DNA of 64,000 bases from Halorussus caseinilyticus. GTDB lineage: Archaea > Halobacteriota > Halobacteria > Halobacteriales > Haladaptataceae. Made by a program: the position numbers and the translations under genes. This document shows positions 1-64,000 of this stretch, one piece after another (within the stretch, counting starts at the first letter, position 1; every line of letters begins with the position of its first letter). The notes beneath the pieces are model-generated. The model was not told the origin of the DNA. It did no database searches and saw only the letters and a list, made by a program, of their open reading frames with translations. Where the stretch lies: assembly GCF_029338395.1 (NCBI RefSeq), contig NZ_CP119809.1, forward strand, positions 1,550,001-1,614,000, read 5' to 3'.

Positions 1-105
1 GCTCCGGAAATAAACGACGGTGGTGCGTGCCGACCGACGGCGGTCACGACTGCCGAACCGACCGACAACAGCAACTATTTCCTCCGAGACATCCACGCCC
101 TAGCT

Positions 106-1332
106 ATGCGCGACGCCTATCTCGTCGGCGCGGCCCAGACCGACTTCGGGTCGTTCCCCGACGAAAGCTACCGGTCGCTGTTCCGCACCGCGTTCGAGGC
201 GGCCCGCGACTCCGTGCCCGCGGGTATGGACTCCGACGACGTGGACGAGGCCGTCGTCGGCACCCTCGGCGTGGGCGGCCGCCAACTGGGTCTGTCCGGA
301 CCGGCCGCAACCGAACACGTCGGACTCCACGGCATCCCGACCACGCGAGTCGAGAACGCCTGCGCCGCCTCCGGGTACGCGGTCCGGCAGGCGGTGCAGG
401 CCGTCAGGTCCGGGATGGCCGACGTGGTGCTTGCGGGCGGGGTCGAAATCATGACCGACATGTCCGGCGACGCCACCAAGTACTGGCTGGGCGTCTCGGG
501 CGAGACCGAGTGGGAGCGACTCTCCGGGACCACCTTCGCCGGAGTCTACGCGCAGATGGCCGACGCGCACATGGCCGAGTACGGCACCACGACCGAACAG
601 ATGTCCCACGTCGCGGTCAAGAACCACCGCAACGGCGCGAAGAACCCCCACGCCCAACTCGGCTTCGAGTGTTCGCTGGAGGACGCCGAGAACGCCCAGA
701 CCGTCGCCGACCCCCTCACGCTCTACCACTGCTGTCCGACCACCGACGGGGCCGCAGTCGCCCTGATTGCCAGCGAAGACGTGGTAGACGAGTACACCGA
801 CGACCCCATCCGCGTCGCTGGCGTCGGCGCGGCCAGCGACGCCGTGGGCCTGTTCCAGCGCGATAGCTACACCGGTATCGAGGCCTCCCAGCGCGCCGCC
901 GAGACCGCCTACCGGCGCGCCGGAGTCACGCCCGACGACATCGACTTCGCGGAGGTTCACGACTGTTTCTCCATCGCCGAGATTCTGGCCTACGAGGACT
1001 TGGGCTTCTGCGAACCCGGCGAGGGCGGCGAACTCGCCGAGTCCGGAACGACCGCGCTCGACGGCGACCTGCCGGTCAACACCTCCGGCGGTCTCAAGTC
1101 GAAGGGCCACCCCATCGGGGCGACGGGGGCCGGACAGGTCGCGGAGGCCTTCAAGCAACTCTCGGGCGACGCCGGGAACCGACAGGTCGAGGACGCGACC
1201 CGCGGCCTGACCCACAACGTCGGCGGGAGCGGCGGCGCGGCAGTCGTCCACGTCTTCGAGCGCGAGGCGCGAAGCGCCTCGAACAGTCGAGCGGCGAAGC
1301 CGCGAGAGAAGGAGCGGGAGGTGGCGAAATGA
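106..1332 (+). CDS. Thiolase family protein (acetyl-CoA acetyltransferase / SCP-x type)
   Basis: This 408-aa protein is a condensing enzyme of the archaeal SCP-x-like thiolase group, expected to interconvert acyl-CoA plus acetyl-CoA with 3-ketoacyl-CoA in the cytosol. The nucleophile Cys86 lies in ENACAASG. A HDCFS motif places a second Cys near 287, and His335 sits in GHPIGATG. The C-terminal loop reads HNVGGSGG, as in archaeal members. An unusual basic, Ala/Arg/Lys/Glu-rich tail of about 25 residues follows. Its end overlaps the next gene by 4 bp, so the two are surely cotranscribed. Substrate is not determinable. Confidence 0.92.
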   Translation: MRDAYLVGAAQTDFGSFPDESYRSLFRTAFEAARDSVPAGMDSDDVDEAVVGTLGVGGRQLGLSGPAATEHVGLHGIPTTRVENACAASGYAVRQAVQAVRSGMADVVLAGGVEIMTDMSGDATKYWLGVSGETEWERLSGTTFAGVYAQMADAHMAEYGTTTEQMSHVAVKNHRNGAKNPHAQLGFECSLEDAENAQTVADPLTLYHCCPTTDGAAVALIASEDVVDEYTDDPIRVAGVGAASDAVGLFQRDSYTGIEASQRAAETAYRRAGVTPDDIDFAEVHDCFSIAEILAYEDLGFCEPGEGGELAESGTTALDGDLPVNTSGGLKSKGHPIGATGAGQVAEAFKQLSGDAGNRQVEDATRGLTHNVGGSGGAAVVHVFEREARSASNSRAAKPREKEREVAK

Positions 1333-2834
1333 ATCCCAAAATCGAGGCCGTCGGAGCCTACGCGCCGCGGTTCCGGGTCTCCGCGGAAGCCTTCGAGGAG
1401 GCGTGGGGACAGTTCCACGCCGCCGGAGTGAACTCGAAGGCAGTCCCCGACGCCGACGAGGACGCCGTGACGATGGCGTACGAGGCGGCTTCGCGTGCGC
1501 TCGACGCGGCCGACCGCGCGGGAGCGGACGTGTCGTTCCTCGCGTTCGCGTCCACGACGCCGCCGCTGGCCGAGGAGGACCTGACCGCCCGACTCGGCGG
1601 GATGCTGTCGGTACCCCAATCCGCGACTCGTCACGTCTTCACGGGAAGCACGCGGGCCGGGACGCGGGCGCTCGACGCCGCGCTGTCGGCCGGGCCGTGG
1701 GAGCAGGAGGCCGACGACTCGCCGCCCTCCGGCGAGTCGGTCGGCCTCGTCGTCGCCGCCGACTGCCCGCGCGGGCGACCCGACAGCGACGAGGACCACG
1801 CCGCCGGAGCGGGCGCGGCCGCGTTCGTCCTCTCGGAGTCCGGCGGGAGTGCGGGCGGGGCAGAGGTCCGCGAACGCGCCGAGTACGCCAGCGAGTACCC
1901 CGGCACGCGCTTCCGGCGCGCAGGGTCGGAGGCAGTCGAAGGGCTCGGCGCGACCGGATACGAGCGCCGAGCGTTCACCGAGACGCTGGCCGGGGCAGTC
2001 GAGCAGTTAGACCTCGCCGACGCGAGCGAGGTTGACGCCGCGGCGGTCCAAGCCCCGAACGGCAAACTCCCCTACCGCGCGGCGGATGCGCTCGGCGTCG
2101 ATACCGACCGGATTGGGGCGTGTGCGACCGTCCACGAGTTGGGCGACACCGCCGCGGCGAGCGTTCCGCTCGCGCTCGCTCGCGCGCTCGCGGACGGCGC
2201 GGAGACCGTTCTCGCGGCCTCGTTCGGCAGTGGCGCTGGCGCGGACGCTCTGCTGGTCGAGAACGCTGGCGGGGGGAGCGACGCCGACGGAATCCCTTCG
2301 TCGCTCGCGCTTGACGACGGCGAATCCGTCAGTTACGCCGAGTACCTCCGTAAGCGCGGCGAGTTGACCTCGGGACCGCCCGACGGCGGCGGCGCGTACG
2401 TCAGCGTCCCGTCGTGGCGACGGACCTTGGACCAGCGCCACCGCCTGCTGGCGGGCCGGTGTCCGGAGTGTGGCGGTCTCAACTTCCCGCCCGAAGGTGC
2501 CTGCAACGACTGCAAGGCGCTCGTGGACGGCTACGACGAGGTTCGACTCACCGGCGAGGGCACGGTGGAGGCGGCCACGGTCATCTCGCAGGGCGGCGCG
2601 CCGCCGGAGTTCGCCGAACAGCAGGCCCAGTCCGGCGACTTCGCCGTCGCGGTGGTCGCACTGGACGGTCCCGACGGCGACTCGGCGAGCGTCCCGGCGC
2701 AGGTTGTGGCCGCGGACCCCTCGGACGTGGCAATCGGCGACCCCGTGGAGACGACGATGCGCCGGGTCTACACCCAAGAGGGCGTGACGCGGTACGGGTT
2801 CAAGATTCGCCCGCGCGGGCCGGAAGGCGAGTAG
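1329..2834 (+). CDS. HMG-CoA synthase-like condensing enzyme fused to DUF35 zinc-ribbon/OB domain
   Basis: The 501-aa protein has two parts. Residues 1-330 resemble the HMG-CoA synthase/KAS-III fold, and about 360-495 form a DUF35 zinc ribbon (Cys378, 381, 392, 395) plus OB fold. In HMG-CoA synthases the nucleophile sits in a NACYxGT motif. Here the matching stretch reads GSTRAGT, with Thr108 where Cys is expected, so this half may be non-catalytic. Known archaeal thiolase/HMGCS complexes are bridged by a separate DUF35 protein; here the bridge is fused. The ATGA overlap with the thiolase supports a complex. Confidence 0.85.
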   Translation: MNPKIEAVGAYAPRFRVSAEAFEEAWGQFHAAGVNSKAVPDADEDAVTMAYEAASRALDAADRAGADVSFLAFASTTPPLAEEDLTARLGGMLSVPQSATRHVFTGSTRAGTRALDAALSAGPWEQEADDSPPSGESVGLVVAADCPRGRPDSDEDHAAGAGAAAFVLSESGGSAGGAEVRERAEYASEYPGTRFRRAGSEAVEGLGATGYERRAFTETLAGAVEQLDLADASEVDAAAVQAPNGKLPYRAADALGVDTDRIGACATVHELGDTAAASVPLALARALADGAETVLAASFGSGAGADALLVENAGGGSDADGIPSSLALDDGESVSYAEYLRKRGELTSGPPDGGGAYVSVPSWRRTLDQRHRLLAGRCPECGGLNFPPEGACNDCKALVDGYDEVRLTGEGTVEAATVISQGGAPPEFAEQQAQSGDFAVAVVALDGPDGDSASVPAQVVAADPSDVAIGDPVETTMRRVYTQEGVTRYGFKIRPRGPEGE

Positions 2835-2859
2835 GAGCGCCCGGCGCGTAGTCCGAAGG

Positions 2860-2867
2860 TTTATCTA
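2860..2867 (+). promoter_or_regulatory. TATA-like box upstream of HTH-CBS gene
   Basis: TTTATCTA is centred about 26 nt before the ATG at 2890, the spacing typical of leaderless haloarchaeal transcripts. No Shine-Dalgarno is seen between it and the start. Confidence 0.45.
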
Positions 2868-2889
2868 TTACCGGCAGTTATCCGGCCAC

Positions 2890-3429
2890 ATGGAGTTACC
2901 GACGCCCCAAGACATTCGGGAGCGCCGGACCGAACTCGGCCTGACCCAGAGCGAGTTGGCCGACCGTGCAGGGGTCTCTCAGCCACTCATCGCGCGAATC
3001 GAGGGCGGGGACGTTGACCCGCGACTCTCGACGCTCCGGCACATCGTGGACGCACTCGAAGAGTCGGAAGGCGACATCGTTCGCGCGGGCGACCTGATGC
3101 ACGAGGACGTAGTTAGCGTCGGTCCCGACGACTCGGTGAGCCACGCCGTCTCGAAGATGCAGGAGGAGGGTTTCTCCCAGATGCCCGTCATCGAAAACGG
3201 CGTTCCGGTCGGCTCTATCAGCTTCGAGGACCTGATGAGCGTCGGCGAGGACGCCCGCGACCAACCGGTCAGCGAGTTCATGGGCGAGAGCTTCCCCACC
3301 AAGTCCCGGACCGCCACGCTCGACGAACTCAGCACCGACCTCGGCCACCACAAGGCCGTCGTCGTCACCGAACGCGGCAACACGGTCGGCATCATCACCG
3401 AGGCGGACATCGCGGCGCGGTTGTCGTAG
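2890..3429 (+). CDS. XRE-type HTH plus CBS-pair regulator
   Basis: A 179-aa predicted transcriptional regulator. Residues about 8-60 are an XRE/Cro-type helix-turn-helix (LTQSELADRAGVSQPLIARI). Residues about 68-178 hold two CBS motifs, which in this family bind adenosyl ligands such as AMP, ATP or SAM. This HTH-CBS architecture is common in archaea, where DNA binding is thought to respond to energy charge. It stands alone between the thiolase pair and an aminotransferase, with its own TATA-like box. Its targets are unknown. Confidence 0.9.
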   Translation: MELPTPQDIRERRTELGLTQSELADRAGVSQPLIARIEGGDVDPRLSTLRHIVDALEESEGDIVRAGDLMHEDVVSVGPDDSVSHAVSKMQEEGFSQMPVIENGVPVGSISFEDLMSVGEDARDQPVSEFMGESFPTKSRTATLDELSTDLGHHKAVVVTERGNTVGIITEADIAARLS

Positions 3430-3513
3430 GATTTTCGAGAGGCGGCGTCTGGCGAAATCTGCGGGAACCGAAGAGTATCAAGAATTATCGTACCGGAGCG
3501 TCCATTCGCAACC

Positions 3514-4635
3514 ATGACCGAGTTCTCCGACAGAGTAGAGCAGGTGTCGATTAGCGGTATCCGCGAAGTGTTCGAGGCGGCGGGCGAGGACGCCATCAAC
3601 CTCGGACTGGGCCAACCCGACTTCCCGACGCCCGAACACGCGCGACGGGCCGCAGTCGAGGCCATCGAAGCGGGGAAGGCCGACGCCTACACCTCCAACA
3701 AGGGGATACCCGAACTCCGAGAGGCGATTAGCGCGAAGCACGACCGAGACAACGGCTTCTCGGTGCCGCCGGAGAACCTGATAGCGACGGCTGGCGGGAG
3801 CGAGGCGCTTCACCTCGCTATCGAGGCCCACGTAGACGGCGGCGAGGAAGTCATCTTCCCCGACCCCGGATTCGTCTCCTACGACGCGCTGACCCGAATC
3901 GCCGACGGCGAACCCAAACCGGTCGCGGTCCGCGACGACCTGACTCTGGACCCCGCGGCGGTCGAAGAGGCCATCACCGACGACACCGCGGCGTTCATCG
4001 TCAACAGTCCCGCCAACCCGACCGGGGCGGTCCAGACCGAGGAAGACATGCGGGAGTTCGCCCGCATCGCCGACGAACACGACGTGCTTTGCATCTCCGA
4101 CGAGGTGTACGAACACATCGTCTTCGACGGCGAACACCACTCGCCGATGGCCTACGCCGACTCGGACAACGTGGTCGTGGTCAACGCCTGTTCGAAGACC
4201 TACTCGATGACCGGATGGCGACTCGGGTGGGTCGCCGCCAGCGAGCGCCGAATCGAGCGCATGCTCCGGGTCCACGGCTACGTGCAGGCCTGCGCCAGCG
4301 CCCCGGCCCAGTACGCGGCGGAGGCGGCGCTCTCCGGCCCGCAGGAACCGGTCGAGGAGATGGTGTCGGCGTTCGAGGAGCGCCGGGACGTGTTGCTCGA
4401 CGGGTTCGCAGAGATGGGTCTGGACTGCCCGACGCCGCGCGGGGCGTTCTACGCCATGCCGAAGGTTCCCGACGGGTGGGCCGACGAAGTGGTGGACCGC
4501 GGCGTCGTGGTCGTGCCCGGCGAGGCCTTCGGCGACCACGGCGAGGGCTACGCCCGCATCTCCTACGCCACCGACATGGAGTCGCTGAAGGAAGCCATCG
4601 AAATCATGCGCGAGGCGACGAACGCGGTTCGGTAG
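3514..4635 (+). CDS. Class I/II pyridoxal-phosphate aminotransferase
   Basis: The 373-aa length is normal for fold-type I aminotransferases of the AspC/AraT group. N-terminal GLGQPDFPTP, the substrate/PLP segment NSPANPTGAV, and the Schiff-base Lys228 in SKTYSMTGWR are all present. A C-terminal RISYAT segment carries the carboxylate-binding Arg. It probably transaminates aspartate or aromatic amino acids; specificity cannot be read. It is a single transcription unit followed by an AT-rich, T-run-containing stretch. Confidence 0.9.
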   Translation: MTEFSDRVEQVSISGIREVFEAAGEDAINLGLGQPDFPTPEHARRAAVEAIEAGKADAYTSNKGIPELREAISAKHDRDNGFSVPPENLIATAGGSEALHLAIEAHVDGGEEVIFPDPGFVSYDALTRIADGEPKPVAVRDDLTLDPAAVEEAITDDTAAFIVNSPANPTGAVQTEEDMREFARIADEHDVLCISDEVYEHIVFDGEHHSPMAYADSDNVVVVNACSKTYSMTGWRLGWVAASERRIERMLRVHGYVQACASAPAQYAAEAALSGPQEPVEEMVSAFEERRDVLLDGFAEMGLDCPTPRGAFYAMPKVPDGWADEVVDRGVVVVPGEAFGDHGEGYARISYATDMESLKEAIEIMREATNAVR

Positions 4636-4647
4636 GCCGACCAGACA

Positions 4648-4712
4648 TAGATTTTCATTTGCTTAGGAATCGTTTTTAGGTTTTTGACCACGACACAAAT
4701 TTTTTAAAGACT
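4648..4712 (+). terminator. AT-rich, T-run region downstream of aminotransferase
   Basis: Immediately after the aminotransferase stop there are repeated T runs (CGTTTTTAGGTTTTTG, AAATTTTTTAAAG) and a GCTTAGGAAT motif. Archaeal termination uses oligo-T without a required hairpin, so this is a plausible terminator. The CTTAGGAAT core also links it to the AT-island family found elsewhere in the window. Confidence 0.5.
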
Positions 4713-4747
4713 ACTCTATCGTTCTCTACGACGATAGAGAGTATCCC

Positions 4748-4786
4748 GGTCGCGGTTGCGGTGCGGTCTTCATCGGTTCAAGCCAA
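4748..4786 (+). repeat. Family A repeat, 3'-end fragment
   Basis: Only the last third of the family A repeat is recognisable here: the GCGGTTGCGGTGCGGTCTT stretch followed by ATCGGTTCAAGCC. The 5' hairpin and AGCTAGC end are missing. It lies between an aminotransferase and a small VapB-like gene. Confidence 0.6.
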
Positions 4787-4877
4787 CTCGCGCTGTCGTC
4801 GGAGTTCGCCGGAGTCGCACCGCCGTCAGGGTCCACAAAACACTCAAATGTAGACGCGGACGTACACGAGTCTGCAC

Positions 4878-5090
4878 GTGGAGGGGAAGATTCGCATCAG
4901 CGACGAAACCGACGAGCGACTCGAAGCGCGAAAGGGCGACGACGAGAGTGTCACCGACCTCCTCGAACGACTGACCGACGACGAACGAGACATCTACGCC
5001 GGATTCGGCGTGTGGTCGGACTCCGACGCCACCGAAGCGATGCGGAAGGCGCACGAACACATCAACGAAGACGCGGAGACGTACCGATAG
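4878..5090 (+). CDS. Small VapB/antitoxin-like protein
   Basis: A 70-aa acidic protein starting at GTG. Its N-terminus (KIRISDETDERLEARKGDDES) resembles the ribbon-helix-helix of haloarchaeal VapB-type antitoxins (DUF7557-like), which bind DNA and often a PIN toxin. No PIN-domain gene is adjacent: the next gene encodes a membrane prenyltransferase. It may therefore be an orphan. The family assignment rests on the short motif only. Confidence 0.6.
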   Translation: MEGKIRISDETDERLEARKGDDESVTDLLERLTDDERDIYAGFGVWSDSDATEAMRKAHEHINEDAETYR

Positions 5091-5143
5091 CCGACACCGA
5101 CCGCCCTGAGATTTTATGCGTCTCGCTCCCGTCCGATGGTACC

Positions 5144-5995
5144 ATGCCCATCTCGCGCCGGGAGTCCGGCGTCGTCCCCGCGGCCCGCGCACTGGCCTCG
5201 CAGGTCCACCCCGTGTTCATGCTCCCGCCGGTCGCCTGCTCGCTGTTCGGCGGCGTGCTGGCGGGCACGTTCGCGCCGCTGGCGGGTCTGGCCCACCTGA
5301 CGGCCATCTTCGCGGCGGTGTACACCGCCCACGTCAAGGATGGCTACGTCGATTTCTACGTCCGCAACGAGGACGACGACCACCCCCTCTCCGAACGGGG
5401 GTGCAAGGCCGCGCTCGCGGGTTCGACCGCGCTGTTTTCGGTCTGCCTGCTCGCGCTCTGGGCGCTCGCAGGCGTCGGCGCGGCCCTGCTGACCCTCCCG
5501 ACGTGGCTGGTCGCCTACCACCACGCCCCGCAACTCGACACCAACCCCGTTACCGCCACCACGGGCTATCCGCTCGGCATCGCGCTGGCGCTCCTCGGGG
5601 GCTACTACGTGCAGGCAGGGACGCTGACTGCCGTGCCCGTCGCGTTCGCGGCGGTGTTCCTCGTCCTGCTCTCGGGCGTGAAGGTAATCGACGACGCGCA
5701 GGACTTCGACTACGACCGGTCCATCCGCAAGCGCACCGTCGCGGTGGCGGTCGGCCCGGCGCGCGCCCGAACCGCGGCCTACGCGCTGATGGCGACGGCG
5801 CTCCTGCTGGTGGTCGCGCTCGCCGCCCTCGCCGTCTTCCCGCCGAGTAGCGTCGCCGCCGTCGCCGGATTCGGGGCCGTCGCCGCCGTCGCTCGCCGGG
5901 CCGACCCGGAGGTGGCGACGATGTTGTTGGTCCGGGGGTCGTACGTCTTCCTCGCCCTGTTGCTCGTGGCGGTGTGGTTCCGGCCGCTTGGGTGA
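5144..5995 (+). CDS. UbiA-family prenyltransferase
   Basis: A 283-aa integral membrane protein with about eight hydrophobic segments. The second aspartate-rich motif of UbiA prenyltransferases is clear (DDAQDFDYDRSIRKRT). The first is degenerate (KDGYVDFYVRNEDDD instead of NDxxDxxxD). Such enzymes attach polyprenyl chains to quinone, heme or lipid acceptors in the membrane. The ATG at 5144 is chosen because residues upstream of it lack coding character. The acceptor substrate is unknown. Confidence 0.8.
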   Translation: MPISRRESGVVPAARALASQVHPVFMLPPVACSLFGGVLAGTFAPLAGLAHLTAIFAAVYTAHVKDGYVDFYVRNEDDDHPLSERGCKAALAGSTALFSVCLLALWALAGVGAALLTLPTWLVAYHHAPQLDTNPVTATTGYPLGIALALLGGYYVQAGTLTAVPVAFAAVFLVLLSGVKVIDDAQDFDYDRSIRKRTVAVAVGPARARTAAYALMATALLLVVALAALAVFPPSSVAAVAGFGAVAAVARRADPEVATMLLVRGSYVFLALLLVAVWFRPLG

Positions 5996-6118
5996 CGCGC
6001 GAACCAAATCCCTGATTACGCGAGTTCAGTCCCGACCTAGCTCCGAGTATCCCGGCGTTCGACCGATGAACGATTGACACGCTCTTGCCCCCGATTGCCG
6101 TAACTTCGGCGGAGACAC

Positions 6119-6793
6119 ATGACACGAAAGACGATAGTACTGGCGGTAGTCGCGCTACTCCTCGCCGGAACGTCGGCGGCGCTGGCCGCGGGCACCGGTC
6201 CGACGGAGACGAGTGCGACCGACGGCGTACCGATGGCACAGGAGACGACCACGGCGGGCGGAAACCAGACGACCCAGACCACGACGGCGGAGACAACGGC
6301 CGAAGGGACCGCACAGACGACGCAGACGCCGACCGGCCAAGCCACCGCGAGCGTCATCTTCCTGAACCAGTCCGCCGGATTCAGCTTCACCGACGGGGCA
6401 CCGAACACGACGACGGTGACGCTGGAGCGCGTCGTCGTCCCCGAGGGCGGATTCCTCGTGATTCACGAGGCCCGGAACGTCAGCGGTGACTACGCGTCGG
6501 CCGAGAACGTCTCGGTGGGTCCGGTCGTGGGCAACTCGACGTATCTCGAACCCGGCGTCCACAGCAACGTCGTGGTCGAACTCGACGGGAGTATCAACGA
6601 TAGCCAGACCCTCGTCGCCATGCCCCATCTGGACACCAACGACAACCAGCGGTACGACTTCCCGGAGGCCGACGACCCCTACGTGATGGACGGGTCGCCG
6701 GTCGTCGAGACGGCGTACGTCATCGTGGAGTACGACGTTATCGACGCCACCTTCGGCGAGCAGACGACGGCGAACGAGACCACCACGGCCTGA
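6119..6793 (+). CDS. Secreted DUF7282-like surface protein
   Basis: A 224-aa protein with a Sec-type signal peptide at residues about 1-22 (KTIVLAVVALLLAGTSAALA). A Thr/Gln-rich low-complexity linker (about 40-80) suits O-glycosylation. The C-terminal domain (about 80-210) contains VVPEGGFLVIHE and NDNQRYDFPEADDPYV, matching what I recall of the haloarchaeal DUF7282 family. It is probably exported and loosely surface-associated. No C-terminal anchor is seen, and its function is unknown. Confidence 0.75.
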   Translation: MTRKTIVLAVVALLLAGTSAALAAGTGPTETSATDGVPMAQETTTAGGNQTTQTTTAETTAEGTAQTTQTPTGQATASVIFLNQSAGFSFTDGAPNTTTVTLERVVVPEGGFLVIHEARNVSGDYASAENVSVGPVVGNSTYLEPGVHSNVVVELDGSINDSQTLVAMPHLDTNDNQRYDFPEADDPYVMDGSPVVETAYVIVEYDVIDATFGEQTTANETTTA

Positions 6794-6814
6794 CGACAGC
6801 TCCGGGCGGCCAAC

Positions 6815-6822
6815 ATTTTAAT
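6815..6822 (+). promoter_or_regulatory. TATA-like box for alpha/beta hydrolase
   Basis: ATTTTAAT lies about 27 nt before the ATG at 6846, consistent with a leaderless haloarchaeal promoter. It is the only AT-rich octamer in the local GC-rich context. Confidence 0.45.
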
Positions 6823-6845
6823 CGTTTTCCCGCCAATTGCGGGGC

Positions 6846-7778
6846 ATGGAGAGACAGGTCTCCGCCGACTCCGAGCGAGGACGCGGCGCAGATGGCCCGT
6901 GGACCCACGGCCACGCCGTCGTCGACGACGTGCGTCTGCACTACGTCGCGGCGGGCGACGAGGACGACCCCCTCGTGGTCCTCCTCCACGGCTTCCCGGA
7001 CTTCTGGAACTCGTGGCGCGACCAGATTCCCGCGCTCGCCGACGCCGGATACCGAGTCGTTGCACCGGACATGCGCGGGTACAACCGGTCGGAGAAGCCT
7101 CACGGAGTCGAAGCCTACCGAGTCGAGCGACTGGTCGGCGATGTCGCCGGACTCGTGGAGTACTTCGGCCGGGAGCAAGCCCACGTCGTCGGCCACGACT
7201 GGGGTGGCATCGTCGCGTGGGAGACGGCGAGTCGTCGCCCGGAAGTGGTCGAGAAACTCGCGGTGCTGAACGCGCCTCACTTCGGGCGGTATCGGGAGGT
7301 ACTCCGCGATTCACCCGAACAGCGCCGCCGGTCGTGGTACGCCGCGGCGTTCCAGATACCGTGGCTTCCCGAGACGCTACTGGGCGCGTTCGAGTGTGCG
7401 GGAATCGGGGCGTTGCTACGGGCCACTGCGGACCCCGACACCTTCAGCGAGGCGGACCTGCGGCGCTACCGCGAGGCCATCTGTCGTCCCGGCGCGTTGA
7501 CCGCGGCGCTGAACTACTACCGGGCGCTCGCCCGCGACGGACTCCGAGAGGAGATTGGGGCGCTCTTGGGCCGCGAACGCCCACCGCGAGAGGTTCCGGT
7601 CCCGACCCAGATTATCTGGGGCGAAGCGGACTCCGCGCTCGTGGTCGAACAGACCGAGAACTTAGAGCGGTGGGTACCGGACCTGCGCGTCGAGCGACTG
7701 CCCGGCGTGACCCACTGGGTCCAGAAGGAGGCACCCGAGGAAGTGACCGAACTGCTCGCGGCGTTCTTCGCGGAGTGA
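6846..7778 (+). CDS. Alpha/beta hydrolase (epoxide-hydrolase-like)
   Basis: A 310-aa cytosolic hydrolase. The HGFPDFW oxyanion motif and an Asp nucleophile in GHDWGG identify the epoxide hydrolase/haloalkane dehalogenase side of the alpha/beta-hydrolase superfamily. The charge-relay Asp is probable in GEADSALV, and the His lies in GVTHWV near the C-terminus. A cap domain fills about 130-230. It is convergent with, and almost abuts, the next gene. Natural substrate unknown. Confidence 0.88.
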   Translation: MERQVSADSERGRGADGPWTHGHAVVDDVRLHYVAAGDEDDPLVVLLHGFPDFWNSWRDQIPALADAGYRVVAPDMRGYNRSEKPHGVEAYRVERLVGDVAGLVEYFGREQAHVVGHDWGGIVAWETASRRPEVVEKLAVLNAPHFGRYREVLRDSPEQRRRSWYAAAFQIPWLPETLLGAFECAGIGALLRATADPDTFSEADLRRYREAICRPGALTAALNYYRALARDGLREEIGALLGRERPPREVPVPTQIIWGEADSALVVEQTENLERWVPDLRVERLPGVTHWVQKEAPEEVTELLAAFFAE

Positions 7779-7779
7779 C

Positions 7780-8331
7780 TCACACGTCGGTCGCCGTCTC
7801 TTCTGGGAGGCGGACGATTTCTTCGGGGTTCTGGAAGGCGTAGAGGACCAGCGACCCCTCCAGACGCTGGTTCTTCAGGAGTCGACGGGAGTCACTTCGG
7901 TCCATCTCGCCGACGATTTCGACCGCGGTCAACAGGTCGTCTTGGGTAACTCCGAGGCTCCCGCGGTCGATTTCGACGCCTTCGGGCGCTCTGACGCTCT
8001 CGAGCATCACTTCCACGTAGTCGGCGAGGTCCGTGGTGTCGGCGAGTCGTTCGTGCCACGAGGCCGGGTAGATACTCACGTTGTCGCCGATTCGGTAGAT
8101 TCGGTCGCCGGGTTGCCACGACCGGGCGTCGGTGAGTCGGTCCTCCAGCGAGGTGTCGAACCGCTCGCTGTCGTAGTCCAACTCCTCGGCGTAGGCTTCC
8201 ACGAGGTCGCGGGGGACGCCGGGACCCTCGACGGCGTGGTGGCGTTCGAGGTACTGGACGAGTTCCCGGGCGGTGAAATACTCGTCGTGGTGGGACAACT
8301 CGTTTGCGAGGTCCGTATCGACGGATGCCAT
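7780..8331 (-). CDS. Hypothetical acidic haloarchaeal protein
   Basis: A 183-aa acidic soluble protein. It begins MASVDTDLANELSHHDE. The N-terminal part, including YFTARELVQYLERHH, looks helical and could be a winged-helix-like fold. The segment WQPGDRIYRIGDNVSIYP resembles a small beta domain. I do not recognise a family. It lies just after ychF on the same strand (about 90 bp apart), so cotranscription with ychF is possible. Confidence 0.7.
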   Translation of the reverse strand: MASVDTDLANELSHHDEYFTARELVQYLERHHAVEGPGVPRDLVEAYAEELDYDSERFDTSLEDRLTDARSWQPGDRIYRIGDNVSIYPASWHERLADTTDLADYVEVMLESVRAPEGVEIDRGSLGVTQDDLLTAVEIVGEMDRSDSRRLLKNQRLEGSLVLYAFQNPEEIVRLPEETATDV

Positions 8332-8421
8332 AGGTAGTGTGCGACAGCGACGAGGAAAAACGCGATGTAAGATTTCCGGGGACTGGTCGGTGGGAGAGAA
8401 CGGACCGAGACGCACGAGCGA

Positions 8422-9603
8422 CTACTTCGCCGTACTCACGATTTTCACCACGTCGCCCTCTTCTAACTCGTAGTCGTCGCTGATGTCGCGGTTGGTCTTG
8501 CCGTTGACCGCGTGGAGGTAGCCGTCGCCGATGTCTGAGTGGACCGCGTAAGCGAGGTCCTTGGGCGTCGAACCGCGGGGCAGGAGGAAGGCGTCGGGTA
8601 GGACGTTACCCTTCGCGTCGGTCCACTTGGTCTCGTTCTGGACCGGGTAGGCCGTAATCCGGTCGAGCAGGTCGTAGACCGCGGTGTTTAGCGCCTGCTG
8701 GACGCCGGTGCCGCCCCACTCGGCCATGACCTCCCGAATCTGGTCGAGTCCGGCCCGCTGGTCGTCGCTCAGGTCGCCGACCGCCTCGAAGTCGTCGTCG
8801 CCGGGGTCGTAATCGACGGCCCCGGCCTGCTCTGCCTGTCGCAGGGCCAACTCGCCTTCCGCGGTGGCGGGGATGACTGGCTTGCCGGTCTCGCGGAGTC
8901 GCTCGACGTTCTCCGGCGGGGCAACGTCGGCCTTGTTCGCCACGAGGATGATGGGTTTGGTCCGGGCGCGCACGTCGCGCGCGAGGGCTTCGCGGTGGTC
9001 GTCGGTCCACTGGATGGGGTCCTCGGGGTAGTCGAGTTCGCGGAGGCTGGCGGCTACGTCCGCCTCCGTCGCGCCGAACCCGGTCAACATGTCCGCCAGC
9101 GCGTCGTCGATGTCGAAGTCGGGCGACCGGGACTTGCGCTCGACGCTCTCCCAGTTTCGCTCGACGATGCTCGCCAGCCACTGGTCCATCTCCTCCTCGA
9201 TGAAGTCCACTTCCTCTACGGGGTCGTAGGACCCGATTTCGACGGGTTCGCCCTCCTCGTTGGTGCCGCCGGAGGCGTCCACGACGTTGACGATTGCGTC
9301 GGCGTTCGTCAACTCGTCCAGAAACTGGTTGCCGAGTCCGCGGCCCTCGTGGGCACCGGGGACGAGTCCGGCCACGTCCAAGAGTTCGATGGGGACGTAG
9401 CGCTTCCCGTCGTGGCAGTTCTCGTCGCCACAGCGCTCGTCGCGTTCGAGACAGGGACACTCCGTCCGGACGTGGCTCACGCCGCGGTTGGCGTCGATGG
9501 TCGTGAACGGGTAGTTGGCCACGTCCACGTCGGCCATCGTCGCGGCCTTGTAGAAGGTGGACTTGCCCGCGTTGGGCTTGCCCGCCAGCGCGATGGAAAT
9601 CAT
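8422..9603 (-). CDS. ychF: Redox-regulated ATPase YchF (Obg-family, archaeal)
   Basis: A 393-aa Obg-family P-loop protein. Visible motifs are G1 GKPNAGKST at residues 7-15, the G3 region [14 protein letters not shown] and a G4-like NKAD. A C-terminal TGS domain ends at [13 protein letters not shown]. YchF proteins prefer ATP and associate with ribosomes. A Cys-rich insert [15 protein letters not shown] near residues 50-64 is typical of archaeal members and could bind metal. It is followed on its strand by a hypothetical gene. Confidence 0.93.
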
Positions 9604-9746
9604 GCTAGGTGCTACCGGCGTCGAAGAAAAGCCCCTTTCGGTTCTGCAGGTTCGGGATTTCGTCGGCGGCGTCGATTCCGTCCGGCACTTCCCGCCGGAC
9701 GGTCCACCGGGCGCGCGCTGACCGAACAGACGGCAGGAGCGCGGTG

Positions 9747-9800
9747 AAGAATTGTATACAAATATCTAGACAATATATACATTTCTATAACAATTCTAAA
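9747..9800. repeat. AT-rich island (CTNAG family)
   Basis: About 54 bp of very AT-rich DNA in a GC-rich genome, with ATCTAGACAATATATAC and TTCTATAACAATTCTAAAC arranged as two quasi-repeats. It lies between ychF's start and family A copy 2. The same style of island recurs next to several other hairpins and repeats in this window. Confidence 0.6.
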
Positions 9801-9812
9801 CGCGTCTTTCTG

Positions 9813-9967
9813 CTCGGCGCGTGCGGGCGCGACGCCGTGGGCGTCGCGCCGCGCGCGAGGGACGGCGGCCGCGTCCGCGGCCGCCGAGGGTGGGGAGGCG
9901 TGAGGCCTGCGGTCGCGGTGCGGGGCGGTGCTGTGCGGTAACTCAGTGGTTCAAGCCTGAAGCTAGC
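9813..9967 (+). repeat. Family A repeat, copy 2 (full-length)
   Basis: A complete element. It starts GGCGCGTGCGGGCGCG, with a perfect 11-bp hairpin at 9826-9850, then GCGCGAGGGACGG and a second 11-bp hairpin at 9863-9886. The GTGGGGAGGCGTG box and G-rich track follow, and it ends in GGTTCAAGCCTGAAGCTAGC. It lies 120 bp upstream of the dodecin gene. No credible protein is encoded. Confidence 0.8.
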
Positions 9968-10087
9968 CCCGCCGAATCAGTCCCGTCGGTGTCGCAAGTC
10001 CCCGTACGAATCGGACGGGCCACCAGCGACCGCCGCCTCGAAACGGCCACAAGACGCTACACGAATCCCGTCGTACCGTCGCTGGCC

Positions 10088-10300
10088 ATGACGGCAGTAA
10101 AAATCATCAAGGTCCTCGGCACCTCCGAGGAGGGGTGGGAGCAGGCCGCGCAGGAAGCGGTGGACCAAGCCAGCAAGACCATCGACGACATCCACGGCGT
10201 CGAGGTCGAGGACTGGACCGCCGACGTAGAGAACGGCCAGATACAGGAGTACAAGACCACCGTCGAAGTCGCGTTCCCGGTCCACGAACAGCAGGGGTGA
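10088..10300 (+). CDS. Dodecin family flavin-binding protein
   Basis: A 70-aa protein matching the dodecin family of small dodecameric flavoproteins that store or buffer riboflavin and lumichrome. The GTSEEGWEQAAQEAVDQASKT segment matches the family helix, and Trp-containing VEDWTADVENG gives the flavin-stacking strand. Halobacterium dodecin is close in size (68 aa). The ATG at 10088 gives the expected N-terminus MTAVKIIKVLGTS. Monocistronic. Confidence 0.93.
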   Translation: MTAVKIIKVLGTSEEGWEQAAQEAVDQASKTIDDIHGVEVEDWTADVENGQIQEYKTTVEVAFPVHEQQG

Positions 10301-10401
10301 CGTAGCGCGACCGAGTAGGACCGAGCGACGCCAGCGCGACCGAGTAACGGCCGCTCTTTTCGCTCCCGAAAACGTACCACCCGCGAACCGCCACGTCCGT
10401 T

Positions 10402-10723
10402 ATGGACAAGCGTCTGATAGCTCGGTGGGGGTACGGTATTCGGTCCTCGCCGCCGGATTCACGGTCGGCGTGCCCTACGCCACGTTTCGGACCGGACTCG
10501 TTCCGCTGGTACTCGCGTGGGTCGGCGTCGCGCTACTCGTGCGGTCGGTGATGCGCGGGAGCGCCACCGACGGTCCGACCGCAGAGGGCCCCGCGGCCGC
10601 GTCGCTGGCGCTGTCGAGAGACGGCCCCAGAGAGGGCGAGGCGTCGGTCTCGCGCCCCCGCGACTCGCCTACTTCTTCTACGGCGTCGGCCTGCCGGTCG
10701 TCTCCGCGGGTCTGCTGGCGTGA
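10402..10723 (+). pseudogene. Small membrane-protein gene with two apparent frameshifts
   Basis: Three short reading frames read in order as one small protein: MDKRLIARWGYG in frame one, then VLAAGFTVGVPYATFRTG and VLAWVGVALLVRSVMRG in a second, then LAYFFYGVGLPVVSAGLLA and a stop in a third. The hydrophobic segments would give two or three membrane helices. A GGGGG run near 10427-10431 could be the first slip point. This is either a genuine pseudogene or sequencing error. It is convergent with the GNAT gene. Confidence 0.65.
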
Positions 10724-10733
10724 CTCTGGTGAC

Positions 10734-11465
10734 TCAGAGGTCGACCGCCATCATCACTTCGTCCACGTAGTCGCCGCCGATTTTGTAGTGGTCCTCGCGG
10801 ACCGCCTCGGTCTCCCACCCGTGGTCTTTCAGGAACTCGATGGCGTACTCGTTGGTCGAGGGCGCGCTCTGGTAGACCTTCTCGTAGCCGTTCGAGGCCG
10901 CCCACTCCAGACCGCGCTCCAGCAGGTGACTCCCGATGCCGTGGCCCTGATACTCGTCCAGTACACCGACGGTCAACTCCGCGGTGTGGGCCAGTTTGTC
11001 GAGTTCCGGCGCGTAGAGGTGGACCCACCCCACTACGTCGTCACCGACGGTGGCGACGAAGAACATCCGCGACTCGATTTCGTTGTGCCGGAGCAGAGCC
11101 TCGTCGTGGTCGATTTCGTCGGCTACGCTCTCGGCGACGATGTAACTTCCCTGCTCGGCGACCCGCCGAATCGCGCCGACGATACCCGAGAGATCCTCCT
11201 GTCGCGCCGGTCGGACCGTGAACTCGATGCCATCGACCTCGTACTCCTCGGCCGCACCCTCCTCGAACGACGCCCGGAGCATCCCCTCGCGCTCTTCGAG
11301 GTAGCCGTCGCGCTTCAGGATGGCGACGTGGTGGCGGAACCCGCCGTGGTCCACGTGCAACACGTCGCGGGCCTCCTCCGCGTCCACCTCGCCGTGGCTC
11401 TCTACGTACTCGTAGATGCGCTTGCGGTCCTCGTGGCCGAACTCCAGCGTTTCGGAGAACTTCAT
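10734..11465 (-). CDS. GNAT N-acetyltransferase with N-terminal winged-helix
   Basis: A 243-aa protein. Residues about 1-65 look like a winged-helix domain (EDRKRIYEYVESHGEVDAEE). Residues about 75-235 form a GNAT acetyltransferase, with the acetyl-CoA loop VLDEYQGHGIGSHLLERGL (Q/RxxGxG/A) and C-terminal AIEFLKDHGW. It probably acetylates an amine or protein N-terminus and may be DNA-associated. The start MKFSETLEF at 11465 is preferred over an ATG/TTG five codons upstream. Confidence 0.85.
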   Translation of the reverse strand: MKFSETLEFGHEDRKRIYEYVESHGEVDAEEARDVLHVDHGGFRHHVAILKRDGYLEEREGMLRASFEEGAAEEYEVDGIEFTVRPARQEDLSGIVGAIRRVAEQGSYIVAESVADEIDHDEALLRHNEIESRMFFVATVGDDVVGWVHLYAPELDKLAHTAELTVGVLDEYQGHGIGSHLLERGLEWAASNGYEKVYQSAPSTNEYAIEFLKDHGWETEAVREDHYKIGGDYVDEVMMAVDL

Positions 11466-11640
11466 GTTCAATGATAACACACTCCGCGATTACTTAATCT
11501 TTTCTCGCACTCGGACGGGGTTGGTTACGACGTTCCGGCTCTCGTCTCGGGTCGTCGTGAGACGTGTTCTGACGAGCGCGGTCTACTCGCTCCGCAACGA
11601 CACGGCCAAGACGACCGGGAAGACCGAAACGGAGAAGGCC

Positions 11641-11739
11641 CAGAAAGCCCCGCCCGCGGTCACGCGAGCGGACGGCCCCTTTATCCCGCCCCGTGGTCTG
11701 CTCGGCCGAGCGCGTCCGTGGCGGCTGATAGGCCGAGCG
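11641..11739 (+). repeat. Family B repeat, copy 1
   Basis: Begins CAGAAAGCCCCGCCCG, contains GACGGCCCCTTTATCCC and ends GCGGCTGATAGGCCGAGCG. Two other places in the window (near 31.6 and 36.4 kb) share the same start and end blocks at similar spacing. It lies upstream (antisense side) of the GNAT gene and downstream of a hypothetical gene. Confidence 0.65.
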
Positions 11740-11744
11740 TTCGC

Positions 11745-12137
11745 CTACCGAACGCGAGGCCGCCACGCGACCCCGGACTCCCGGTCGGGCACGCCCGTCA
11801 GCAGTTGGGCCGTCGTCACCACGTCGCGGGTCTCGACGACCGCCTCGGCGACTTCCCGGACCGTGAAGTCGGGCGCTATCTCGCGGCCGTGACATCGGGC
11901 GTACAGCGCCAACCAGTCGTTGGTCGCTCGCTCCAGTCCGTCCATCTCCGCGCGGTCCAGCGGCGCGTACTCGCCGGTTCGGGCCTCGACGTACACCGCG
12001 ACGACTTCGCCGACGCCCTCGCGCAGGAATTTCACGGCGCGCTCCTCGTCCGGCGGGTCCTCGGGCGGGTCGAAGCCCCGGCGGTCCTCGCGGGCGCGGT
12101 CGGCCAGCGCCTCGATTCGGTCGTGGTAGTCGCTCAC
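11745..12137 (-). CDS. Hypothetical protein at the end of the ETF operon
   Basis: A 130-aa protein, rich in acidic residues and helices, with no membrane segment. It begins MSDYHDRIEALADRAREDRRGF. It sits 9 bp downstream of fixCX on the same strand, so it is very probably the last gene of the electron-transfer flavoprotein operon. I do not recognise its fold. Its position suggests an accessory role in ETF function, which is inference only. Confidence 0.75.
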   Translation of the reverse strand: MSDYHDRIEALADRAREDRRGFDPPEDPPDEERAVKFLREGVGEVVAVYVEARTGEYAPLDRAEMDGLERATNDWLALYARCHGREIAPDFTVREVAEAVVETRDVVTTAQLLTGVPDRESGVAWRPRVR

Positions 12138-12146
12138 GCGTCTGTC

Positions 12147-13814
12147 TCACCCCTCCCTGAACTCGACGCCCTTGCCGCCGCGGGGGTGTTCCCAGTCGGT
12201 GTCGGCGACCACCGCGCAGGTGCCACACTCGACGCAGGGTTGGGTGTCGAGGCTGACCCGTTTCTCCTCGTTCCCGTTGGTCTTGACCGTCTCCTCGCGG
12301 TAGCATCCGCCGCCGAAGTCCCGCGCGCTGACCGGACAGGCGTAGACCGCCGCGCCGCTGGCTTCGACCGAGGCGTCCCGCAGTTCGATGTGGGGGTTGC
12401 CAACGTCGGTGTCGTAGGTCAGGTCGCCGATGCGCTCCACGAGGGGTTTGGGTTCGTAGTCGGCCTCGCCGGTGACGCGCTCGCCCAACTCCTCGGCGAT
12501 GACGGTCGGCAGGGTGACGTAGGGCGTCTGCGTGTCGGGCACGATTTGGGAGAGACGCGGCGACGAGTAGAGGTCTTCGAGCAGGCCGCCGGTCAGTCGT
12601 ACCCCGAGTCGACCGACCGACGAGGTGAGAACCGAGTCCAGCAGGTCCGTCACGGCGTCGTGTTCGCCGAGCGCGCTGGCGACCCGATACCCCTTCGGCC
12701 GGAGTTTGCCCATGACACCCTCCTCGCGGAGTTTCCGCTCGTAGAGTTCGCCCGCCTTCTCGGGCTTGCCGCGCAGTTTCGCCTCGGCGAACGCCTCGCC
12801 CGCAAGCGCGCCTGCGCTCACGGCGTGGTTCATCCCCTTGATGATGGGACCCTGTGCCTGCATCTGTCCGGCGGCGTCTCCGACCACGAGGAGGCGACCC
12901 TCGTGGGGCGAGCGAATCGCGGCCTTCTTCGAGTCGGGCACGAGTTTCGCGCTGTACTCCACCTCGTCGTAGTGGCCCTCCAACCAGTCGGCCAGCAGGG
13001 GATGGGTCAGCAGGTTGTCGAGCAACTGGTGGGGTTCGGCCTCCTGTTCCACGATGCTGTCGAGGTGGAACACCGACCCGATGGACAGCGAGTCCTCGTT
13101 CGTGTAGACGAACCCGCCGCCGCGCACGTCCTCGAACAGGTCGCCCGAGAACAGGTGGGCCTCTCCCTCGTCGTCTGCCACACCGAACCGGTCAGCGATG
13201 ACTTCGGGGGGCACGTCCACGACGGCTTTCACGCCTTGGAACCACTCGTCGGGGTCCTCCCAGTCCATCAGGCCAGCGTCTCGGGCCAACTCGGAGTTCA
13301 CGCCGTCGGCGGCGACCACGAGGTCGGCCCGGATGGGGTCGAGTTCGTCGCAGGTCACGCCGACGATTTCGCCGCGTTCGCGCAGGAGACCGTTGACCCG
13401 GACGTTCGTCAGCAGTCCGCCGCCGGTCTCGCTGGCCATCTCGTGAACCCGGTTGGCCATCCACGAGTCCATCTTCCGGCGAAGCACCGCGTCGGACCAC
13501 GCGGTGTCGTGTTCGTGGAGGTCGGTGATGTCGAAGGTCTCGACTCTCTCGCCCGCGACGTTGTGGAGGTAGTAGTCCGTGACCGGGCGCTCGGTGGCTT
13601 CCTCGCGGAAGTCGGGGAACAGCGCGTCCACCGTGTAGGGCGCGGACTCCTCGGCGTAGATGAGACCGCCGGTCACGTTCTTCGCCCCGGCTTCGACCCC
13701 GCGTTCGAGGACGAGGGTCTCCACGCCGTTTCGCGCCAGTACCGCGGCGGCGGCGGCACCGCCGGGTCCGGCCCCGACGACGACCGCCTCGTAGTGTTCG
13801 TGTTCGTCAGTCAT
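12147..13814 (-). CDS. fixC: FixC-FixX fusion: ETF-quinone oxidoreductase-like flavoprotein with ferredoxin tail
   Basis: A 555-aa protein. The FAD-binding motif GAGPGGAAAAAVLARNG is at the N-terminus, the second FAD motif (LLVVGDAAGQMQ) is mid-protein, and the FixX-like ferredoxin domain is at the C-terminus (from about residue 490: CPVSARDF, GGGC, CVECGTC, then HPRGGKGVEFREG). In Fix/EtfABCX systems this part passes electrons from the ETF to quinone or ferredoxin. The fixC-fixX fusion is common in haloarchaea. It overlaps fixB by 8 bp. Confidence 0.92.
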   Translation of the reverse strand: MTDEHEHYEAVVVGAGPGGAAAAAVLARNGVETLVLERGVEAGAKNVTGGLIYAEESAPYTVDALFPDFREEATERPVTDYYLHNVAGERVETFDITDLHEHDTAWSDAVLRRKMDSWMANRVHEMASETGGGLLTNVRVNGLLRERGEIVGVTCDELDPIRADLVVAADGVNSELARDAGLMDWEDPDEWFQGVKAVVDVPPEVIADRFGVADDEGEAHLFSGDLFEDVRGGGFVYTNEDSLSIGSVFHLDSIVEQEAEPHQLLDNLLTHPLLADWLEGHYDEVEYSAKLVPDSKKAAIRSPHEGRLLVVGDAAGQMQAQGPIIKGMNHAVSAGALAGEAFAEAKLRGKPEKAGELYERKLREEGVMGKLRPKGYRVASALGEHDAVTDLLDSVLTSSVGRLGVRLTGGLLEDLYSSPRLSQIVPDTQTPYVTLPTVIAEELGERVTGEADYEPKPLVERIGDLTYDTDVGNPHIELRDASVEASGAAVYACPVSARDFGGGCYREETVKTNGNEEKRVSLDTQPCVECGTCAVVADTDWEHPRGGKGVEFREG

Positions 13815-15315
13815 CGCTCGCCTCCGCTTTCGCCTTCAGTTCGCCCGCCTTCACGGATTCGGTGAGGCGGGGAAGCACCTCGAACAGGTCGCCCTCCACG
13901 AAGTAGTCGCTGAAGTCCCGGATGCGGGCATCGGGGTCGGTGTTGACCGCGACGATGGTGTCCGACTCGTCCATCCCGACCTTGTGCTGGACCGCGCCCG
14001 AGATGCCCGCGGCGACGTACAGCGTGGGTGCGACCTCTTGGCCGGTCTCGCCGATTTGTCGCTCCTCGGCCACGTAGTCGGCGACGTGGCCGTCCACGTC
14101 GTAGGACGCCGTGACGACGCCGCGCGAGAGTCCGAGCGCGGCGTCGTCGAAGGCGTCCACCAAGTCGAGACCCAACTCGATGCCTCTCGTGGGGTCGTCG
14201 CCGATGCCCCGGCCGAGGGCGACGACCACCTCGTGGCCGGTCAAATCGACGCCCTCGTCCAAGCGGTCGAACTCGGTCACGTCCACCCGGAACCAGTCGT
14301 CGGGCAGAGTGAGGTCGTGTTCGATGCGCTCGCCCTCCTTCTCGTAGTCGGGGTCGATGGGGTCGAAACTGCCGGGGATGACCGAGCATCCCTGCGGGTG
14401 GAACTCCCGGCCGGGGTTGTCGAGACAGAGGATGGTCGAGTACTCGAACCCGGAGAAGTCCGGGCGCTTCATGTGGAGGACGCGCTCGAACTCCACCTTC
14501 TCGCCGGGTTCGCCGGTCTTGACCGGGTTGGAGATGAGTTCCTCTTCGATGAACAGGCCCGAGCAGTCGCTGGCGAGACCCGAGTCGAGTTCGCCCTGCA
14601 CCTGCGCCGAGAGGTCCCGGCCGTTGTTGGTCGCCGGGAAGAGGAAGTAGCGGGGCTTGTCGTAGTCGCGCCACTCGGCGGTGGGTTCGGTACCGGGATT
14701 TCCTGTCGCCCAGTTCGGTGGTTCCGCGCCGCCGCGGGCCATGTCCGAGACGATTTCGGTGTAGGGCTTGTGGCGGAACCGCTCCAGTCGGTCGTCCTCG
14801 TGGTAGAGCGCCACGTCCGCGCCGTAGGCGAGTACCTCGTCGGCGAGGTCGGTCATCTCGTCGCCGACGAGGACGCCGACGACTCGCTCTGACTCGTCGT
14901 ACTCGCGGTTGTACGTGTCCATCAGCTCGCGAGCCTTCCCGAGCATCTCCTTGGACACGTCGAGCAGTTCGCCGCCTTGGGTCTCGCAGTAGACCCACAT
15001 GTCGCGGTACTCGCCGCCCTTCAGCGCCCGGACGTGCTTCTTGTCCCGGGTGTGGTTCTCGACTTCGTAACTGACCTCGCCCTCGTCGGCGTCCTCTTCC
15101 TCGTGGTCGGTGTCGGCCGGTTCCCCGCCCTCGGTCTCTTCGTCCAGTGCCTCGATTCGGGTCTGAATCGCTTCTCTGGCGGTCTTGCGGTCGTCGCCCT
15201 CGCGTTCGGCGGCGAGGGCGGCGTCGAGTGTTTCGGGGTCGTCTACCGCGGCGAGTTTCTCCTTCAGTTGGTCTACGGTGTACTCGGTCGGGTCGAGGTT
15301 CACGTCGTCGGCCAC
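13807..15315 (-). CDS. fixB: Electron transfer flavoprotein alpha subunit (FixB)
   Basis: A 502-aa protein, about 180 residues longer than a usual ETF-alpha. The N-terminal extension (about 1-120) is acidic and helical. The ETF core then starts near VWVYCETQGGELLDVSKEM, and the C-terminal FAD domain has GRGIGDD, SYDVDGHVADY, YVAAGISGAVQHKVGM and NTDPDARI. It pairs with FixA and is followed by fixCX with an 8-bp overlap. The gap to fixA is 2 bp. Bifurcating versus simple ETF cannot be settled by eye. Confidence 0.92.
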   Translation of the reverse strand: MADDVNLDPTEYTVDQLKEKLAAVDDPETLDAALAAEREGDDRKTAREAIQTRIEALDEETEGGEPADTDHEEEDADEGEVSYEVENHTRDKKHVRALKGGEYRDMWVYCETQGGELLDVSKEMLGKARELMDTYNREYDESERVVGVLVGDEMTDLADEVLAYGADVALYHEDDRLERFRHKPYTEIVSDMARGGAEPPNWATGNPGTEPTAEWRDYDKPRYFLFPATNNGRDLSAQVQGELDSGLASDCSGLFIEEELISNPVKTGEPGEKVEFERVLHMKRPDFSGFEYSTILCLDNPGREFHPQGCSVIPGSFDPIDPDYEKEGERIEHDLTLPDDWFRVDVTEFDRLDEGVDLTGHEVVVALGRGIGDDPTRGIELGLDLVDAFDDAALGLSRGVVTASYDVDGHVADYVAEERQIGETGQEVAPTLYVAAGISGAVQHKVGMDESDTIVAVNTDPDARIRDFSDYFVEGDLFEVLPRLTESVKAGELKAKAEASDD

Positions 15316-15317
15316 GG

Positions 15318-16181
15318 TCAGTCACCTCCCGCGAGGGGTCGCATCTCGCCGAGGACCTGTTCCATCCCGTCCGCGTCGTCGGGCGCGACCATCGTGGCCT
15401 CGCGCTCGGAGGGAGCCTTCGGAATCGGGTCCACGCCCGAGACGATGGTGGGCGACCCGTCGAGTCCGATGAAGTCGGGGTCCAAGTCGAGGTCCTCGGC
15501 GCTCCACGTCGTGAGGTGGTCCTCGTAGCTCTCGACGCGTTCCTCGGTCTCGGCCTTGAGTCGCTTGTGCCGGAGTCGATGCTCGGCCCGCCGGTAGGAA
15601 GGTTCGAACTCGGGGTCGGTGACGACGAACGCGGGCAGGGGAGCCTCGACGGTCTCTATCTCGTCCGCGTCGCCCTCCACGAGTCGCTTGGCGCGGAGTC
15701 GGCCCTCGTCTTCCTCGACTTCCATCGAGATGACGTGGGTCACGACGGGCCGGTCGAGACACCAACTGGTCTGTGGCCCGGTCTGGCCCGTCTCGCCGTC
15801 GGCGGTCTTGAACCCCGCGAAGATGATGTCGGGGTCCTCACCGAACTCCTCGTCTACGTTCTCGACGCCACCCGAGAGGGTAATCGCGGTGGACCACGTA
15901 TCGGCCGCCGCCATCTCGCGGTCCGACAGCAGGTAGAGGTCGTCGGCGTAGACGCCCATCGCCTCCTCCAGCACGCTCTCGTAACCCGGCGGTCCCATGC
16001 TCATCACGCTGACCCGGCCGCCGCACTTGACCTTCGTCTGGAGGGCGGCCTGTAGCGCGAACTCGTCGTTGGGGTTCATCACCGTGGGGGTCGCGCCGCG
16101 TTCGAGGTGGCCGTCCTCGTCGAACGACACCTGTCCCTCCCGGAAGTCGGGGACGCCCTTCGTCAGCACTACCGAGTGCAT
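15318..16181 (-). CDS. fixA: Electron transfer flavoprotein beta subunit (FixA)
   Basis: A 287-aa ETF-beta. MHSVVLTKGVPDFREGQVSFD is the usual N-terminus, followed by NPNDEFALQAALQTK and a nucleotide-binding segment in the middle. It forms the heterodimer with FixB and starts the operon fixA-fixB-fixCX-hypothetical. The ATG at 16181 is preferred over a GTG three codons upstream because it matches family N-termini. The promoter should lie in the structured region before it. Confidence 0.92.
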   Translation of the reverse strand: MHSVVLTKGVPDFREGQVSFDEDGHLERGATPTVMNPNDEFALQAALQTKVKCGGRVSVMSMGPPGYESVLEEAMGVYADDLYLLSDREMAAADTWSTAITLSGGVENVDEEFGEDPDIIFAGFKTADGETGQTGPQTSWCLDRPVVTHVISMEVEEDEGRLRAKRLVEGDADEIETVEAPLPAFVVTDPEFEPSYRRAEHRLRHKRLKAETEERVESYEDHLTTWSAEDLDLDPDFIGLDGSPTIVSGVDPIPKAPSEREATMVAPDDADGMEQVLGEMRPLAGGD

Positions 16182-16311
16182 CGATACCACCTCTCGTGAG
16201 TAAGCCTCTCTCCCATGTCCGTAGGTATTTCATCGCCAACGTTTATTACATTATCCCCGAGACCGACACCGGCCGCCCGAGCGCGGGGGGAGCGAGACCG
16301 ACGAGCAGTTC

Positions 16312-16372
16312 TTTGAAAAATAAATATATTTCCTAAGAAATCAAATATCATTCTCTTAGAAATATTTTTCTT
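16312..16372. repeat. AT-rich island (CTNAG family)
   Basis: About 60 bp with the paired units TTTCCTAAGAAATC and TTCTCTTAGAAAT about 22 bp apart, flanked by A/T runs. It lies between fixA and the bactofilin-like gene and is followed by two strong inverted repeats. No gene is seen between 16182 and 16547. Confidence 0.65.
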
Positions 16373-16390
16373 GCCGAAAGCGAACGGGTC

Positions 16391-16424
16391 GGCGACGACG
16401 CCATCGGTCGATGGCGTCGTCGCC
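16391..16424. repeat. Perfect 14-bp inverted repeat, 6-nt loop
   Basis: GGCGACGACGCCAT, a CGGTCG loop, then the exact reverse complement. It follows the AT island and, read on the minus strand, comes after the stop of the bactofilin-like gene, so it may protect or terminate that transcript. Confidence 0.7.
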
Positions 16425-16467
16425 GACGCTGGCCGACCCACTCCCTCGAAACGTGCCGACCTATCGC

Positions 16468-16499
16468 CGGAATTCGACGGACTCGTCCGTCGAATTCCG
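16468..16499. repeat. Perfect 14-bp inverted repeat, 4-nt loop
   Basis: CGGAATTCGACGGA, loop CTCG, then the exact reverse complement. It is the second hairpin between fixA and the bactofilin-like gene, and lies 49 bp past the latter's stop. The two hairpins differ completely in sequence, so structure rather than sequence appears conserved. Confidence 0.7.
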
Positions 16500-16547
16500 A
16501 AATACGCGCTGGAAAAGTACCCGCCGTCGAACGCCGATTCCGACCGA

Positions 16548-17516
16548 CTACTCGCCGGTCCGGAACTCGAATCCGGTCTCTCCCCCGTCGCCGGTCTCTC
16601 CCCCGTCGCTCTCGCCGGACTCGTCGGCGTGGAACCGCTTTCGGCCGCCGTCGCCGTCGGCCGCGATGTGTTCGTGGGCACCGGCTTTCACCATCGACAT
16701 CTCCCCGCTGGCGCGCATCGTCCCGTCCACGACCGCGCCGTCGTGGAAGTGGAGGTCCTCGCACGACACGTCGCCGCGGACCTCCACGTCGTCGGCGAGT
16801 TCGACCGTCCCGTTTCGGGTGGTCACGTCGCCGTGGATGACGGTGCTCTCGCCGACCGAGATGTCGCCGCGGGCGCGGAGACTGCCGAACACGTCGTTTC
16901 GCTTCCCGACCTCGATGGACTCGGCCCGGATGTTGCCGTGGAGTCTACAGTCGTCGCCGATGGTCGCGGGGGTCGAGACCCGCCACGAGTCGTCGGAGAC
17001 GTGGCCGTTGCGCGGGACCACCACGGGGTCGGCCTCGACTTCCTCGTTCTCCAGCAACTCGGAGACGACTTCCTCGGCGGCCTCCTCCTCGCCGATGCGC
17101 AACAGTTGCTGGAGGTAGACGAAGACGAAGACGATAGTCGGCATCGGGTTCCGGATGACTATCCACCCGTTGGCCTCGAACCCGTCTTCGATGTCCACGT
17201 CGTCGCCGATGTCCAAGTCGCCACTCACCATCAGGCGACCGCCGACGTGGACGCGTTCGCCGAGGTAGGCGTCCCGGCCGACCAGCACGTTGTCCTCCAC
17301 GTCCGACCACATGTCGAGGCGGCAGTCGGCCTCGGCCTCGATGTGGCCGCCGAACTGGACGCGTTCCCCGGCGATGACGTTGTGACCGCGGACGCCGAAC
17401 TCGACCGTACTCTGCCCGCCGACGATAACGTCGCCGTCGGTCACGAGGTCGTGTTCTTCGACGGTCGTACCGTCCGGAATCGCTAACTCGTCCAACGGGT
17501 CCGAACCAAGCGGCAC
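16548..17516 (-). CDS. Bactofilin-like polymer-forming protein
   Basis: A 322-aa protein built from two beta-helix blocks typical of polymer-forming/bactofilin (DUF583) proteins: repeating G-x-[VI]-x motifs at about 10-110 and 195-285 (for example RARGDISVGESTVIHGDV). Between them is a hydrophobic stretch (MPTIVFVFVYLQQLL) plus an acidic helix, an unusual insertion that could anchor it to the membrane. The tail after 290 is Gly/Asp/Glu-rich and disordered. A role in surface or cytoskeletal scaffolding is inferred. Confidence 0.8.
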   Translation of the reverse strand: MPLGSDPLDELAIPDGTTVEEHDLVTDGDVIVGGQSTVEFGVRGHNVIAGERVQFGGHIEAEADCRLDMWSDVEDNVLVGRDAYLGERVHVGGRLMVSGDLDIGDDVDIEDGFEANGWIVIRNPMPTIVFVFVYLQQLLRIGEEEAAEEVVSELLENEEVEADPVVVPRNGHVSDDSWRVSTPATIGDDCRLHGNIRAESIEVGKRNDVFGSLRARGDISVGESTVIHGDVTTRNGTVELADDVEVRGDVSCEDLHFHDGAVVDGTMRASGEMSMVKAGAHEHIAADGDGGRKRFHADESGESDGGETGDGGETGFEFRTGE

Positions 17517-17600
17517 ACCGGAACGTTCCGGTTCGACGCTAATAAACTTCCGTCAGACAACTACCGGAAAACGGACACTCCTCGGCGACGTTCTGATGGG

Positions 17601-17609
17601 TTTTTAAAT
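17601..17609 (+). promoter_or_regulatory. TATA-like box for 65-aa gene
   Basis: TTTTTAAAT lies 22-30 nt before the ATG at 17631, matching a leaderless haloarchaeal promoter. Confidence 0.5.
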
Positions 17610-17630
17610 GGGGCGGCCAAACGCGGGGGT

Positions 17631-17828
17631 ATGACGACGCTCGCGTTCGACGAGGACGGCGTGGACGTGGTGTACGAGGGGACGGAGTTCCGACTCTCGA
17701 AGGACCTCATCGAAGGGGCGACCGGCAAGTCCTACTTCGACGTGACCGACCACGAGGTCCTGAGAATCGTCGAGGAGGACCCCGACCTCTCGGGCCAAGC
17801 GCGGCGAATCGGCGACATCCTTCGGTAG
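17631..17828 (+). CDS. Small conserved haloarchaeal protein (DUF5800-like)
   Basis: A 65-aa acidic protein with sequence features (YEGTEFRLSKDLIEGATGKSY and SYFDVTDHEVLRIVEE) that I associate with the haloarchaeal DUF5800 family. It is soluble, with no cysteine or membrane segment. A strong TATA-like box precedes it. Function is unknown. Confidence 0.8.
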   Translation: MTTLAFDEDGVDVVYEGTEFRLSKDLIEGATGKSYFDVTDHEVLRIVEEDPDLSGQARRIGDILR

Positions 17829-17900
17829 GTCGCCCCCGCCTCGAAACCGGGGGAGTCGCCTTCAGATAGGACTAAGGACCACCGTCGCCTCGCTTCGGAC

Positions 17901-18038
17901 ATGAACCTGCCTGCCGACTTCGACCACCCCTCGTGGCTGACCGCGTTCGGAACGTTCGCCGGGTACGGCGCGATTCTGCTGGCGATGTTCGTCGCGTTGT
18001 TCCTCCTGCCGTACGCGGTGTTCGTGGCTCTCGGGTGA
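17901..18038 (+). CDS. 45-aa single-pass membrane protein
   Basis: The ATG at 17901 opens a 45-codon frame encoding MNLPADFDHPSWLTAFG and then a long hydrophobic helix (YGAILLAMFVALFLLPYAVF). A charge-free, membrane-spanning composition is unlikely by chance in this GC-rich, acidic-biased genome. It lies between the DUF5800-like gene and the duplicated-domain protein on the same strand. No family is recognised. Confidence 0.65.
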   Translation: MNLPADFDHPSWLTAFGTFAGYGAILLAMFVALFLLPYAVFVALG

Positions 18039-18118
18039 CGGTCGCCGTCGTCTCACCCCGGCGATAGGTCCGAATAGCTAAGCGGTCGTAGGTCGCTTCT
18101 CTGCCCGGGGGAACGGGA

Positions 18119-19213
18119 ATGACCGACCAGAAACCGTGGACGACCAGAATCACGACCGACCGCGAGGAGATTCGGGCGTGGGCCGAATCGAGAGACGCCG
18201 ACCCCGCCCACGTCGTCGCCACCGGCGAGGGCGATGACCTCGGCATCCTGCGACTCGACTTTCCGGAGGCGGACGCGAACCTCGAACACGTCTCGTGGGA
18301 CGACTTCTTCGGGAAGTTCGACGCCGCGGACCTCGCGTTCCGGTATCAGGACGAGAAGCAGAACGGCGAGCGGAGCTACTTCCACCGGTTCGTGAGTCGG
18401 GACGCGATGCCCGGCCGGACGAAGACCACGACCGACCGCGAGACCATCCGGAAGTGGGCGGAAGCCAGAGACGCCGACCCCGCCCACGTCGTCGCCACCG
18501 GCGAGGGCGACGACGTTGGCATCCTGCGACTCGACTTCCCCGAGGAGGACCCCGACCCGCGACTCGAGGCGATTTCGTGGGACGACTTCTTCGGGAAGTT
18601 CGAGACCGAGGACCTCGCGTTCCGGTATCAGGAGACCAAAAAGAGCGGGGAAGAGAGCTACTTCTACCGGTTCGTGAACCGCGCGGAGACGGGCGTGACC
18701 GAGGTGCCGGAGGCGGACGTGACCGCCGTCGCAGTCGAGACGACGCCGGTGGGGACCGAATCCGGCGGTGAGGCGGACGCCGGACCGGAGTCACGCCCAG
18801 ACACCGACCCGGCGCGGGGTTCGACTGCCGAAGGCGTCCCCGACGAGGTGCTGGGCCGACGGCGCGAGGGGGCGCGACTCACCGCGGGTCTCGTCGTGGA
18901 CGAGATTCACGAGGACGCCCTCGGGTACGACCACTGGAACAAGAACGACGAGTACCTCGTGTTCCGCTACGAGGGCGACGAACCGCTGGACCTGACGGGG
19001 TGGACCGTCGAGAACGCCGACGGGAAGACCTACGAGTTCCCCGACGAGTTCGCCCTCGACCCGAACCGGTCGGTGACGCTCCACTCGGGGTCCGGCGAGG
19101 ACACCGACGAACACCTCTACTGGGGGGCCTCGCGCGCCGTCTGGAAGAACACCGGCGACGTGGTGACGGTCCGGGACGACGACGACCGGCGCGTGATTCG
19201 GGTGTCGTACTGA
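18119..19213 (+). CDS. Protein with two WAE-type domain copies and a lamin-tail domain
   Basis: A 364-aa protein with three domains. Residues about 8-95 and 100-190 are near-duplicates (both contain ADPAHVVATGEGDD, GILRLDF, SWDDFFGKF, DLAFRYQ). Each resembles a short bacterial domain often found alone. After a Pro/Glu-rich linker, residues about 250-364 form a lamin-tail-like beta sandwich (DEYLVFRYEGDEPLDLTGWTV), common in secreted or DNA-associated proteins. No signal peptide is seen. Function unknown; the internal duplication looks recent. Confidence 0.75.
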   Translation: MTDQKPWTTRITTDREEIRAWAESRDADPAHVVATGEGDDLGILRLDFPEADANLEHVSWDDFFGKFDAADLAFRYQDEKQNGERSYFHRFVSRDAMPGRTKTTTDRETIRKWAEARDADPAHVVATGEGDDVGILRLDFPEEDPDPRLEAISWDDFFGKFETEDLAFRYQETKKSGEESYFYRFVNRAETGVTEVPEADVTAVAVETTPVGTESGGEADAGPESRPDTDPARGSTAEGVPDEVLGRRREGARLTAGLVVDEIHEDALGYDHWNKNDEYLVFRYEGDEPLDLTGWTVENADGKTYEFPDEFALDPNRSVTLHSGSGEDTDEHLYWGASRAVWKNTGDVVTVRDDDDRRVIRVSY

Positions 19214-19344
19214 AATACCATCGAAATCCTACTTTCTGGATAAAATTGCCGACGACTGTTCGACCGATAGAAATAAAATCTAAAACTGGAAGGCTACAAC
19301 GAGATGTTACGACAAGTCGTATCACGGTCGCGGAGGAGTTCGTC

Positions 19345-20334
19345 GTGAGTGCGCTCGGCGTCGTTCGGCGGGTCAGCGACGTTGCGAACCGGTATTTCGT
19401 CGTCTGGGTGCTGGCGTTCTCGGCGGTGGCGCTCGCGGTCCCGTCGGCGTTCACGTGGATTGCGCCCTACATCACGCCGTTGCTCGGCATCATCATGCTC
19501 GGGATGGGGTTGACGCTCCAACCCGACGACTTCCGGCGGTTGGTCGAACAACCGCGGGACGTGGCAATCGGCGCGGTCACGCAGTGGGTCGTCATGCCCG
19601 TGGCGGCGTACGCGCTCACCGTCGCCCTGTCGCTCCCGACCGAACTCGCCGTCGGCGTCGTCCTCGTGGGTGCCGCGCCCGGCGGCACCGCCTCGAACGT
19701 GATGACCTACCTCGGGAAGGGCGACGTGGCGCTCTCGGTGGCTATCACCACGGTCACGACGCTGGCCGCGCCGGTCGTCATGCCCGCGTGGGTCGTCTTC
19801 CTCGCGGGCGAACAGTTGAACGTCACCTTCGCTCAGATGTTCTCCAGCATCGTGCAGGTGGTGTTCGTCCCGGTCGTCGCCGGGTTCGCGCTCCGGTACG
19901 CTTTGGACCGGAAGGCCCCGAACGTCGCGGAGGCCGGACTCGACGTGTTCCCGGCGGTCAGCGTGGTCGCCATCGTCGCCATCGTCGCGGCGGTCGTGGG
20001 ACTCAGCAAGGGGACCATCCTGACCGCGGGTGCGGCGGCCGCGATAGCGGTCGTCGCGCACAACGGTATCGGTCTCACCACCGGGTACGGCGTCGGCCGA
20101 CTCACCGGCATGTCCGAGGACCGCGCCCGGACCTGCGCGTTCGAGGTCGGACTCCAGAACAGCGGACTCGCCGTGGCGCTCGCTACCGCCTTCTTCTCGC
20201 CCGCCGCGGCGCTCCCGCCCGCGCTGTTCAGCGTCTGGCACAACGTGAGCGGTCCCGCGCTGGCCTCGTACTTCTCGCGCAAGGAGTCGTCCGCGCCCGA
20301 CGCGGACGCCGCGGCGGTCCCGGCCGACGACTGA
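19345..20334 (+). CDS. Bile acid:sodium symporter (BASS/SBF) family transporter
   Basis: A 329-aa membrane protein with nine to ten hydrophobic segments. Family marks include the GMGLTLQPDDF loop, GAAPGGTASNVMTYL and CAFEVGLQNSGLAVALA, which form the two crossover helices and ion sites of SBF/ASBT-type symporters. It probably imports an organic anion with Na+, a good fit for a halophile. The start is taken as the GTG at 19345, since the sequence before it is AT-rich and non-coding. Substrate unknown. Confidence 0.88.
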   Translation: MSALGVVRRVSDVANRYFVVWVLAFSAVALAVPSAFTWIAPYITPLLGIIMLGMGLTLQPDDFRRLVEQPRDVAIGAVTQWVVMPVAAYALTVALSLPTELAVGVVLVGAAPGGTASNVMTYLGKGDVALSVAITTVTTLAAPVVMPAWVVFLAGEQLNVTFAQMFSSIVQVVFVPVVAGFALRYALDRKAPNVAEAGLDVFPAVSVVAIVAIVAAVVGLSKGTILTAGAAAAIAVVAHNGIGLTTGYGVGRLTGMSEDRARTCAFEVGLQNSGLAVALATAFFSPAAALPPALFSVWHNVSGPALASYFSRKESSAPDADAAAVPADD

Positions 20335-20449
20335 CCGACGGGACCCGCGGGCGAAACGGGGTCTCGGTCTCGTCGCTCCGACCCGACCAGAGAGGTGACG
20401 AGCGCCCGAGAGATAAACGCTTAACCGCGCTCCGGTCGCTCCCTCCGAC

Positions 20450-21337
20450 ATGCAAGTCACCGTACTCGGAGCAGGGACGATGGGTCACGGCATCGCGCAG
20501 GTCTCCGCGATGGCGGGCAACAGCGTGACGATTCGGGACATAGAGCAGGACCTCGTGGACGACGGCATCGCGTCCATCGAGGCGAACCTCCAAGGTGGCG
20601 TCGAGCGAGACAAAGTGACCGAAGACGAGAAGGCCGCCGCCCTAGAGCGCATCTCGGGCACGACCGACCTCGCAGCGGCCGTCTCGGACGCCGACCTCGT
20701 GGTCGAGGCGGTCCCCGAGGACGTGGACCTCAAGAAGCAGACCTTCGAGGACGTGGAGGCGGCGGCCCCCGAAGACGCGATTATCGCCTCCAACACCTCG
20801 TCGCTCCCCGTCACCGAAATCGTCTCGGCACTGGACGACCCCGGCCGGGGAATCGGGCTTCACTTCTTCAACCCGGTCCACATCATGCAGTTGGTCGAAG
20901 TCGTCGTCGGCGAGCAGACCGACCCCGAGACGGTCGAATCCGCCACCGACTTCGTGGAGGACATCGGCAAGACTGCCATCGAAGTCCGAGACACCGCGGG
21001 GTTCGCCTCCTCTCGCCTCGGCGTCGCCCTCGGCGTCGAAGCCATGCGGATGGTAGAGGAGGGCGTCGCAAGCCCGCGGGACATCGACCAGTCGATGGAA
21101 CTGGGCTACAACCACCCGATGGGTCCGGTCGAACTCGGCGACGTGGTGGGACTCGACGTGCGCCTCGACATCCTCGAACACCTCCGCGAGGAGTTGGGCG
21201 AGCGGTTCCGCCCGCCCCAAATCCTCCGCCGGAAGGTCCGGGCCGGGAAACTCGGCAAGAAGACCGGCGAGGGGTTCTACGTCTGGGAGGACGGCGAAAT
21301 CGTGGGCACCTCCGGCGACTGGGGTGACGACGAATGA
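20450..21337 (+). CDS. 3-hydroxyacyl-CoA dehydrogenase (3-hydroxybutyryl-CoA type)
   Basis: A 295-aa NAD-dependent enzyme oxidising 3-hydroxyacyl-CoA to 3-ketoacyl-CoA. The Rossmann motif GAGTMGHGIAQ is at residues 7-17, the catalytic His is in GLHFFNPVHIM, and a C-terminal helical domain includes NHPMGPVELGDVVGLD. The length is standard for the single-domain PaaH/Hbd type. The stop overlaps the next start (ATGA), so it is translationally coupled with the enoyl-CoA hydratase. Confidence 0.95.
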   Translation: MQVTVLGAGTMGHGIAQVSAMAGNSVTIRDIEQDLVDDGIASIEANLQGGVERDKVTEDEKAAALERISGTTDLAAAVSDADLVVEAVPEDVDLKKQTFEDVEAAAPEDAIIASNTSSLPVTEIVSALDDPGRGIGLHFFNPVHIMQLVEVVVGEQTDPETVESATDFVEDIGKTAIEVRDTAGFASSRLGVALGVEAMRMVEEGVASPRDIDQSMELGYNHPMGPVELGDVVGLDVRLDILEHLREELGERFRPPQILRRKVRAGKLGKKTGEGFYVWEDGEIVGTSGDWGDDE

Positions 21338-22206
21338 GCGACGAGAGCGAAAGTGACGACGAGACCGCGACCGCCGACCGCGGCGACGCCGCGGTCGGCA
21401 CGCCCGAACAGGTCGCCGCCGAGTGCGAGACCGTGAACGTCGAAGTCGGCGAGCGCGTCGAGAACGTCGCCACCGTCACGCTCTCGCGGCCGGACGCCCG
21501 CAACGCCCTGAACGCCCAACTCCGCGCCGAGTTGAAGGACGTGCTGGACGCCATCGAAGCCAGCGACGTGCGCGTGGTCGTCCTCACGGGGTCGTCCGAG
21601 TCGGGCGCGTTCGTCGCGGGCGCGGACGTGACCGAACTCCGCGAGCGCGGTCCCCTCGAACAGCGCGAGGCCAGCAAGCGCCCGCGGGTCTACGAGTACG
21701 TTGACGACCTCGAACAGCCGGTTATCGGCGCAATCAACGGTCACGCGCTCGGCGGCGGGTGCGAACTCGCGCAGGCCTGCGACACGCGCATCGCCCGCGA
21801 GGGGGCCAAACTCGGCCAACCCGAAATCAGCCTCGGCATCATGCCCGGCGGCGGCGGCACCCAGCGCCTCCCCCGACTCGTCGGCGAGGGTCAAGCGATG
21901 AAACTCATCCTCTCCGGAGAACTCGTAGACGCCGAGCAAGCCCGCGAAATCGGACTCGTGGACGAAGTTCACGCCGAAGACGACTTCGAAGACAGGGTGT
22001 ACGACCTCGCCGGGTCGATGGCCGAGAAGAGTCCGCTCGCGCTGGAGTTCGCCAAGAAAGCCGTGAAAGCCTCCAGTCGGATGGAACTGGAGCAGGGCAT
22101 CGAGTACGAGGCCGAACTGTTCGCGCACCTGTTCGCTTCCGAGGACAAAAACGAGGGCATCGACGCCTTCTTCGAGGACCGCGAACCGGAGTGGGAAGGG
22201 AAGTAG
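21334..22206 (+). CDS. Enoyl-CoA hydratase/isomerase family protein
   Basis: A 290-aa crotonase-fold enzyme that should hydrate enoyl-CoA in beta-oxidation or its reverse. Oxyanion-hole segments are visible: FVAGADVTEL and INGHALGGGCELAQACD. The downstream catalytic region is PEISLGIMPGGGGTQRLPRL, with Glu present. An acidic N-terminal extension of about 35 residues precedes the fold, typical of halophiles. It forms a two-gene operon with the dehydrogenase and abuts the convergent regulator exactly. Confidence 0.95.
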   Translation: MSDESESDDETATADRGDAAVGTPEQVAAECETVNVEVGERVENVATVTLSRPDARNALNAQLRAELKDVLDAIEASDVRVVVLTGSSESGAFVAGADVTELRERGPLEQREASKRPRVYEYVDDLEQPVIGAINGHALGGGCELAQACDTRIAREGAKLGQPEISLGIMPGGGGTQRLPRLVGEGQAMKLILSGELVDAEQAREIGLVDEVHAEDDFEDRVYDLAGSMAEKSPLALEFAKKAVKASSRMELEQGIEYEAELFAHLFASEDKNEGIDAFFEDREPEWEGK

Positions 22207-22977
22207 TTACAGCACCTCGTCGGCCTCGTCCCAGTAGTTCCGGAACACGCGTTCGCCCCAGTCGAGTGCCGCGGGGGTGTCGTTGCGGATGATGCCCCGG
22301 AGTTCGCCGCCCCCCTCGTAGCCGATGAGGATGATACCGTCGCCTTCGGCGGCGATGAGGCCGAACGGGAGCGTCTCGTCGGTTCGTCGAATCGAAAGCC
22401 GTCCGGTAGCGAGCGCTTCTCCGAAGCGCTCGCCGTGTTCGTCGCTCAGGTACTCCACCACCGGGTCCTCTAACACGAGGTCGGCGGTCAGGTCGTCGGT
22501 GACGAGTTCCCCGTGGAAGAGGTCCACGTACTGGGGGAGGACGACCGGAACGACGCCGGACACGCTGTCGGCGTTCCGGACGAGTGCTTCGATGTACGTC
22601 ACCGGGCGGGTGGGGGCGTGTCGCTCCGCGAGAACGGTGTCGGCCCCGAGTAAGAGGTCGGTCGTCACGGGGGCGTCGTCCGGAAGCACCGACAGGAGCG
22701 ACTCGTTGTCGTAGACTCCCGCGGCGCGAGCCTCGAACTCCCGGTACTGGTCGGCCAACAGGCGTCCGACCAGCGTGAGTTCCACGCCCTCGTCGGATTC
22801 GGTCACGAGTCCGTGCGTTTCGAGTTCCCGAACCGCCTTGTACACCGTCGAGCGAGAGAGATTCAGCTCGTCGCGCAGGTCGCGCTTGCTGGTCGGTCCG
22901 TCGGTCAACCGGTCGAGAAACGACGCGCGCTTGACGACGGTCGAGATTACGTCGTGGAGGTCGGTGTCGTCAGTCAT
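22207..22977 (-). CDS. Winged-helix regulator with FilR1-type sensor domain
   Basis: A 256-aa regulator. An N-terminal winged helix (about 15-75) includes TSKRDLRDELNLSRSTVYKAVREL. The C-terminal part (about 110-250) resembles the methanogenesis-regulator FilR1/DUF1724 domain of haloarchaeal TrmB-like regulators. It converges on the beta-oxidation pair with no gap. It may respond to a small metabolite, but ligand and targets are unknown. Confidence 0.85.
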   Translation of the reverse strand: MTDDTDLHDVISTVVKRASFLDRLTDGPTSKRDLRDELNLSRSTVYKAVRELETHGLVTESDEGVELTLVGRLLADQYREFEARAAGVYDNESLLSVLPDDAPVTTDLLLGADTVLAERHAPTRPVTYIEALVRNADSVSGVVPVVLPQYVDLFHGELVTDDLTADLVLEDPVVEYLSDEHGERFGEALATGRLSIRRTDETLPFGLIAAEGDGIILIGYEGGGELRGIIRNDTPAALDWGERVFRNYWDEADEVL

Positions 22978-23204
22978 ACAGTGTTTCGCAGTCGTGGCAC
23001 TTCTCTGTATTTCAGTTCGAGGGACGTATTCGTTTTGGAACCTATCGCGGGTCCAAACCGTCTACCTTCGGTCCGCCGACCGAGACGCGTTTCGAGGTTC
23101 GAAACGCATCTCGGACTCCCGAATGCGGTCCGGCCGCCGAAACGGGTCCGGTCGATTACAATCAAATATCCCGGCCGTCTTCTATCAGGTAAATCGCCGC
23201 CGAG

Positions 23205-23543
23205 GTGACACCGATGATAGGAAACCGAGACGACACGAGACCCCCGCGGGCGTCTCCCGAGTCGAACGAGACGAGCATCACCCCACAGGAGTTGTGGAGC
23301 GTTCTCAGCGATTCGCGTCGGCGAGAGGTCCTTCGGACGCTCGGCCCCGAGGTGGGTCGAGTCGCGCTCTCGGACCTCGCCGAGCAACTGGCAGAGGAGA
23401 CGCCCGCCGAGCGAGTCGCCATCCAACTCCACCACAACCACCTCCCCAAGTTGGCGGAGTACGGACTCGTGAATTACGACCACGAGCAGAGAGTCGTCGA
23501 GGCGGGGACCACGCCGGATTGGGTCGAACCGTATGAACTGTAG
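23205..23543 (+). CDS. DUF7344-type winged-helix protein
   Basis: A 112-aa protein starting at GTG 23205 or ATG 23214 (both in frame). ELWSVLSDSRRREVLRTL plus LHHNHLPKLAEYGLVNYD is the signature I associate with the haloarchaeal DUF7344 winged-helix family, probably DNA-binding. It has no sensor domain. It is divergent from the FilR1-type regulator with a 227-bp gap and abuts the SDR stop on the other strand. Confidence 0.85.
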   Translation: MTPMIGNRDDTRPPRASPESNETSITPQELWSVLSDSRRREVLRTLGPEVGRVALSDLAEQLAEETPAERVAIQLHHNHLPKLAEYGLVNYDHEQRVVEAGTTPDWVEPYEL

Positions 23544-24281
23544 CTACCGCATCAGTTCTCCGCCGTTGACGTTCAGCGTCTCGCCGGTGACGAATCCGGC
23601 GTCGCGCAGGAACGCCGCGGCCTCGGCGATGTCCTCCGGTCGGCCGAATCGGTCGAGCGGAATCTTCGCCATCTCCTCGCGCTTCTCCGCCTCGGTCCGG
23701 TCGGCGGTCATGTCGGTCTCGACGTGGCCGGGCGCGACGGCGTTGACCCGGACCTCGGGCGCGAAGTCTCCAGCGTGACTCTTCGTGAGACCGAGGAGTC
23801 CGGCCTTCGACGCCGCGTAGTGGCACTCTACCGGCGCGCCGGTGTAGGCCAGAATCGACGAGACGTTCGTGACCGAGGGCGTCGGGGAGTCCTCGGACTC
23901 CTTCAGGCGGGGCAGGGCCGCCTTCGTCACGTTGAACGCGCCGTTGACGTTGGTGTTCATCACCCGGTCGAAGTCCTCCGGCGAGAGGTCCTCGGTGTAG
24001 ACGTGTTGGTCGATGCCCGCGTTGTTGACGACGTGCGAGAGGTCGCCGAAGGCTTCGACCGTCGCGTCCACGAGGTCGGCCGCGTCGTCGGGGTCGCTCA
24101 CGTCGGCCCGGACCGCGACGGCCTCGCTGTCGGTCCCGCGCTGGATGGACTCGGCGACCGTTCTGGCCTTCTGTGCGCTCGACGCGTAGTTGACGGCAAC
24201 GTCGTAGCCGTCGCGCGCGAATCGCTCGGCGATTGCTCGGCCGATACCCCGAGAGGACCCGGTGACGAGTGTCGCTGGCAT
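23544..24281 (-). CDS. SDR-family oxidoreductase (3-oxoacyl reductase-like)
   Basis: A 245-aa classical short-chain dehydrogenase. The NAD(P) motif TGSSRGIG is at residues 6-13, NNAG in the middle, catalytic Ser in NVSSILAYTG, YxxxK as YAASK, and the C-terminal TGETLNVNGGELM ends as in FabG. It probably reduces 3-ketoacyl substrates; in haloarchaea such enzymes may serve acyl-CoA or PHA metabolism. The position near the beta-oxidation pair fits. Start at 24281 gives the normal N-terminus. Confidence 0.92.
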   Translation of the reverse strand: MPATLVTGSSRGIGRAIAERFARDGYDVAVNYASSAQKARTVAESIQRGTDSEAVAVRADVSDPDDAADLVDATVEAFGDLSHVVNNAGIDQHVYTEDLSPEDFDRVMNTNVNGAFNVTKAALPRLKESEDSPTPSVTNVSSILAYTGAPVECHYAASKAGLLGLTKSHAGDFAPEVRVNAVAPGHVETDMTADRTEAEKREEMAKIPLDRFGRPEDIAEAAAFLRDAGFVTGETLNVNGGELMR

Positions 24282-24342
24282 ACCCCGACGACGAGCGTCC
24301 GCGACCTTGGCGTTTATGACTGCCGGGCGTGATTCCGGACCC

Positions 24343-24933
24343 ATGAGCGACCCCCGAACCGACGCCGCCGCGGGCGAGTCGAATCCGGGGCCGGACCCCG
24401 AACTCGACGACCTGTTGGACGAACTCGAAACGCTGGAGAGGACAGTAGACGACCCCGAGGAAGTCGAACAGGTCCGCGAGACGATACGGGTCGCCCGGCG
24501 GGTCTCGACCCCGAGCGCGTTCGGCCGGGTCATCCGTGGGTTCGACCGGCACGACGCCGCCGAATCGCTGGTCGGGAGCATCGTCGTCGGCGTGCCGATG
24601 CTGGTCGAGGGCGGGACGCTCGAAATCGGGGCGCACCTCGCCACCCATCCGGTTGCCTTCCTCGCCACGCTGGTCGGGACCGTCGGGGTCGTCGTCGGCG
24701 TGCTGTACGTCGCCGAAATCCAGCAGGTCGAAATCTACCGACCCTTCTTCGGCGTGGTCCCGCGCCGACTCGTGGGCGTCCTCGCCATCTCGTTCGCCAC
24801 GGCGCTCGCGCTGATGACCGGGTGGGGGCGCGTCGAGTGGACCGACCCGTGGCTCGCGGTGTGTCAGACCACGGTGACGTTCGCTCCGATGGCTCTCGGC
24901 GGCGCTCTCGGCGACATTCTGCCGGGGTCGTGA
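24343..24933 (+). CDS. DUF2391-like integral membrane protein
   Basis: A 196-aa protein. An acidic coiled-coil-like N-terminus (about 1-65, LDDLLDELETLERTVDDPEE) precedes four hydrophobic helices. LVGSIVVGVPMLVEGG and ALMTGWGRVEW are features I connect with the DUF2391/TIGR02587 membrane family. It is divergent from the SDR by 61 bp. Function is unknown. Confidence 0.75.
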   Translation: MSDPRTDAAAGESNPGPDPELDDLLDELETLERTVDDPEEVEQVRETIRVARRVSTPSAFGRVIRGFDRHDAAESLVGSIVVGVPMLVEGGTLEIGAHLATHPVAFLATLVGTVGVVVGVLYVAEIQQVEIYRPFFGVVPRRLVGVLAISFATALALMTGWGRVEWTDPWLAVCQTTVTFAPMALGGALGDILPGS

Positions 24934-25046
24934 AAATTTCGTTCACGCCTCTCGTGAAAATGTCAATGTTCAAACTCTATAACACAAAGTATATCAACGT
25001 AGTGCGGGTATTGGTAGCTGTTCCCACGCGGAACCCGGTGAGACGT

Positions 25047-25202
25047 ATGATAGAATGTCCACACTGCGGTTCGGACCTGAATCGGCAAACGAAGAGTCAA
25101 ACGCGACGCAACGGCGAACCTCTCGGCGGTAAATCGACCGGTTCAGAACTCGTAAACTGTCCGGACTGCGACGGGATGATAGACGGGTTCTCGGCGCATT
25201 AG
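25047..25202 (+). CDS. 51-aa zinc-ribbon protein
   Basis: A small protein with two CxxC knuckles, CPHCG at residues 4-8 and CPDCD at 37-41, separated by a basic, Gly/Ser-rich loop. This is the pattern of haloarchaeal one-domain zinc-finger (micro)proteins, which may bind nucleic acid or protein. An AT-rich stretch (24933-25012) precedes it and may hold its promoter. No partner gene is obvious. Confidence 0.75.
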   Translation: MIECPHCGSDLNRQTKSQTRRNGEPLGGKSTGSELVNCPDCDGMIDGFSAH

Positions 25203-25248
25203 GCGGTAACTACTCTCTTTTCGGGCGCGTCAGGCGGCAGGATGACGA

Positions 25249-25674
25249 CTACAGCGCCGTCAGTGCTTCGCGGGCGTTCTCGACGGCGGCGTCTTTCTTG
25301 GCGGGGTAGGCTTCGACCTTCGCGCGGAACGTGATTCCCTCGCCGAGTTCGGCCTCGCCGCGGTAGGCCGCCTGCTTGTCGAGACGGAGGAACAGCGAGC
25401 AGTTGTCGTCCACTCGCTGGTCGAGTTCGTCCAGCAGGCCGTCGGCGTCGGGGAGTTCGGCCACCCTCGAGAGGACGCGGCGCATCTCGTCGGCGTTCTC
25501 GACGCGCGCCGAGAGGACGAGGATTCGGTCGCCGTGGTGACCCTCGCTGGTCGCTCGCTCGATTTCGAACTCGTCGGGAAGGTAGGTCCGCAGGGCTTGC
25601 TCGACGCGCTTGTCGTCCTCGGTCGCGTAGCAGAACGCCCGCAGGTCGATGTAGTGGAACGGAACTTCGGCCAT
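25249..25674 (-). CDS. RNA-binding protein, predicted exosome subunit (COG1325-like)
   Basis: A 141-aa protein containing VPFHYIDLRAFCYATEDDKRV, then GHHGDRILVLSARVENADEM and LFLRLDKQAAYRGE. These match what I recall of archaeal COG1325, a dsRBD-fold protein predicted to work with the exosome. Members are usually next to ribosomal or exosome genes; here it stands alone. It is followed upstream by a family A repeat. Confidence 0.85.
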   Translation of the reverse strand: MAEVPFHYIDLRAFCYATEDDKRVEQALRTYLPDEFEIERATSEGHHGDRILVLSARVENADEMRRVLSRVAELPDADGLLDELDQRVDDNCSLFLRLDKQAAYRGEAELGEGITFRAKVEAYPAKKDAAVENAREALTAL

Positions 25675-25805
25675 CGAGCGGTGGTAGGACCCCCGAACGG
25701 AAAAAGGCGTTTCGTTCGGTGCAGAACTTCTCGGGTGGCTCTGGGCGGCGACTGCTCGACTCTGGGGCGGTTCTGACTGTTTTCTAACTGCGCGTTGTTT
25801 TCATT

Positions 25806-25971
25806 CCGGCGCGCGCGGGCGCGGCCTCTCGTGGCCGCGCCCATCCGCGCGAGGGACGAGTAGCGCAGGCCGCAGGCCGAGCAACACAGTCGGTTGGGGA
25901 GGACGTGGCCCGCGGTTGTGGTGCGGGGCGGTGCGGTTGCGGTCTGATTGGTTCAAGCCTGAAGCTAGCTT
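25806..25971 (+). repeat. Family A repeat, copy 3 (full-length)
   Basis: A complete element. The start GCGCGCGCGGGCGCGG carries a 10-bp hairpin with 6-nt loop at 25817-25842, followed by GCGCGAGGGACGAG, CAGTCGGTTGGGGAGG and the G-rich track. The end is GGTTCAAGCCTGAAGCTAGC, identical to copy 2. It occupies most of the 437-bp space between the exosome-subunit gene and a small acidic gene. Confidence 0.8.
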
Positions 25972-26111
25972 CTCTCGTCATGTCCCGGTTGTCTAGTCTT
26001 CTCCCGACCCCTCTCGTCTCACAACTCCCATCCACCTTTCAGAAGAGACCAAAGGCTACCCACGCAAGTAGAATCACCCCAACCGCGGAAAACGAACGGA
26101 AGTCGCAGTCG

Positions 26112-26300
26112 CTACTCTTCGTCTTCGACCGCTTCCAGCGAGTCCTCGGGGATGCCGGTCTCCTGACCGTCCTCGAAACTGACGGTGTAGGTGCTGTCGC
26201 CGAACATCGTGTCCATCACTTGGGTCACTTCGCCCTCTTCGCCGTCGTAGTCGCTGTGTTCGTCGTGGAGAATCACGCGGTCTTCTTTCTCGAAGCTCAT
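26112..26300 (-). CDS. Small acidic SH3-like protein
   Basis: A 62-aa acidic protein (MSFEKEDRVILHDEHSDYDG ... GDSTYTVSFEDGQETGIPED). Alternating hydrophobic strands with conserved Gly/Asp turns suggest an SH3/KOW-like barrel, similar to DUF1918-type small proteins of haloarchaea. There is no cysteine and no membrane segment. It is divergent from the NUDIX gene. Confidence 0.75.
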   Translation of the reverse strand: MSFEKEDRVILHDEHSDYDGEEGEVTQVMDTMFGDSTYTVSFEDGQETGIPEDSLEAVEDEE

Positions 26301-26497
26301 GGGTCGTGATAGCTTCGCGGCCGGTAAAAACGACCCGGTTCGGGTCGCGGGCGAGACCGGCCGAGACGGGCGGAGGCCCCACAGAGCAGTCCGCTCGCGG
26401 CGAGCGTTCCGACCGAAGGCTTATTCGGCAGGCCCGACAATTTTCGGGGTATGATTTCGCGCTCTCCGCTCCCCAGTCCGTCGCCGTACCGGTCGTC

Positions 26498-26527
26498 GAT
26501 TCGCAGGCCGTCGATTCGCAGGCCGCA
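26498..26527 (+). repeat. 15-bp perfect tandem duplication
   Basis: CGTCGATTCGCAGGC occurs twice in direct succession 25 bp before the NUDIX start. Being exactly five codons long, it would keep any upstream frame open, so a longer N-terminus cannot be excluded. Confidence 0.6.
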
Positions 26528-26551
26528 AGCCGTCGCCTCGTCGTCGCCGCG

Positions 26552-27115
26552 ATGACTGCGGTGGACGACCTCTGGTATCTCACCACGCGGGCCGAACAGC
26601 GCGCCGAACAGGTCCACCATCGCCTGACCGACGCTCACGAGAAGTTCCTCGAACGCCGTCACGCCCGGCGGGTCTCCCGGCCGCGGTTCCGGACGCTCGC
26701 CGAGCGAATCGCCGAGTTTGGCGCGCCCTACGGCACACACTCGGTCGTCTACCGGCCGTCGGGGGAACTCCTGCTCGTCCGGCACGCGGGCGTCGGGATG
26801 TGGGTCGTCCCCGGCGGCGAACCCGACCCCGGCGAGTCGTTCCGGGAGGCCGCCGAGCGCGAACTGGCGGAGGAGGCGGGCGTCGAAGCGACCTACGACG
26901 GACTGGCGATGAACGTCCGGGTCGAGATTCGGTGCGGCGAGTACTCGACGTGGGGCGTCCTACCCCTGTTCGAAGCCCGCGTCGAGGGCGAGGCGACGCC
27001 CGACCCCGACGACCCCGACGGCGAAATCACCGACGCGCGGTGGTTCGCCGACCTTCCGGAGGACACGCGGGACCGCGAGGACCTGCTGGCGTGGCGCGAG
27101 TTCGCGCTGAAGTGA
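26552..27115 (+). CDS. NUDIX hydrolase
   Basis: A 187-aa protein whose NUDIX box (GGEPDPGESFREAAERELAEEAG) fits GX5EX7REUXEEXG. It hydrolyses a nucleoside-diphosphate-linked substrate; which one is unclear. An N-terminal helical region (about 1-60) precedes the fold, a form common in haloarchaea. The ATG at 26552 is chosen because the sequence upstream contains a 15-bp tandem duplication (26498-26527) and no family-like residues. Confidence 0.88.
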   Translation: MTAVDDLWYLTTRAEQRAEQVHHRLTDAHEKFLERRHARRVSRPRFRTLAERIAEFGAPYGTHSVVYRPSGELLLVRHAGVGMWVVPGGEPDPGESFREAAERELAEEAGVEATYDGLAMNVRVEIRCGEYSTWGVLPLFEARVEGEATPDPDDPDGEITDARWFADLPEDTRDREDLLAWREFALK

Positions 27116-27246
27116 CCCGAGTGGTAATTTCGAGGGTAGGGACTTATTTACGTGGAGTACTTTCCGTGTATTCGACGCTCGACTTCCTCGAATCGTAGAC
27201 GGTTTCGGTACGAAACCGAGGGACCGAGAGCGAGATGGGACCAAGT

Positions 27247-27567
27247 ATGACGAACGATACGACAGTACTTCCGAGCGGCGTAGAAATCGAACGCGACGAG
27301 TCGGACGGGTGCTATCGCGCGCGGTACGATTCGACCGAACACCCGACGAGTACGGTCGTCGTGACCGCCGTCGCCGCAGTCACGGAGACGGACCCGCTGG
27401 ACCTCGAACCGCTTCGGGAGTCGCTCGACCCGGACGCCCTAGACGACATCTTCCGGCGGACGCCCGGCGGACACGTCCGCGAAGAGGGATGCGTCGAGTT
27501 TTCGCTCGCCGCTCACGAGGTAGTGGTCGGGGCCGAGGGCGACGTGGAAATCTACCCGCCCGCGTGA
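27247..27567 (+). CDS. HalOD1 output-domain protein
   Basis: A 106-aa protein matching the haloarchaeal output domain HalOD1: an early YRARYDSTEHP, then TVVVTAVAAVTETDPLDLEPL and FRRTPGG...VEFSLAAHEVVV. The domain is usually found downstream of receiver or PAS modules, but free-standing copies are frequent. The start at 27247 is preferred to an ATG four codons upstream. It is probably a signalling output, with no partner nearby. Confidence 0.88.
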   Translation: MTNDTTVLPSGVEIERDESDGCYRARYDSTEHPTSTVVVTAVAAVTETDPLDLEPLRESLDPDALDDIFRRTPGGHVREEGCVEFSLAAHEVVVGAEGDVEIYPPA

Positions 27568-27650
27568 CTGACAGTGGCGTGACCGGTTGGTCGTGACCGG
27601 TCGCGGTGCGACCGGTCACGCTCCCGCGCCTCCACCCGTGTCTCGCGCCC

Positions 27651-28472
27651 TCACCCGTGGGACACGCCGTCGCGCGACTCGGCTCTCATCCGGCGGAGCG
27701 CCGCCCGCGCGTTGCTGGCGTCGTAGCCGAACACGACGTTCTCGGCGTACGCCTCGGCGACTTCGGCGGCGTGAATCAGGTTGTCCACGTCCACGTCCAC
27801 CGCGTAGAGTTCGACGCTGAACGGGGCGTCCAAGGCGTCCTCAAAGCCGCTGGCGATGGTTTCGAGCCAGTAGGTCGTCGTGTAGGCCATGTCGTAGAGG
27901 GGGACGACGAACTCGTCCACGTACGAAGCGAGGGCGTCGAGGTCCAGACCCGCCCGGTCGTAGAGGTGTCCGGGATACGGGTCGGGGTAGAGCGTGAAGT
28001 AGGTCGTGCCGGGAATCCGGTCGGTCGCCTCGGCGACGAACTCGGTGATTACGTCGGCGCGCCACGCCGCGCGGTCCTCGAAGTCGCTCGCCTCGAACTG
28101 GCGGTTACACCGGTCGCAGTGACAGTACTCCGCGCGGGGAAAGCCCACGTCGTCCAAGCGCACGTCGGGAGTGACCTCGGCGCAGTCCGAGACGATTTCG
28201 AGGACGCCCTCGCGGTAGTCCTCGCGCGTCGGACAGACGTAGGCCCAGTCGAAGTAGGGTCGCTCGCGGGTCGCTCGCTCGCCCTCGTCGCTGACGGGCG
28301 CGAGGTCCGGGCTCGCCTCGACTGCGGCGTTGTCCCCGAAGCACGACACCATGTTTACCGCCTCGGCGACCGGTTGTGCCGACCGGCCGGTCACGTCCTT
28401 GACCTCGTAGAATCCCACGTCGAACTCCGACCAGTCGAGTTCTTCCTCGTTGCGCGTGACGACGCCGAACAT
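27651..28472 (-). CDS. Conserved haloarchaeal protein, probable TIM-barrel with Cys motif
   Basis: A 273-aa soluble acidic protein. It carries YCHCDRCNRQFEASDF near residue 125, a possible metal site. The sequence around it (WRADVITEFVAEATDRIPGT, then YFTLYPDPYPGHLYDRAGLD and YVDEFVVPLYDM) resembles the barrel of glycosidase-like proteins. I do not recognise a named family. It is convergent with the HalOD1 gene side and divergent from none. Confidence 0.7.
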   Translation of the reverse strand: MFGVVTRNEEELDWSEFDVGFYEVKDVTGRSAQPVAEAVNMVSCFGDNAAVEASPDLAPVSDEGERATRERPYFDWAYVCPTREDYREGVLEIVSDCAEVTPDVRLDDVGFPRAEYCHCDRCNRQFEASDFEDRAAWRADVITEFVAEATDRIPGTTYFTLYPDPYPGHLYDRAGLDLDALASYVDEFVVPLYDMAYTTTYWLETIASGFEDALDAPFSVELYAVDVDVDNLIHAAEVAEAYAENVVFGYDASNARAALRRMRAESRDGVSHG

Positions 28473-28529
28473 ACAAGCGGTTGGCTCGCGGTCGGGGTAA
28501 GTGGTTCGCTCTCGGGTCGTCCGGCCTCG

Positions 28530-29333
28530 CTACCCGCGACCGCATCCGTCCGGCAGACTCGAACTGGTCGGGTCGGGTTGCTGGACCGACTCGACCGACC
28601 ACCCGGTGGCCTCGCCGCGGATGACGAGCGCCTCTCCGACCGTGCCGTTCTCGACGGTGATTGCTGGCTTGTCGTCGCTCGCCGTCGGGTCGAACGCGGT
28701 GGGATTGCTCGCTCGCTGGCCGAGCGTGGCGTTCTCACAGAGGACGGCGGCGTCCACGGCCATCCGGTCGATGACGACGCCCGAGACCGTCGTGTTCCTC
28801 GTCCAGTGGCGTTCGAGCGTCCGATTCTCGACGTTCGGGTCGATGAAGCCGCCGCCGGGGATGTCGAGGACCGACTTGTTCCGGACGACGAGCTTCCGGG
28901 CGGTGACGTTCTTGAGGCGGGCGCGTTCGAGGGCGAACCGGCCGACCGTCACGTTCGAGAGAGTGACGTTCGTCCGACTCCCGTTTTCGGTGGTCGCGTT
29001 GCGGACCACGACGCTCTCGATGGTCGCGTTCACCACCTTCGAGTCGCGCAGGAGCCACGTCTCGATGGTGACGTTGTTCAGCGACACCTTGTACTGGAAG
29101 GCGTCCGCGCTCCGGCGAATCGGCGCGGCGGCGCGTTCGACCGGCACGGCGGCGCGGTCGGCAGTCGCGTCCGTGCGGTCGATTGACGCGTCGGCTCGGT
29201 CCGTCGGCACGTTCGCGGCGACGGCCGCGGACGTGCCGTCTTCTCCGACCGGTCCGGTCTCGCCGACCGGTCCGACTCCGGCCAGCAGGACCAACGTCGC
29301 GAGCGCGACTACGGGGAGTGGTCGTGGACTCAT
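28530..29333 (-). CDS. Secreted Asn/Thr-rich hypothetical protein
   Basis: A 267-aa protein with a signal peptide (PLPVVALATLVLLAGVGP). The mature part is dominated by many NxT/NxS sequons (NVTIE, NATTENGSRTNVTLSNVTV), typical of heavily N-glycosylated haloarchaeal surface proteins. The repeating beta-strand pattern (VNATIESVVVRNATTE ... LKNVTARKLVVRNKS) suggests a beta-helix. There is no membrane anchor. Family unknown. Confidence 0.7.
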   Translation of the reverse strand: MSPRPLPVVALATLVLLAGVGPVGETGPVGEDGTSAAVAANVPTDRADASIDRTDATADRAAVPVERAAAPIRRSADAFQYKVSLNNVTIETWLLRDSKVVNATIESVVVRNATTENGSRTNVTLSNVTVGRFALERARLKNVTARKLVVRNKSVLDIPGGGFIDPNVENRTLERHWTRNTTVSGVVIDRMAVDAAVLCENATLGQRASNPTAFDPTASDDKPAITVENGTVGEALVIRGEATGWSVESVQQPDPTSSSLPDGCGRG

Positions 29334-29430
29334 GTCTCGGTCGTACTCCGACGCGAAAGATAAACGAAAACGACCGTTCCGACCGTTTTCCAGCGTAACG
29401 GGACGTTTCGTGGCGAGTAGCCGCCACTTA

Positions 29431-29457
29431 TCCGCCAGCGCGGGACGCGCTGGCGGA
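29431..29457. repeat. 11-bp inverted repeat
   Basis: TCCGCCAGCGC, a 5-nt GGGAC loop, then its reverse complement. It lies in the short gap between the secreted protein's start and the pyrI stop. Confidence 0.5.
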
Positions 29458-29489
29458 CCTCTAGAGGGCGGCGATGGGCGCAGTGTCGG

Positions 29490-29511
29490 GCGCGGCGTCG
29501 GCACGCCGCGC
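29490..29511 (-). terminator. Hairpin just past pyrI stop
   Basis: GCGCGGCGT, loop CGGC, exact complement. It begins one base beyond the pyrI stop codon on the minus strand. It may stabilise or end the pyrBI transcript. No T-run is adjacent, so intrinsic termination is not certain. Confidence 0.45.
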
Positions 29512-29512
29512 G

Positions 29513-29974
29513 CTACTCGACGGCGATGTGGGCCGCGATGTCCTCGCGGACGATGGTCTCGCAGTACTCGCACCGAACGCCGTCGTCCAGCACCTCGAAC
29601 TTCGTCTCGACGGGTTCGTCGGCGTTGGTGATGCAGTTGTGGTTCGGACACGAGAGGACCCCGACCACGCGCTCGGGGCGTTCGAGGTACTGCTTCTCGA
29701 CGACTTCGTACTCGCGGATGATGTTGATGGTCGCCTCGGGCGCGATGAGCGACAGCACGTCCACCTCGTCTTGGCTGAGTTCGCGGCCCTCGACTTTCAC
29801 GATGTCCTTGTGACCCATCCGGTCGCTCGGGACGTTCATCCCGATACTGACCGTCTCGCCGCCGAGTCCGTCGATGCCGAGGATGGCGAGGACGTTCAGG
29901 GCCTGTCCGGCGCGGATGTGGTCGATGACGGTGCCTCTCGGAATCTTGCTGACGCGGAGTTGGTGGTCGCTCAT
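29513..29974 (-). CDS. pyrI: Aspartate carbamoyltransferase regulatory chain
   Basis: A 153-aa PyrI. An N-terminal allosteric domain ([20 protein letters not shown]) binds CTP/ATP. A C-terminal zinc domain with CPNHNC and CEYC contacts the catalytic chain. It regulates the first committed step of pyrimidine synthesis. Its start overlaps the end of pyrB by 4 bp, giving the usual archaeal pyrBI operon order. Confidence 0.97.
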
Positions 29975-30885
29975 CGGTCTGCCTCCAGCATCTGGTCGAG
30001 CAGTGCCATCCGGACCGGCACGCCGTTGTGGGCCTGCTCGAAGTAGGTCGCGTAGTCGGTGTCGTCCACCTCGGGCGCGATTTCGTCCACTCGCGGCAGG
30101 GGGTGCATGACGGTCAGGTCCTCCTTGGCGGGTTCGAGGGTTTCGAGGTCGATGCCGTACTCGCCCGCTATCTCCTGATACTCGTTCTCGTCGGGGAATC
30201 GCTCGCGCTGGATGCGGGTGACGTACAACACGTCGAGGGCGGGCAGAATCTCGTCCAACTCGGTGTGTTCCCGGACGTTCGCGCCCTCCTCGTGGAGGTC
30301 GTAGCGCACGCTCCGGGGGAGTTTGAGGCTCTCGGGGCTGATGAAGTGCTGGTCGGCGTCGAAGTTGGTCAGCGCGTGGGCCAGCGAGTGGACCGTCCGG
30401 CCGTACTTCAGGTCGCCCATGATGCCGATGGTGATGTCGTCCAAGCCCGCGTTCTCTCGGATGGTGTAGAGGTCGAGCAGGGTCTGGGTCGGGTGGTGGC
30501 CCGCGCCGTCGCCCGCGTTCAGGAGCGGCACGTCCACGAATTCGCCGACCATCTTGGCCGCGCCCTGACTCGGGTGGCGAAGCACCAGCGCGTCGGCGTA
30601 GCCAGCGATGACCCGCGCGGTGTCGGCGAGGCTCTCGCCCTTCTTGACCGACGACGACTCGACGGTACCCATGTCCACCGAGTCGCCGCCGAGACGCTTG
30701 ATTGCGGTCTCGAAGCTCATCTTGGTGCGGGTACTCGGCTCGAAAAAGCAGAGTCCGAGTATCGCGTCTTCGTGGCGGTCCCCGAACGCCGAGGGGTCGG
30801 CGTCGAACTCGGCCGCCCGGTCCAAGACCTCCTCTACGTCCTCTCGGGAGAGTTGTTTTGCAGTTAGTAAGTGGTCGTCCCGCAT
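29971..30885 (-). CDS. pyrB: Aspartate carbamoyltransferase catalytic chain
   Basis: A 304-aa PyrB that joins carbamoyl phosphate and aspartate to carbamoyl aspartate. The carbamoyl-phosphate motif [27 protein letters not shown] and the aspartate-site HPLPRVDEI are all intact, so it should be active. It is cotranscribed with pyrI. Its promoter should lie near 30890-30990, before a tandem 25-mer and a long hairpin. Confidence 0.97.
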
Positions 30886-30989
30886 TGGTACTGTATCGGT
30901 GCCGGACGCTCCTTGAATCTCTCGAAACGGGAATCCGAACGTGGGAGACGGTGACAGAACGCAAGGTGTGGGGTCTGCGTTCCGACGGC

Positions 30990-31050
30990 CGAGACCCGGC
31001 CGAATTTCTGGGGTCGAGACCCGGCCGAATTTCCGGGACCGAGACCCGGC
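30990..31050. repeat. 25-bp tandem repeat, two copies plus partial third
   Basis: Unit CGAGACCCGGCCGAATTTC plus six bases repeats at 30990-31014 and 31015-31039; the first 11 bases recur at 31040. It lies upstream of pyrB and may hold protein-binding sites. The remaining space to 31242 holds hairpins and an AT island; no gene is seen. Confidence 0.75.
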
Positions 31051-31059
31051 AGGACTCCC

Positions 31060-31095
31060 CGCGGCCGACCGCCGACGTGTCGGCGGTCGGCCGCG
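31060..31095. repeat. Perfect 16-bp hairpin, 4-nt loop
   Basis: CGCGGCCGACCGCCGA, loop CGTG, then the exact reverse complement: the longest perfect stem in the window. It lies upstream of pyrB and downstream of a small secreted-protein gene. Confidence 0.75.
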
Positions 31096-31138
31096 AACGC
31101 CGGGACGGTCCGAGCGCCCCAGACACGTTTCGATGTCT

Positions 31139-31182
31139 CTAAGCAAGTTATATCTTTTTCTAAGACGTATTTAGATTGCTTT
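31139..31182. repeat. AT-rich island (CTNAG family)
   Basis: TCTCTAAGCAAGTTATAT and TTTTTCTAAGACGTATTT form two quasi-repeats about 18 bp apart, followed by AGATTGCTTTCG. It abuts a pair of perfect GC hairpins. Confidence 0.65.
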
Positions 31183-31237
31183 CGCGCGCCGACGGCGTGC
31201 CGTCGGCGCGCGTCGGACGGTCGCGCACGACCGTCCG
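31183..31237 (-). terminator. Double perfect hairpin past small secreted-protein gene
   Basis: Stem one is 31183-31212 (13 bp, loop CGTG) and stem two 31214-31237 (10 bp, loop CGCA), back to back. On the minus strand they follow the stop at 31243 within 6 bp and are themselves followed by the AT island, whose minus-strand reading is rich in A, not T. A 3'-end structure is likely; true termination is unproven. Confidence 0.55.
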
Positions 31238-31242
31238 GCGCG

Positions 31243-31470
31243 CTACTCGTCGCCGTCGCTCGCGTTCAGGGTCGCCACTCGGACGGTCCGAGAACTCCCG
31301 TCTTCCGAGCGCGCCAGCGTGACTTTCACGGGCGCGTCGGTCCCGGAATCGGCCACCTCCACCTCGACCAGCGACACCTGCGACTTCGACCACCCGACGC
31401 CGAGACCCGTGCCAGCGGCCACGATAGCGACGAACGCGACGAGCCACAGAGCCGGGCGGTCCACGTCCAT
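31243..31470 (-). CDS. Small membrane-anchored protein
   Basis: A 75-aa protein with an N-terminal hydrophobic helix (ALWLVAFVAIVAAGTGLGVG) after a short charged stretch, then an extracytoplasmic beta-rich tail (SLVEVEVADSGTDAPVKVTL). It is likely a signal-anchored surface protein. No family is recognised. Hairpins immediately follow its stop. Confidence 0.65.
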   Translation of the reverse strand: MDVDRPALWLVAFVAIVAAGTGLGVGWSKSQVSLVEVEVADSGTDAPVKVTLARSEDGSSRTVRVATLNASDGDE

Positions 31471-31618
31471 CGGGAGCGGGTTGAAGCTTATCTAACAGTT
31501 TCGGGTGTCTCGGCGTCCGGAGTAAGCTTTCGGGTTCGGCGTGCGTCTCGTCTCGAACGCTCTCTTCCGGTCGCTCCGTGACAGCACCCCGACCGCCGGA
31601 ATCGTCGTGACGAACGCC

Positions 31619-31717
31619 CGGAAAGCCCCGCCCGTTCGCGTGACCGTGAGCGGGCGGTCCCTTCATCCCCTGTTGACTGTCACACTGGGCGCGTCCCGGC
31701 GGTTGATTGGCCGAGCG
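31619..31717 (+). repeat. Family B repeat, copy 2
   Basis: Starts CGGAAAGCCCCGCCCG, contains GGTCCCTTCATCCC and ends GGCGGTTGATTGGCCGAGCG; its length (about 99 bp) equals copy 1. It ends 23 bp before the TATA-like box of the nop5 gene. The rest of 31471-31769 holds no visible gene. Confidence 0.65.
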
Positions 31718-31739
31718 ACAGCGAGACGAGTCGCGTAGG

Positions 31740-31745
31740 TTTAAA
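31740..31745 (+). promoter_or_regulatory. TATA-like box for nop5-flpA operon
   Basis: TTTAAA lies 25-30 nt upstream of the ATG at 31770, consistent with a leaderless transcript. Confidence 0.5.
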
Positions 31746-31769
31746 CGCGACGGCGCGCAATCCTCGGGC

Positions 31770-32651
31770 ATGACCGACGACGGAACCCACCCCGACGCCG
31801 AGCGCGCCGGGTGGTTCGAGGGCGTCTCGCCCGACGACGCGGAAGCAGGCGCGGCCGCCATCCGCGACGGGCGGGCCGACGCGCCCGACGACTGGCCCCG
31901 CCGGGCAGTCGAAGCGGAGTTCGCCGACGACGAGGACGACTACTACGCGAGACTCCACGACGCCGCCGTGCGCGCGGCACGCGAGAGCGCGGCGGAGCGC
32001 GAGCGCGCGGACGACCAGCAACTCGTCCACGCGGTCCGGGCGATGGACGACGCCGCGTCGGAGGCCAACGAACTCGCCGAGCGAGTCGCGGAGTGGGCCG
32101 GAAGCCGCTACCCCGACGCCGGAACCGGCGTCGGGTACGCCCGCGAACTCGCCGCCCGCGAACCCGAGTCGCCCGTCGAGGAGCGTCTCGTCTCGCTGGC
32201 CCGCCGGACCGCGGACCTCGCCGACGAGTCCGACGCGCTCCGGGCGTTCATCGAACGCGAGACGCCCGAAGTCGCGCCGAACCTCGCGGCGCTGGCCGGG
32301 CCGACTCTGGCGGCGCGGCTAATCTCGCTCGCCGGGGGTCTCGAACCGCTCGCCAAGAAGCCCTCCGGGACCGTGCAGGTCCTCGGCGCGGAGGACTCGC
32401 TGTTCGCGCACCTCCGGGGTCGCGCGCCCTCGCCCAAGCACGGCGTCATCTTCACCCACGAGTTCGTCCGCGGAACCCGACCCGAGAAACGCGGGTCGGC
32501 GGCGCGGGCGCTCGCCGGGAAGTTGACCATCGCCGCGCGCGTGGACTACTATTCGGGAGAGCGCAGGCCGGAGTTGGACGACGAGTTGGAGCGCCGGATG
32601 GCCCAAATCCGCGGGGAGAACGCCGACGAGCAGGCGGGTGGTGAGGCGTGA
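31770..32651 (+). CDS. Nop5/Nop56-family C/D-box sRNP protein
   Basis: A 293-aa Nop5 homologue that bridges C/D-box guide RNA, L7Ae and fibrillarin for 2'-O-methylation of rRNA and tRNA. The Nop domain is visible from about residue 150, with [22 protein letters not shown] and [23 protein letters not shown]. It is shorter than eukaryotic Nop56 but normal for haloarchaea. It overlaps fibrillarin by 4 bp. Confidence 0.93.
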
Positions 32652-33280
32652 CCGACCTCCCCGAGGGCGTCGAACGCCGCGCGTTCGACGGCCGACAGCG
32701 ACTGGCGACCCGCGGCCCGCCGGTCTACGGCGAACCCACCGACGAGGAGTGGCGGCTCTGGGACGCCGGGCGGTCGAAACTCGCGGCGATGATAGAGTCC
32801 GGACTCGACACCGGTCTCGACGGCGGCGAGACGGTTCTCTATCTGGGCGCGGCCAGCGGAACGACCGTCAGCCACGTCGCCGACTTCGCCGGACCCACCT
32901 ACGCCGTCGAGTTCGCGCCCCGTCCCGTCAGGGACCTCGTTGGGGTCGCCGAGGACCGACCGAACCTCTTCCCCCTGCTGAAGGACGCCCGCAAGCCCGA
33001 GACCTACGCCCACGTCGTGGAGGCAGACGTGGACGCCATCGTACAGGACGTAGCCACGCGCGGACAGGCGCGCGTGGCGGTCGAGAACCGCCGGTTCCTC
33101 CGGGAGGACGGCCGCCTACTGGCGGCTATCAAGGCCCGGAGCGAGGACGTGACCCGCGACCCGGACGACGTGTTCGAGGACGCGCTGGCCGACCTCCGGG
33201 AGGGTTACGAGGTGCTGGAGACGGCGCGACTCGAACCGTACCACGACGACCACCTCGGCGTGGTCGCTCGCCCCGAGTAG
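32648..33280 (+). CDS. flpA: Fibrillarin-like rRNA/tRNA 2'-O-methyltransferase
   Basis: A 210-aa SAM-dependent methyltransferase, the catalytic part of C/D-box sRNPs. [20 protein letters not shown], the SAM motif [15 protein letters not shown], and C-terminal [12 protein letters not shown] are diagnostic. It is translationally coupled with nop5, as in most archaea. Confidence 0.96.
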
Positions 33281-33333
33281 GTGCGTCTCGGGCGCGGACC
33301 CTCTCGCGCCCGTTCGTGCCGTCTCCGGAACTA

Positions 33334-33340
33334 TTTATAG
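33334..33340 (+). promoter_or_regulatory. TATA-like box for gshA
   Basis: TTTATAG lies 24-30 nt before the ATG at 33364; leaderless start likely. Confidence 0.5.
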
Positions 33341-33363
33341 GTCGGGTTGCGAAATTCCGGAAA

Positions 33364-34446
33364 ATGGACTCGGGTTCGGCTGAGAGCTTCGCGGAGATGG
33401 GCACGTTGGGCATCGAAGAGGAGTTCTACGTCGTGGACCGACGGGGCCGCCCGACGGCCGGGACCGACGAACTCGTCTACGAGACCGACCCGCCCGACAT
33501 ACTCGACGAGCGACTCGACCACGAACTGTTCAAGTGCGTCATCGAGACCCAGACGCCGAAAATCGAGCGCCTCGCGGACGCCCGCGAGAACCTGCTGGCG
33601 GTCCGGAACGCGCTGGTGGACCACGCCGAGAGCGAGGGGTTCCGAATCGCGGCGGCGGGACTCCACCCCGGAGCGCTGTGGCGCGAACTCGAACACGCCG
33701 AGAAGCCCCGGTATCGCAAGCAACTCGACCGGATTCAGTACCCCCAGCACCGAAACACCACGACCGGTCTCCACGTCCACGTCGGCGTGGACGACGCCGA
33801 CAAAGCCGTCTGGATAGCCAACGAGATTCGGTGGTACCTTCCGGTGATGCTCGCGCTGTCGGCCAACTCGCCGTACTGGAACGGCTTCGACACCGGTCTC
33901 CAGTCGGCGCGGGCCAAGATTTTCGAGGCCCTGCCCAACACCGGGATGCCGACCTGCTTCGACTCCTACGACGACTTCGCGGCGTTCGAGGAGACGATGC
34001 TCCGCTCGGAGTCCATCGCCGACCGGGGCGAACTCTGGTACGACGTGCGACCCCACACGGGTCTCGGCACCGTCGAAGTCCGGACCCCCGACGGGCAGGT
34101 CAATCCCGACCGCGTGATGGCGTTCGTGGAGTACACCCACGCGCTGGTCCGGGACTTGGCGGCGCGCTACGAGGACGGAGAGTCGGGATACCGCCACCGC
34201 CGGGAACTGCTGGACGAGAACAAGTGGCGCGCGATGCGCTACGGCCACGACGCCGCCTTCATTCGGCGGGACCGCGAGGGCGAAATCGACCTCGGCGAAG
34301 TCGTGGACCGGGAGTGCGACCGACTCGGCGTCTCGGGCATCCGAGACATCTACGACGGCGAGAGCGGCGCGACCCGCCAGCGACGGATTCGGGACGAGGA
34401 GGGCGTCGAAGCCCTCTACGAGTCGCTGGTCCTGACCCGGCAGTAG
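33364..34446 (+). CDS. gshA: Glutamate-cysteine ligase (GCS2 family)
   Basis: A 360-aa enzyme of the carboxylate-amine ligase/GCS2 family that makes gamma-glutamylcysteine, the main thiol of haloarchaea. [13 protein letters not shown], the metal-binding [16 protein letters not shown] and [17 protein letters not shown] are conserved. The sulfur-amino-acid genes elsewhere in the window may supply cysteine. Confidence 0.9.
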
Positions 34447-34489
34447 CCGCCCGAATCGGAGTCGAGACGGCCCAGTACCCGTAAGCAAG

Positions 34490-34497
34490 GTTTTTAC
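34490..34497 (+). promoter_or_regulatory. TATA-like box for wHTH gene
   Basis: GTTTTTAC lies about 33-40 nt upstream of the ATG at 34530. The spacing is slightly long, so a short leader is possible. Confidence 0.35.
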
Positions 34498-34529
34498 TCG
34501 CCCGTGGCTTTTGTCCTCGTAGAGAGGAC

Positions 34530-35219
34530 ATGTCCGGGGAAAACACAGACGACGAGAACGTGAACGTCGAGGACGACACCGTAGAAGAGGCGGAAATCGA
34601 GGACGTGGACGACGGCGTGACAGTCGAGGAAGAACTCGAAGCGGACGACGAGGGCGACCTCACCGAAGAAGTGAACGTCGAGGTGGCCGGTGAAGAGGAG
34701 TTGTCGGTCGAACAGGACGTGCCGGTCGAAGGCGAGGGTGAACGCGACCGAATCTCGAAGGGCCGCGAGCGCCTCGAAGAGGAGGCCGACCGAGCGGTAG
34801 ACCAGTTCGACCAGAGTATCGTGGACCTGCTGTCGTGGGTACTCGACACCGAGACGCGGGCGCGAATCTACGTCTACCTCCGCCAACAGCCCTACAGCAC
34901 CAGCGAGGAAATCGCCGAGGGAACCGGCTTGTATCCCTCGACGGTCCGGGAGTCGCTCGCCGAACTCCACGACGAAGAGAAGGTAGAGCGCCGCAAACGC
35001 GAGAGCGAGGGCGCGGGCAACAACCCCTACGAGTACACCGCCATCGCGCCCAGCGACCTCGTGGGCGGCATCGTCGGCCAGATTCAGGACGAACTCAACA
35101 CGGTGTTCAACTTGGACGACCACCTCGAACCCGAAGAGACTGCCGAGACCAGCGAACCGGTCAGCATCCGCGTCGAGGAGCAAGACGACCCCGCCGAGGA
35201 AGAAGAAGGCGACGAGTAA
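34530..35219 (+). CDS. Acidic winged-helix protein
   Basis: A 229-aa protein. Residues 1-80 are extremely acidic and probably disordered. Residues about 100-165 form a winged helix (TRARIYVYLRQQPYSTSEEI, GTGLYPSTVRESLAELHDE), likely DNA-binding. The C-terminus is again acidic. It resembles TrmB/ArsR-like haloarchaeal transcription factors. It precedes coaD by 62 bp on the same strand. Confidence 0.8.
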   Translation: MSGENTDDENVNVEDDTVEEAEIEDVDDGVTVEEELEADDEGDLTEEVNVEVAGEEELSVEQDVPVEGEGERDRISKGRERLEEEADRAVDQFDQSIVDLLSWVLDTETRARIYVYLRQQPYSTSEEIAEGTGLYPSTVRESLAELHDEEKVERRKRESEGAGNNPYEYTAIAPSDLVGGIVGQIQDELNTVFNLDDHLEPEETAETSEPVSIRVEEQDDPAEEEEGDE

Positions 35220-35280
35220 AATTCGGGACGCCGGACGCTATTCCGAAGGCACTAAGCCGCGGGGTACCCTTCGCGGGGGT

Positions 35281-35772
35281 ATGAGGGTTGCCCTGGGCGG
35301 GACCTTCGACCCGGTCCACGACGGCCACCGCGCGCTGTTCGAGCGCGCGTTCGAACTCGGCGACGTGACGGTCGGTCTGACCAGCGACGAACTCGCGCCG
35401 AAGACGCGCCACGAGGACCGATACGTCCGCCCGTTCGACGAGCGCGAGGCCGACTTGGAGGCCGTACTCGCGGAGTTCGCCGACGAGTACGACCGGGAGT
35501 TCGAGGTCCGCGAGTTGACCGAACCGACGGGTATCGCCACCGAATCGCAGTTCGACGCGCTGGTCGTCTCCCCGGAGACGACCGACGGTGCCGAGCGCAT
35601 CAACGATATTCGACGCGAGCGCGGGTTCGACCCGCTGGAAGTCGAGGTGGTCGCCCACGTCCACGCCGAGGACGGCGACATCATCTCCAGCACCCGCATC
35701 GTCAAGGGCGAAATCGACCAGTACGGGAATCTGACACCCGAACGAGAGGGTCGGCAGGCCGAGCGCGAGTGA
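35281..35772 (+). CDS. coaD: Phosphopantetheine adenylyltransferase, archaeal type
   Basis: A 163-aa nucleotidyltransferase of CoA synthesis, forming dephospho-CoA from phosphopantetheine and ATP. GGTFDPVHDGHRALF carries the HxGH-like motif (DGHR), and ISSTRIVKGEID is the nucleotide-closing motif. The size matches archaeal CoaD. Confidence 0.93.
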   Translation: MRVALGGTFDPVHDGHRALFERAFELGDVTVGLTSDELAPKTRHEDRYVRPFDEREADLEAVLAEFADEYDREFEVRELTEPTGIATESQFDALVVSPETTDGAERINDIRRERGFDPLEVEVVAHVHAEDGDIISSTRIVKGEIDQYGNLTPEREGRQAERE

Positions 35773-35913
35773 GTTCCCGACCTCTGGTTTTCACGACTCC
35801 GGGACTTCTCACGACTTTGAGTTTTGGTCGATACCGGCGCGAGAGGCGTCTGTGAGGCCCTCCTCGGCGTGCCCTCGACCGTACCCGGACCAAACCACCT
35901 CGCCTCCGGCGCG

Positions 35914-36243
35914 CTACCACGACGGCGGTTGAAGTCCCGCCTCTTCGAGCAAGTCCTTCCACCGTTGCTGAATCGTGAGTCGCGCGACCCCCACCGCGTC
36001 GGCGACGTTGCTTTGAGAGCGCTGGTCGCCCTCGATGAGCGACCCGGCGTAGAGGCTGGCCGCGACGACTGCCCGCCGGGAGTCGGCGTCTCGCTCCTCG
36101 GTGGATTCCCAGTCGGAGACCGTCGAGAGAAAGAGGTCCGTCGCCCGCGAGCGCGCGGCGGTGCCGAGTTCCAGTCGGTCCGCGGCCTGCTCGATTTCGG
36201 CGAGCCATCGCTCGTTTTCCACGTAGTCGCGTGCCCGATACAC
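35914..36243 (-). CDS. Truncated TFB-like cyclin-fold protein
   Basis: A 109-aa protein that looks like one cyclin repeat of transcription factor B (LGTAARSRATDLFLSTVSDW, AASLYAGSLI, DAVGVARLTIQQRWKDLLE). The zinc ribbon and second repeat are missing. It could be a stand-alone TFB paralogue or regulator; it is not a normal TFB, which is about 300 aa. It ends close to a convergent coaD. Confidence 0.78.
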   Translation of the reverse strand: MYRARDYVENERWLAEIEQAADRLELGTAARSRATDLFLSTVSDWESTEERDADSRRAVVAASLYAGSLIEGDQRSQSNVADAVGVARLTIQQRWKDLLEEAGLQPPSW

Positions 36244-36380
36244 GCCGAGTCCTTGCGACCCGATTCACATAAGGGTCTCGGGTGGTTCGACGCCGAAATC
36301 GCGCTCGCTTCGGATTGGCGGTCGCGGTTCGTTCGCTGAATACCGTATCGTGACCGCAGGAGCCACGACGAAGCCGGTTC

Positions 36381-36439
36381 GAAAGCCCCGCCCGGCGGTT
36401 GGTGAGTCCGGCGTTCGCTGGCGGTTGGTCGGCCGAGCG
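36381..36439 (+). repeat. Family B repeat, copy 3 (short)
   Basis: Starts GAAAGCCCCGCCCGGCGGTT and ends TGGCGGTTGGTCGGCCGAGCG-type block; about 40 bp shorter than the other two, missing the middle. A perfect hairpin follows at once. Confidence 0.6.
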
Positions 36440-36441
36440 CG

Positions 36442-36469
36442 TCCCGACGGTCCGGTCGGACCGTCGGGA
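36442..36469. repeat. Perfect 12-bp hairpin
   Basis: TCCCGACGGTCC, loop GGTC, exact complement. It sits between family B copy 3 and an AT-rich island. Confidence 0.7.
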
Positions 36470-36473
36470 TACC

Positions 36474-36540
36474 CCTAGAAATTTTTATATTTCTTAAAGA
36501 ATTATATAAATTGCTTAGACAATTGTATAGGTTTCTTTCC
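36474..36540. repeat. AT-rich island (CTNAG family)
   Basis: CCTAGAAATTTTTATA, TTTCTTAAAGAATTATATA and TTGCTTAGACAATTGTATAG form three quasi-repeats about 20 bp apart, the clearest periodic example in the window. It lies about 100 bp before tRNA-Leu and may include that gene's promoter. Confidence 0.7.
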
Positions 36541-36635
36541 GTCGGTCCCCCGTCCGCGAAACGCGGTCCGGTCGGTCGAACCCGCGGCCCGAAGAACGAC
36601 AGTTTCTTGTCGCCCTCGGCGGAAGTGGAGAGTGC

Positions 36636-36720
36636 GCGCGGGTTGCCAAGCCAGGCCAACGGCGTAGCGCTTAGGACGCTATCCCGTAGGGGTCCGCCGG
36701 TTCAAATCCGGTCCCGCGCA
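36636..36720 (+). tRNA. tRNA-Leu (anticodon UAG)
   Basis: An 85-nt type II tRNA. The acceptor GCGCGGG pairs with CCCGCGC plus discriminator A at 36720. The anticodon stem TAGCG/CGCTA closes loop CTTAGGA, giving anticodon TAG (reads CUA/CUN). The long variable arm is TCCCGTAGGGGTCC-like, and the T arm contains GGTTCAAATCC. No CCA is encoded. The T arm and acceptor 3' part are duplicated 132 bp downstream. Confidence 0.95.
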
Positions 36721-36853
36721 TGACGAATTTTGAGCGAAGCGAAAAATGCGGAAGAGCAGGAGCGATTTGAACCCTGCAAGTCGCACGCCCGGAACGGCCG
36801 CAGGCCGCATGCCCGGACCGTCTTGCACTCGGTTCAAATCCGGTCCCGCGCAT
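36698..36853 (+). other. Duplicated tRNA 3' end bracketing a ~110-bp segment (att-like)
   Basis: The 24-nt tRNA 3' end (CGGTTCAAATCC through GCGCAT, 36698-36721) recurs perfectly at 36830-36853. Between them lies GC-rich DNA with a T-loop-like sequence in the opposite orientation (GATTTGAACC, 36764-36773). This is the pattern left by tRNA-targeting integration. No integrase is present, so it could be a minimal scar or a tRNA-linked repeat. Confidence 0.6.
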
Positions 36854-37065
36854 TTTCGGCGCGAACGACTCGGCGAGCGCCACGTAGCGTGTCTGTCTCC
36901 GGGGACCTGCAACGTCGGTCGAAGTCGAATCTGCGGATAAGGATTGTGGTAATTACTATCAATCGACCTTCGAGATGGTAGCCGTTTTCCCCCCACCGAG
37001 ACGAGAGTATCAGCGATGATACCGTCCGGTATGCTTTTCCGTCACCCAGACATATCAGGGAGTAT

Positions 37066-37644
37066 ATGTCTGAGCTGGAGGGAATCTACGCCGAGAGGGT
37101 TAGCTGGCGGGCAGTAGCACGGGCCGTACTCCTACTCGGTGGCAGCCTCGTGGCCGTGGTCGGAGTCGTCGCCTCTACCGCGAGTCTGGTGGCCGGATTC
37201 GGCTTGGGGAAGGCCGGTGCGCTCAAAGTCGCGGCCCTGTTCGGCGGCGTCTTGTTGGTAGTCGCGTTTCTGCTTCTGTTCGCGCGGACAGCGACGACCA
37301 GTCGGTCCCGGAGACTCGCGGGCGGCGGAACCGCAGTCGCGGCCGTCGGTCTCGTGACGTTCTGGACGATGCTCCCCGGAGGGTGGACGGGCCACCTCGC
37401 CGACCTGCCGCCGACGGCCGTCGGCGCGTACGCGGTCGGACTGCTCGCGGTGTTCGGCGCGGGATTCGTCGCCGACTCCGCCGACTCAGGGCCGGACTCG
37501 GAGCGAGACCGACGACAGGGCGACACGTTCGGGAGCATCGAATCCGTGGTCGTGTCGGCCAACGGCGACAGGGACGACGCCGGGGCGTCGGCCGCCCGTA
37601 GCGAGACCGACAGCGACCACGGACTGTTCGACCGCGAACCGTAA
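37066..37644 (+). CDS. Integral membrane protein of unknown function
   Basis: A 192-aa protein with four hydrophobic helices between about 17 and 140 (AVLLLGGSLVAVVGVVAST, VAALFGGVLLVVAFLLLF, AAVGLVTFWTML, VGLLAVFGAGFV). A charged hydrophilic C-terminal tail is rich in Asp/Ser. I connect it loosely with haloarchaeal DUF7139-like membrane proteins. It lies before dacZ on the same strand, with a 140-bp gap. Confidence 0.75.
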   Translation: MSELEGIYAERVSWRAVARAVLLLGGSLVAVVGVVASTASLVAGFGLGKAGALKVAALFGGVLLVVAFLLLFARTATTSRSRRLAGGGTAVAAVGLVTFWTMLPGGWTGHLADLPPTAVGAYAVGLLAVFGAGFVADSADSGPDSERDRRQGDTFGSIESVVVSANGDRDDAGASAARSETDSDHGLFDREP

Positions 37645-37783
37645 CCGGTCCGACCGTTGGCATAGACTCGCTCGTCGTCGGAGCGACTCCGGTAGCGGCG
37701 TCGAATCGACACGCCCAAAATAGGAAATATCGTGACATATACACCCACAAACCTTTTCTCCGGTCGCTGAGTCGTTTCGGGTA

Positions 37784-38599
37784 ATGGCTGACCTGAGCGA
37801 ACTCTTGGGGGACATTACCGAGGACGCCGACGCCGCCTTTCTGTTCTCGCCCAGCGGGTCTTACTACGACCGCTACGCGGACCTCGACGCCGACTTGGAC
37901 CTCGTGGTCGTCGGTCCGGAGAACTCGGTCGGTGCCGACTCGTTCGTCGAGTTGCCGCTGGAGTTCGAAAGCGTCCACGAGCGGATTCGATTCGGCATCG
38001 AGGGTGCGATGGAGCAGGGTCTCGTCGAGGACGGCGACGTCGTCGTCTGCGCAGTCAGCATGTTCGACGGAAGCATCGACACCGTGACGCGGGCGCGGGC
38101 CAGCGACTCGATGCACTCGGGCGTCTACGACCTGTTCGCCAACTCGCGGGCCGACCCCGGCGTCATCCGGGACGTGTTCGAAGTCGCCATCGAACTCGGC
38201 AAGAAGGGTCAGAAGGGCGAACCGGTCGGCGCGCTGTTCGTCGTCGGCGACGCCGGGAAGGTGATGAACAAGTCCCGGCCCCTCTCGTACAACCCCTTCG
38301 AGAAGTCCCACGTCCACGTCGGCGACCCTATCGTGAACGTGATGCTCAAGGAGTTTTCGCGTCTGGACGGCGCGTTCGTCATCAGCGACGCGGGCAAAAT
38401 CGTCTCGGCGTACCGCTACCTCGAACCCTCCGCAGAGGGCGTGGACATCCCGAAGGGACTCGGTGCGCGACACATGGCGGCCGGGGCCATCACCCGCGAG
38501 ACCAACGCCACGGCAATCGTCCTCTCGGAGAGCGACGGACTCGTCCGGGCGTTCAAGGGCGGTGAGCTGGTCCTCGAACTCGACCCGGAGGAGTACTGA
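37784..38599 (+). CDS. dacZ: Diadenylate cyclase DacZ
   Basis: A 271-aa archaeal c-di-AMP synthase. The DAC catalytic motif DGA is at residues 195-197 (RLDGAFVISDAGK). The second motif, GTRHRSA in bacteria, reads GARHMAA (227-233), as in haloarchaeal DacZ. An N-terminal domain (1-125) is specific to archaeal DacZ. In Haloferax it is essential and linked to osmotic balance. Its stop and the mscS start share one base, so they are coupled. Confidence 0.93.
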   Translation: MADLSELLGDITEDADAAFLFSPSGSYYDRYADLDADLDLVVVGPENSVGADSFVELPLEFESVHERIRFGIEGAMEQGLVEDGDVVVCAVSMFDGSIDTVTRARASDSMHSGVYDLFANSRADPGVIRDVFEVAIELGKKGQKGEPVGALFVVGDAGKVMNKSRPLSYNPFEKSHVHVGDPIVNVMLKEFSRLDGAFVISDAGKIVSAYRYLEPSAEGVDIPKGLGARHMAAGAITRETNATAIVLSESDGLVRAFKGGELVLELDPEEY

Positions 38600-39375
38600 T
38601 GCAGGGGGAGTTCGACGTACTCCTCCGCGACCAGTTCCAGTTCGTCCTCGCGTTTCTCATCCTCGTCGTCGGCCTGATTACTGGCTACGTCGTCGGCCGA
38701 CTCAACCGACGACTCCTGACCGCCGCGGGCGTCCCCGAGGCGGTAGAGCGTACCCCCTTCGAGCGCACGGCCCAGAGCCTCGGCACAGACACCGTCTCGC
38801 TGGTCTCCCGACTGAGTTCGTGGTTCATCTACGGCGTGGGCGTCCTCATCGCGCTGAACGTCGCGGAACTCCTGAACGCCCGCCTGTTCTGGAACGGCGT
38901 GCTGACGTTCATCCCCGACCTGTTCATCGCCATCCTCGTGTTCATCGTCGGGTTCGTGGTGGCCGACAAAGCCGAACTCGTCGTGGGCGAGCGCCTCCGG
39001 TCGGTCAAACTCCCGGAGGTCGGCGTCATCCCGCGACTCGTCAAGTACACCATCGTCTACCTCGCGGTGCTGGTCGCGCTGGGACAGGTCAACGTCGCTA
39101 TCGAGGCCCTGCTCATCCTACTCGGGGCCTACGTCCTCGCGGTCATCCTCTTTGGCGCGGTGGCGCTGTGGGACCTCCTGCGCTCGTCGGCGGCGGGCGT
39201 CTACCTCCTGTTGAACCAACCCTACGGCATCGGCGACGAGGTTCGGGTCGGCGACGACAGGGGCATCGTCCAAGAGGTGGACGTGTTCGTCACCCGCATC
39301 GAAAACGACGGCGAGGAGTACATCATCCCCAACAGCAGGGTGTTCCAGCAGGGCGTCGTCCGGATTCGGGACTGA
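38599..39375 (+). CDS. MscS-family mechanosensitive channel
   Basis: A 258-aa membrane protein. There are four hydrophobic helices in the first 190 residues, followed by a short MscS beta domain (NQPYGIGDEVRVGDDRGIVQEVDVF) ending at RIRD. The usual long cytoplasmic cage is truncated, as in haloarchaeal dacZ-linked channels. It probably opens on hypo-osmotic shock. Translational coupling with dacZ suggests c-di-AMP control, by inference. Confidence 0.88.
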   Translation: MQGEFDVLLRDQFQFVLAFLILVVGLITGYVVGRLNRRLLTAAGVPEAVERTPFERTAQSLGTDTVSLVSRLSSWFIYGVGVLIALNVAELLNARLFWNGVLTFIPDLFIAILVFIVGFVVADKAELVVGERLRSVKLPEVGVIPRLVKYTIVYLAVLVALGQVNVAIEALLILLGAYVLAVILFGAVALWDLLRSSAAGVYLLLNQPYGIGDEVRVGDDRGIVQEVDVFVTRIENDGEEYIIPNSRVFQQGVVRIRD

Positions 39376-39396
39376 TTCGACCGGAGGACGACTTCG

Positions 39397-39897
39397 ATGC
39401 CCGGCACACCCGACCCAGTGTTAGGAAGTGACGCGCTGACGCTCGCAGTCGCCTCGGCCGTCGGCGCACTCGTCGCGACGCTCCCCTACGGCTTTCGGGA
39501 GTCGCTCCCCCGGCCCGCGGTCCTCGCAATCGGCGGCGGCGCGGCCTACGCTACCTTCTGTCTCGCGGTCTGGGCCGGTGCGCGACTCGCCACGGTGGGC
39601 CTGCCGTCCGCGGCGCTCGACCAACCCGGTACCTTCGCGGTCGTACTGACGCTGAACTTCCTCGTCGTCGGCCTGCAGGTGGCGATTCCGTACTACTGTT
39701 ACGCCGGCTGGCGCTTCGTCGCACCGCTCGCCGGAGCGTTCGCGGGGACAGTGGTCGTCCTCTTCCTGTTCCTCGGCGTCAACGGCGAAACCGACCCAAT
39801 CGCGCTCTACCCCCTCGTCTTCGGACCGCCGGTGGTCGTCGCTATCTGCATCCTCGCGCTCGCGGAGTTCGGCGTCAGACGGTTCCTGCTGGGGTAG
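39397..39897 (+). CDS. Small multi-pass membrane protein
   Basis: A 166-aa protein with four to five hydrophobic helices (LAVASAVGALVATLPYGF, VLTLNFLVVGLQVAIPYY, LAGAFAGTVVVLFLFLG, VVVAICILALAEFG). It is 21 bp downstream of mscS, so it probably belongs to the dacZ operon. No family is recognised. It abuts the convergent acyltransferase exactly. Confidence 0.75.
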   Translation: MPGTPDPVLGSDALTLAVASAVGALVATLPYGFRESLPRPAVLAIGGGAAYATFCLAVWAGARLATVGLPSAALDQPGTFAVVLTLNFLVVGLQVAIPYYCYAGWRFVAPLAGAFAGTVVVLFLFLGVNGETDPIALYPLVFGPPVVVAICILALAEFGVRRFLLG

Positions 39898-40431
39898 TCA
39901 GTCGGTCGACTCCTCGGACCCCATCGGCGTGGCGGGCACCCCGGCCACCGTCTCGCCGGGCGGCACGTCTTGAGTCACCAGCGAGTTGGCGGCCACGCTC
40001 GCGCCCTCGCCGATTTCGACGCCCGGCAGGATTACGGCCCCCGCGCCTATCATCGCGCGTTCGCCGACGACCACCTCGCCGGTCCGGTACTCGTCCTGCA
40101 GGAACTCGTGGCAGAGAATCGTCGCGTCGTAGCCCACGATGGCGTGGTCCTCGACGGTGACGAGTTCGGGCCAGAACACGTCGGGCGTCGATTCGAGTCC
40201 CCACGAGACGCCCTCGCCGACCGTCACGCCGATGGAGCGCAGGAGCAGATTCTTGAGCGTGAGACTCGGCGAGATGCGCGCGAGGACGACGACGACGTAG
40301 TTCAGCGCGACGCGGAGGGGATGCTTGGCGCGGGTCCACGACTGGAGGGAGTTGCCCGGTCCCGGGGTGGCGTGGCGCGCGATTCGGTCGTGGCGGCGCG
40401 TGGGGTCGGTGTCGTCGCTCTCGTCGGTCAC
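39898..40431 (-). CDS. Hexapeptide-repeat acyltransferase
   Basis: A 177-aa left-handed beta-helix acetyltransferase. Isoleucine/valine hexapeptides such as MIGAGAVILPGVEIGEGASV with NSLVTQDVPPGETVAGVPA are typical of the maltose/galactoside-type acyltransferase family. It probably acetylates a sugar or cell-surface intermediate. The N-terminus (about 1-45) is extended. Substrate unknown. Confidence 0.88.
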   Translation of the reverse strand: MTDESDDTDPTRRHDRIARHATPGPGNSLQSWTRAKHPLRVALNYVVVVLARISPSLTLKNLLLRSIGVTVGEGVSWGLESTPDVFWPELVTVEDHAIVGYDATILCHEFLQDEYRTGEVVVGERAMIGAGAVILPGVEIGEGASVAANSLVTQDVPPGETVAGVPATPMGSEESTD

Positions 40432-40589
40432 ACGATGTCGTTAGTCGGGTCGGTCTTTAGTTCGTACGATGGCGGACGGTCCTTTCGACCGTATCCTCCC
40501 ACACTCTAATTTCATATGGCGGAATACAGGGGTTCTAGATGTCTAGCCACAATCCATTATAAAATCCGGGTCGACCGTGTTGGATAAAC

Positions 40590-41061
40590 ATGGCTGGGCA
40601 ATGTGGAGTCTGTAGCAATGAAATGGTTTTCTCCAGAGAGTAATATAGGAGGATTTAAAATGATTTCAAAATATTTAAAAGAATCTGCCCACTCAAGGCT
40701 TCAAAATTTCAGCCAATCACATTTAGCACAGTTCTTAGGTAACAAATTATTTGAATGTGCCTCCGGCTATGGTGAAAAACCCCTCCGCGTTATCCGCACC
40801 TCTTTTATTATTACTGTTATATTTGCAATTATATTCCTGATGGGGATTAAGTACCTTAATTGGGGGAATATTGATGGAGAACAGTCAATTTTAGTACATA
40901 GTGTTGTCTCAAGTATGGAATCGTTCACAACGCTTGTTCACGCGAGTCCGGGTGAGTTTGAGAAACTATCAGCACGGCTCGTAGCGACAACTGAAGCTTT
41001 CTTCGGTGCGTTGTTAATCGCGTTGTTCCTCTTTACTCTTACGCGCTCCATCCACCGATAG
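40590..41061 (+). pseudogene. Decayed low-GC ion-channel gene
   Basis: Two pieces in different frames. An ATG at 40590 reads MAGQCGVCSNEMVFSRE then a stop, a CxxC zinc-finger start. From about 40603-40660 another frame gives the C-terminal half of a two-helix channel (IRTSFIITVIFAIIFLMGIK, then ESFTTLVHASPGEFEKLSAR and GALLIALFLFTLTRSIHR). The pore segment is TLVHASPG instead of TLGYGD. The central part is missing. GC content is far below the neighbours, suggesting transfer. The second piece could still be translated (up to 152 aa). Confidence 0.7.
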
Positions 41062-41072
41062 CACCGAACTGT

Positions 41073-41432
41073 CTACCTCCCTTCCACCACCTCGAAGTAC
41101 GGGTCCAACTCCTCGACCACTTCGGTCAACTCGACCTCTCCCGCCATCGGGTCGTACTCCGCGACCCCGGCGTCGTCGAGTCGCGGCAGGTGGACGTGGT
41201 GCAACCGCGTCGCAACTCGCTCGCGCCGGTCGGTCGTCACCTCCGAGGGGTCGGGACCGGAGTCGGTTTCGTCGCCCCGAGCGACCGTCTCGGCGGCGAG
41301 TTCGCCGAGCGTCATCGGACCGTCGGACTCCCGGAGGACCGCGACTGCGCGCCGTCGCTGGCCGTCGCCGAGAAGGTCGAGGGCTTGGTCGGGCGTCAAC
41401 GACTCGGCGGCGAGGTCGTCGGGCTTGGACAT
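41073..41432 (-). CDS. DUF7344-type winged-helix protein
   Basis: A 119-aa protein. The winged-helix core is visible (LDLLGDGQRRRAVAVLRESD, RVATRLHHVHLPRLDDAGVA), followed by a short acidic end. It is like the 23.2-kb DUF7344 protein and probably DNA-binding. It converges with the decayed channel gene. Confidence 0.85.
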   Translation of the reverse strand: MSKPDDLAAESLTPDQALDLLGDGQRRRAVAVLRESDGPMTLGELAAETVARGDETDSGPDPSEVTTDRRERVATRLHHVHLPRLDDAGVAEYDPMAGEVELTEVVEELDPYFEVVEGR

Positions 41433-41514
41433 GTCCGGGCCAACGACCAGAAGGGGGTTTGTTATGGGTCGCCTTCGGCGTCTCAGGTGGCCGCTGAAAA
41501 CGCGAAACGACGGT

Positions 41515-42837
41515 CTACTCGCCCCGAAGTTCGTTCACGTGGTCGATGCGCTTCTGCACGAGGTCGGGCTTGCCGATGTCGTGGCGCACGTCGAGACCCT
41601 CTTCGCCAGCGACTGCGAGGGCGTCCTCGGCGATTTCCTCGGCCTCGGTGATGGTGTCGGCCACCCCGACCACGGCGAACGCGCGGGAGGTGGTGGTGTA
41701 GATGCCGTCGTCGCGTTCGTCCACGCTGGCGTAGAAGAGCAGGGCGTCTCCGGCGCTCGACGACTCCGTGGCGCTCCGTGCCACGCTCTCCTCGTCTACT
41801 TCGACTTTCGCGCCCGCCTTCGGGTCGGTGGGGTAGCCCTCGGGGACGGCGTACTTGCAGACCGTCGCCTTCGGCGCGAACGAGAGTTCGGGCAGTGATT
41901 CGCCCTCGCGGGCGGCGGTGAGTACGTCGAGGAAGTCGGTGTTGAGGACGGGCAGGGTGTTCATCGCCTCGGGGTCGCCGAACCGGGCGTTGAACTCCAC
42001 GACCTTCACGCCCTCGGCGGTCAGCATGAACTGGCCGTAGAGGACGCCCTTGTAGCCGTCGAGGGCCTCGACGGTGGCCTTGAGGACATCGACCGCCTCG
42101 TGGTAGTCGTCCTCGGTCATGAACGGCAGGGCGAGTCCCGAATCGCTGTAGCTTCCCATCCCGCCCGTGTTCGGTCCCTCGTCGCCCTCGTAGGCGCGCT
42201 TGTGGTCCTGCACCGCCGGGGTGACGCGCAGGTCGCCGTTGGCGACGAACGCTTGAACGGTGAACTCCTCGCCGACCAGTCGCTCTTCGAGGACCACGCG
42301 GTCGTAGTCCGAATCGCGGAGGTACTCCTTGGCCTCTTCTTTCGTGATTTGGTCGCCGGTGACCCGGACGCCCTTGCCGCCGGTGAGACCCGCCGGTTTC
42401 ACCGCGAGGTCGCCGTCGTAGTCGTCGATGTAATCGCAGGCGGCGTCCATGCTGTCGAACGTCTCGAAGTCGGGACACCCCGGAACGTCGTGCTGGCGCA
42501 TGAACCGGCGCTGGTAAGCCTTGTCGGTCTCGATGCGGGCCTCGGCCTCGTTCGGGCCGAAGGCGTATATTCCCGCGTCGTCGAGCGCGTCGGCGACTCC
42601 GGCCGCGAGGGGACCCTCCGGGCCGACGACTGCGAGGGTCGCGCCCACGTCCTCGGCGTAGGAGACGACCGCCTTCGGGTTGGTCGTCTCCAGCGTCTCG
42701 AACTCTTCGGCGAGCGCCGCGATGCCGGGGTTGCGGTTGCCAGCACAGGCGTAGAGGTCCGCCTCGCTGTCTCCGAGCGCGCGGGCAATCGCGTGTTCGC
42801 GGCCGCCGCCACCGACCAGCAGGACTGTTTCGCTCAT
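41515..42837 (-). CDS. purD: Phosphoribosylamine-glycine ligase
   Basis: A 440-aa ATP-grasp enzyme joining phosphoribosylamine and glycine in purine synthesis. The N-terminal LLVGGGGREHAIARAL, the DKAYQRRFM and PAGLTGGKGVRVT ATP-binding segments, and the conserved NARFGDPEAMNTLP are intact. The length is normal. Monocistronic. Confidence 0.96.
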   Translation of the reverse strand: MSETVLLVGGGGREHAIARALGDSEADLYACAGNRNPGIAALAEEFETLETTNPKAVVSYAEDVGATLAVVGPEGPLAAGVADALDDAGIYAFGPNEAEARIETDKAYQRRFMRQHDVPGCPDFETFDSMDAACDYIDDYDGDLAVKPAGLTGGKGVRVTGDQITKEEAKEYLRDSDYDRVVLEERLVGEEFTVQAFVANGDLRVTPAVQDHKRAYEGDEGPNTGGMGSYSDSGLALPFMTEDDYHEAVDVLKATVEALDGYKGVLYGQFMLTAEGVKVVEFNARFGDPEAMNTLPVLNTDFLDVLTAAREGESLPELSFAPKATVCKYAVPEGYPTDPKAGAKVEVDEESVARSATESSSAGDALLFYASVDERDDGIYTTTSRAFAVVGVADTITEAEEIAEDALAVAGEEGLDVRHDIGKPDLVQKRIDHVNELRGE

Positions 42838-42929
42838 GCTCGGAAGGTGTAGGCAAGGGAGTGTAAAGGTTGCTCTTATCGCCGCCGAAAGTGTGCAAGA
42901 ATGTGGATTTCACTGGCGGTCGCGGTTCC

Positions 42930-43355
42930 CTACGACGACTCGTCGGCCAGTAGTTTCCGGAGCGAAATCGCCAACTCCTCGAAACTCTTGATGTCCATGC
43001 TGTCGGTGGTCAACAGAACGCCGTGGTCGCCGACGATGACGCGACTCACGAACCCGTCGGAGAACACCCGGATGGTAAACTCGTACTCGCCGATGTCCGG
43101 TTCGGCGTCGGAGTCCTCGTGGAGACGCCGGTAAGTCTCTTGGGAGTCGAAGCCGAGTCGCTCGTTGTCCACGAACCGGCTTTTCACGTCGCGGACGCGC
43201 TTCGGGTCGCCCGCGTAGAGGTCCGACCGGAGGTACAGCACGTCGAACGCCTCTGGCGTGAAGTAGACCACGGTCCGGAGCGTGTCGCCGAGCGCGGTCC
43301 GGCAGGTACTCACGAGGCTGTCGCCGAACGCTTCAGATACGTCTGTTTCGGTCAT
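42930..43355 (-). CDS. DUF7522-like hypothetical protein
   Basis: A 141-aa protein starting MTETDVSEAFGDSLVSTCRT. The pattern of LRTVVYFTPEAFDVLYLRSD then YEFTIRVFSDGFVSRVI matches my recollection of the haloarchaeal DUF7522 family. It is soluble, with function unknown. Upstream in-frame starts at 43388 and 43412 exist but do not match family N-termini. An AT island follows its start. Confidence 0.78.
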   Translation of the reverse strand: MTETDVSEAFGDSLVSTCRTALGDTLRTVVYFTPEAFDVLYLRSDLYAGDPKRVRDVKSRFVDNERLGFDSQETYRRLHEDSDAEPDIGEYEFTIRVFSDGFVSRVIVGDHGVLLTTDSMDIKSFEELAISLRKLLADESS

Positions 43356-43420
43356 AATCGAGTCTACTACGTCGGGAGCGAGCATCAATGTATCTGGGCG
43401 AAACCCGGACACATCCTTCG

Positions 43421-43462
43421 TTCTCTAAGCAATATTTCTATTTCTTAAGAATCGGGTATTCG
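43421..43462. repeat. AT-rich island (CTNAG family)
   Basis: TTCTCTAAGCAATATTTCTA and TTTCTTAAGAATCGGGTAT form two units with a 19-bp spacing. It lies in the divergent region between the DUF7522-like gene and the PNPOx gene. Confidence 0.65.
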
Positions 43463-43523
43463 TTCTCTTCGCTCGGGCGAAAGCGACCGGAGAGTTATCT
43501 ACCGCCGCGTGGTACCACGACTC

Positions 43524-43976
43524 ATGACCTCCTTCAGGGGTGCGTGGACGGCCGAGGAAGTCGAAAACTACCTCGACGAGGCGGCGGTCCCGATTCGGGT
43601 CGCCTGCCACCGGCCCGACGAGTCGCTCTGGATGGTCGCGCTCTGGTACCGCTACCGCGACGGCACCTTCGAGTGTTCGACGTGGGCGGAGGCCGACGTG
43701 GTGACGTACCTCCGCAACGACTCGGAAGTCGCCTTCGAGGTGTCGGCGAACGACCCGCCGTACCGCGGCGTCCGGGGCAACGGCAGTGCCACTCTCTCGC
43801 GCGACGAGGACAAGGCGGTCCTCCGGGACCTGCTGGAGCGGTATCTGGGCGGGACGGACTCGGAACTGGCGCGATGGTTGCTCTCGCCGGACCGCGACGA
43901 GGTGCGGATTCGGATACGGCCGCGGCGGGTGTACAGTTGGGACTACACCGAGCGGATGGAAGGGATTCGGGAGTGA
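43524..43976 (+). CDS. Pyridoxamine 5'-phosphate oxidase-family protein
   Basis: A 150-aa FMN-binding split-barrel protein (MVALWYRYRDGTFECSTWAE, EVAFEVSANDPPYRGVRGNG). The family includes PNPOx, flavin reductases and F420-type enzymes. This one is short and lacks an obvious F420-Lys/Tyr set, so the cofactor is unsure. The stop at 43974-43976 lies in the first copy of a 14-bp tandem repeat. Confidence 0.8.
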   Translation: MTSFRGAWTAEEVENYLDEAAVPIRVACHRPDESLWMVALWYRYRDGTFECSTWAEADVVTYLRNDSEVAFEVSANDPPYRGVRGNGSATLSRDEDKAVLRDLLERYLGGTDSELARWLLSPDRDEVRIRIRPRRVYSWDYTERMEGIRE

Positions 43977-44022
43977 GAGGTGTGGAGTGAGAGGTGTGGA
44001 GTGAGAGGTGTGGAGTGAGAGA
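43971..44022 (+). repeat. 14-bp tandem repeat, 3 copies plus partial
   Basis: GAGTGAGAGGTGTG repeats three times from 43971 to 44012, then a degenerate fourth. The first copy includes the stop codon of the PNPOx-family gene. Confidence 0.85.
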
Positions 44023-44086
44023 GAGTTGTGGAATGAGAATGTCGTCGGTGGTGGACATGGCGACGAGAACGACGAACCCCGAGAGA

Positions 44087-44168
44087 AGCTAGCTACTCCC
44101 GACTCCCGCCGGATTTCTACTCTCGGCGTGACGGCCGAAAGTCATGGGAGCTAGCTACTCCCGACTCC
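44087..44168 (+). repeat. 20-bp direct repeat, 62 bp apart
   Basis: AGCTAGCTACTCCCGACTCC occurs at 44087-44106 and 44149-44168. The second copy is the end of family A copy 4. The first is a detached end, as if a neighbouring element was lost. Confidence 0.75.
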
Positions 44169-44320
44169 GATGAAGACCGCACAGCACCGCCCCGCACCGC
44201 CAACCGCGGGCCACACCCTCCCCAACCGACTGCGCGTCTCGCTCCCTCCGGTCGCTCCGATGCTCGTCCCTCGCGCGCCGTGGGCGCGACACGCTACGCG
44301 GTCGCGCCAGCACGCGCCGG
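44149..44320 (-). repeat. Family A repeat, copy 4
   Basis: Reverse orientation. Read on the minus strand it has CCGGCGCGTGCTGGCGCGACC, GCGCGAGGGACGAG, CAGTCGGTTGGGGAGG, the G-rich track and GGTCTTCATCGG. It ends in TAGCTAGCT with GAGTCGGGAGTAG in place of the usual GGTTCAAGCC. No coding function is seen in 43977-44437. Confidence 0.8.
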
Positions 44321-44437
44321 GGTCGAGAGTTAGGGGCGGCGCGCGCCGGGGGAAGGGTCGAAGACGGCGTGTCCGGGGGTCCGGAAGTCCGTCCCCGAAG
44401 CCCCGACTTTACGTCGCTCAAGCCCCTCGGTGTAGCC

Positions 44438-46576
44438 ATGACCGACACCGACGCCGGACCCGCCGAGCGCAATCGCTTGGACGAGGAGGAGAGTCCCTAC
44501 CTCCGCCAGCACGCCGACAACCCCGTCAACTGGCAACCGTGGGACCAACAGGCCCTCGACGCCGCCGAGGACCGCGACGTACCCATCTTCCTCTCGGTCG
44601 GCTACTCGGCCTGCCACTGGTGTCACGTCATGGAAGACGAGAGCTTCGAGGACGAGGGCATCGCCCGGATTCTCAACGAGAACTTCGTCCCAATCAAAGT
44701 TGACCGCGAGGAGCGCCCGGACCTCGACAGCATCTACCAGACCATCTCGCAGGCCGTCACCGGCAGGGGCGGGTGGCCCCTCTCGGTGTGGCTTACCCCC
44801 GACGGCAGACCCTTCTACGTCGGCACCTACTTCCCGAAGGAAGGCAAGCGCGGGCGACCCGGCTTCCGGAACCTGCTGACCGGCATCGCCGACTCGTGGG
44901 CCGACGACGAGGACCGCCGAGAGATGGAGAACCGGGCCGACCAGTGGACCGACGCCATCGAGGGCGAACTCGAATCGGTCCCCGACCCCGGCGAGGCACC
45001 CGGCAAGGACCTGCTCGAATCGGCCGCCGACGCCGCGGTCCGGTCCGCCGACCGCGAACACGGCGGGTTCGGGACCGGCCAGAAGTTCCCTCAAACCGGA
45101 CGCGTCCACCTCCTCCTGCGGGCCGCCGACCGCGCGGACGACCGGGGCGACGACGAGACCGCGGACGAGTACCGCGAAGTCGCCACCGAAGCACTCTCGG
45201 CGATGGCAGAAGGCGGCATCTTCGACCACGCGGGCGGCGGCTTCCACCGCTACACCGTGGACCGGGAGTGGGTCGTCCCCCACTTCGAGAAGATGCTCTA
45301 CGACAACGCCGAGATTCCCCGCGCGATGCTCGCGGGCTATCAGGTCGCGGGCGACGACCGGTACGCCGAGGCCGCGCGCCGGACCTTCGAGTTCGTCGAG
45401 CGCGAGATGACCCACCCCGAGGGCGGATTCTACAGCACGCTCGACGCCCAGAGCGAGGGCGAGGAAGGCAAGTTCTACGTCTGGACGCCCCAAGAAATCC
45501 GCGACGCGGTGGCCGACGACACCGCCGCGGACCTCTTCTGTGACCGCTTCGGCGTCACCGAGTCTGGCAACTTCGAGGGGAAGACCGTTCTCACCGTCAG
45601 CGAGTCCATCCCCGCCCTCGCCGACGAGTACGAGATGAGCGAGTCCGAAGTCGAGGAGACCGTCGAGAGCGCCCGCCAGCAGGTCTTCGAAACCCGCGCC
45701 GAGCGCGTCCGACCCCGGCGCGACGAGAAGGTGCTGGCTGGCTGGAACGGCCTGCTGATTTCGGCGCTCGCGGAGGGCGCGCTGGTGCTGGACGACAGCG
45801 CGCGATGGACCGACCTCGCCGCGGACGCCCTCGGATTCGTCCGCGAGACGCTCTGGGACGAGGCGGACGGCACGCTGTCCCGGCGGTTCAAGGACGGCGA
45901 CGTGGCGATAGAGGGCTACCTCGAAGACTACGCCTTCCTCGCTCGCGGGGCGCTGAACCTCTACGAGACCACCGGCGACCCCGACCACCTCGGCTTCGCG
46001 CTGGACCTCGCCGACGCCGTCCGGACCGAGTTCTGGGACCCGGACGCCGGGACCATCTACTTCACGCCCGAGAGCGGCGAGGAGTTGGTCGCCCGCCCGC
46101 AGGAACCACACGACCAGTCCACCCCGTCGAGCCTCGGCGTCGCGGCCGACACCTTGCTCGCGCTCTCGCACTTCCGGGCAGACGACGACTTCGCCGACAT
46201 CGCCGAGCGAGTCCTCGAAACTCGCGGCCAGCAGGTTCGCTCGAATCCGCTCCAGCACGCCTCGCTCGCGCTCGCGGCCGACCGGCACGCGCGCGGGTCG
46301 CTGGAGGTGACGGTGGTCGCCGACCGGGTGCCCGCGCCGTGGCGCGAGGAACTCGCCGCGCGGTACCTGCCGACTCGCCTGCTGTCGCGTCGCCCGCCGG
46401 AGGACGACGAGCTATCGACGTGGCTCGACCGCCTCGGTCTCGGCGAGGTCCCGCCGATTTGGGCCGACCGGAACCAGCGCGGGGGCGAACCCACCGCCTA
46501 CGTCTGTCGGAACTTCACCTGCTCGCCGCCGACCACCGACCTCGCCGAGGCGCTCGACTGGGCGGACGGCGAGTGA
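44438..46576 (+). CDS. Thioredoxin-like/DUF255 protein (YyaL/SSP411 family)
   Basis: A 712-aa protein. The N-terminal thioredoxin-like DUF255 domain carries CHWCH at residues 59-63. The rest is an (alpha/alpha)6-barrel like N-acylglucosamine epimerases (GGFHRYTVDREWVVPHFEKM, RDEKVLAGWNGLLISAL). This fused arrangement is the SSP411/YyaL family, whose true activity is uncertain. The length is standard. Confidence 0.93.
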   Translation: MTDTDAGPAERNRLDEEESPYLRQHADNPVNWQPWDQQALDAAEDRDVPIFLSVGYSACHWCHVMEDESFEDEGIARILNENFVPIKVDREERPDLDSIYQTISQAVTGRGGWPLSVWLTPDGRPFYVGTYFPKEGKRGRPGFRNLLTGIADSWADDEDRREMENRADQWTDAIEGELESVPDPGEAPGKDLLESAADAAVRSADREHGGFGTGQKFPQTGRVHLLLRAADRADDRGDDETADEYREVATEALSAMAEGGIFDHAGGGFHRYTVDREWVVPHFEKMLYDNAEIPRAMLAGYQVAGDDRYAEAARRTFEFVEREMTHPEGGFYSTLDAQSEGEEGKFYVWTPQEIRDAVADDTAADLFCDRFGVTESGNFEGKTVLTVSESIPALADEYEMSESEVEETVESARQQVFETRAERVRPRRDEKVLAGWNGLLISALAEGALVLDDSARWTDLAADALGFVRETLWDEADGTLSRRFKDGDVAIEGYLEDYAFLARGALNLYETTGDPDHLGFALDLADAVRTEFWDPDAGTIYFTPESGEELVARPQEPHDQSTPSSLGVAADTLLALSHFRADDDFADIAERVLETRGQQVRSNPLQHASLALAADRHARGSLEVTVVADRVPAPWREELAARYLPTRLLSRRPPEDDELSTWLDRLGLGEVPPIWADRNQRGGEPTAYVCRNFTCSPPTTDLAEALDWADGE

Positions 46577-46696
46577 CGACGGCCGCAGGCCGGGTCCGCG
46601 GGAACCGAGGGCGGCGCGCTGAGGGCCGTTCGCCGTCAGATTTCCGTCACCCGTGTGCGAAAGTTTATTAAACATACATCTTCAACTATTTGGCGA

Positions 46697-47461
46697 ATGA
46701 GTGCAGGGAGTTCGGGCTACCGCGGCGACGGCTCCGAAAGTGACCTCACAGAGTCGGACGGCTCGGCGCGGTTTCTCGACGTGCTGCGGGAGTTGAAAGC
46801 CGACGGCTGTAACCTCTTGGTCGTCGGCGACGCGCCCCGTCGCCTGTTTACGGAAGCCAGCGGCGGTCTGCTCGGCGGGACCGACGAGCCTCGATACCGC
46901 CTGCTCGCGGTCACCGACGCGAGCGCCCAGAGTGTGGTCGAGCGCCTGCCCGACCCCGAGGAGATGGCCGGAACGTTCACCGAGATGACCGAAATCATCA
47001 ATCACGCCTCGCCGCCGCGGTCGGTCGTGGACGCGGGCGGCCAGTCGGAAGCGCCATCGCTCGACGCCCTCTCCGAGCGGCGAGTCGTGGACCCGCAACT
47101 CGCGGGTCTACAGGCCGAAATCGCCGAGTCGATGGCGGCGTTCAACCGCCACGCCGGGACGCTCAGTCCCGCCCAGTTGCGCGTCGGCGTGGACTCGCTC
47201 GGTGCCCTGTTCGAACACTACGACGAGAACGTGGTCCGTCGCTGTCTGCAAGTCGTCACTGGCTACGTCCGGGACTACGACGCGATGGGCCACTACGTCC
47301 TGACCGAACCGTACGACAGCACCCGCGTCGAGCGACTCGCGGGCGAGTTCGACGCCGTCGTGGAGGTTCGGGCTGTGGACTCCGAGAAACACAACCATCA
47401 CGCCGAAGAGCGCTGGCACGTTCCGAGCCACGACCTGACGACCAACTGGCTCCCGCTTTGA
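46697..47461 (+). CDS. DUF7504-like RecA-fold protein
   Basis: A 254-aa protein. LRELKADGCNLLVVGDAPRR begins a RecA-like core, and GTLSPAQLRVGVDSLGALFE with RCLQVVTGYVRDYDAMGHYV continues it. The Walker A lysine is missing, so it likely does not bind ATP in the normal way. The pattern matches the haloarchaeal DUF7504 family as I remember it. It lies 52 bp upstream of a CHAT-like gene; cotranscription is likely. Confidence 0.82.
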   Translation: MSAGSSGYRGDGSESDLTESDGSARFLDVLRELKADGCNLLVVGDAPRRLFTEASGGLLGGTDEPRYRLLAVTDASAQSVVERLPDPEEMAGTFTEMTEIINHASPPRSVVDAGGQSEAPSLDALSERRVVDPQLAGLQAEIAESMAAFNRHAGTLSPAQLRVGVDSLGALFEHYDENVVRRCLQVVTGYVRDYDAMGHYVLTEPYDSTRVERLAGEFDAVVEVRAVDSEKHNHHAEERWHVPSHDLTTNWLPL

Positions 47462-47513
47462 GACCCCGCCTCGGTCGCCCTCCGACGATTCGACGGTAGG
47501 ACGGTCAACCAGT

Positions 47514-49661
47514 ATGCGCCCACGATTCGACCCACTCGGTGACTCGACGGGGGTAGAGATTCTCGACCCCATCGAAAGCAACCGCTACGTTCTCTACACG
47601 CCCGAAGAGGTGTCGCTGACCCCTGCCGACACCGAGGCGTTCGCCTACCCGGTGTCGGTCGCCCGTCGCATCACCACCTCGGCGGTCACGCTCCCGTACA
47701 ACGTCCCCGTCGCGGTCCGCGACGCCAGCGACGGGTCACACATCCTCGACGCCGGTCACGACGGGAGTTTCGACTTGGCCGACGACGACTATCTGCTCGA
47801 AGTGAGCGCGCCCGTCAAACTCTACGTCCGGGTCTCGTCGTCGCTGTCGGTCGAAGCGACCACCGAAGCGGTCGAGTTCGAGTTCGGCGGCCCGACCCCA
47901 ATCGAACTCGGCGCGCGGTCCTCGCACAACTCGCCCGCCGCGACAATCACCGTCTCCGACGACCCCGAGGACGCGATGGCGGCCGTCTCGACGTTCGGGT
48001 CGGCGCTGAAGACGACGGCGTGCGAGCGGTCGTGGCCGAATCTTCGGGGCCATCCGCCGCGGGTCGAACGCGGCGACGAGCTGGCGATACCCGACGACTT
48101 GGACGCGCCCGGCACGGGGGTCACGCTCCACGTCCCGGCCGACTACGAACACGTCTGTACGGTCGCGCCGCTGGCGTACTACCTCGGCGCGGACGTGGTT
48201 CCCGGCGAGACGCCGCGACTGACCGCCGGGAACGGATTCGTCCACCGCCTCGACACCGAGCGTGGCTTCGAAGACGAGGTGGTTCGAGTCCTGAGACAGG
48301 TGTTCCTCCTCGACTGCGTGACCCGGACCGAGGGGATTCACCCGATGGACACGGCCGAACGCCGCGCGGTCGAACCCGTCGTTGACCTCGACTTCGCCGA
48401 CCTGTACGGCGCACCCCTCGGCGAGCAACTCGCGGCGTACCTCTCGGTACCCCGGTCGGTGCTGGCCGACGCGATGCCGTCGTGGAGTCGCGTCACTCAC
48501 GTCCGTCCCGTCGCCGAGAGCGTCGAACTCCTCCCGTTCGTCGTCAACGACCTCTCGCTGGTCCGCGTGAAGTCCGGCGCGGAGTCGTCGCCGTCGCCCG
48601 ACGCGCGGCGCGCCCGAGAGCGCGAGGCGCTGAGTTCGTTTAAGCGCAGTCCCCGATTCGACGAGGGTCTCGACCTGCCGACAGACGCCGAGGAACGAGC
48701 GACCGGCGTGCCCGACTCCAGCGAGTACGTACCCCTGCCCGAGACAGACGCCATGGAGCGAGCGTGGGTCGGCGACGGCACGCCGGTCCACGGCGCGAAA
48801 CTCCTCGCCGAGGCGTTCGACCACGACCGGTCGGAACCCACTGACGGCGTTATCGACGTGACGGTGGTGTGCAACGACGACGGGATGCGCGAGGAGTGGG
48901 ACACCGTCTCGCAGGTGTACGGCACGCGCGAGATGATTCCGTTCGACGTGGACTGCCGGTTCGACGTTTCGACCGACGAACTCCGGACGCTGTTGGCCGA
49001 GGACCACGACCTGTTCCACTTCATCGGCCACATCGACGGCCGCGGGTTCGCCTGCCGGGACGGGATTCTGGACGCCGCAACGCTCGCGGAGACCGGCGCG
49101 ACCACCATCCTGTTGAACGCCTGTCGGTCCCACGACCAAGGAGTCTCCTTGGTTGAGGCGGGCGCGCGGGCGGCCATCGTGAGTTGGGGCGACGTGGACA
49201 ACCTCGGGGCGGTCGAGGTGGGCGAGACGTTCGCGCGCCTGCTCAACTACGGGTTCGGCGTCGGTAGTGCGCTCGAAATCGTCGAGGAGTTCACCGCCAT
49301 CGGCCGCCACTACGTCGTCGTCGGCGACCCGAGCGTGACCATCGCCCAGTGCGAGAACGGCAACCCGCTTCTGTTCGAGTTAGACTGCGACTCGATGGCG
49401 GCGCTCACTTCCGAGGAGACCGTCTCGAACACCGTCGTCAGTTACGCCACGACCAAGTTCCCAATCGGGTCGGCGGCCCAACCTCACTTCCAGAGCGACG
49501 ACGACCCCGACTTCTACGTCGTCCCCGGTCCGCTGGAGACGTTCACCAACTCGTGGGCGGAACTCGAAGCGAGTCTCAGAGACTACTCGGCACCGGTCGT
49601 CGTCGGCGAGGAACTGCTCTGGACGGACGAGTGGTTCCCCGAGGCGGACGCGAGCGAATAG
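47514..49661 (+). CDS. CHAT-like caspase-fold protease
   Basis: A 715-aa protein. Residues 1-420 are an uncharacterised beta-rich region. Residues about 440-620 carry a CHAT/caspase-like core: His506 in FHFIGHID and Cys537 in LLNACRSHDQG, with the VEAGARAAIVSWGDVD segment after. This His-Cys pair matches CHAT dyads. Such proteases act in conflict or signalling systems and are often activated by a partner. It is paired with the DUF7504-like gene just upstream. Substrate unknown. Confidence 0.78.
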   Translation: MRPRFDPLGDSTGVEILDPIESNRYVLYTPEEVSLTPADTEAFAYPVSVARRITTSAVTLPYNVPVAVRDASDGSHILDAGHDGSFDLADDDYLLEVSAPVKLYVRVSSSLSVEATTEAVEFEFGGPTPIELGARSSHNSPAATITVSDDPEDAMAAVSTFGSALKTTACERSWPNLRGHPPRVERGDELAIPDDLDAPGTGVTLHVPADYEHVCTVAPLAYYLGADVVPGETPRLTAGNGFVHRLDTERGFEDEVVRVLRQVFLLDCVTRTEGIHPMDTAERRAVEPVVDLDFADLYGAPLGEQLAAYLSVPRSVLADAMPSWSRVTHVRPVAESVELLPFVVNDLSLVRVKSGAESSPSPDARRAREREALSSFKRSPRFDEGLDLPTDAEERATGVPDSSEYVPLPETDAMERAWVGDGTPVHGAKLLAEAFDHDRSEPTDGVIDVTVVCNDDGMREEWDTVSQVYGTREMIPFDVDCRFDVSTDELRTLLAEDHDLFHFIGHIDGRGFACRDGILDAATLAETGATTILLNACRSHDQGVSLVEAGARAAIVSWGDVDNLGAVEVGETFARLLNYGFGVGSALEIVEEFTAIGRHYVVVGDPSVTIAQCENGNPLLFELDCDSMAALTSEETVSNTVVSYATTKFPIGSAAQPHFQSDDDPDFYVVPGPLETFTNSWAELEASLRDYSAPVVVGEELLWTDEWFPEADASE

Positions 49662-49691
49662 GTCGGAAGCGGAGAAAGAGCGCGGCGCGTC

Positions 49692-50063
49692 TCAGACCAT
49701 CGCGTCGCTGTCCACCAACTGGTCGGCGAGGTATTGGGCGGCGGGGCGGTCCTCGCTCTCTTCGAAGCGGGCAACCTCCTCGCCGTCGCGTTCGACCACG
49801 ATGGTCGGGATGAGCGACACGTCGTACTCATCGACCTTCTCGCCGTCCTTGTTCTGGTCTACCTCGTAGACCTCCACCTCGTCGTTCGGGACGCCCGCGG
49901 ACTCCAGCGCCGCGAAGAAGTCGGGGAGCGCGGCGCGACAGTCTCCACACCAGTCGGCACCCCAGACTCGGATGGTGACTTCGGCGACAGCGGATTCGAG
50001 AACGTCTACGGTCTCGCTGTGTGCTTTGGCGTCCCACGTCGGGTTCGGTTCGGTCGTCTCCAT
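49692..50063 (-). CDS. Thioredoxin-like protein (CGDC)
   Basis: A 123-aa thioredoxin-fold protein with active site WCGDC (Cys39, Cys42) and cis-Pro in LIPTIVVERDGEEV. The CGDC motif differs from CGPC and suggests a higher redox potential or a specific role. No signal peptide, so it is cytosolic. It converges with the CHAT gene. Confidence 0.9.
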   Translation of the reverse strand: METTEPNPTWDAKAHSETVDVLESAVAEVTIRVWGADWCGDCRAALPDFFAALESAGVPNDEVEVYEVDQNKDGEKVDEYDVSLIPTIVVERDGEEVARFEESEDRPAAQYLADQLVDSDAMV

Positions 50064-50139
50064 GTCCGGGGCTTGTCGCTCGATGGCTTTAGTCGCACGG
50101 GTCCCGGCGGAGACTGCACGGGAGTCAGACGATTGTCTT

Positions 50140-50166
50140 TATTGCTTTTGTAGCTATTTTTGTTCG
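50140..50166. repeat. Short AT-rich island
   Basis: GTCTTTATTGCTTTTGTAGCT and TATTTTTG give a short T-rich stretch just upstream of the thioredoxin gene and 85 bp before family A copy 5. It is weakly similar to the CTNAG islands. Confidence 0.4.
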
Positions 50167-50249
50167 TGAAGGAATGGTGTAGTTGGTTGAGCTGACGTTG
50201 CAAGACGACGAGAGAGCGACGGGACGGCGACGAGACGACGACGAGGAAA

Positions 50250-50578
50250 CTAGCTAACGACAGGCGTGAGCCGATCAGAACCGGCCCGCAACCGCGGGCC
50301 ACGCCCTCTCCAACCGACTGCGTTGCCTGCGACCGTCGGTCGCAGGTCGGCGGGACGCTTCGCGTCGCACAAGCCTCGGCCTTGCGGCCTGCGGTCCTCG
50401 GCCACCGTCGGAAACGAGTTCCGACGAGCCTGCGCTCACGTCCGTTCGCGCAGACACCGGCAGAGCAAGCTCTGCCGAGCCATCGGTCGCTTCGCTTCCG
50501 ATGACACCGGAAGACGAACCGCGTCTGCCGAGCCTTGCTTCGCTTCGCTCAGCAAGACCGCGCCCGCACGCGCCGGGA
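50250..50578 (-). repeat. Family A repeat, copy 5 (longest)
   Basis: About 330 bp in reverse orientation. It has the standard GCGCGTGCGGGCGCG start, an expanded middle with GAGCGAAGCGA-type units, the CAGTCGGTTGGAGAGG box and a TAGCTAG end. A 113-nt block (50267-50379) is identical, by base-by-base reading, to copy 8. It fills most of the 50064-50687 gap. Confidence 0.85.
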
Positions 50579-50658
50579 GTGGAAGACGTTACGAGCGCAC
50601 GCCACGAGAACCGGCAAGTTTGGCACTTCCGGCACGTAGTGTCACCAGTCGTCATTCG

Positions 50659-50666
50659 TTTATACC
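50659..50666 (+). promoter_or_regulatory. TATA-like box for cysteine synthase
   Basis: TTTATACC lies 22-29 nt before the ATG at 50688; leaderless start likely. Confidence 0.5.
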
Positions 50667-50687
50667 GCGCGTTCCTACTCGCAGGTA

Positions 50688-51707
50688 ATGAAAGACTCAA
50701 TCCTCGACGCAGTGGGGTCCCCGCTCGTCAGCGTCTCAGCCCCCGAGGGCGCGACGATAGCGGCCAAAGTCGAGGGGTTCAACCCCGGCGGGTCCGCGAA
50801 GGACCGGCCAGCGCGCGAGATGATAGCCGCCGCCGAGCGCGCGGGCGAAATCTCGCCGGGCGACCACCTCGTCGAACCCACCAGCGGCAACACCGGCATC
50901 GGTCTGGCAGTCGCGGCCGCCGCCCGCGGCTACGACCTCACCATCGTCATGCCCGCCTCGAAGTCGCCCGAGCGCCGAAAGCTCCTGAAAGCCTACGGCG
51001 CGAACCTCGAACTGGTCGAGGGCGAGATGGACTCGGCCCGCCAGCGCGCCGACCGCCTCGCCGAGGAGGAGGGCGTCGTCCAGATGGGCCAGTTCGAGAA
51101 CCCTGCGAACGCCCAAGCCCACTACCGAACCACCGCCGAGGAGATTCTCGAACAGGTCGAGGGCCGGGAAATCGACGCCTTCGTCGCGGGCGTGGGCACC
51201 GGCGGCACCATCACCGGCACCGCCTCGCGCCTGCTGGAGGAGTTCCCCGACATGGAAGTCGTCGCTGTCGAACCCGAGCAGAACGCGGTCCTCTCGACCG
51301 GCGAGTCCGGCGAGGACGACTATCAGGGGATGGGTCCGGGGTTCGTCAGCGACCTGCTCGACACCGACCTCATCGACTCGGTGGAGACCGTCGCGCTGGA
51401 CGACGCCGAGGCGGAGGCCCGCCGACTCGCCCGCGAAGAGGGCATCCTCGTCGGCCAGTCGTCGGGCGCGGCCTCGGTCGCGGCCAACCGGGTCGCCGAG
51501 CGCATCGCTCAACCCGACCTGAACTGCCCCGAGACCCCCGACGAAATCGAGGAACTGATAGCCTCCGACGGCGGCAAGCAGTCCGCCGAGTCGTCGGGCC
51601 TCCGCTCGGACGGCGGCGGACTCGACGGCTACGACGACTGCCCGCTCGTGGTGACGGTGTTCCCCGACAGCGGCGAGCGGTACCTCTCGACCGGGATGTT
51701 CGAGTAG
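50688..51707 (+). CDS. cysK: Cysteine synthase family protein
   Basis: A 339-aa fold-type II PLP enzyme. Lys38 in NPGGSAKDRPA binds PLP, TSGNTGIGLA is the substrate loop and GVGTGGTITGTASRL the phosphate cradle. It should make cysteine from O-acetylserine or O-phosphoserine. A serine sulfhydrylase or cystathionine beta-synthase role cannot be excluded without its CBS domain, which is absent. Confidence 0.9.
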   Translation: MKDSILDAVGSPLVSVSAPEGATIAAKVEGFNPGGSAKDRPAREMIAAAERAGEISPGDHLVEPTSGNTGIGLAVAAAARGYDLTIVMPASKSPERRKLLKAYGANLELVEGEMDSARQRADRLAEEEGVVQMGQFENPANAQAHYRTTAEEILEQVEGREIDAFVAGVGTGGTITGTASRLLEEFPDMEVVAVEPEQNAVLSTGESGEDDYQGMGPGFVSDLLDTDLIDSVETVALDDAEAEARRLAREEGILVGQSSGAASVAANRVAERIAQPDLNCPETPDEIEELIASDGGKQSAESSGLRSDGGGLDGYDDCPLVVTVFPDSGERYLSTGMFE

Positions 51708-51804
51708 AAAATCGGCCGGACCTCACGACCGCTTTCCTTCGCCCGTAAAACACCGAAAGCTATTTTCCCTACCCCGATACGACGTAGCCAGAGCGATACC
51801 CCCG

Positions 51805-52104
51805 ATGATACTCTGGCAGACTGCGAAGCGATGGACGTACAAGGGTCGAAACTGCGAGATTCAGCGGACGAGCGTGGCCGACGCCATCCAGTACCGCGGA
51901 CTCGTGGAGGTCGAGACGGGACTCTCCGACCGGGCGCTCGACGCCGCGCCGGTCGCGGACCCCCAGCGCAAGAACCGGCCGAAGCGCCACGAGGACGAGG
52001 AGTACCGCGAGTGGGTGTACTTCGGGTGGCCGGACGAGGAGCTACCGGACCTCCGCGAAGCGGTCAACGGACTCGCCGAGTACGTCCGCGACCGGGAACT
52101 CTGA
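51805..52104 (+). CDS. Hypothetical acidic protein
   Basis: A 99-aa soluble protein, with MILWQTAKRWTYKGRNCEIQ at the N-terminus and an acidic, aromatic-rich end (YREWVYFGWPDEELPDLREA). It has no known motif that I can identify. It lies between cysteine synthase and a membrane protein on the same strand. Confidence 0.65.
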   Translation: MILWQTAKRWTYKGRNCEIQRTSVADAIQYRGLVEVETGLSDRALDAAPVADPQRKNRPKRHEDEEYREWVYFGWPDEELPDLREAVNGLAEYVRDREL

Positions 52105-52159
52105 GCGACGGCGGGACGGGAACGTCCGATTTTTGTCCGGTTGGCGAGAGGTTTCGCGC

Positions 52160-52882
52160 ATGGACGAGAAACTGACGCGCCGACTGCTCGCACGTCGGCG
52201 ACTGTATCTCTGGTCGGTCGCCAGCGGTCTCGTCGCGGCGCTGTTCGTCGTCTCGACCGGGTTCGACCCCGGCACGCTCACGCCGACGACCCGCGAAGCG
52301 GTCCGGACCACGGCGTCGGCGTACTACTCCGGTCTCGCGTGGCCTCACGCCGCGACACTGGTCATGCTGGTCTATCACGGACCGTATCTGGTGGGCCTGT
52401 TCGGAAGCATCGTCGGGTTCACCTTCGCGTCGGTCCTGCTCCACGGCTGGCAGTTCGGAAGCATCACGACCGCGACCGAACTCGAACACGACGCCTCGAC
52501 GGAGACCGTCGCGTCGATTCTGGCGCTCGTCGCGGTCCACGGCGTCGTGTTGACCGCGGCGGCGTACCTCCCCGCAGTTCTGTACGTCGCGGTCGAGAAA
52601 GAACTCGTCAACCCGTTCGGGGCGTGGGTCGCGCTCGGGCCGGTGCTGGTCGTGGGGTTCACGCTCGCCGGTGGTCTCGCAATCGCCCTCGCGGGCGTCC
52701 TCGACGGCGCGGCGAGTCGCGGCGGGGTCGCGCTCTTCGCGTTCGCGCCGCCGCTCGCGGGTCTCCAGTTCGCCCACGCCGCGCCGACGCGACACCCGCA
52801 GATTGGACTCCTCGGCACGAGCGCGCTTCTCGTGGCCTTCAGCGTCGTCGGGTGGCGCGCGCTTCGTCGGCGCACCGAGTAG
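52160..52882 (+). CDS. Multi-pass membrane protein
   Basis: A 240-aa protein with six or seven hydrophobic helices (LYLWSVASGLVAALFVVSTG, FGSIVGFTFASVLLHGW, LGPVLVVGFTLAGGLAIALA). LVYHGPYLVGLFGSIVGFTF recalls the stage-II-sporulation-M-like permeases, but weakly. It follows a small hypothetical gene with a 55-bp gap. Function unknown. Confidence 0.7.
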   Translation: MDEKLTRRLLARRRLYLWSVASGLVAALFVVSTGFDPGTLTPTTREAVRTTASAYYSGLAWPHAATLVMLVYHGPYLVGLFGSIVGFTFASVLLHGWQFGSITTATELEHDASTETVASILALVAVHGVVLTAAAYLPAVLYVAVEKELVNPFGAWVALGPVLVVGFTLAGGLAIALAGVLDGAASRGGVALFAFAPPLAGLQFAHAAPTRHPQIGLLGTSALLVAFSVVGWRALRRRTE

Positions 52883-52896
52883 CGGCGCGGGGCTTC

Positions 52897-53355
52897 TCAG
52901 CGGCCGAACTCCGATTCGGCGACCCGGACGACCACGGTGTCGTCCACGTCCCGGAGGTCGTAGCCCGGAATCTCGCCGTCGTCGCGTCGGGCGACGAACA
53001 TCGGTTCGACGAGTTCGTCGTCGTCGGTCACGCCGTACACCTTCAGATACTGGTCGGTCGTCTCGGGTTCGACTTCGCCGTCGCGGACCGCCGCCGCGAG
53101 GTCACGGGAGAGCCACTCGGTCTCGCTGACGCTCGGTTCGAGGATTAACGCGTCGTCGGCGAACCGGACGAGATACCAGTTCAGGTCGTTCAGGAGGGCG
53201 ACGGCCGACCCGAGACTGATGGTCTCGACCGTCAGCGAGTTGCGGAACTCCTCGCGGGGGTCGTAGGTAGCCAGCGCCTCGCGCGCGGTCTCGCGCGAGA
53301 CCAGTTCGGTGCGGAGGTCCACGCCCTCGGAACCGACGAGACAGACCTGAGTCAC
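52897..53355 (-). CDS. DUF5804-like protein
   Basis: A 152-aa acidic soluble protein. MTQVCLVGSEGVDLRTELVS at the start and LNWYLVRFADDALILEPSVS in the middle resemble the haloarchaeal DUF5804 family. No membrane segment or cysteine cluster is present. Function unknown. It is convergent with the membrane-protein gene and 52 bp downstream of the CHRD gene's stop on the same strand. Confidence 0.75.
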   Translation of the reverse strand: MTQVCLVGSEGVDLRTELVSRETAREALATYDPREEFRNSLTVETISLGSAVALLNDLNWYLVRFADDALILEPSVSETEWLSRDLAAAVRDGEVEPETTDQYLKVYGVTDDDELVEPMFVARRDDGEIPGYDLRDVDDTVVVRVAESEFGR

Positions 53356-53407
53356 ACGCTACGGATGGACCCTGCGCCGTAAAGCGATTTCGTTCCGTGG
53401 CGAGGTC

Positions 53408-53974
53408 TCAGCCGCGGAGCGGGCGAATCTGCCCCCGAATCTCGCCCGCGGGATGGGCGGTGGTGTGGACGTTGACGTAGACGTTCGCGGCGCGCATCTG
53501 CTCGACCATCCCGGCCACGTCGGTCAGGGGCCAAATCATCGCGTCGTCGGTCAGTCGCCCCGACGCGAGCGGGCCGGTCGTCGTCACGGGCTTTTGCGCG
53601 GGACCGAACAGGTACGCGACGACGTTCCCGTTCAGGTCGGGCGGTCCCTTGTGAATGTGCGATTCCGCGACGTTCTCTACGTCGGCGACGACCAGCCAGT
53701 AGTCGATTGCTCGCTCGCCGGGCGCGACGGCGAAGACGGCGAACCCGAAGGCGTCGGTTGCGACCGGCGGGCGCTCGTTCGCGCCGGTGAGCCACGCGCC
53801 GAAAGTCGCGGATTCGTCGGCGAGCGAATCCGTGGCGACGGATTCGGCGTCGTCCACGAGCGCGCGGAAGGTTTCAGAATCCTCGGCGAGCGCGTCGGCG
53901 TCCCGCCGACGCGCGAACCCGAACGCGCCGGTTCCGAGCGCCGCGAGGACGCGCCGCCTCGATACGGGTTGCAT
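53408..53974 (-). CDS. CHRD-domain secreted protein
   Basis: A 188-aa protein with a twin-arginine-like leader (SRRRVLAALGTGAFGFARRR), suggesting Tat export. The CHRD domain is visible in the C-terminal half: FAVFAVAPGERAIDYWLVVA, then ESHIHKGPPDLNGNVVAYLF and NVYVNVHTTAHPAGEIRGQI, with the conserved His pairs. CHRD domains bind metal or act as extracellular adhesion/structural modules; the exact role is unknown. Confidence 0.88.
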   Translation of the reverse strand: MQPVSRRRVLAALGTGAFGFARRRDADALAEDSETFRALVDDAESVATDSLADESATFGAWLTGANERPPVATDAFGFAVFAVAPGERAIDYWLVVADVENVAESHIHKGPPDLNGNVVAYLFGPAQKPVTTTGPLASGRLTDDAMIWPLTDVAGMVEQMRAANVYVNVHTTAHPAGEIRGQIRPLRG

Positions 53975-54031
53975 CGTTCTCTCTCTCCGAACGGAGGCGC
54001 GACCGGCGGGGTGAAAAACGGTTCCGTCGGC

Positions 54032-54092
54032 TTATAGCATTGTAAATATTGCTTTTAGATACGCTCGTATTGTTTTACCATATGAATATGTT
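54032..54092. repeat. AT-rich island (CTNAG family)
   Basis: GCATTGTAAATATTGCTTTTAGA, then GTATTGTTTTACCATATGAATATG. It lies between the CHRD gene's start and family A copy 6, the same island-then-element order as at 9.8, 50.1 and 61.5 kb. Confidence 0.6.
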
Positions 54093-54159
54093 GTTACAAC
54101 CGACGGCGTTCGAGACGGAAATCGAGCGGACGAGTTCGTCGGGAGGATTGACGACGGAG

Positions 54160-54280
54160 AGCTAGCTACAGGCTCGAGCCTATCAAAATCGCAACCGCAC
54201 CGCCGCCTCGTCCCTCCAACCTCCTCGTTCGCTCCCTGCGGTCGTTCACTCGTCCCTCGCGCGTTGCTCGCGCACGCCGG
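54160..54280 (-). repeat. Family A repeat, copy 6 (short)
   Basis: About 120 bp in reverse orientation. It retains the GCGCGAGGGACGAG box, a reduced G-rich track (GGCGGTGCGGTTGCGATTTT) and the AGCTAGCT end. The first hairpin and CAGTCGGTTGG box are degenerate. It has GGCTCGAGCC instead of GGTTCAAGCC. Confidence 0.7.
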
Positions 54281-54330
54281 ACCGATTCCGAGAAAACTGA
54301 AGCACGCCGCCGACCGATTTCCCCACGCCC

Positions 54331-55512
54331 TCAGATGTCCACGAGCGTCGCGTTCGCGGCCGCTCGCTCCGCTCGCTCGTAGATGTCGTCGGGTTGGGCG
54401 TTCGTCACGATTTCCGGCGTGGCGTTGGTCTCGGGGTAGTCGGGCGCGATGCGGTTACACCCTGCCGGAATCGTCGAGTCGCGGAACGTCCCGATTCGGC
54501 GGGCGCGCTCGGTAATCGCGGACTTGTCCATCGTCAGGAGCGGGCGGTGAATCGGCAGGTGGGTAGCCCGACTCGTCGCCCCGAGGTTCCGGGCGGTCTG
54601 GGAGGACTTCTGGCCGATGGCCTCGCCGGTCACGATGCCCGTCGCGTCCGTCTCGCGGGCGACGTGTTCGGCCACGCGGTACATGAACCGCCGGTAGACC
54701 AGCATTCTGGCCGGGCCGACTTCCTCGGCGAGCAGGTCCATCACGTCGCCCGCGGGTACCTTCCGGACGCCCATCTCGTAGTTGGGCGCGTAGTCGGCGA
54801 GTCGCCGGACCGTCTCCATCGCACGGGCCTCGTGGTCGGGGCCGCCGTAGTCGCCGAGTTCGAGGTAGACCGGCACGATTGGTGCCCCGCGCTTCATCAC
54901 CTCCCACGCCGCGACGGGCGAGTCGATGCCGCCGCTGACCAGCGCGACGACCTTCGCCTGCGAACCGAGGGGCAGACCGCCCGGCCCGTCGCGCTTGCCG
55001 GTGAAGACGAACGCCTCGTCTTTCCGGCACTCGACGGAGAAGGTGGTGTCCGGGTCGTTCAGGTCCACCTCGGGGTCCGAAAGCTCCTCGAAGACCGCCG
55101 CGCCGCCCTCCCGCTCCAAGTCCTCGCTGGTGAACGGATGGGCGTCCGTGGTGCCCGCGCGCCGGGCACGCACGGCGAAGGTGTCGCCGACCGAATCCCG
55201 ATGCTCGCGGGCGGTCCGCGCCAGCGCGTCCACGATGGCGTCTCGCTCCGGTGGAACCACCACCGCGGCGCTGGCCGACCGGACGCCGAACGTGTCGGCG
55301 GCGGCGTCGGTGGCGGCGTCCACCGAGTCGGCGTCGGCGTGGAGCAGGATGCGCGACCACCGCCGCTCGACTTCGGCGTCGATGCCCCTGTCGCGGACGA
55401 TGGCTTCGATGTTGTCCCGGAGCCGTCGCTCCATCTCGGCTTGAACTTTCCCGCTTTTGACGCCCACGTCGGCGTGACGCACGAGGACGGTGTCGGCTCC
55501 GGGCGGTCGCAT
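54331..55512 (-). CDS. thiI: tRNA 4-thiouridine synthase ThiI
   Basis: A 393-aa enzyme that thiolates U8 in tRNA. N-terminal ferredoxin-like and THUMP domains cover about 1-165. The PP-loop ATPase has the SGGIDSPVAAW motif, and the C-terminal ATPase part includes GEAIGQKSSQT. No rhodanese domain is present, typical for archaea. The start at 55512 matches family N-termini (DTVLVRHADVGVKSG). Flanked on both sides by family A repeats. Confidence 0.94.
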   Translation of the reverse strand: MRPPGADTVLVRHADVGVKSGKVQAEMERRLRDNIEAIVRDRGIDAEVERRWSRILLHADADSVDAATDAAADTFGVRSASAAVVVPPERDAIVDALARTAREHRDSVGDTFAVRARRAGTTDAHPFTSEDLEREGGAAVFEELSDPEVDLNDPDTTFSVECRKDEAFVFTGKRDGPGGLPLGSQAKVVALVSGGIDSPVAAWEVMKRGAPIVPVYLELGDYGGPDHEARAMETVRRLADYAPNYEMGVRKVPAGDVMDLLAEEVGPARMLVYRRFMYRVAEHVARETDATGIVTGEAIGQKSSQTARNLGATSRATHLPIHRPLLTMDKSAITERARRIGTFRDSTIPAGCNRIAPDYPETNATPEIVTNAQPDDIYERAERAAANATLVDI

Positions 55513-55594
55513 TGTGGTCGGGGGTAGACACGAGGGGGATAAACGGCCTTCGATTGCGAGGTAGGTAAACCGCCGAGCGCGGCGAGGCGGGGAA

Positions 55595-55793
55595 ACTACC
55601 TCGGGCTTGAACCAATCGAGACCGCACAGCACCGCGACCGCGGACCACACGCCTCCCCAACCGATTCGCTCACTCGCTCCGCTCATCGACCGTCAGAGGC
55701 ACGCTCTGCCGAGCCATCGGTCGCTTCGCTCCGGAAGACCTCTCGCGGGCGGACGCGACCGCTCGCGGGTCGCGCCCGCCCGTACGCGCCGGA
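55595..55793 (-). repeat. Family A repeat, copy 7
   Basis: Reverse orientation: GCGCGTACGGGCGGGCGCG hairpin start, GAGCGAAGCGACC units, ATCGGTTGGGGAGGCGTG, the G-rich track and ATTGGTTCAAGCC. The AGCTAGC end is lost. It lies upstream of thiI. The remaining 55794-55992 shows nothing recognisable. Confidence 0.78.
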
Positions 55794-55992
55794 TAGAAAG
55801 TTCGACCGCGCGACAGCTACGGAAACCTCGTCCGAGCGAACCTTCAAGTACGAAAACGGGACGAATCCGGCCCGTGACCTGAATCCGGCCGGGGCGCGTC
55901 AGCGATTGCGCGGCGCGCGGCGTCCCGGAGCGACCGTAGCGCGCCGCCTGTCAGCCATCAGCCACCGGGAGAGCCGTCGGTAGCCGTCGCGG

Positions 55993-57060
55993 TTAGTCGT
56001 CCGCGGTCACGGCCGACCGCTCGACTTCGATTTCCCCGGCGTCGAGTTCCTGTTCGACCTCTCGGGCGGCGCGCACGAGGTTCACCATCTTCTCGTAGGC
56101 CACCTCGCGCGGGAGCAACTTCACCCCGCAGTCCGGACTCACCGTCAACTGCTCGGGCGGGACGACTTCCAGCCCCTTCTGGATGTTCTCCTTGATTTCG
56201 GGCACCGACTCCACCTCGGCGACGTGGGCGTCCACCACGCCGAGCGCGAGGTCCGCGGTGAACTCCGGTTCCTTGAACACGTCCAACTGGTCGTAGTCGC
56301 CGTTGGCGAGTTCGAGGTCGAACTCGTCCACCGGGAAGTCAAGAATCTCCGGGTAGATGCGCGAGTAGTCGCCGTAGCAGACGTGGAGACCGATGCGCAC
56401 GTCCTCGGGAATCCCGTCCACGATGCGTTCGAGGCAGTCGCCGACGATGGCGTGGTCGTCGGGCGTCGTCGCCAGCGCGGGTTCGTCTATCTGGACGTAG
56501 CGAGCGCCCGCTTCGACCAGCCGCTCTACTTCCTCGTTCACGAGGTCCGCGAGGTCGTTCGCCAACGCCTCGGTGTCGTCGTAGGCCTCGTTGAAGCTCC
56601 AGTTCGCCAGCGTGTACGGCCCTGTGATGGGGACCTTGACCGGCCGGTCCGTGACGCTCGCGGTGAACTCGTACTCCTCGACCAGCCACGTCTCGTCGTA
56701 CTCCACGTCCGAGACGACGGAGGGCTTGTCGAAGGTGTTGTGACCCCACACCTTCACCGGGCCGTTGAACTCGTAGCCCTCGATGCGGTGGGCGAAGAAC
56801 TCCACCATCTCGTTGCGCCGCATCTCGCCGTCTACGAGTACGTCGAGTCCGGCGCGCTCGTGTTCGCCGGTGATGAGTCGCGCGGCGTCGTCTTTGGCCT
56901 CCTGCCACTCTTCCTCGCCGAAGTCGGCGTCCTCGTCCTCGTAGAGGTCACGCGCGCGGTCCACCCACTTGGGCTTGGGGTACGAACCGACGACGGTCGT
57001 CAGCAGGAAGTGGTCGTTCGGGTGGTTCGCGGGTCGGAACTGGTCGCGGTTCTGGCTCAT
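55993..57060 (-). CDS. metE: Methionine synthase-like (MetE C-terminal type)
   Basis: A 355-aa cobalamin-independent methionine-synthase catalytic domain. LLTTVVGSYPKP starts the barrel, PVKVPITGPYTLANWS and QIDEPALATTPDD are conserved. The zinc ligands are visible: GLHVCYGDY and SPDCGVKLLP. It transfers a methyl group to homocysteine; the archaeal methyl donor is uncertain. It overlaps its upstream paralogue by 4 bp. Confidence 0.9.
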   Translation of the reverse strand: MSQNRDQFRPANHPNDHFLLTTVVGSYPKPKWVDRARDLYEDEDADFGEEEWQEAKDDAARLITGEHERAGLDVLVDGEMRRNEMVEFFAHRIEGYEFNGPVKVWGHNTFDKPSVVSDVEYDETWLVEEYEFTASVTDRPVKVPITGPYTLANWSFNEAYDDTEALANDLADLVNEEVERLVEAGARYVQIDEPALATTPDDHAIVGDCLERIVDGIPEDVRIGLHVCYGDYSRIYPEILDFPVDEFDLELANGDYDQLDVFKEPEFTADLALGVVDAHVAEVESVPEIKENIQKGLEVVPPEQLTVSPDCGVKLLPREVAYEKMVNLVRAAREVEQELDAGEIEVERSAVTADD

Positions 57061-58064
57061 GCTTTCACCTCTGCGATGTCGGTTGCTTCGCCGAGCGCGG
57101 CGAGTTTCTCCTCGAACGTCGAGTACGGCAGGTAGAACAGTTCGGTGTTCGGCGTCAGGTAGATGGTCTCGAAGTCGGCGGCGGGCGTGTTCTCTTCGAG
57201 CCAATCGGCGCGTTCGGCGATTTGCTCGGGGTCCTCGACCAGCGTGTTCTGGCCGTCCACGACGCCTGCGGCGATGGAGTCCTTCGTGCCGTACTCGTTG
57301 ATGTTGTAGAGGTTGTCCTCGTGGTTCGCCACGAAGTCGTATCCGAGGGCGTCGAAGTCGGCGTCCAAGAGGTGAGCGTGGACCTTCTCGTCCAGCGCGC
57401 CCCAGTACGTGTGGACCACTACGTCGGTGTCGTCCGGGGCCGCGGTCGTCACGGCGTCGATGGCTTCGCTGGCGCGTTCGTCCTCGCCCTCGCTGGGCGC
57501 GTTCTCGACCAGCGACGGTTCGAGGACGAACAGCGTCTCCACCTCGGGGAACGCCTCGACTTCGCCCGCGAGGAAGTCGGCGATGGCGTCCAAGAAGTCG
57601 GCGTCGTCGCCGTAGAACTCGTCGGTGGCGAGGTCGGCCAGCGAGTAGGGACCGGGTACGACCGCTTGGAGCGACTCGGCGTCCGCGAACTCGCTCGCGG
57701 CCTCCAACTCTCCGGCGATGTCGCCGTCGAAAGTCAACTCGTCGGTCACTACCGGGTCTCGGTAGAAGTTGTTGTTGTCGTAGTACCGGACGATGCCGCG
57801 GGTCTCCACCGCGTCGTGGACCGCGAGCGGGTGGGCGAGCATGTCGTCCCAGCGGAGTTGCCCTTCGACCACGCGGTCGAGTCCGGCCGTCTGCTGTCGG
57901 CCGACGACCTCCTCTCGGGCCTGCTCGTAGACGGCGGTTATCTCTTCGCCCTCGTCACCGTCTACGAGGTCGTGTTTCTGGTGTCCTTTCAGGTCGGCCA
58001 AGTCCTCTTTCGCCCAATCCGGAAGCGGGTATACCCCCGGTGTCGTAGCGACGCGTTCTGTCAT
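57057..58064 (-). CDS. MetE-like paralogue lacking zinc cysteines
   Basis: A 335-aa protein of the same barrel family (VVPGPYSLADLATDEF, LFVLEPSLVENAP). Where metE has HVCYG and SPDCG, this reads VHTYWGALD and LTPNTELFY, so both zinc cysteines are missing. It probably corresponds to the N-terminal half of two-domain MetE and forms a heteromer with the downstream gene. Translationally coupled. Confidence 0.88.
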   Translation of the reverse strand: MTERVATTPGVYPLPDWAKEDLADLKGHQKHDLVDGDEGEEITAVYEQAREEVVGRQQTAGLDRVVEGQLRWDDMLAHPLAVHDAVETRGIVRYYDNNNFYRDPVVTDELTFDGDIAGELEAASEFADAESLQAVVPGPYSLADLATDEFYGDDADFLDAIADFLAGEVEAFPEVETLFVLEPSLVENAPSEGEDERASEAIDAVTTAAPDDTDVVVHTYWGALDEKVHAHLLDADFDALGYDFVANHEDNLYNINEYGTKDSIAAGVVDGQNTLVEDPEQIAERADWLEENTPAADFETIYLTPNTELFYLPYSTFEEKLAALGEATDIAEVKA

Positions 58065-58216
58065 GTACAACGGCCTACGGAATGCCGATGCTTAATATTT
58101 TCCTCTCAGGAAATTACCATCGGGCATAGGGCGGTGGTAGCACGGCCCACGACTCGTTCGCAGGTCACTCACGAGTCGATGGGAAGCTACTTCGGTTTCG
58201 TCGTCGAGTGGAAACG

Positions 58217-58759
58217 ATGAAGAAACTTCCTACTGCGGTCCTCGCCGCGTTCGCGGTCGGACTCGTCGTCGGTGCGACGGCGTGGGCCGGGTTCGGTGGA
58301 GCAGTCGCCCCCACCGACTCGGGTCCCGACCCCGAGTCGCCGCCGTACTCGCTGAGTACGGCGGGCGGAAACTGCCTCGACGTTCGAGCGCACGCCGGGT
58401 GGGTCCACGAAGTCGCAGTCGGCGACTCGTTCGCGGTCACGCTGAACGCGACTGTGGTCCACGAACGGGGCCAGACCGTCGAGGCGGAGGTGAACCGCGG
58501 TGTTGCGGGACGGTATCGAATCGACCTCCGGACCGTCGCCGACGGCCGCGAGTCGGCGAACGGGACCGCGAAGAAGTCGCCGCTGGAGGGATGTCGCGTG
58601 GCGACCGACCTACGCCTCGCCGCGAGTCTGCCGACCGACTACAGCGACTTCGAGATTGCGGTGAACGGCCGGACGCTCCTGACCGTCGAGAACGAGGACA
58701 CCGCCGCCGACCTCTACCAGTTTCCCAACCCCGTGAACGCGACGAACTCACCGAACTAG
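58217..58759 (+). CDS. Secreted or membrane-anchored hypothetical protein
   Basis: A 180-aa protein with an N-terminal hydrophobic stretch (PTAVLAAFAVGLVVGATAWA), a signal peptide or anchor. The extracytoplasmic part has two cysteines (Cys in GGNCLDVRAH and EGCRVATDL) that may form a disulfide and NxT sites. It is divergent from the metE-like pair and overlaps the hemK2 stop by 12 bp. Function unknown. Confidence 0.72.
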   Translation: MKKLPTAVLAAFAVGLVVGATAWAGFGGAVAPTDSGPDPESPPYSLSTAGGNCLDVRAHAGWVHEVAVGDSFAVTLNATVVHERGQTVEAEVNRGVAGRYRIDLRTVADGRESANGTAKKSPLEGCRVATDLRLAASLPTDYSDFEIAVNGRTLLTVENEDTAADLYQFPNPVNATNSPN

Positions 58760-59338
58760 CTTCAGCACCGTCAGCGTCTCGAAGGGGAACGACTCGTCGC
58801 GGAGCGCCACCGCCGAGAAGCCTTCCGTTGCGGCCAACTCGACAACCTCGTCTACGCCCGTGAGACTGCTGACCAGCAGGTAGACCGCGCCGTCGGGCGC
58901 GAGGACGCGCCCGACGGTTTCGAGGAACGGTTCGACGACCGCGCGGCCGTCCTCGCCGCCCGAGAGCGCGACTTCCATCCAGTCGTCGCGCGCGTCGTCG
59001 GGGTCGGTCGGCAGGTAGGGCGCGTTGAAGAGAACGGCGTCGAAGACGCCCGAACGGAAGGGTTCGAGCAGGTCGCCCCGGACCGCTTCGACTCCGCGCT
59101 CGCGGGCCTGCGCGCAGGCGTGAGGATTCACGTCCGACCCGAGGACGCGAACCCCGGTCTCGTCGGCGACTCGTTCGGCGACGTATCCCGACCCGGTTCC
59201 GACCTCTAATGCCAGCGGGGTGTCGTCCGCAGGGCGGGAACCGAGGTCCGCGACGGCGGCGTCGGCGAGCAGATGGGAGTCCTCGGCGGGTTGGTACACC
59301 TCGGTCTCGGCGTCCCGGCGGTCGGCGAGGTCGGTCAC
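58748..59338 (-). CDS. HemK2/Mtq2-type methyltransferase
   Basis: A 196-aa SAM-dependent methyltransferase, likely modifying release factor aRF1 glutamine as in Mtq2/HemK2. YQPAEDSHLLADA is the family N-terminus and ALEVGTGSGYVAERVA is the SAM site. The catalytic NPPY is NAPY here (FNAPYLPTDPDD). Starts at GTG 59338, overlapping the mscS stop (GTGA). Confidence 0.88.
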   Translation of the reverse strand: MTDLADRRDAETEVYQPAEDSHLLADAAVADLGSRPADDTPLALEVGTGSGYVAERVADETGVRVLGSDVNPHACAQARERGVEAVRGDLLEPFRSGVFDAVLFNAPYLPTDPDDARDDWMEVALSGGEDGRAVVEPFLETVGRVLAPDGAVYLLVSSLTGVDEVVELAATEGFSAVALRDESFPFETLTVLKLVR

Positions 59339-60510
59339 TCCTCGCTCACCTCGTCGGAATCGGCCGTCTCGTCGGCGGTCACGCCGCCGTCGGCGGTGGC
59401 CTCCGGCGCGTCGGTCTCGCCGCGGAGTCGGAAACCGCCGGACTCCTCGCGGCCGGTGAGTTCGCGCTGGGGGAACGGAATCTTGACGCCCTCGCGGTCG
59501 AAGGTCTTCTTCACCGACTCGATGACCGCGGTGCGGGCGCGCCACTGCCTGCGGGCGCTCGGTTTGTCTATCCAGAAGCGCAGGACGAGCGTGACCGCCG
59601 AGTCGCCGAACTCCTTGAGGACGACTTTCGGGGTCGGCACGGTCAGCACCTCGTCCAACTCCTTCATCGTCTCCTCGGCGAGGTCGGCCGCCCGTTCCAC
59701 GTCGGCCTCGTAATCGACGCCGACTTCGACTTCGATGCGGAGTCGGCCCTTCCGACTCTTGTTGACGATTTTGGTCCCGCTCACGATGTCGTTGGGTATC
59801 ATGACGTACTCGCCCGCGAACGTCTGGATGCGGGTGTTGACGATTGAGATGTCGGTCACGATGCCCTCCTCGTCGTCCACCTCCACCCAGTCGCCGATTT
59901 CGAAGGGCCGGGAGAACATCAGCACGAACCCCGCGAGCAGGGCACCGAGCGTCTGGCGGGCGGCCATACCGACGACGATACCGAGGAACCCGGCACCGAC
60001 CAGCAGACCGCTGAGGTTCACGTCCCACATCCCGAGGATGATGGCGACGGCCGAGACGTACACCGTGAGTTGCGAGACGCGGTAGACGATTTCGCTCTGG
60101 TGCTGGGTGATGGTCTCGTGGCCGTCGGTGAACCGGTCGATGGCCTTCTTGACGAACCCGGTGACGATGTACGCGCCCGCCAGCACGACCAGTGCGACGA
60201 GGACTTTCACGCCCTGTCCGGCGGTGTTGTTGATTTGGTCGAGCGCGTTGGCGGTGGTCGTTCCCTGCTCCCAGAGGACGAGCAGACTGACCGTCGCCAC
60301 GAGCAGGATTCCGGCGAGTGCGGCGAACAGAAACACGTCGCCGACGTGCCGGGGGAATCGGCGGCGGAGTTTCGGACGGACGTACCGGGCGGCCCACGCC
60401 GCGGCGACGACGCCGACGAAGATGACGACGGTGGCCGCGACCTGTTGGGTCTCGGTGAAGTTCGCCAACTGGTCGATGGTAGAGAGAATTCCGGCGAGGG
60501 GGCCGGTCAC
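59335..60510 (-). CDS. MscS-family mechanosensitive channel
   Basis: A 391-aa membrane protein. It has four hydrophobic helices in the first 190 residues, a pore helix near GFLGIVVGMAARQTLGALLA, the beta domain FEIGDWVEVDDEEGIVTDIS, and a C-terminal cage. It opens under membrane tension. It sits between ksgA and hemK2, overlapping both by 4 bp, so it is coexpressed with them. Confidence 0.93.
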   Translation of the reverse strand: MTGPLAGILSTIDQLANFTETQQVAATVVIFVGVVAAAWAARYVRPKLRRRFPRHVGDVFLFAALAGILLVATVSLLVLWEQGTTTANALDQINNTAGQGVKVLVALVVLAGAYIVTGFVKKAIDRFTDGHETITQHQSEIVYRVSQLTVYVSAVAIILGMWDVNLSGLLVGAGFLGIVVGMAARQTLGALLAGFVLMFSRPFEIGDWVEVDDEEGIVTDISIVNTRIQTFAGEYVMIPNDIVSGTKIVNKSRKGRLRIEVEVGVDYEADVERAADLAEETMKELDEVLTVPTPKVVLKEFGDSAVTLVLRFWIDKPSARRQWRARTAVIESVKKTFDREGVKIPFPQRELTGREESGGFRLRGETDAPEATADGGVTADETADSDEVSEE

Positions 60511-61400
60511 GCCGCGTCACCACCTCTCCCGTACTCGTCGGCCACCGTCGCCAGCGCCGCGAACGTCTCGGGTGGTATCTTGCCCGCGCGTTTGCTCAGC
60601 ACGTCGGGGTCCAACTCCGTCTTCCCCTCCGAGATGGCCGCGACCGGTGCGTCGGCGTCGTCCAATCCGGAGATGTGGCCGGTGTTCCGGATGGCGTTTC
60701 GGAGGGTCTTGCGGCGCTGAGTGAACACGGCCTTCACGAACCGCAGGAAGAAGTCCTCGTCGCCGACTTCGTAGTCGGGGTCCCGCGGCGTGGTCCGGAC
60801 GACGGCGCTCTCCACGTCCGGCGGCGGCGAGAAGGCTTCCTTCGGGACGGGTTCGACCACTTCCACGTCGGCGTAGTGCTGAGCCGAAACCGAGAGGCGA
60901 CCGTAGTCGTCGGTCCCCACGTCGGCGGCCATGCGCTCGGCGAACTCCTTCTGGAACATGAGAACCGTGGGCTTGCCGCGGGGGAGCAGGCGGAACGTAA
61001 TCTCGCTGGAGACGCCGTAGGGGAGGTTCGAGACCGATGCGGTGAACTCGGGGAGTTCGACCGATAGCGCGTCGCCCTCCACGACGGTCAGGCGACCCGC
61101 GGCGATTTCGTCGGCGAACTCCTCGCGCAGGAACGCCGCGAGGTTCGAGTCGCGTTCCACGACGGTCACTTCGTCGGCGACGGCGAGCAGTCGGTCGGTC
61201 AGCGCGCCGGTCCCGGGACCGATTTCGAGGACGTGCGAGAGGTCGAACTCGGCGTCGATACCGTAGTCGGGCAGACGGTCGAGAACCCGGTCGTCTACGA
61301 GAAAGTGCTGGTCTCTGTCGGGGTTGCCCCGGACGCCCGCCCGCCGGAGCAGGGCGTCGGGGTCTCGGAGGGCCGTTCCCGTGTCGCGTGCGTCGGTCAT
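60507..61400 (-). CDS. ksgA: 16S rRNA dimethyladenosine transferase
   Basis: A 297-aa KsgA/RsmA. DQHFLVDDRVLDRL, SAM site VLEIGPGTGALTD, catalytic SNLPYGVSSEI and C-terminal AVFTQRRKTLRNAI are diagnostic. It dimethylates two adjacent adenosines at the 3' end of 16S rRNA. It follows the rpl21e-rpoF-DUF655 group, the usual archaeal order, but a 526-bp repeat-filled gap separates them here. Confidence 0.97.
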   Translation of the reverse strand: MTDARDTGTALRDPDALLRRAGVRGNPDRDQHFLVDDRVLDRLPDYGIDAEFDLSHVLEIGPGTGALTDRLLAVADEVTVVERDSNLAAFLREEFADEIAAGRLTVVEGDALSVELPEFTASVSNLPYGVSSEITFRLLPRGKPTVLMFQKEFAERMAADVGTDDYGRLSVSAQHYADVEVVEPVPKEAFSPPPDVESAVVRTTPRDPDYEVGDEDFFLRFVKAVFTQRRKTLRNAIRNTGHISGLDDADAPVAAISEGKTELDPDVLSKRAGKIPPETFAALATVADEYGRGGDAA

Positions 61401-61492
61401 GTTACCTCGGGGTAGAAACCGAACGTGGGTAAACCCACCGAGTCCGCCGGAAGATGTCAAAGTTCAAGGCCGTACGACTCGTCAGGTGATGG

Positions 61493-61555
61493 ACGTATTT
61501 AGATATGTAAAAGATTCTTTTTCGTTTCTCTAGCAATCAATATTGTTTTCGAGGA
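61493..61555. repeat. AT-rich island (CTNAG family)
   Basis: CGTATTTAGATATGTAAAAG, TTCTTTTTCGTTTCTCTAGC and AATCAATATTGTTTTCG. It lies just before family A copy 8 in the ksgA-DUF655 gap. Confidence 0.6.
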
Positions 61556-61570
61556 GCGAACGGTCCACCG

Positions 61571-61842
61571 TCGGCGTGTGCTGGCGCGGCCGCGGAGCGT
61601 GCCGCGCCGACGGCGTGCGAGGTCGTCCGGAGCGAAGCGACGGACGGCTCGTCGGAACTCGTTTCCGACGGTGGCCGAGTAGCGCAACGAAGGAGCGACC
61701 AGAGGGAGCGACGACCGAGGCTTGTGCGACGCGAAGCGTCCCGCCGACCTGCGACCGACGGTCGCAGGCAACGCAGTCGGTTGGAGAGGGCGTGGCCCGC
61801 GGTTGCGGGCCGGTTCTGATCGGCTCAAGCCCGTCGTTAGCT
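61571..61842 (+). repeat. Family A repeat, copy 8
   Basis: About 270 bp. The GGCGCGGCCGCGG hairpin start is present, with CTCGTCGGAACTCGTTTCC-type middle units, the CAGTCGGTTGGAGAGG box, GATCGGCTCAAGCC and GTTAGCT end. Its 61715-61827 segment is identical to copy 5 on the other strand. It interrupts a gene cluster that is compact in most archaea. Confidence 0.85.
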
Positions 61843-61926
61843 TTCTTCGCTCTTCCACGTTCACACGTCTTGCACTTTCACCCTCGTACTACCCCATCAA
61901 CGGACTCCCTCGAAGAAGAAAATCGC

Positions 61927-62514
61927 CTACTGCTGTTGTTCCTCGACGCGCACGAACGTCCGGTACTTCAGGTCTTCCTCCCGAATCTCCTCCAGAATCC
62001 GCTCGACCAGCACCTCCTTGGGGTTGTGAAGCCCCGACACCCGACCCTCCAAGTCCTCGAAGCTCTCGAAGGGCTTGCGCTTTCGCTTCTCCAAGATGTT
62101 GTTCCGGAGTTTCTTCCCGATTCCCGGAAGGAGGTTCAACTGGTGGAGACGGAGGGTAATCGGCTGAGCGTCGTTGTAGAAGTCCACGAACCGCCGTTCG
62201 TTGCTCTCCACCACGTCCCGGATGGCGTGTTCGAGTTCCGACTGGGCCGCTCCCGAGAGGTCCTCGTACTCGATTTCCCGCAGACTCGCCACGAGGTCGT
62301 TCGACCGGTCGGCGTCGAATCGGTCGGTGATAGTGAGGCTCACGTCCTCCTCTAGGGTGACCTCGAACAGCCGGAACTCCTCGATACCGAGCGCGTACGC
62401 CAGCGCGGACTTCTGGTGCTGTGGCCTGTCGTCGTCGGCGCGACCGTGTGGCAGATAGTCCAGCACGACTGCTGGCATCTGCTTCTCGTCGTCGTTCTGT
62501 TCGCTCATTGTCAT
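61927..62514 (-). CDS. DUF655 protein
   Basis: A 195-aa archaeal protein (start ATG 62514 or 62508). PAVVLDYLPHGRADDDR and LHQLNLLPGIGKKLRNNILE are typical; the latter is a helix-hairpin-helix DNA/RNA-binding motif (LPGIGKK). It may act in transcription-linked or RNA metabolism. It lies 38 bp downstream of rpoF, as conserved in archaea. Confidence 0.92.
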   Translation of the reverse strand: MTMSEQNDDEKQMPAVVLDYLPHGRADDDRPQHQKSALAYALGIEEFRLFEVTLEEDVSLTITDRFDADRSNDLVASLREIEYEDLSGAAQSELEHAIRDVVESNERRFVDFYNDAQPITLRLHQLNLLPGIGKKLRNNILEKRKRKPFESFEDLEGRVSGLHNPKEVLVERILEEIREEDLKYRTFVRVEEQQQ

Positions 62515-62552
62515 GGATTACGGCGACGAGCTACTTAAAGAGTTGGTGGGAA

Positions 62553-62909
62553 TCAGACGTACTTGGCGACGACGTTCAGGATGTCGTCGAGTTCCTCGCC
62601 CGAGAGCGTGTACCGTTCTTGGGCGTACACCGCGCGGAGTTCGTCGCGGTCCTGCGGTAGTACGTCGGCGATTTTGTACGCCGTCGGCTCGTCCACCTTG
62701 TCGAGTTCGAGCAGTTGCTCCACGAGTTCACGCGACTCCTCGGCTTCGAGCGTGGCGAACCGGTTGACGTGTTCGATGGCGCGAGCCAACTCGTAGCGCA
62801 TCTCCCGGTCCTCGTCGAGCGCGCGCTCTTGCTCGACATCCGCGAGAAGCTCCTTGGCCTCCGCCGTGGTCAGGTACTCCTCCTCGACTTTCTCCTTGAA
62901 TATCGTCAT
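62553..62909 (-). CDS. rpoF: RNA polymerase Rpb4/RpoF subunit
   Basis: A 118-aa subunit that, with Rpo7, forms the polymerase stalk. MTIFKEKVEEEYLTTAEAKE and the helical ending YTLSGEELDDILNVVAKYV match the family. It follows rpl21e with a 1-bp gap; together with the DUF655 gene this is a standard archaeal transcription-translation cluster. Confidence 0.95.
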   Translation of the reverse strand: MTIFKEKVEEEYLTTAEAKELLADVEQERALDEDREMRYELARAIEHVNRFATLEAEESRELVEQLLELDKVDEPTAYKIADVLPQDRDELRAVYAQERYTLSGEELDDILNVVAKYV

Positions 62910-62910
62910 G

Positions 62911-63201
62911 CTATTCCTGCGCTTTCAGGTGCGCGGGGGTGACGATGAGGGTCTTTTCCTTGCCGCGGTCGTTGACGCTTACCTTGTAGGCCGCGCCCTG
63001 CTCGCCGACGATTTCGCCGGTCTGACCGCCAAACCGCGGGTGGAAACGACCCTTCTCGACGCTCGGGTCGATTTTGAGGTGGACCTTCTGGCCCTCCTCG
63101 TACTGCTGGACTGCGCGCTGAGGCGGGGAGGTACCGCGCTCTCGGGGGTCGTTCGAGAGTTTGTCACGAGTGCTGTGGTAGGGTCCGTTCGAACTCGGCA
63201 T
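62911..63201 (-). CDS. rpl21e: 50S ribosomal protein L21e
   Basis: A 96-aa ribosomal protein. [20 protein letters not shown] is the conserved start and [20 protein letters not shown] the core KOW-like part. It starts the operon with rpoF and the DUF655 gene. Confidence 0.96.
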
Positions 63202-63352
63202 AGTCGTACCCCACTGTTGTTCTGTCTCCGTTATAAATGGCACGTTCCGCGTTCTTCGGGAGTCCGCCGGTCCGCCAGTCCCGGACTCCGGCGGTCCGAC
63301 CGAGCGTGTCGAAAGGGCAAGAGTAACCTGCCGTCCGTTCCTCGCTTCCCAC

Positions 63353-64000
63353 ATGACCGACGACTCCGACGAGTTCCGATTCGAGACGCGCTCGATTCAC
63401 GCCGGACAGGAACCCGACGAAGAGACCGGGGCGCTGATGACCCCGATTTACGCCAACTCGACCTACGAACAGGACGCGCCGGGCGACCACCGCGGCTACG
63501 AGTACTCCCGGACGGGCAATCCCACGCGCACGGACCTCGAAGCCAACGTCGCCAGCCTCGAAGGCGGCGAGTACGGCCGGGCGTTCTCCAGCGGGATGGG
63601 CGCGATAAACACGGTTCTGAACCTGCTCGAATCGGGCGACCACGTGGTCGCCAGCGAGGACGTGTACGGCGGCACCCACCGCATCTTCACGCAAGTCTAC
63701 GAGCAGTACGACCTCGAATTCGACTTCGTGGACATGACCGACCTCAACGAGACGGAGGCCGCGATGCAGGACGACACCGAACTCGTCTGGGTCGAGACTC
63801 CCACGAATCCCCTGCTCAACGTCGTGGACATCGAAGGCACCGCCGACATCGCCGACGAGTACGACGCGCTCTGCGCGGTGGACAACACCTTCGCCACGCC
63901 GTACCTCCAGCGTCCGCTCGAACTCGGCGCGGACGTGGTGACCCACTCGCTCACGAAGTACATGGGCGGCCACTCCGACGTGGTGGGCGGCGCGCTCGTG
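63353..64000 (+). CDS. Cystathionine gamma-synthase/lyase family protein (cut at window end)
   Basis: The first 216 codons of a fold-type I PLP enzyme; no stop before the edge. [40 protein letters not shown] and the PLP-Lys region [12 protein letters not shown] are conserved. It uses cystathionine, O-acetylhomoserine or methionine; the exact reaction cannot be read from the N-terminal half. Complements metE and cysteine synthase. Confidence 0.94.

Follow-up and report, generated by a model that had tools for sequence, protein, structure and literature searches.

Joint diversification of a recognition domain and its partner by cassette exchange is known from polymorphic toxin-immunity systems and from the specificity groups of Agr and ComQXP. 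In the RRNPP systems, as in Alo of Paenibacillus, the mature peptides are the C-terminal 5–10 amino acids of pro-peptides, and some species contain more than 25 pairs (PMC7425212). In Archaea, strong caspase-like activity was described for Haloferax volcanii, the protein(s) being still to be identified (PMC3615174). Cysteine proteases with a CHAT/clan CD fold and a His-Cys dyad are found in Csx29 (type III-E Craspase), SAVED-CHAT and gasdermin-locus CHAT, and the archaeal protease described here is alike in both respects.

We analysed a stretch of 64,000 nucleotides from the genome of Halorussus caseinilyticus (hereafter the window), in which two open reading frames, both on the + strand and 52 bp apart, were found at the places and with the spacing that a first-pass annotation had given. 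These code for a DUF7504 protein of 254 amino acids (46697..47461, + strand; Pfam E 5.9e-44) and for a CHAT-type (clan CD) cysteine protease of 715 amino acids (47514..49661, + strand), recognized by Pfam, an AF2 model and Foldseek. An NCBIfam scan gave no match for either protein. Before the pair there is an AT-rich stretch (AAAGTTTATTAAACATACA; 46655..46696, + strand) that is promoter-like in sequence and may act as such. The window would hold the intact regulator and protease members of a three-gene module, which in its full form would consist of the CHAT protease, a convergent DUF7503 micropeptide and, optionally, the Walker-A-less, KaiC-like DUF7504 protein. Gene calls throughout are codon-bias calls.

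By sequence, the relationship of the window protease to the Pfam CHAT family (PF12770) lies at the limit of detection (E 1.7e-4; 21.6 bits, below the 24-bit cut-off), the score reaching 24.2 bits, for the same cut-off of 24, when neighbours in frame are included, and the Pfam profile matches 12 of 66 relatives below E 0.01. A PDB search with the CHAT sequence profile found nothing. The AF2 model of the 715-residue protein (pLDDT 89.9, pTM 0.90) has as best solved matches in Foldseek separase (1e-7), gingipain (3e-7), SAVED-CHAT (8e-7) and Csx29 (2e-5), so that the structure prediction that had been suggested for the CHAT core returned a CHAT/clan CD-type fold. The two catalytic residues named in the first-pass annotation, His506 (H-x-I-G-H; codon at 49029..49031, + strand) and Cys537 (L-N-[AG]-C-x-S; codon at 49122..49124, + strand), lie in CHAT-like motifs and are invariant in 95/95 aligned homologues, none of which has lost either residue. 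By this dyad and the modelled caspase-haemoglobinase fold, the window protein is a CHAT/clan CD protease, proteolysis itself being predicted. Its N-terminal half (residues 1–352; 47514..48569, + strand) is modelled as a beta-sandwich plus an alpha/beta part (pLDDT 95.7) and, compared with the PDB, retrieved just weak GH31-type sandwiches, with no good solved relative despite the confident fold; a pseudo-caspase domain in this half was considered and is unsupported by a structure search with the fragment.

Two acidic positions at the start of helix alpha1 are also conserved in the CHAT alignment: Asp455, where 94/95 sequences carry an Asp or a Glu, and the invariant Glu461 (95/95). In gingipain, metacaspase and MALT1, an aspartate of the S1 pocket binds basic P1 residues (PMC4357240). 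By analogy, the location of Asp455 and Glu461 near the place of this S1 aspartate hints at specificity for Arg/Lys.

The host genome (4.39 Mb) contains 15 matches to the window protease and 22 matches to DUF7504. Of 43 genomes sampled from its order, 36 have the protease family, and more distant relatives (E 5e-60 to 3e-68) are present in four genomes that belong to a different family of the phylum. CHAT relatives are encoded by 249 stretches of the GTDB species set, and the best 79 loci of these 249 were analysed, the search being CHAT-seeded; no relatives were found in the viral contigs searched.

A profile built from 30 CHAT-adjacent DUF7504 proteins reaches KaiC with E 7e-4, through a Walker-B-like DSL region, and the Walker A motif GxxxxGK[ST] is present in 0/73 CHAT-adjacent copies, in agreement with the earlier description of the upstream protein as a RecA-fold relative without the Walker A lysine. 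In the 79 outside loci (best 79 of 249), DUF7504 lies at most 1 kb from CHAT in 55 (70%), always on the same strand, 39 times upstream and 16 times downstream; the adjacency that the first-pass annotation had proposed to survey is common rather than rare, and the DUF7504-CHAT pairing is not due to chance. This same-strand adjacency and the KaiC-like character without Walker A would suit the model of that annotation, in which a DUF7504 sensor and a CHAT protease form a two-gene stress or immunity module. Nevertheless, around 30% of the CHAT genes have no DUF7504 nearby, DUF7504 is also found in the genome away from any CHAT, the surroundings of the loci show no recurrent defence genes, and a PADLOC scan of the two window proteins gave no match. 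We regard the two-gene model as highly improbable, DUF7504 being an optional partner that likely has a regulatory role.

In the 16 loci with a downstream DUF7504 gene, CHAT and DUF7504 are separated by a gap of 350–590 bp, which holds an open reading frame of around 44 amino acids on the opposite strand, which belongs to Pfam DUF7503 (scores over the cut-off for 4 of the 6 peptides scanned; E 5e-18 to 7e-12). Considering outside loci and the host's own genome together, such a frame converges on the CHAT stop codon at 79 of 97 CHAT genes, the 3′ ends being –4 nt apart in 23 loci and –4 to +5 nt apart in most. The peptides follow the consensus MSxxxLxxYLAExP[RK]MMGVLFTxxLLLSQAGNVAA, 6–9 variable residues (the tail) and a terminal Gly-Pro, the latter present in 75/79. 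Substitutions in the peptide gene fall mainly on third codon positions (835, versus 410 and 352 elsewhere), dN/dS is mostly 0.1–0.4, and at about –54 the majority of the peptide genes carry an AT-rich element of TTTAGAAAAATT-like consensus (log-likelihood 259, versus 81 ± 6 in block-shuffled sequences). As judged from codon-position bias, dN/dS and this positioned promoter element, the DUF7503 frame is a real gene. Before CHAT/DUF7504 units, the element was above threshold in 1 of 91 cases (median 4.5 versus 28.9); a regulon is not claimed, since it is missing before these units and is AT-rich enough for matches elsewhere, and genome-wide matches inside N-runs were disregarded. Two other explanations of the terminal Gly-Pro were rejected: a DNA constraint of the overlapping genes, because all third bases are in use in the GP codons, and a SecM-like arrest, because the peptides lack a conserved Arg and because cis regulation of CHAT is not possible from a convergent gene.

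The association of the two genes holds in both directions. In 21 whole genomes, 52 of the 54 DUF7503 matches over the Pfam cut-off sit at a CHAT 3′ end, match lists being compared by eye and one of the 52 placements (G011, contig C19) resting on an adjoining DUF7504 match; the two DUF7503 genes away from CHAT are both in the window's genome. This reverse, DUF7503-seeded test covers the whole genomes of 21 relatives and 244 genomes of the phylum. Among the 43 haloarchaeal genomes, CHAT and DUF7503 occur together in 34, neither occurs in 7, CHAT alone in 2 and DUF7503 alone in none (hypergeometric p 1e-6). DUF7503 is the more constant partner of CHAT and the one that co-diversifies with it, DUF7504 being less constant, and the proposal of DUF7504 plus protease as the core module did not stand.

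CHAT genes with an intact dyad and no peptide were observed in the clade of the window, in the tandem pairs L097 and L103 and in the methanogen-like homologues (L134–L137, inspected for a peptide, with none found). The peptide is not strictly required, since some CHAT genes with intact dyad go without it.

The recurrent neighbours of the loci look like housekeeping genes. Within 8 kb of the 79 loci, large Cas-like genes were not recurrent, no recurrent gasdermin-like partner was seen beside them on inspection of the neighbours, and no peptide importer was seen to recur there. The analogy with type III-E CRISPR and gasdermin systems drawn in the first-pass annotation is therefore weak, and a reading of the loci as defence islands was rejected, as no recurrent defence genes surround them.

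In the peptides, Arg or Lys stands before the hydrophobic segment in 76/79 and a Pro comes ahead of this position in 77/79, and an [AV]xA site that leaves 5–14 amino acids is found in 64/79. Such sites would fit a peptide that is exported and cut by signal peptidase and are suggestive at most, the Ala-rich region making this a weak test. The conserved Pro-Arg/Lys could instead be a cut site. The peptide would then be both substrate and effector, and CHAT, under the control of DUF7504 or stress, would cleave it after the Arg/Lys and release a membrane-active product in the style of a gasdermin protease. The frequency of these two residues, the conserved acidic Asp455 and Glu461 near the S1 aspartate place (PMC4357240) and the top fold matches, separase and gingipain, point in this direction; but a basic residue ahead of a hydrophobic segment is equally expected from the positive-inside rule, the convergent genes form no operon, one precursor (L080, see below) has no obvious hydrophobic segment, and the variable tail, the near-invariant GP and the coupling between tail and CHAT C-terminal domain are left unexplained. 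The substrate reading seems unlikely to us, and the ligand and substrate roles may even coexist.

Windowed covariation between CHAT and peptide was tested against permutation nulls. Along CHAT, with the rest of the protein controlled for, clear covariation with the peptide was observed in the C-terminal part only, for which the partial correlation is 0.48 with the N part of the peptide and 0.18 with the tail. The tails have 6–9 residues, which makes single-pair tail distances coarse; across 28 independent closest pairs, divergence of the C-terminal part and of the tail are correlated (Spearman rho 0.78, p 1e-6), also given the core (partial correlation 0.68). In the five pairs with the same or nearly the same tails, the ratio of C-terminal to core divergence is 0.9–1.4, and in those with different tails it ranges from 1.2 to 6.5 (p 1.4e-4). 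An example is given by the Halosimplex loci L105 and L109, where CHAT identity is 93% over the first 605 residues and 52% in the C-terminal domain, and where the peptides are 94% identical in the N part and have different tails. Mainly in pairs whose tails differ, the 3′ end of CHAT shows a block of some 300 bp in which DNA identity dips between conserved flanks, and identity recovers within the peptide gene. The CHAT C-terminal domain (about residues 612–708; in the window 612–708, 49347..49637, + strand, a polymorphic cassette in relatives) thus forms a single variable cassette together with the tail of the peptide.

Covariation between the C-terminal domain and the tail, adjacent as they are, could stem from linkage alone. 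In the closest exchanged pairs, dS rises from the core to the 3′ block from 0.25 to 2.2 and from 0.28 to 1.2, other pairs being saturated, and where tails are unchanged or nearly so the dS of the 3′ block is between equal to that of the core and about 2.5-fold higher; in the peptide-less pair L097/L103 the dS of the C-terminal region is raised too. The high dS of the block in exchanged pairs reflects replacement by an old allele, and not just fast evolution. If the CHAT 3′ end were simply a recombination hotspot, tail and C-terminal domain would be exchanged together as mere neighbours, and their position within tens of nucleotides as well as the dS elevated across the exchanged tract agree with such hitchhiking. 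However, amino acid changes of the peptide in exchanged pairs cluster in the tail columns, with the AxA region and GP fixed, and the two-way gene association and the phyletic pattern would still demand a functional link; hitchhiking as the full explanation is, in our view, very unlikely.

A thioredoxin-fold gene downstream is common to the window CHAT and its syntenic orthologues. Between CHAT and this gene, the H. ruber locus L040 retains the peptide gene; in L039, L041, L042, L043 and the window the peptide is gone and CHAT is intact. DUF7503 is absent from the window locus, as scanned, where 30 bp are left after CHAT (49662..49691, assigned to no strand), the place expected for the convergent gene. 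One of the peptides of the host genome that is not linked to CHAT (C1:2504191; ...VAPALASGGATSGP) resembles the peptide of L040 (...VAPVVASGGGGSQGP), and our guess would be that it serves the window CHAT. With its own peptide lost, the window CHAT would be either a receptor-protease left orphaned or one that relies on the peptide of another copy. These loci also bear on whether the peptide might be an inhibitor or immunity factor, its tail binding the C-terminal domain of its own CHAT and holding it off, so that a toxic protease would be set free when the peptide is lost or the CHAT is not the cognate one. Co-exchange of a binding domain and its partner does recall polymorphic toxin-immunity pairs, but the window and four further loci of its syntenic, Halorussus-type group retain an intact CHAT gene with the peptide gone, which is hard to reconcile with an obligatory antidote unless another copy supplies it, and it is the catalytic core that is conserved here, in contrast to polymorphic toxins. 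We hold the inhibitor reading to be distinctly unlikely, even though the repeated tails of L080 would suit a multivalent inhibitor.

In L080, a locus of Haloplanus ruber, the frame at the convergent position codes for 188 amino acids, preceded by the same –54 element as in its sister locus L057, and starts with 20 amino acids lacking a hydrophobic segment, followed by 13 units of [YFSV]TADGNSGGISGP, each ending in GP; the tail of the L057 peptide is TVAAGNGGGVAGP. Between units there are on average 6.6 nt differences, of which 5.9 fall on third positions, an excess suggesting that selection maintains the unit. From this array, the peptide tail is plausibly a functional unit by itself. Judged by its sequence, the L080 precursor does not look like a substrate of Sec export, which would count against a purely extracellular role.

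Returning to the reading that we prefer, the loci would form a haloarchaeal recognition module in which the CHAT C-terminal domain (about residues 612–708) reads the tail of its cognate peptide as a ligand, with DUF7504 as optional regulator, a proposal based on sequence comparisons that we consider about as likely to be right as wrong. The hydrophobic segment of the peptide would serve export or membrane insertion, and the presence, absence or location of the peptide would switch the protease on or off; whether this means activation or inhibition, at which site (outside, membrane or cytosol) and towards which protease targets belongs to the inferred part of the model. With convergent, abutting genes, receptor domain and ligand tail would lie within tens of nucleotides, so that one recombination could move both, and the exchange of such cassettes would give rise to numerous private specificities, both among the copies of one genome and from one genome to another. 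We think that the odd but conserved convergent orientation exists because lock and key can move together in this way. More tentatively, and with doubts outweighing confidence, the module might act in archaeal self or kin recognition, with each module exporting its own Gly-Pro-ended peptide, to be read by a cytosolic caspase-like protease by way of the polymorphic C-terminal domain, leading to regulated proteolysis or death.

In our view, gene architecture and co-exchange define a new kind of system, for which the mechanism proposed has about an even chance. The results give DUF7503 and DUF7504 a shared context and reveal that caspase-like proteases of one family are widespread in haloarchaea, where a genome can contain as many as 15 of them; their genes are candidates for the archaeal caspase-like activity reported before (PMC3615174). 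If the ligand reading is true, a polymorphic peptide-recognition system would exist in Archaea, and convergent abutting genes would be a simple genetic way of holding lock and key together; the hypothesis is directly testable in culturable haloarchaea. DUF7503 (PF24335) and DUF7504 (PF24336) are both already catalogued in Pfam as families of unknown function; in the open-access literature (subscription papers and preprints being outside its scope), both are unnamed, no link to CHAT or co-diversification was found, and neither was a description of an archaeal CHAT-micropeptide pair, which agrees with the novelty that the first-pass annotation had attributed to the archaeal module.

Compared with the described systems, the H. 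volcanii caspase-like activity cuts after Asp (PMC3615174), whereas the CHAT pocket hints at Arg/Lys; the H. volcanii genome has matches to DUF7503 and DUF7504. As in Csx29, SAVED-CHAT and gasdermin-locus CHAT, the protease is probably gated by a partner; however, there is no Cas7-11, SAVED or gasdermin partner, and the N-terminal half is different, with a convergent polymorphic micropeptide and a chromosomal housekeeping context. Against toxin-immunity, Agr and ComQXP systems, no toxin delivery gene or histidine kinase was seen recurring adjacent to the loci, and the catalytic core is conserved, the variable domain being non-catalytic and the partner a 44-amino-acid peptide. With Rap-Phr and other RRNPP systems, the module shares a short pro-peptide with a hydrophobic N part and a variable C-terminal peptide, encoded beside the receptor gene, and many pairs per genome, and the [AV]xA sites are only suggestive of an RRNPP-like secretion and maturation of the DUF7503 peptide. 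The differences are that the putative receptor is a protease and not a TPR protein (the CHAT N-terminal half has no Pfam TPR match, its fold being beta-sandwich plus alpha/beta), that the peptide has a Gly-Pro terminus, that cassettes are exchanged between abutting convergent genes and that all of this occurs in archaea.

A TTTAGAAAAATT-like conserved promoter element lies at a fixed distance 5' of the DUF7503 micropeptide genes, about -54 to -25 from the ATG, and it was not found ahead of the units formed by the CHAT-type protease and DUF7504 genes, with a single exception in 91. DUF7503 peptides were also identified away from the usual arrangement: two orphan genes, both in the window's genome (L142, G000:C1:1298405-1298515, and L143, G000:C1:2504191-2504310), have no CHAT gene nearby, two tandem matches adjoin a single CHAT gene at locus L144 (G114:C1:486534-486796) and, at L080, the usual micropeptide is replaced by a precursor with 13 repeats of [YFSV]TADGNSGGISGP (L080:10058-10702, minus strand).

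At two loci (L097:5716-10058 and L103:7998-12324), CHAT genes form tandem pairs, each preceded by a single DUF7504 gene. No micropeptide was detectable at these pairs and, despite this, dS is raised at the C-terminal end of the downstream CHAT copies. Nor was a micropeptide found beside the solitary, distant CHAT homologues from another family of the phylum (L134-L137; genomes G056, G046, G065 and G037), which are surrounded by a conserved housekeeping neighbourhood.

In the window's genome, a divergent unit composed of a DUF7504-like ORF, CHAT and the peptide (L030-L033) is present twice, in near-identical copies, on each of the smaller contigs (G000:C3:12884-15096 and C3:155199-157597; G000:C4:20909-22705 and C4:137122-139155), with a large protein starting with MPNKGG/MPNKGR encoded close by. 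One of the two CHAT copies per contig is truncated C-terminally. This may reflect a mobile unit or an assembly duplication.

A receiver-domain response regulator gene is a recurrent neighbour of DUF7504/CHAT loci in two separate clades (L038:5061-6723; L057, L061, L063, L069, L070, L080, L095, L096, L105, L108, L109 and L115). In most cases it lies downstream of CHAT, at a distance of 1-2 kb.
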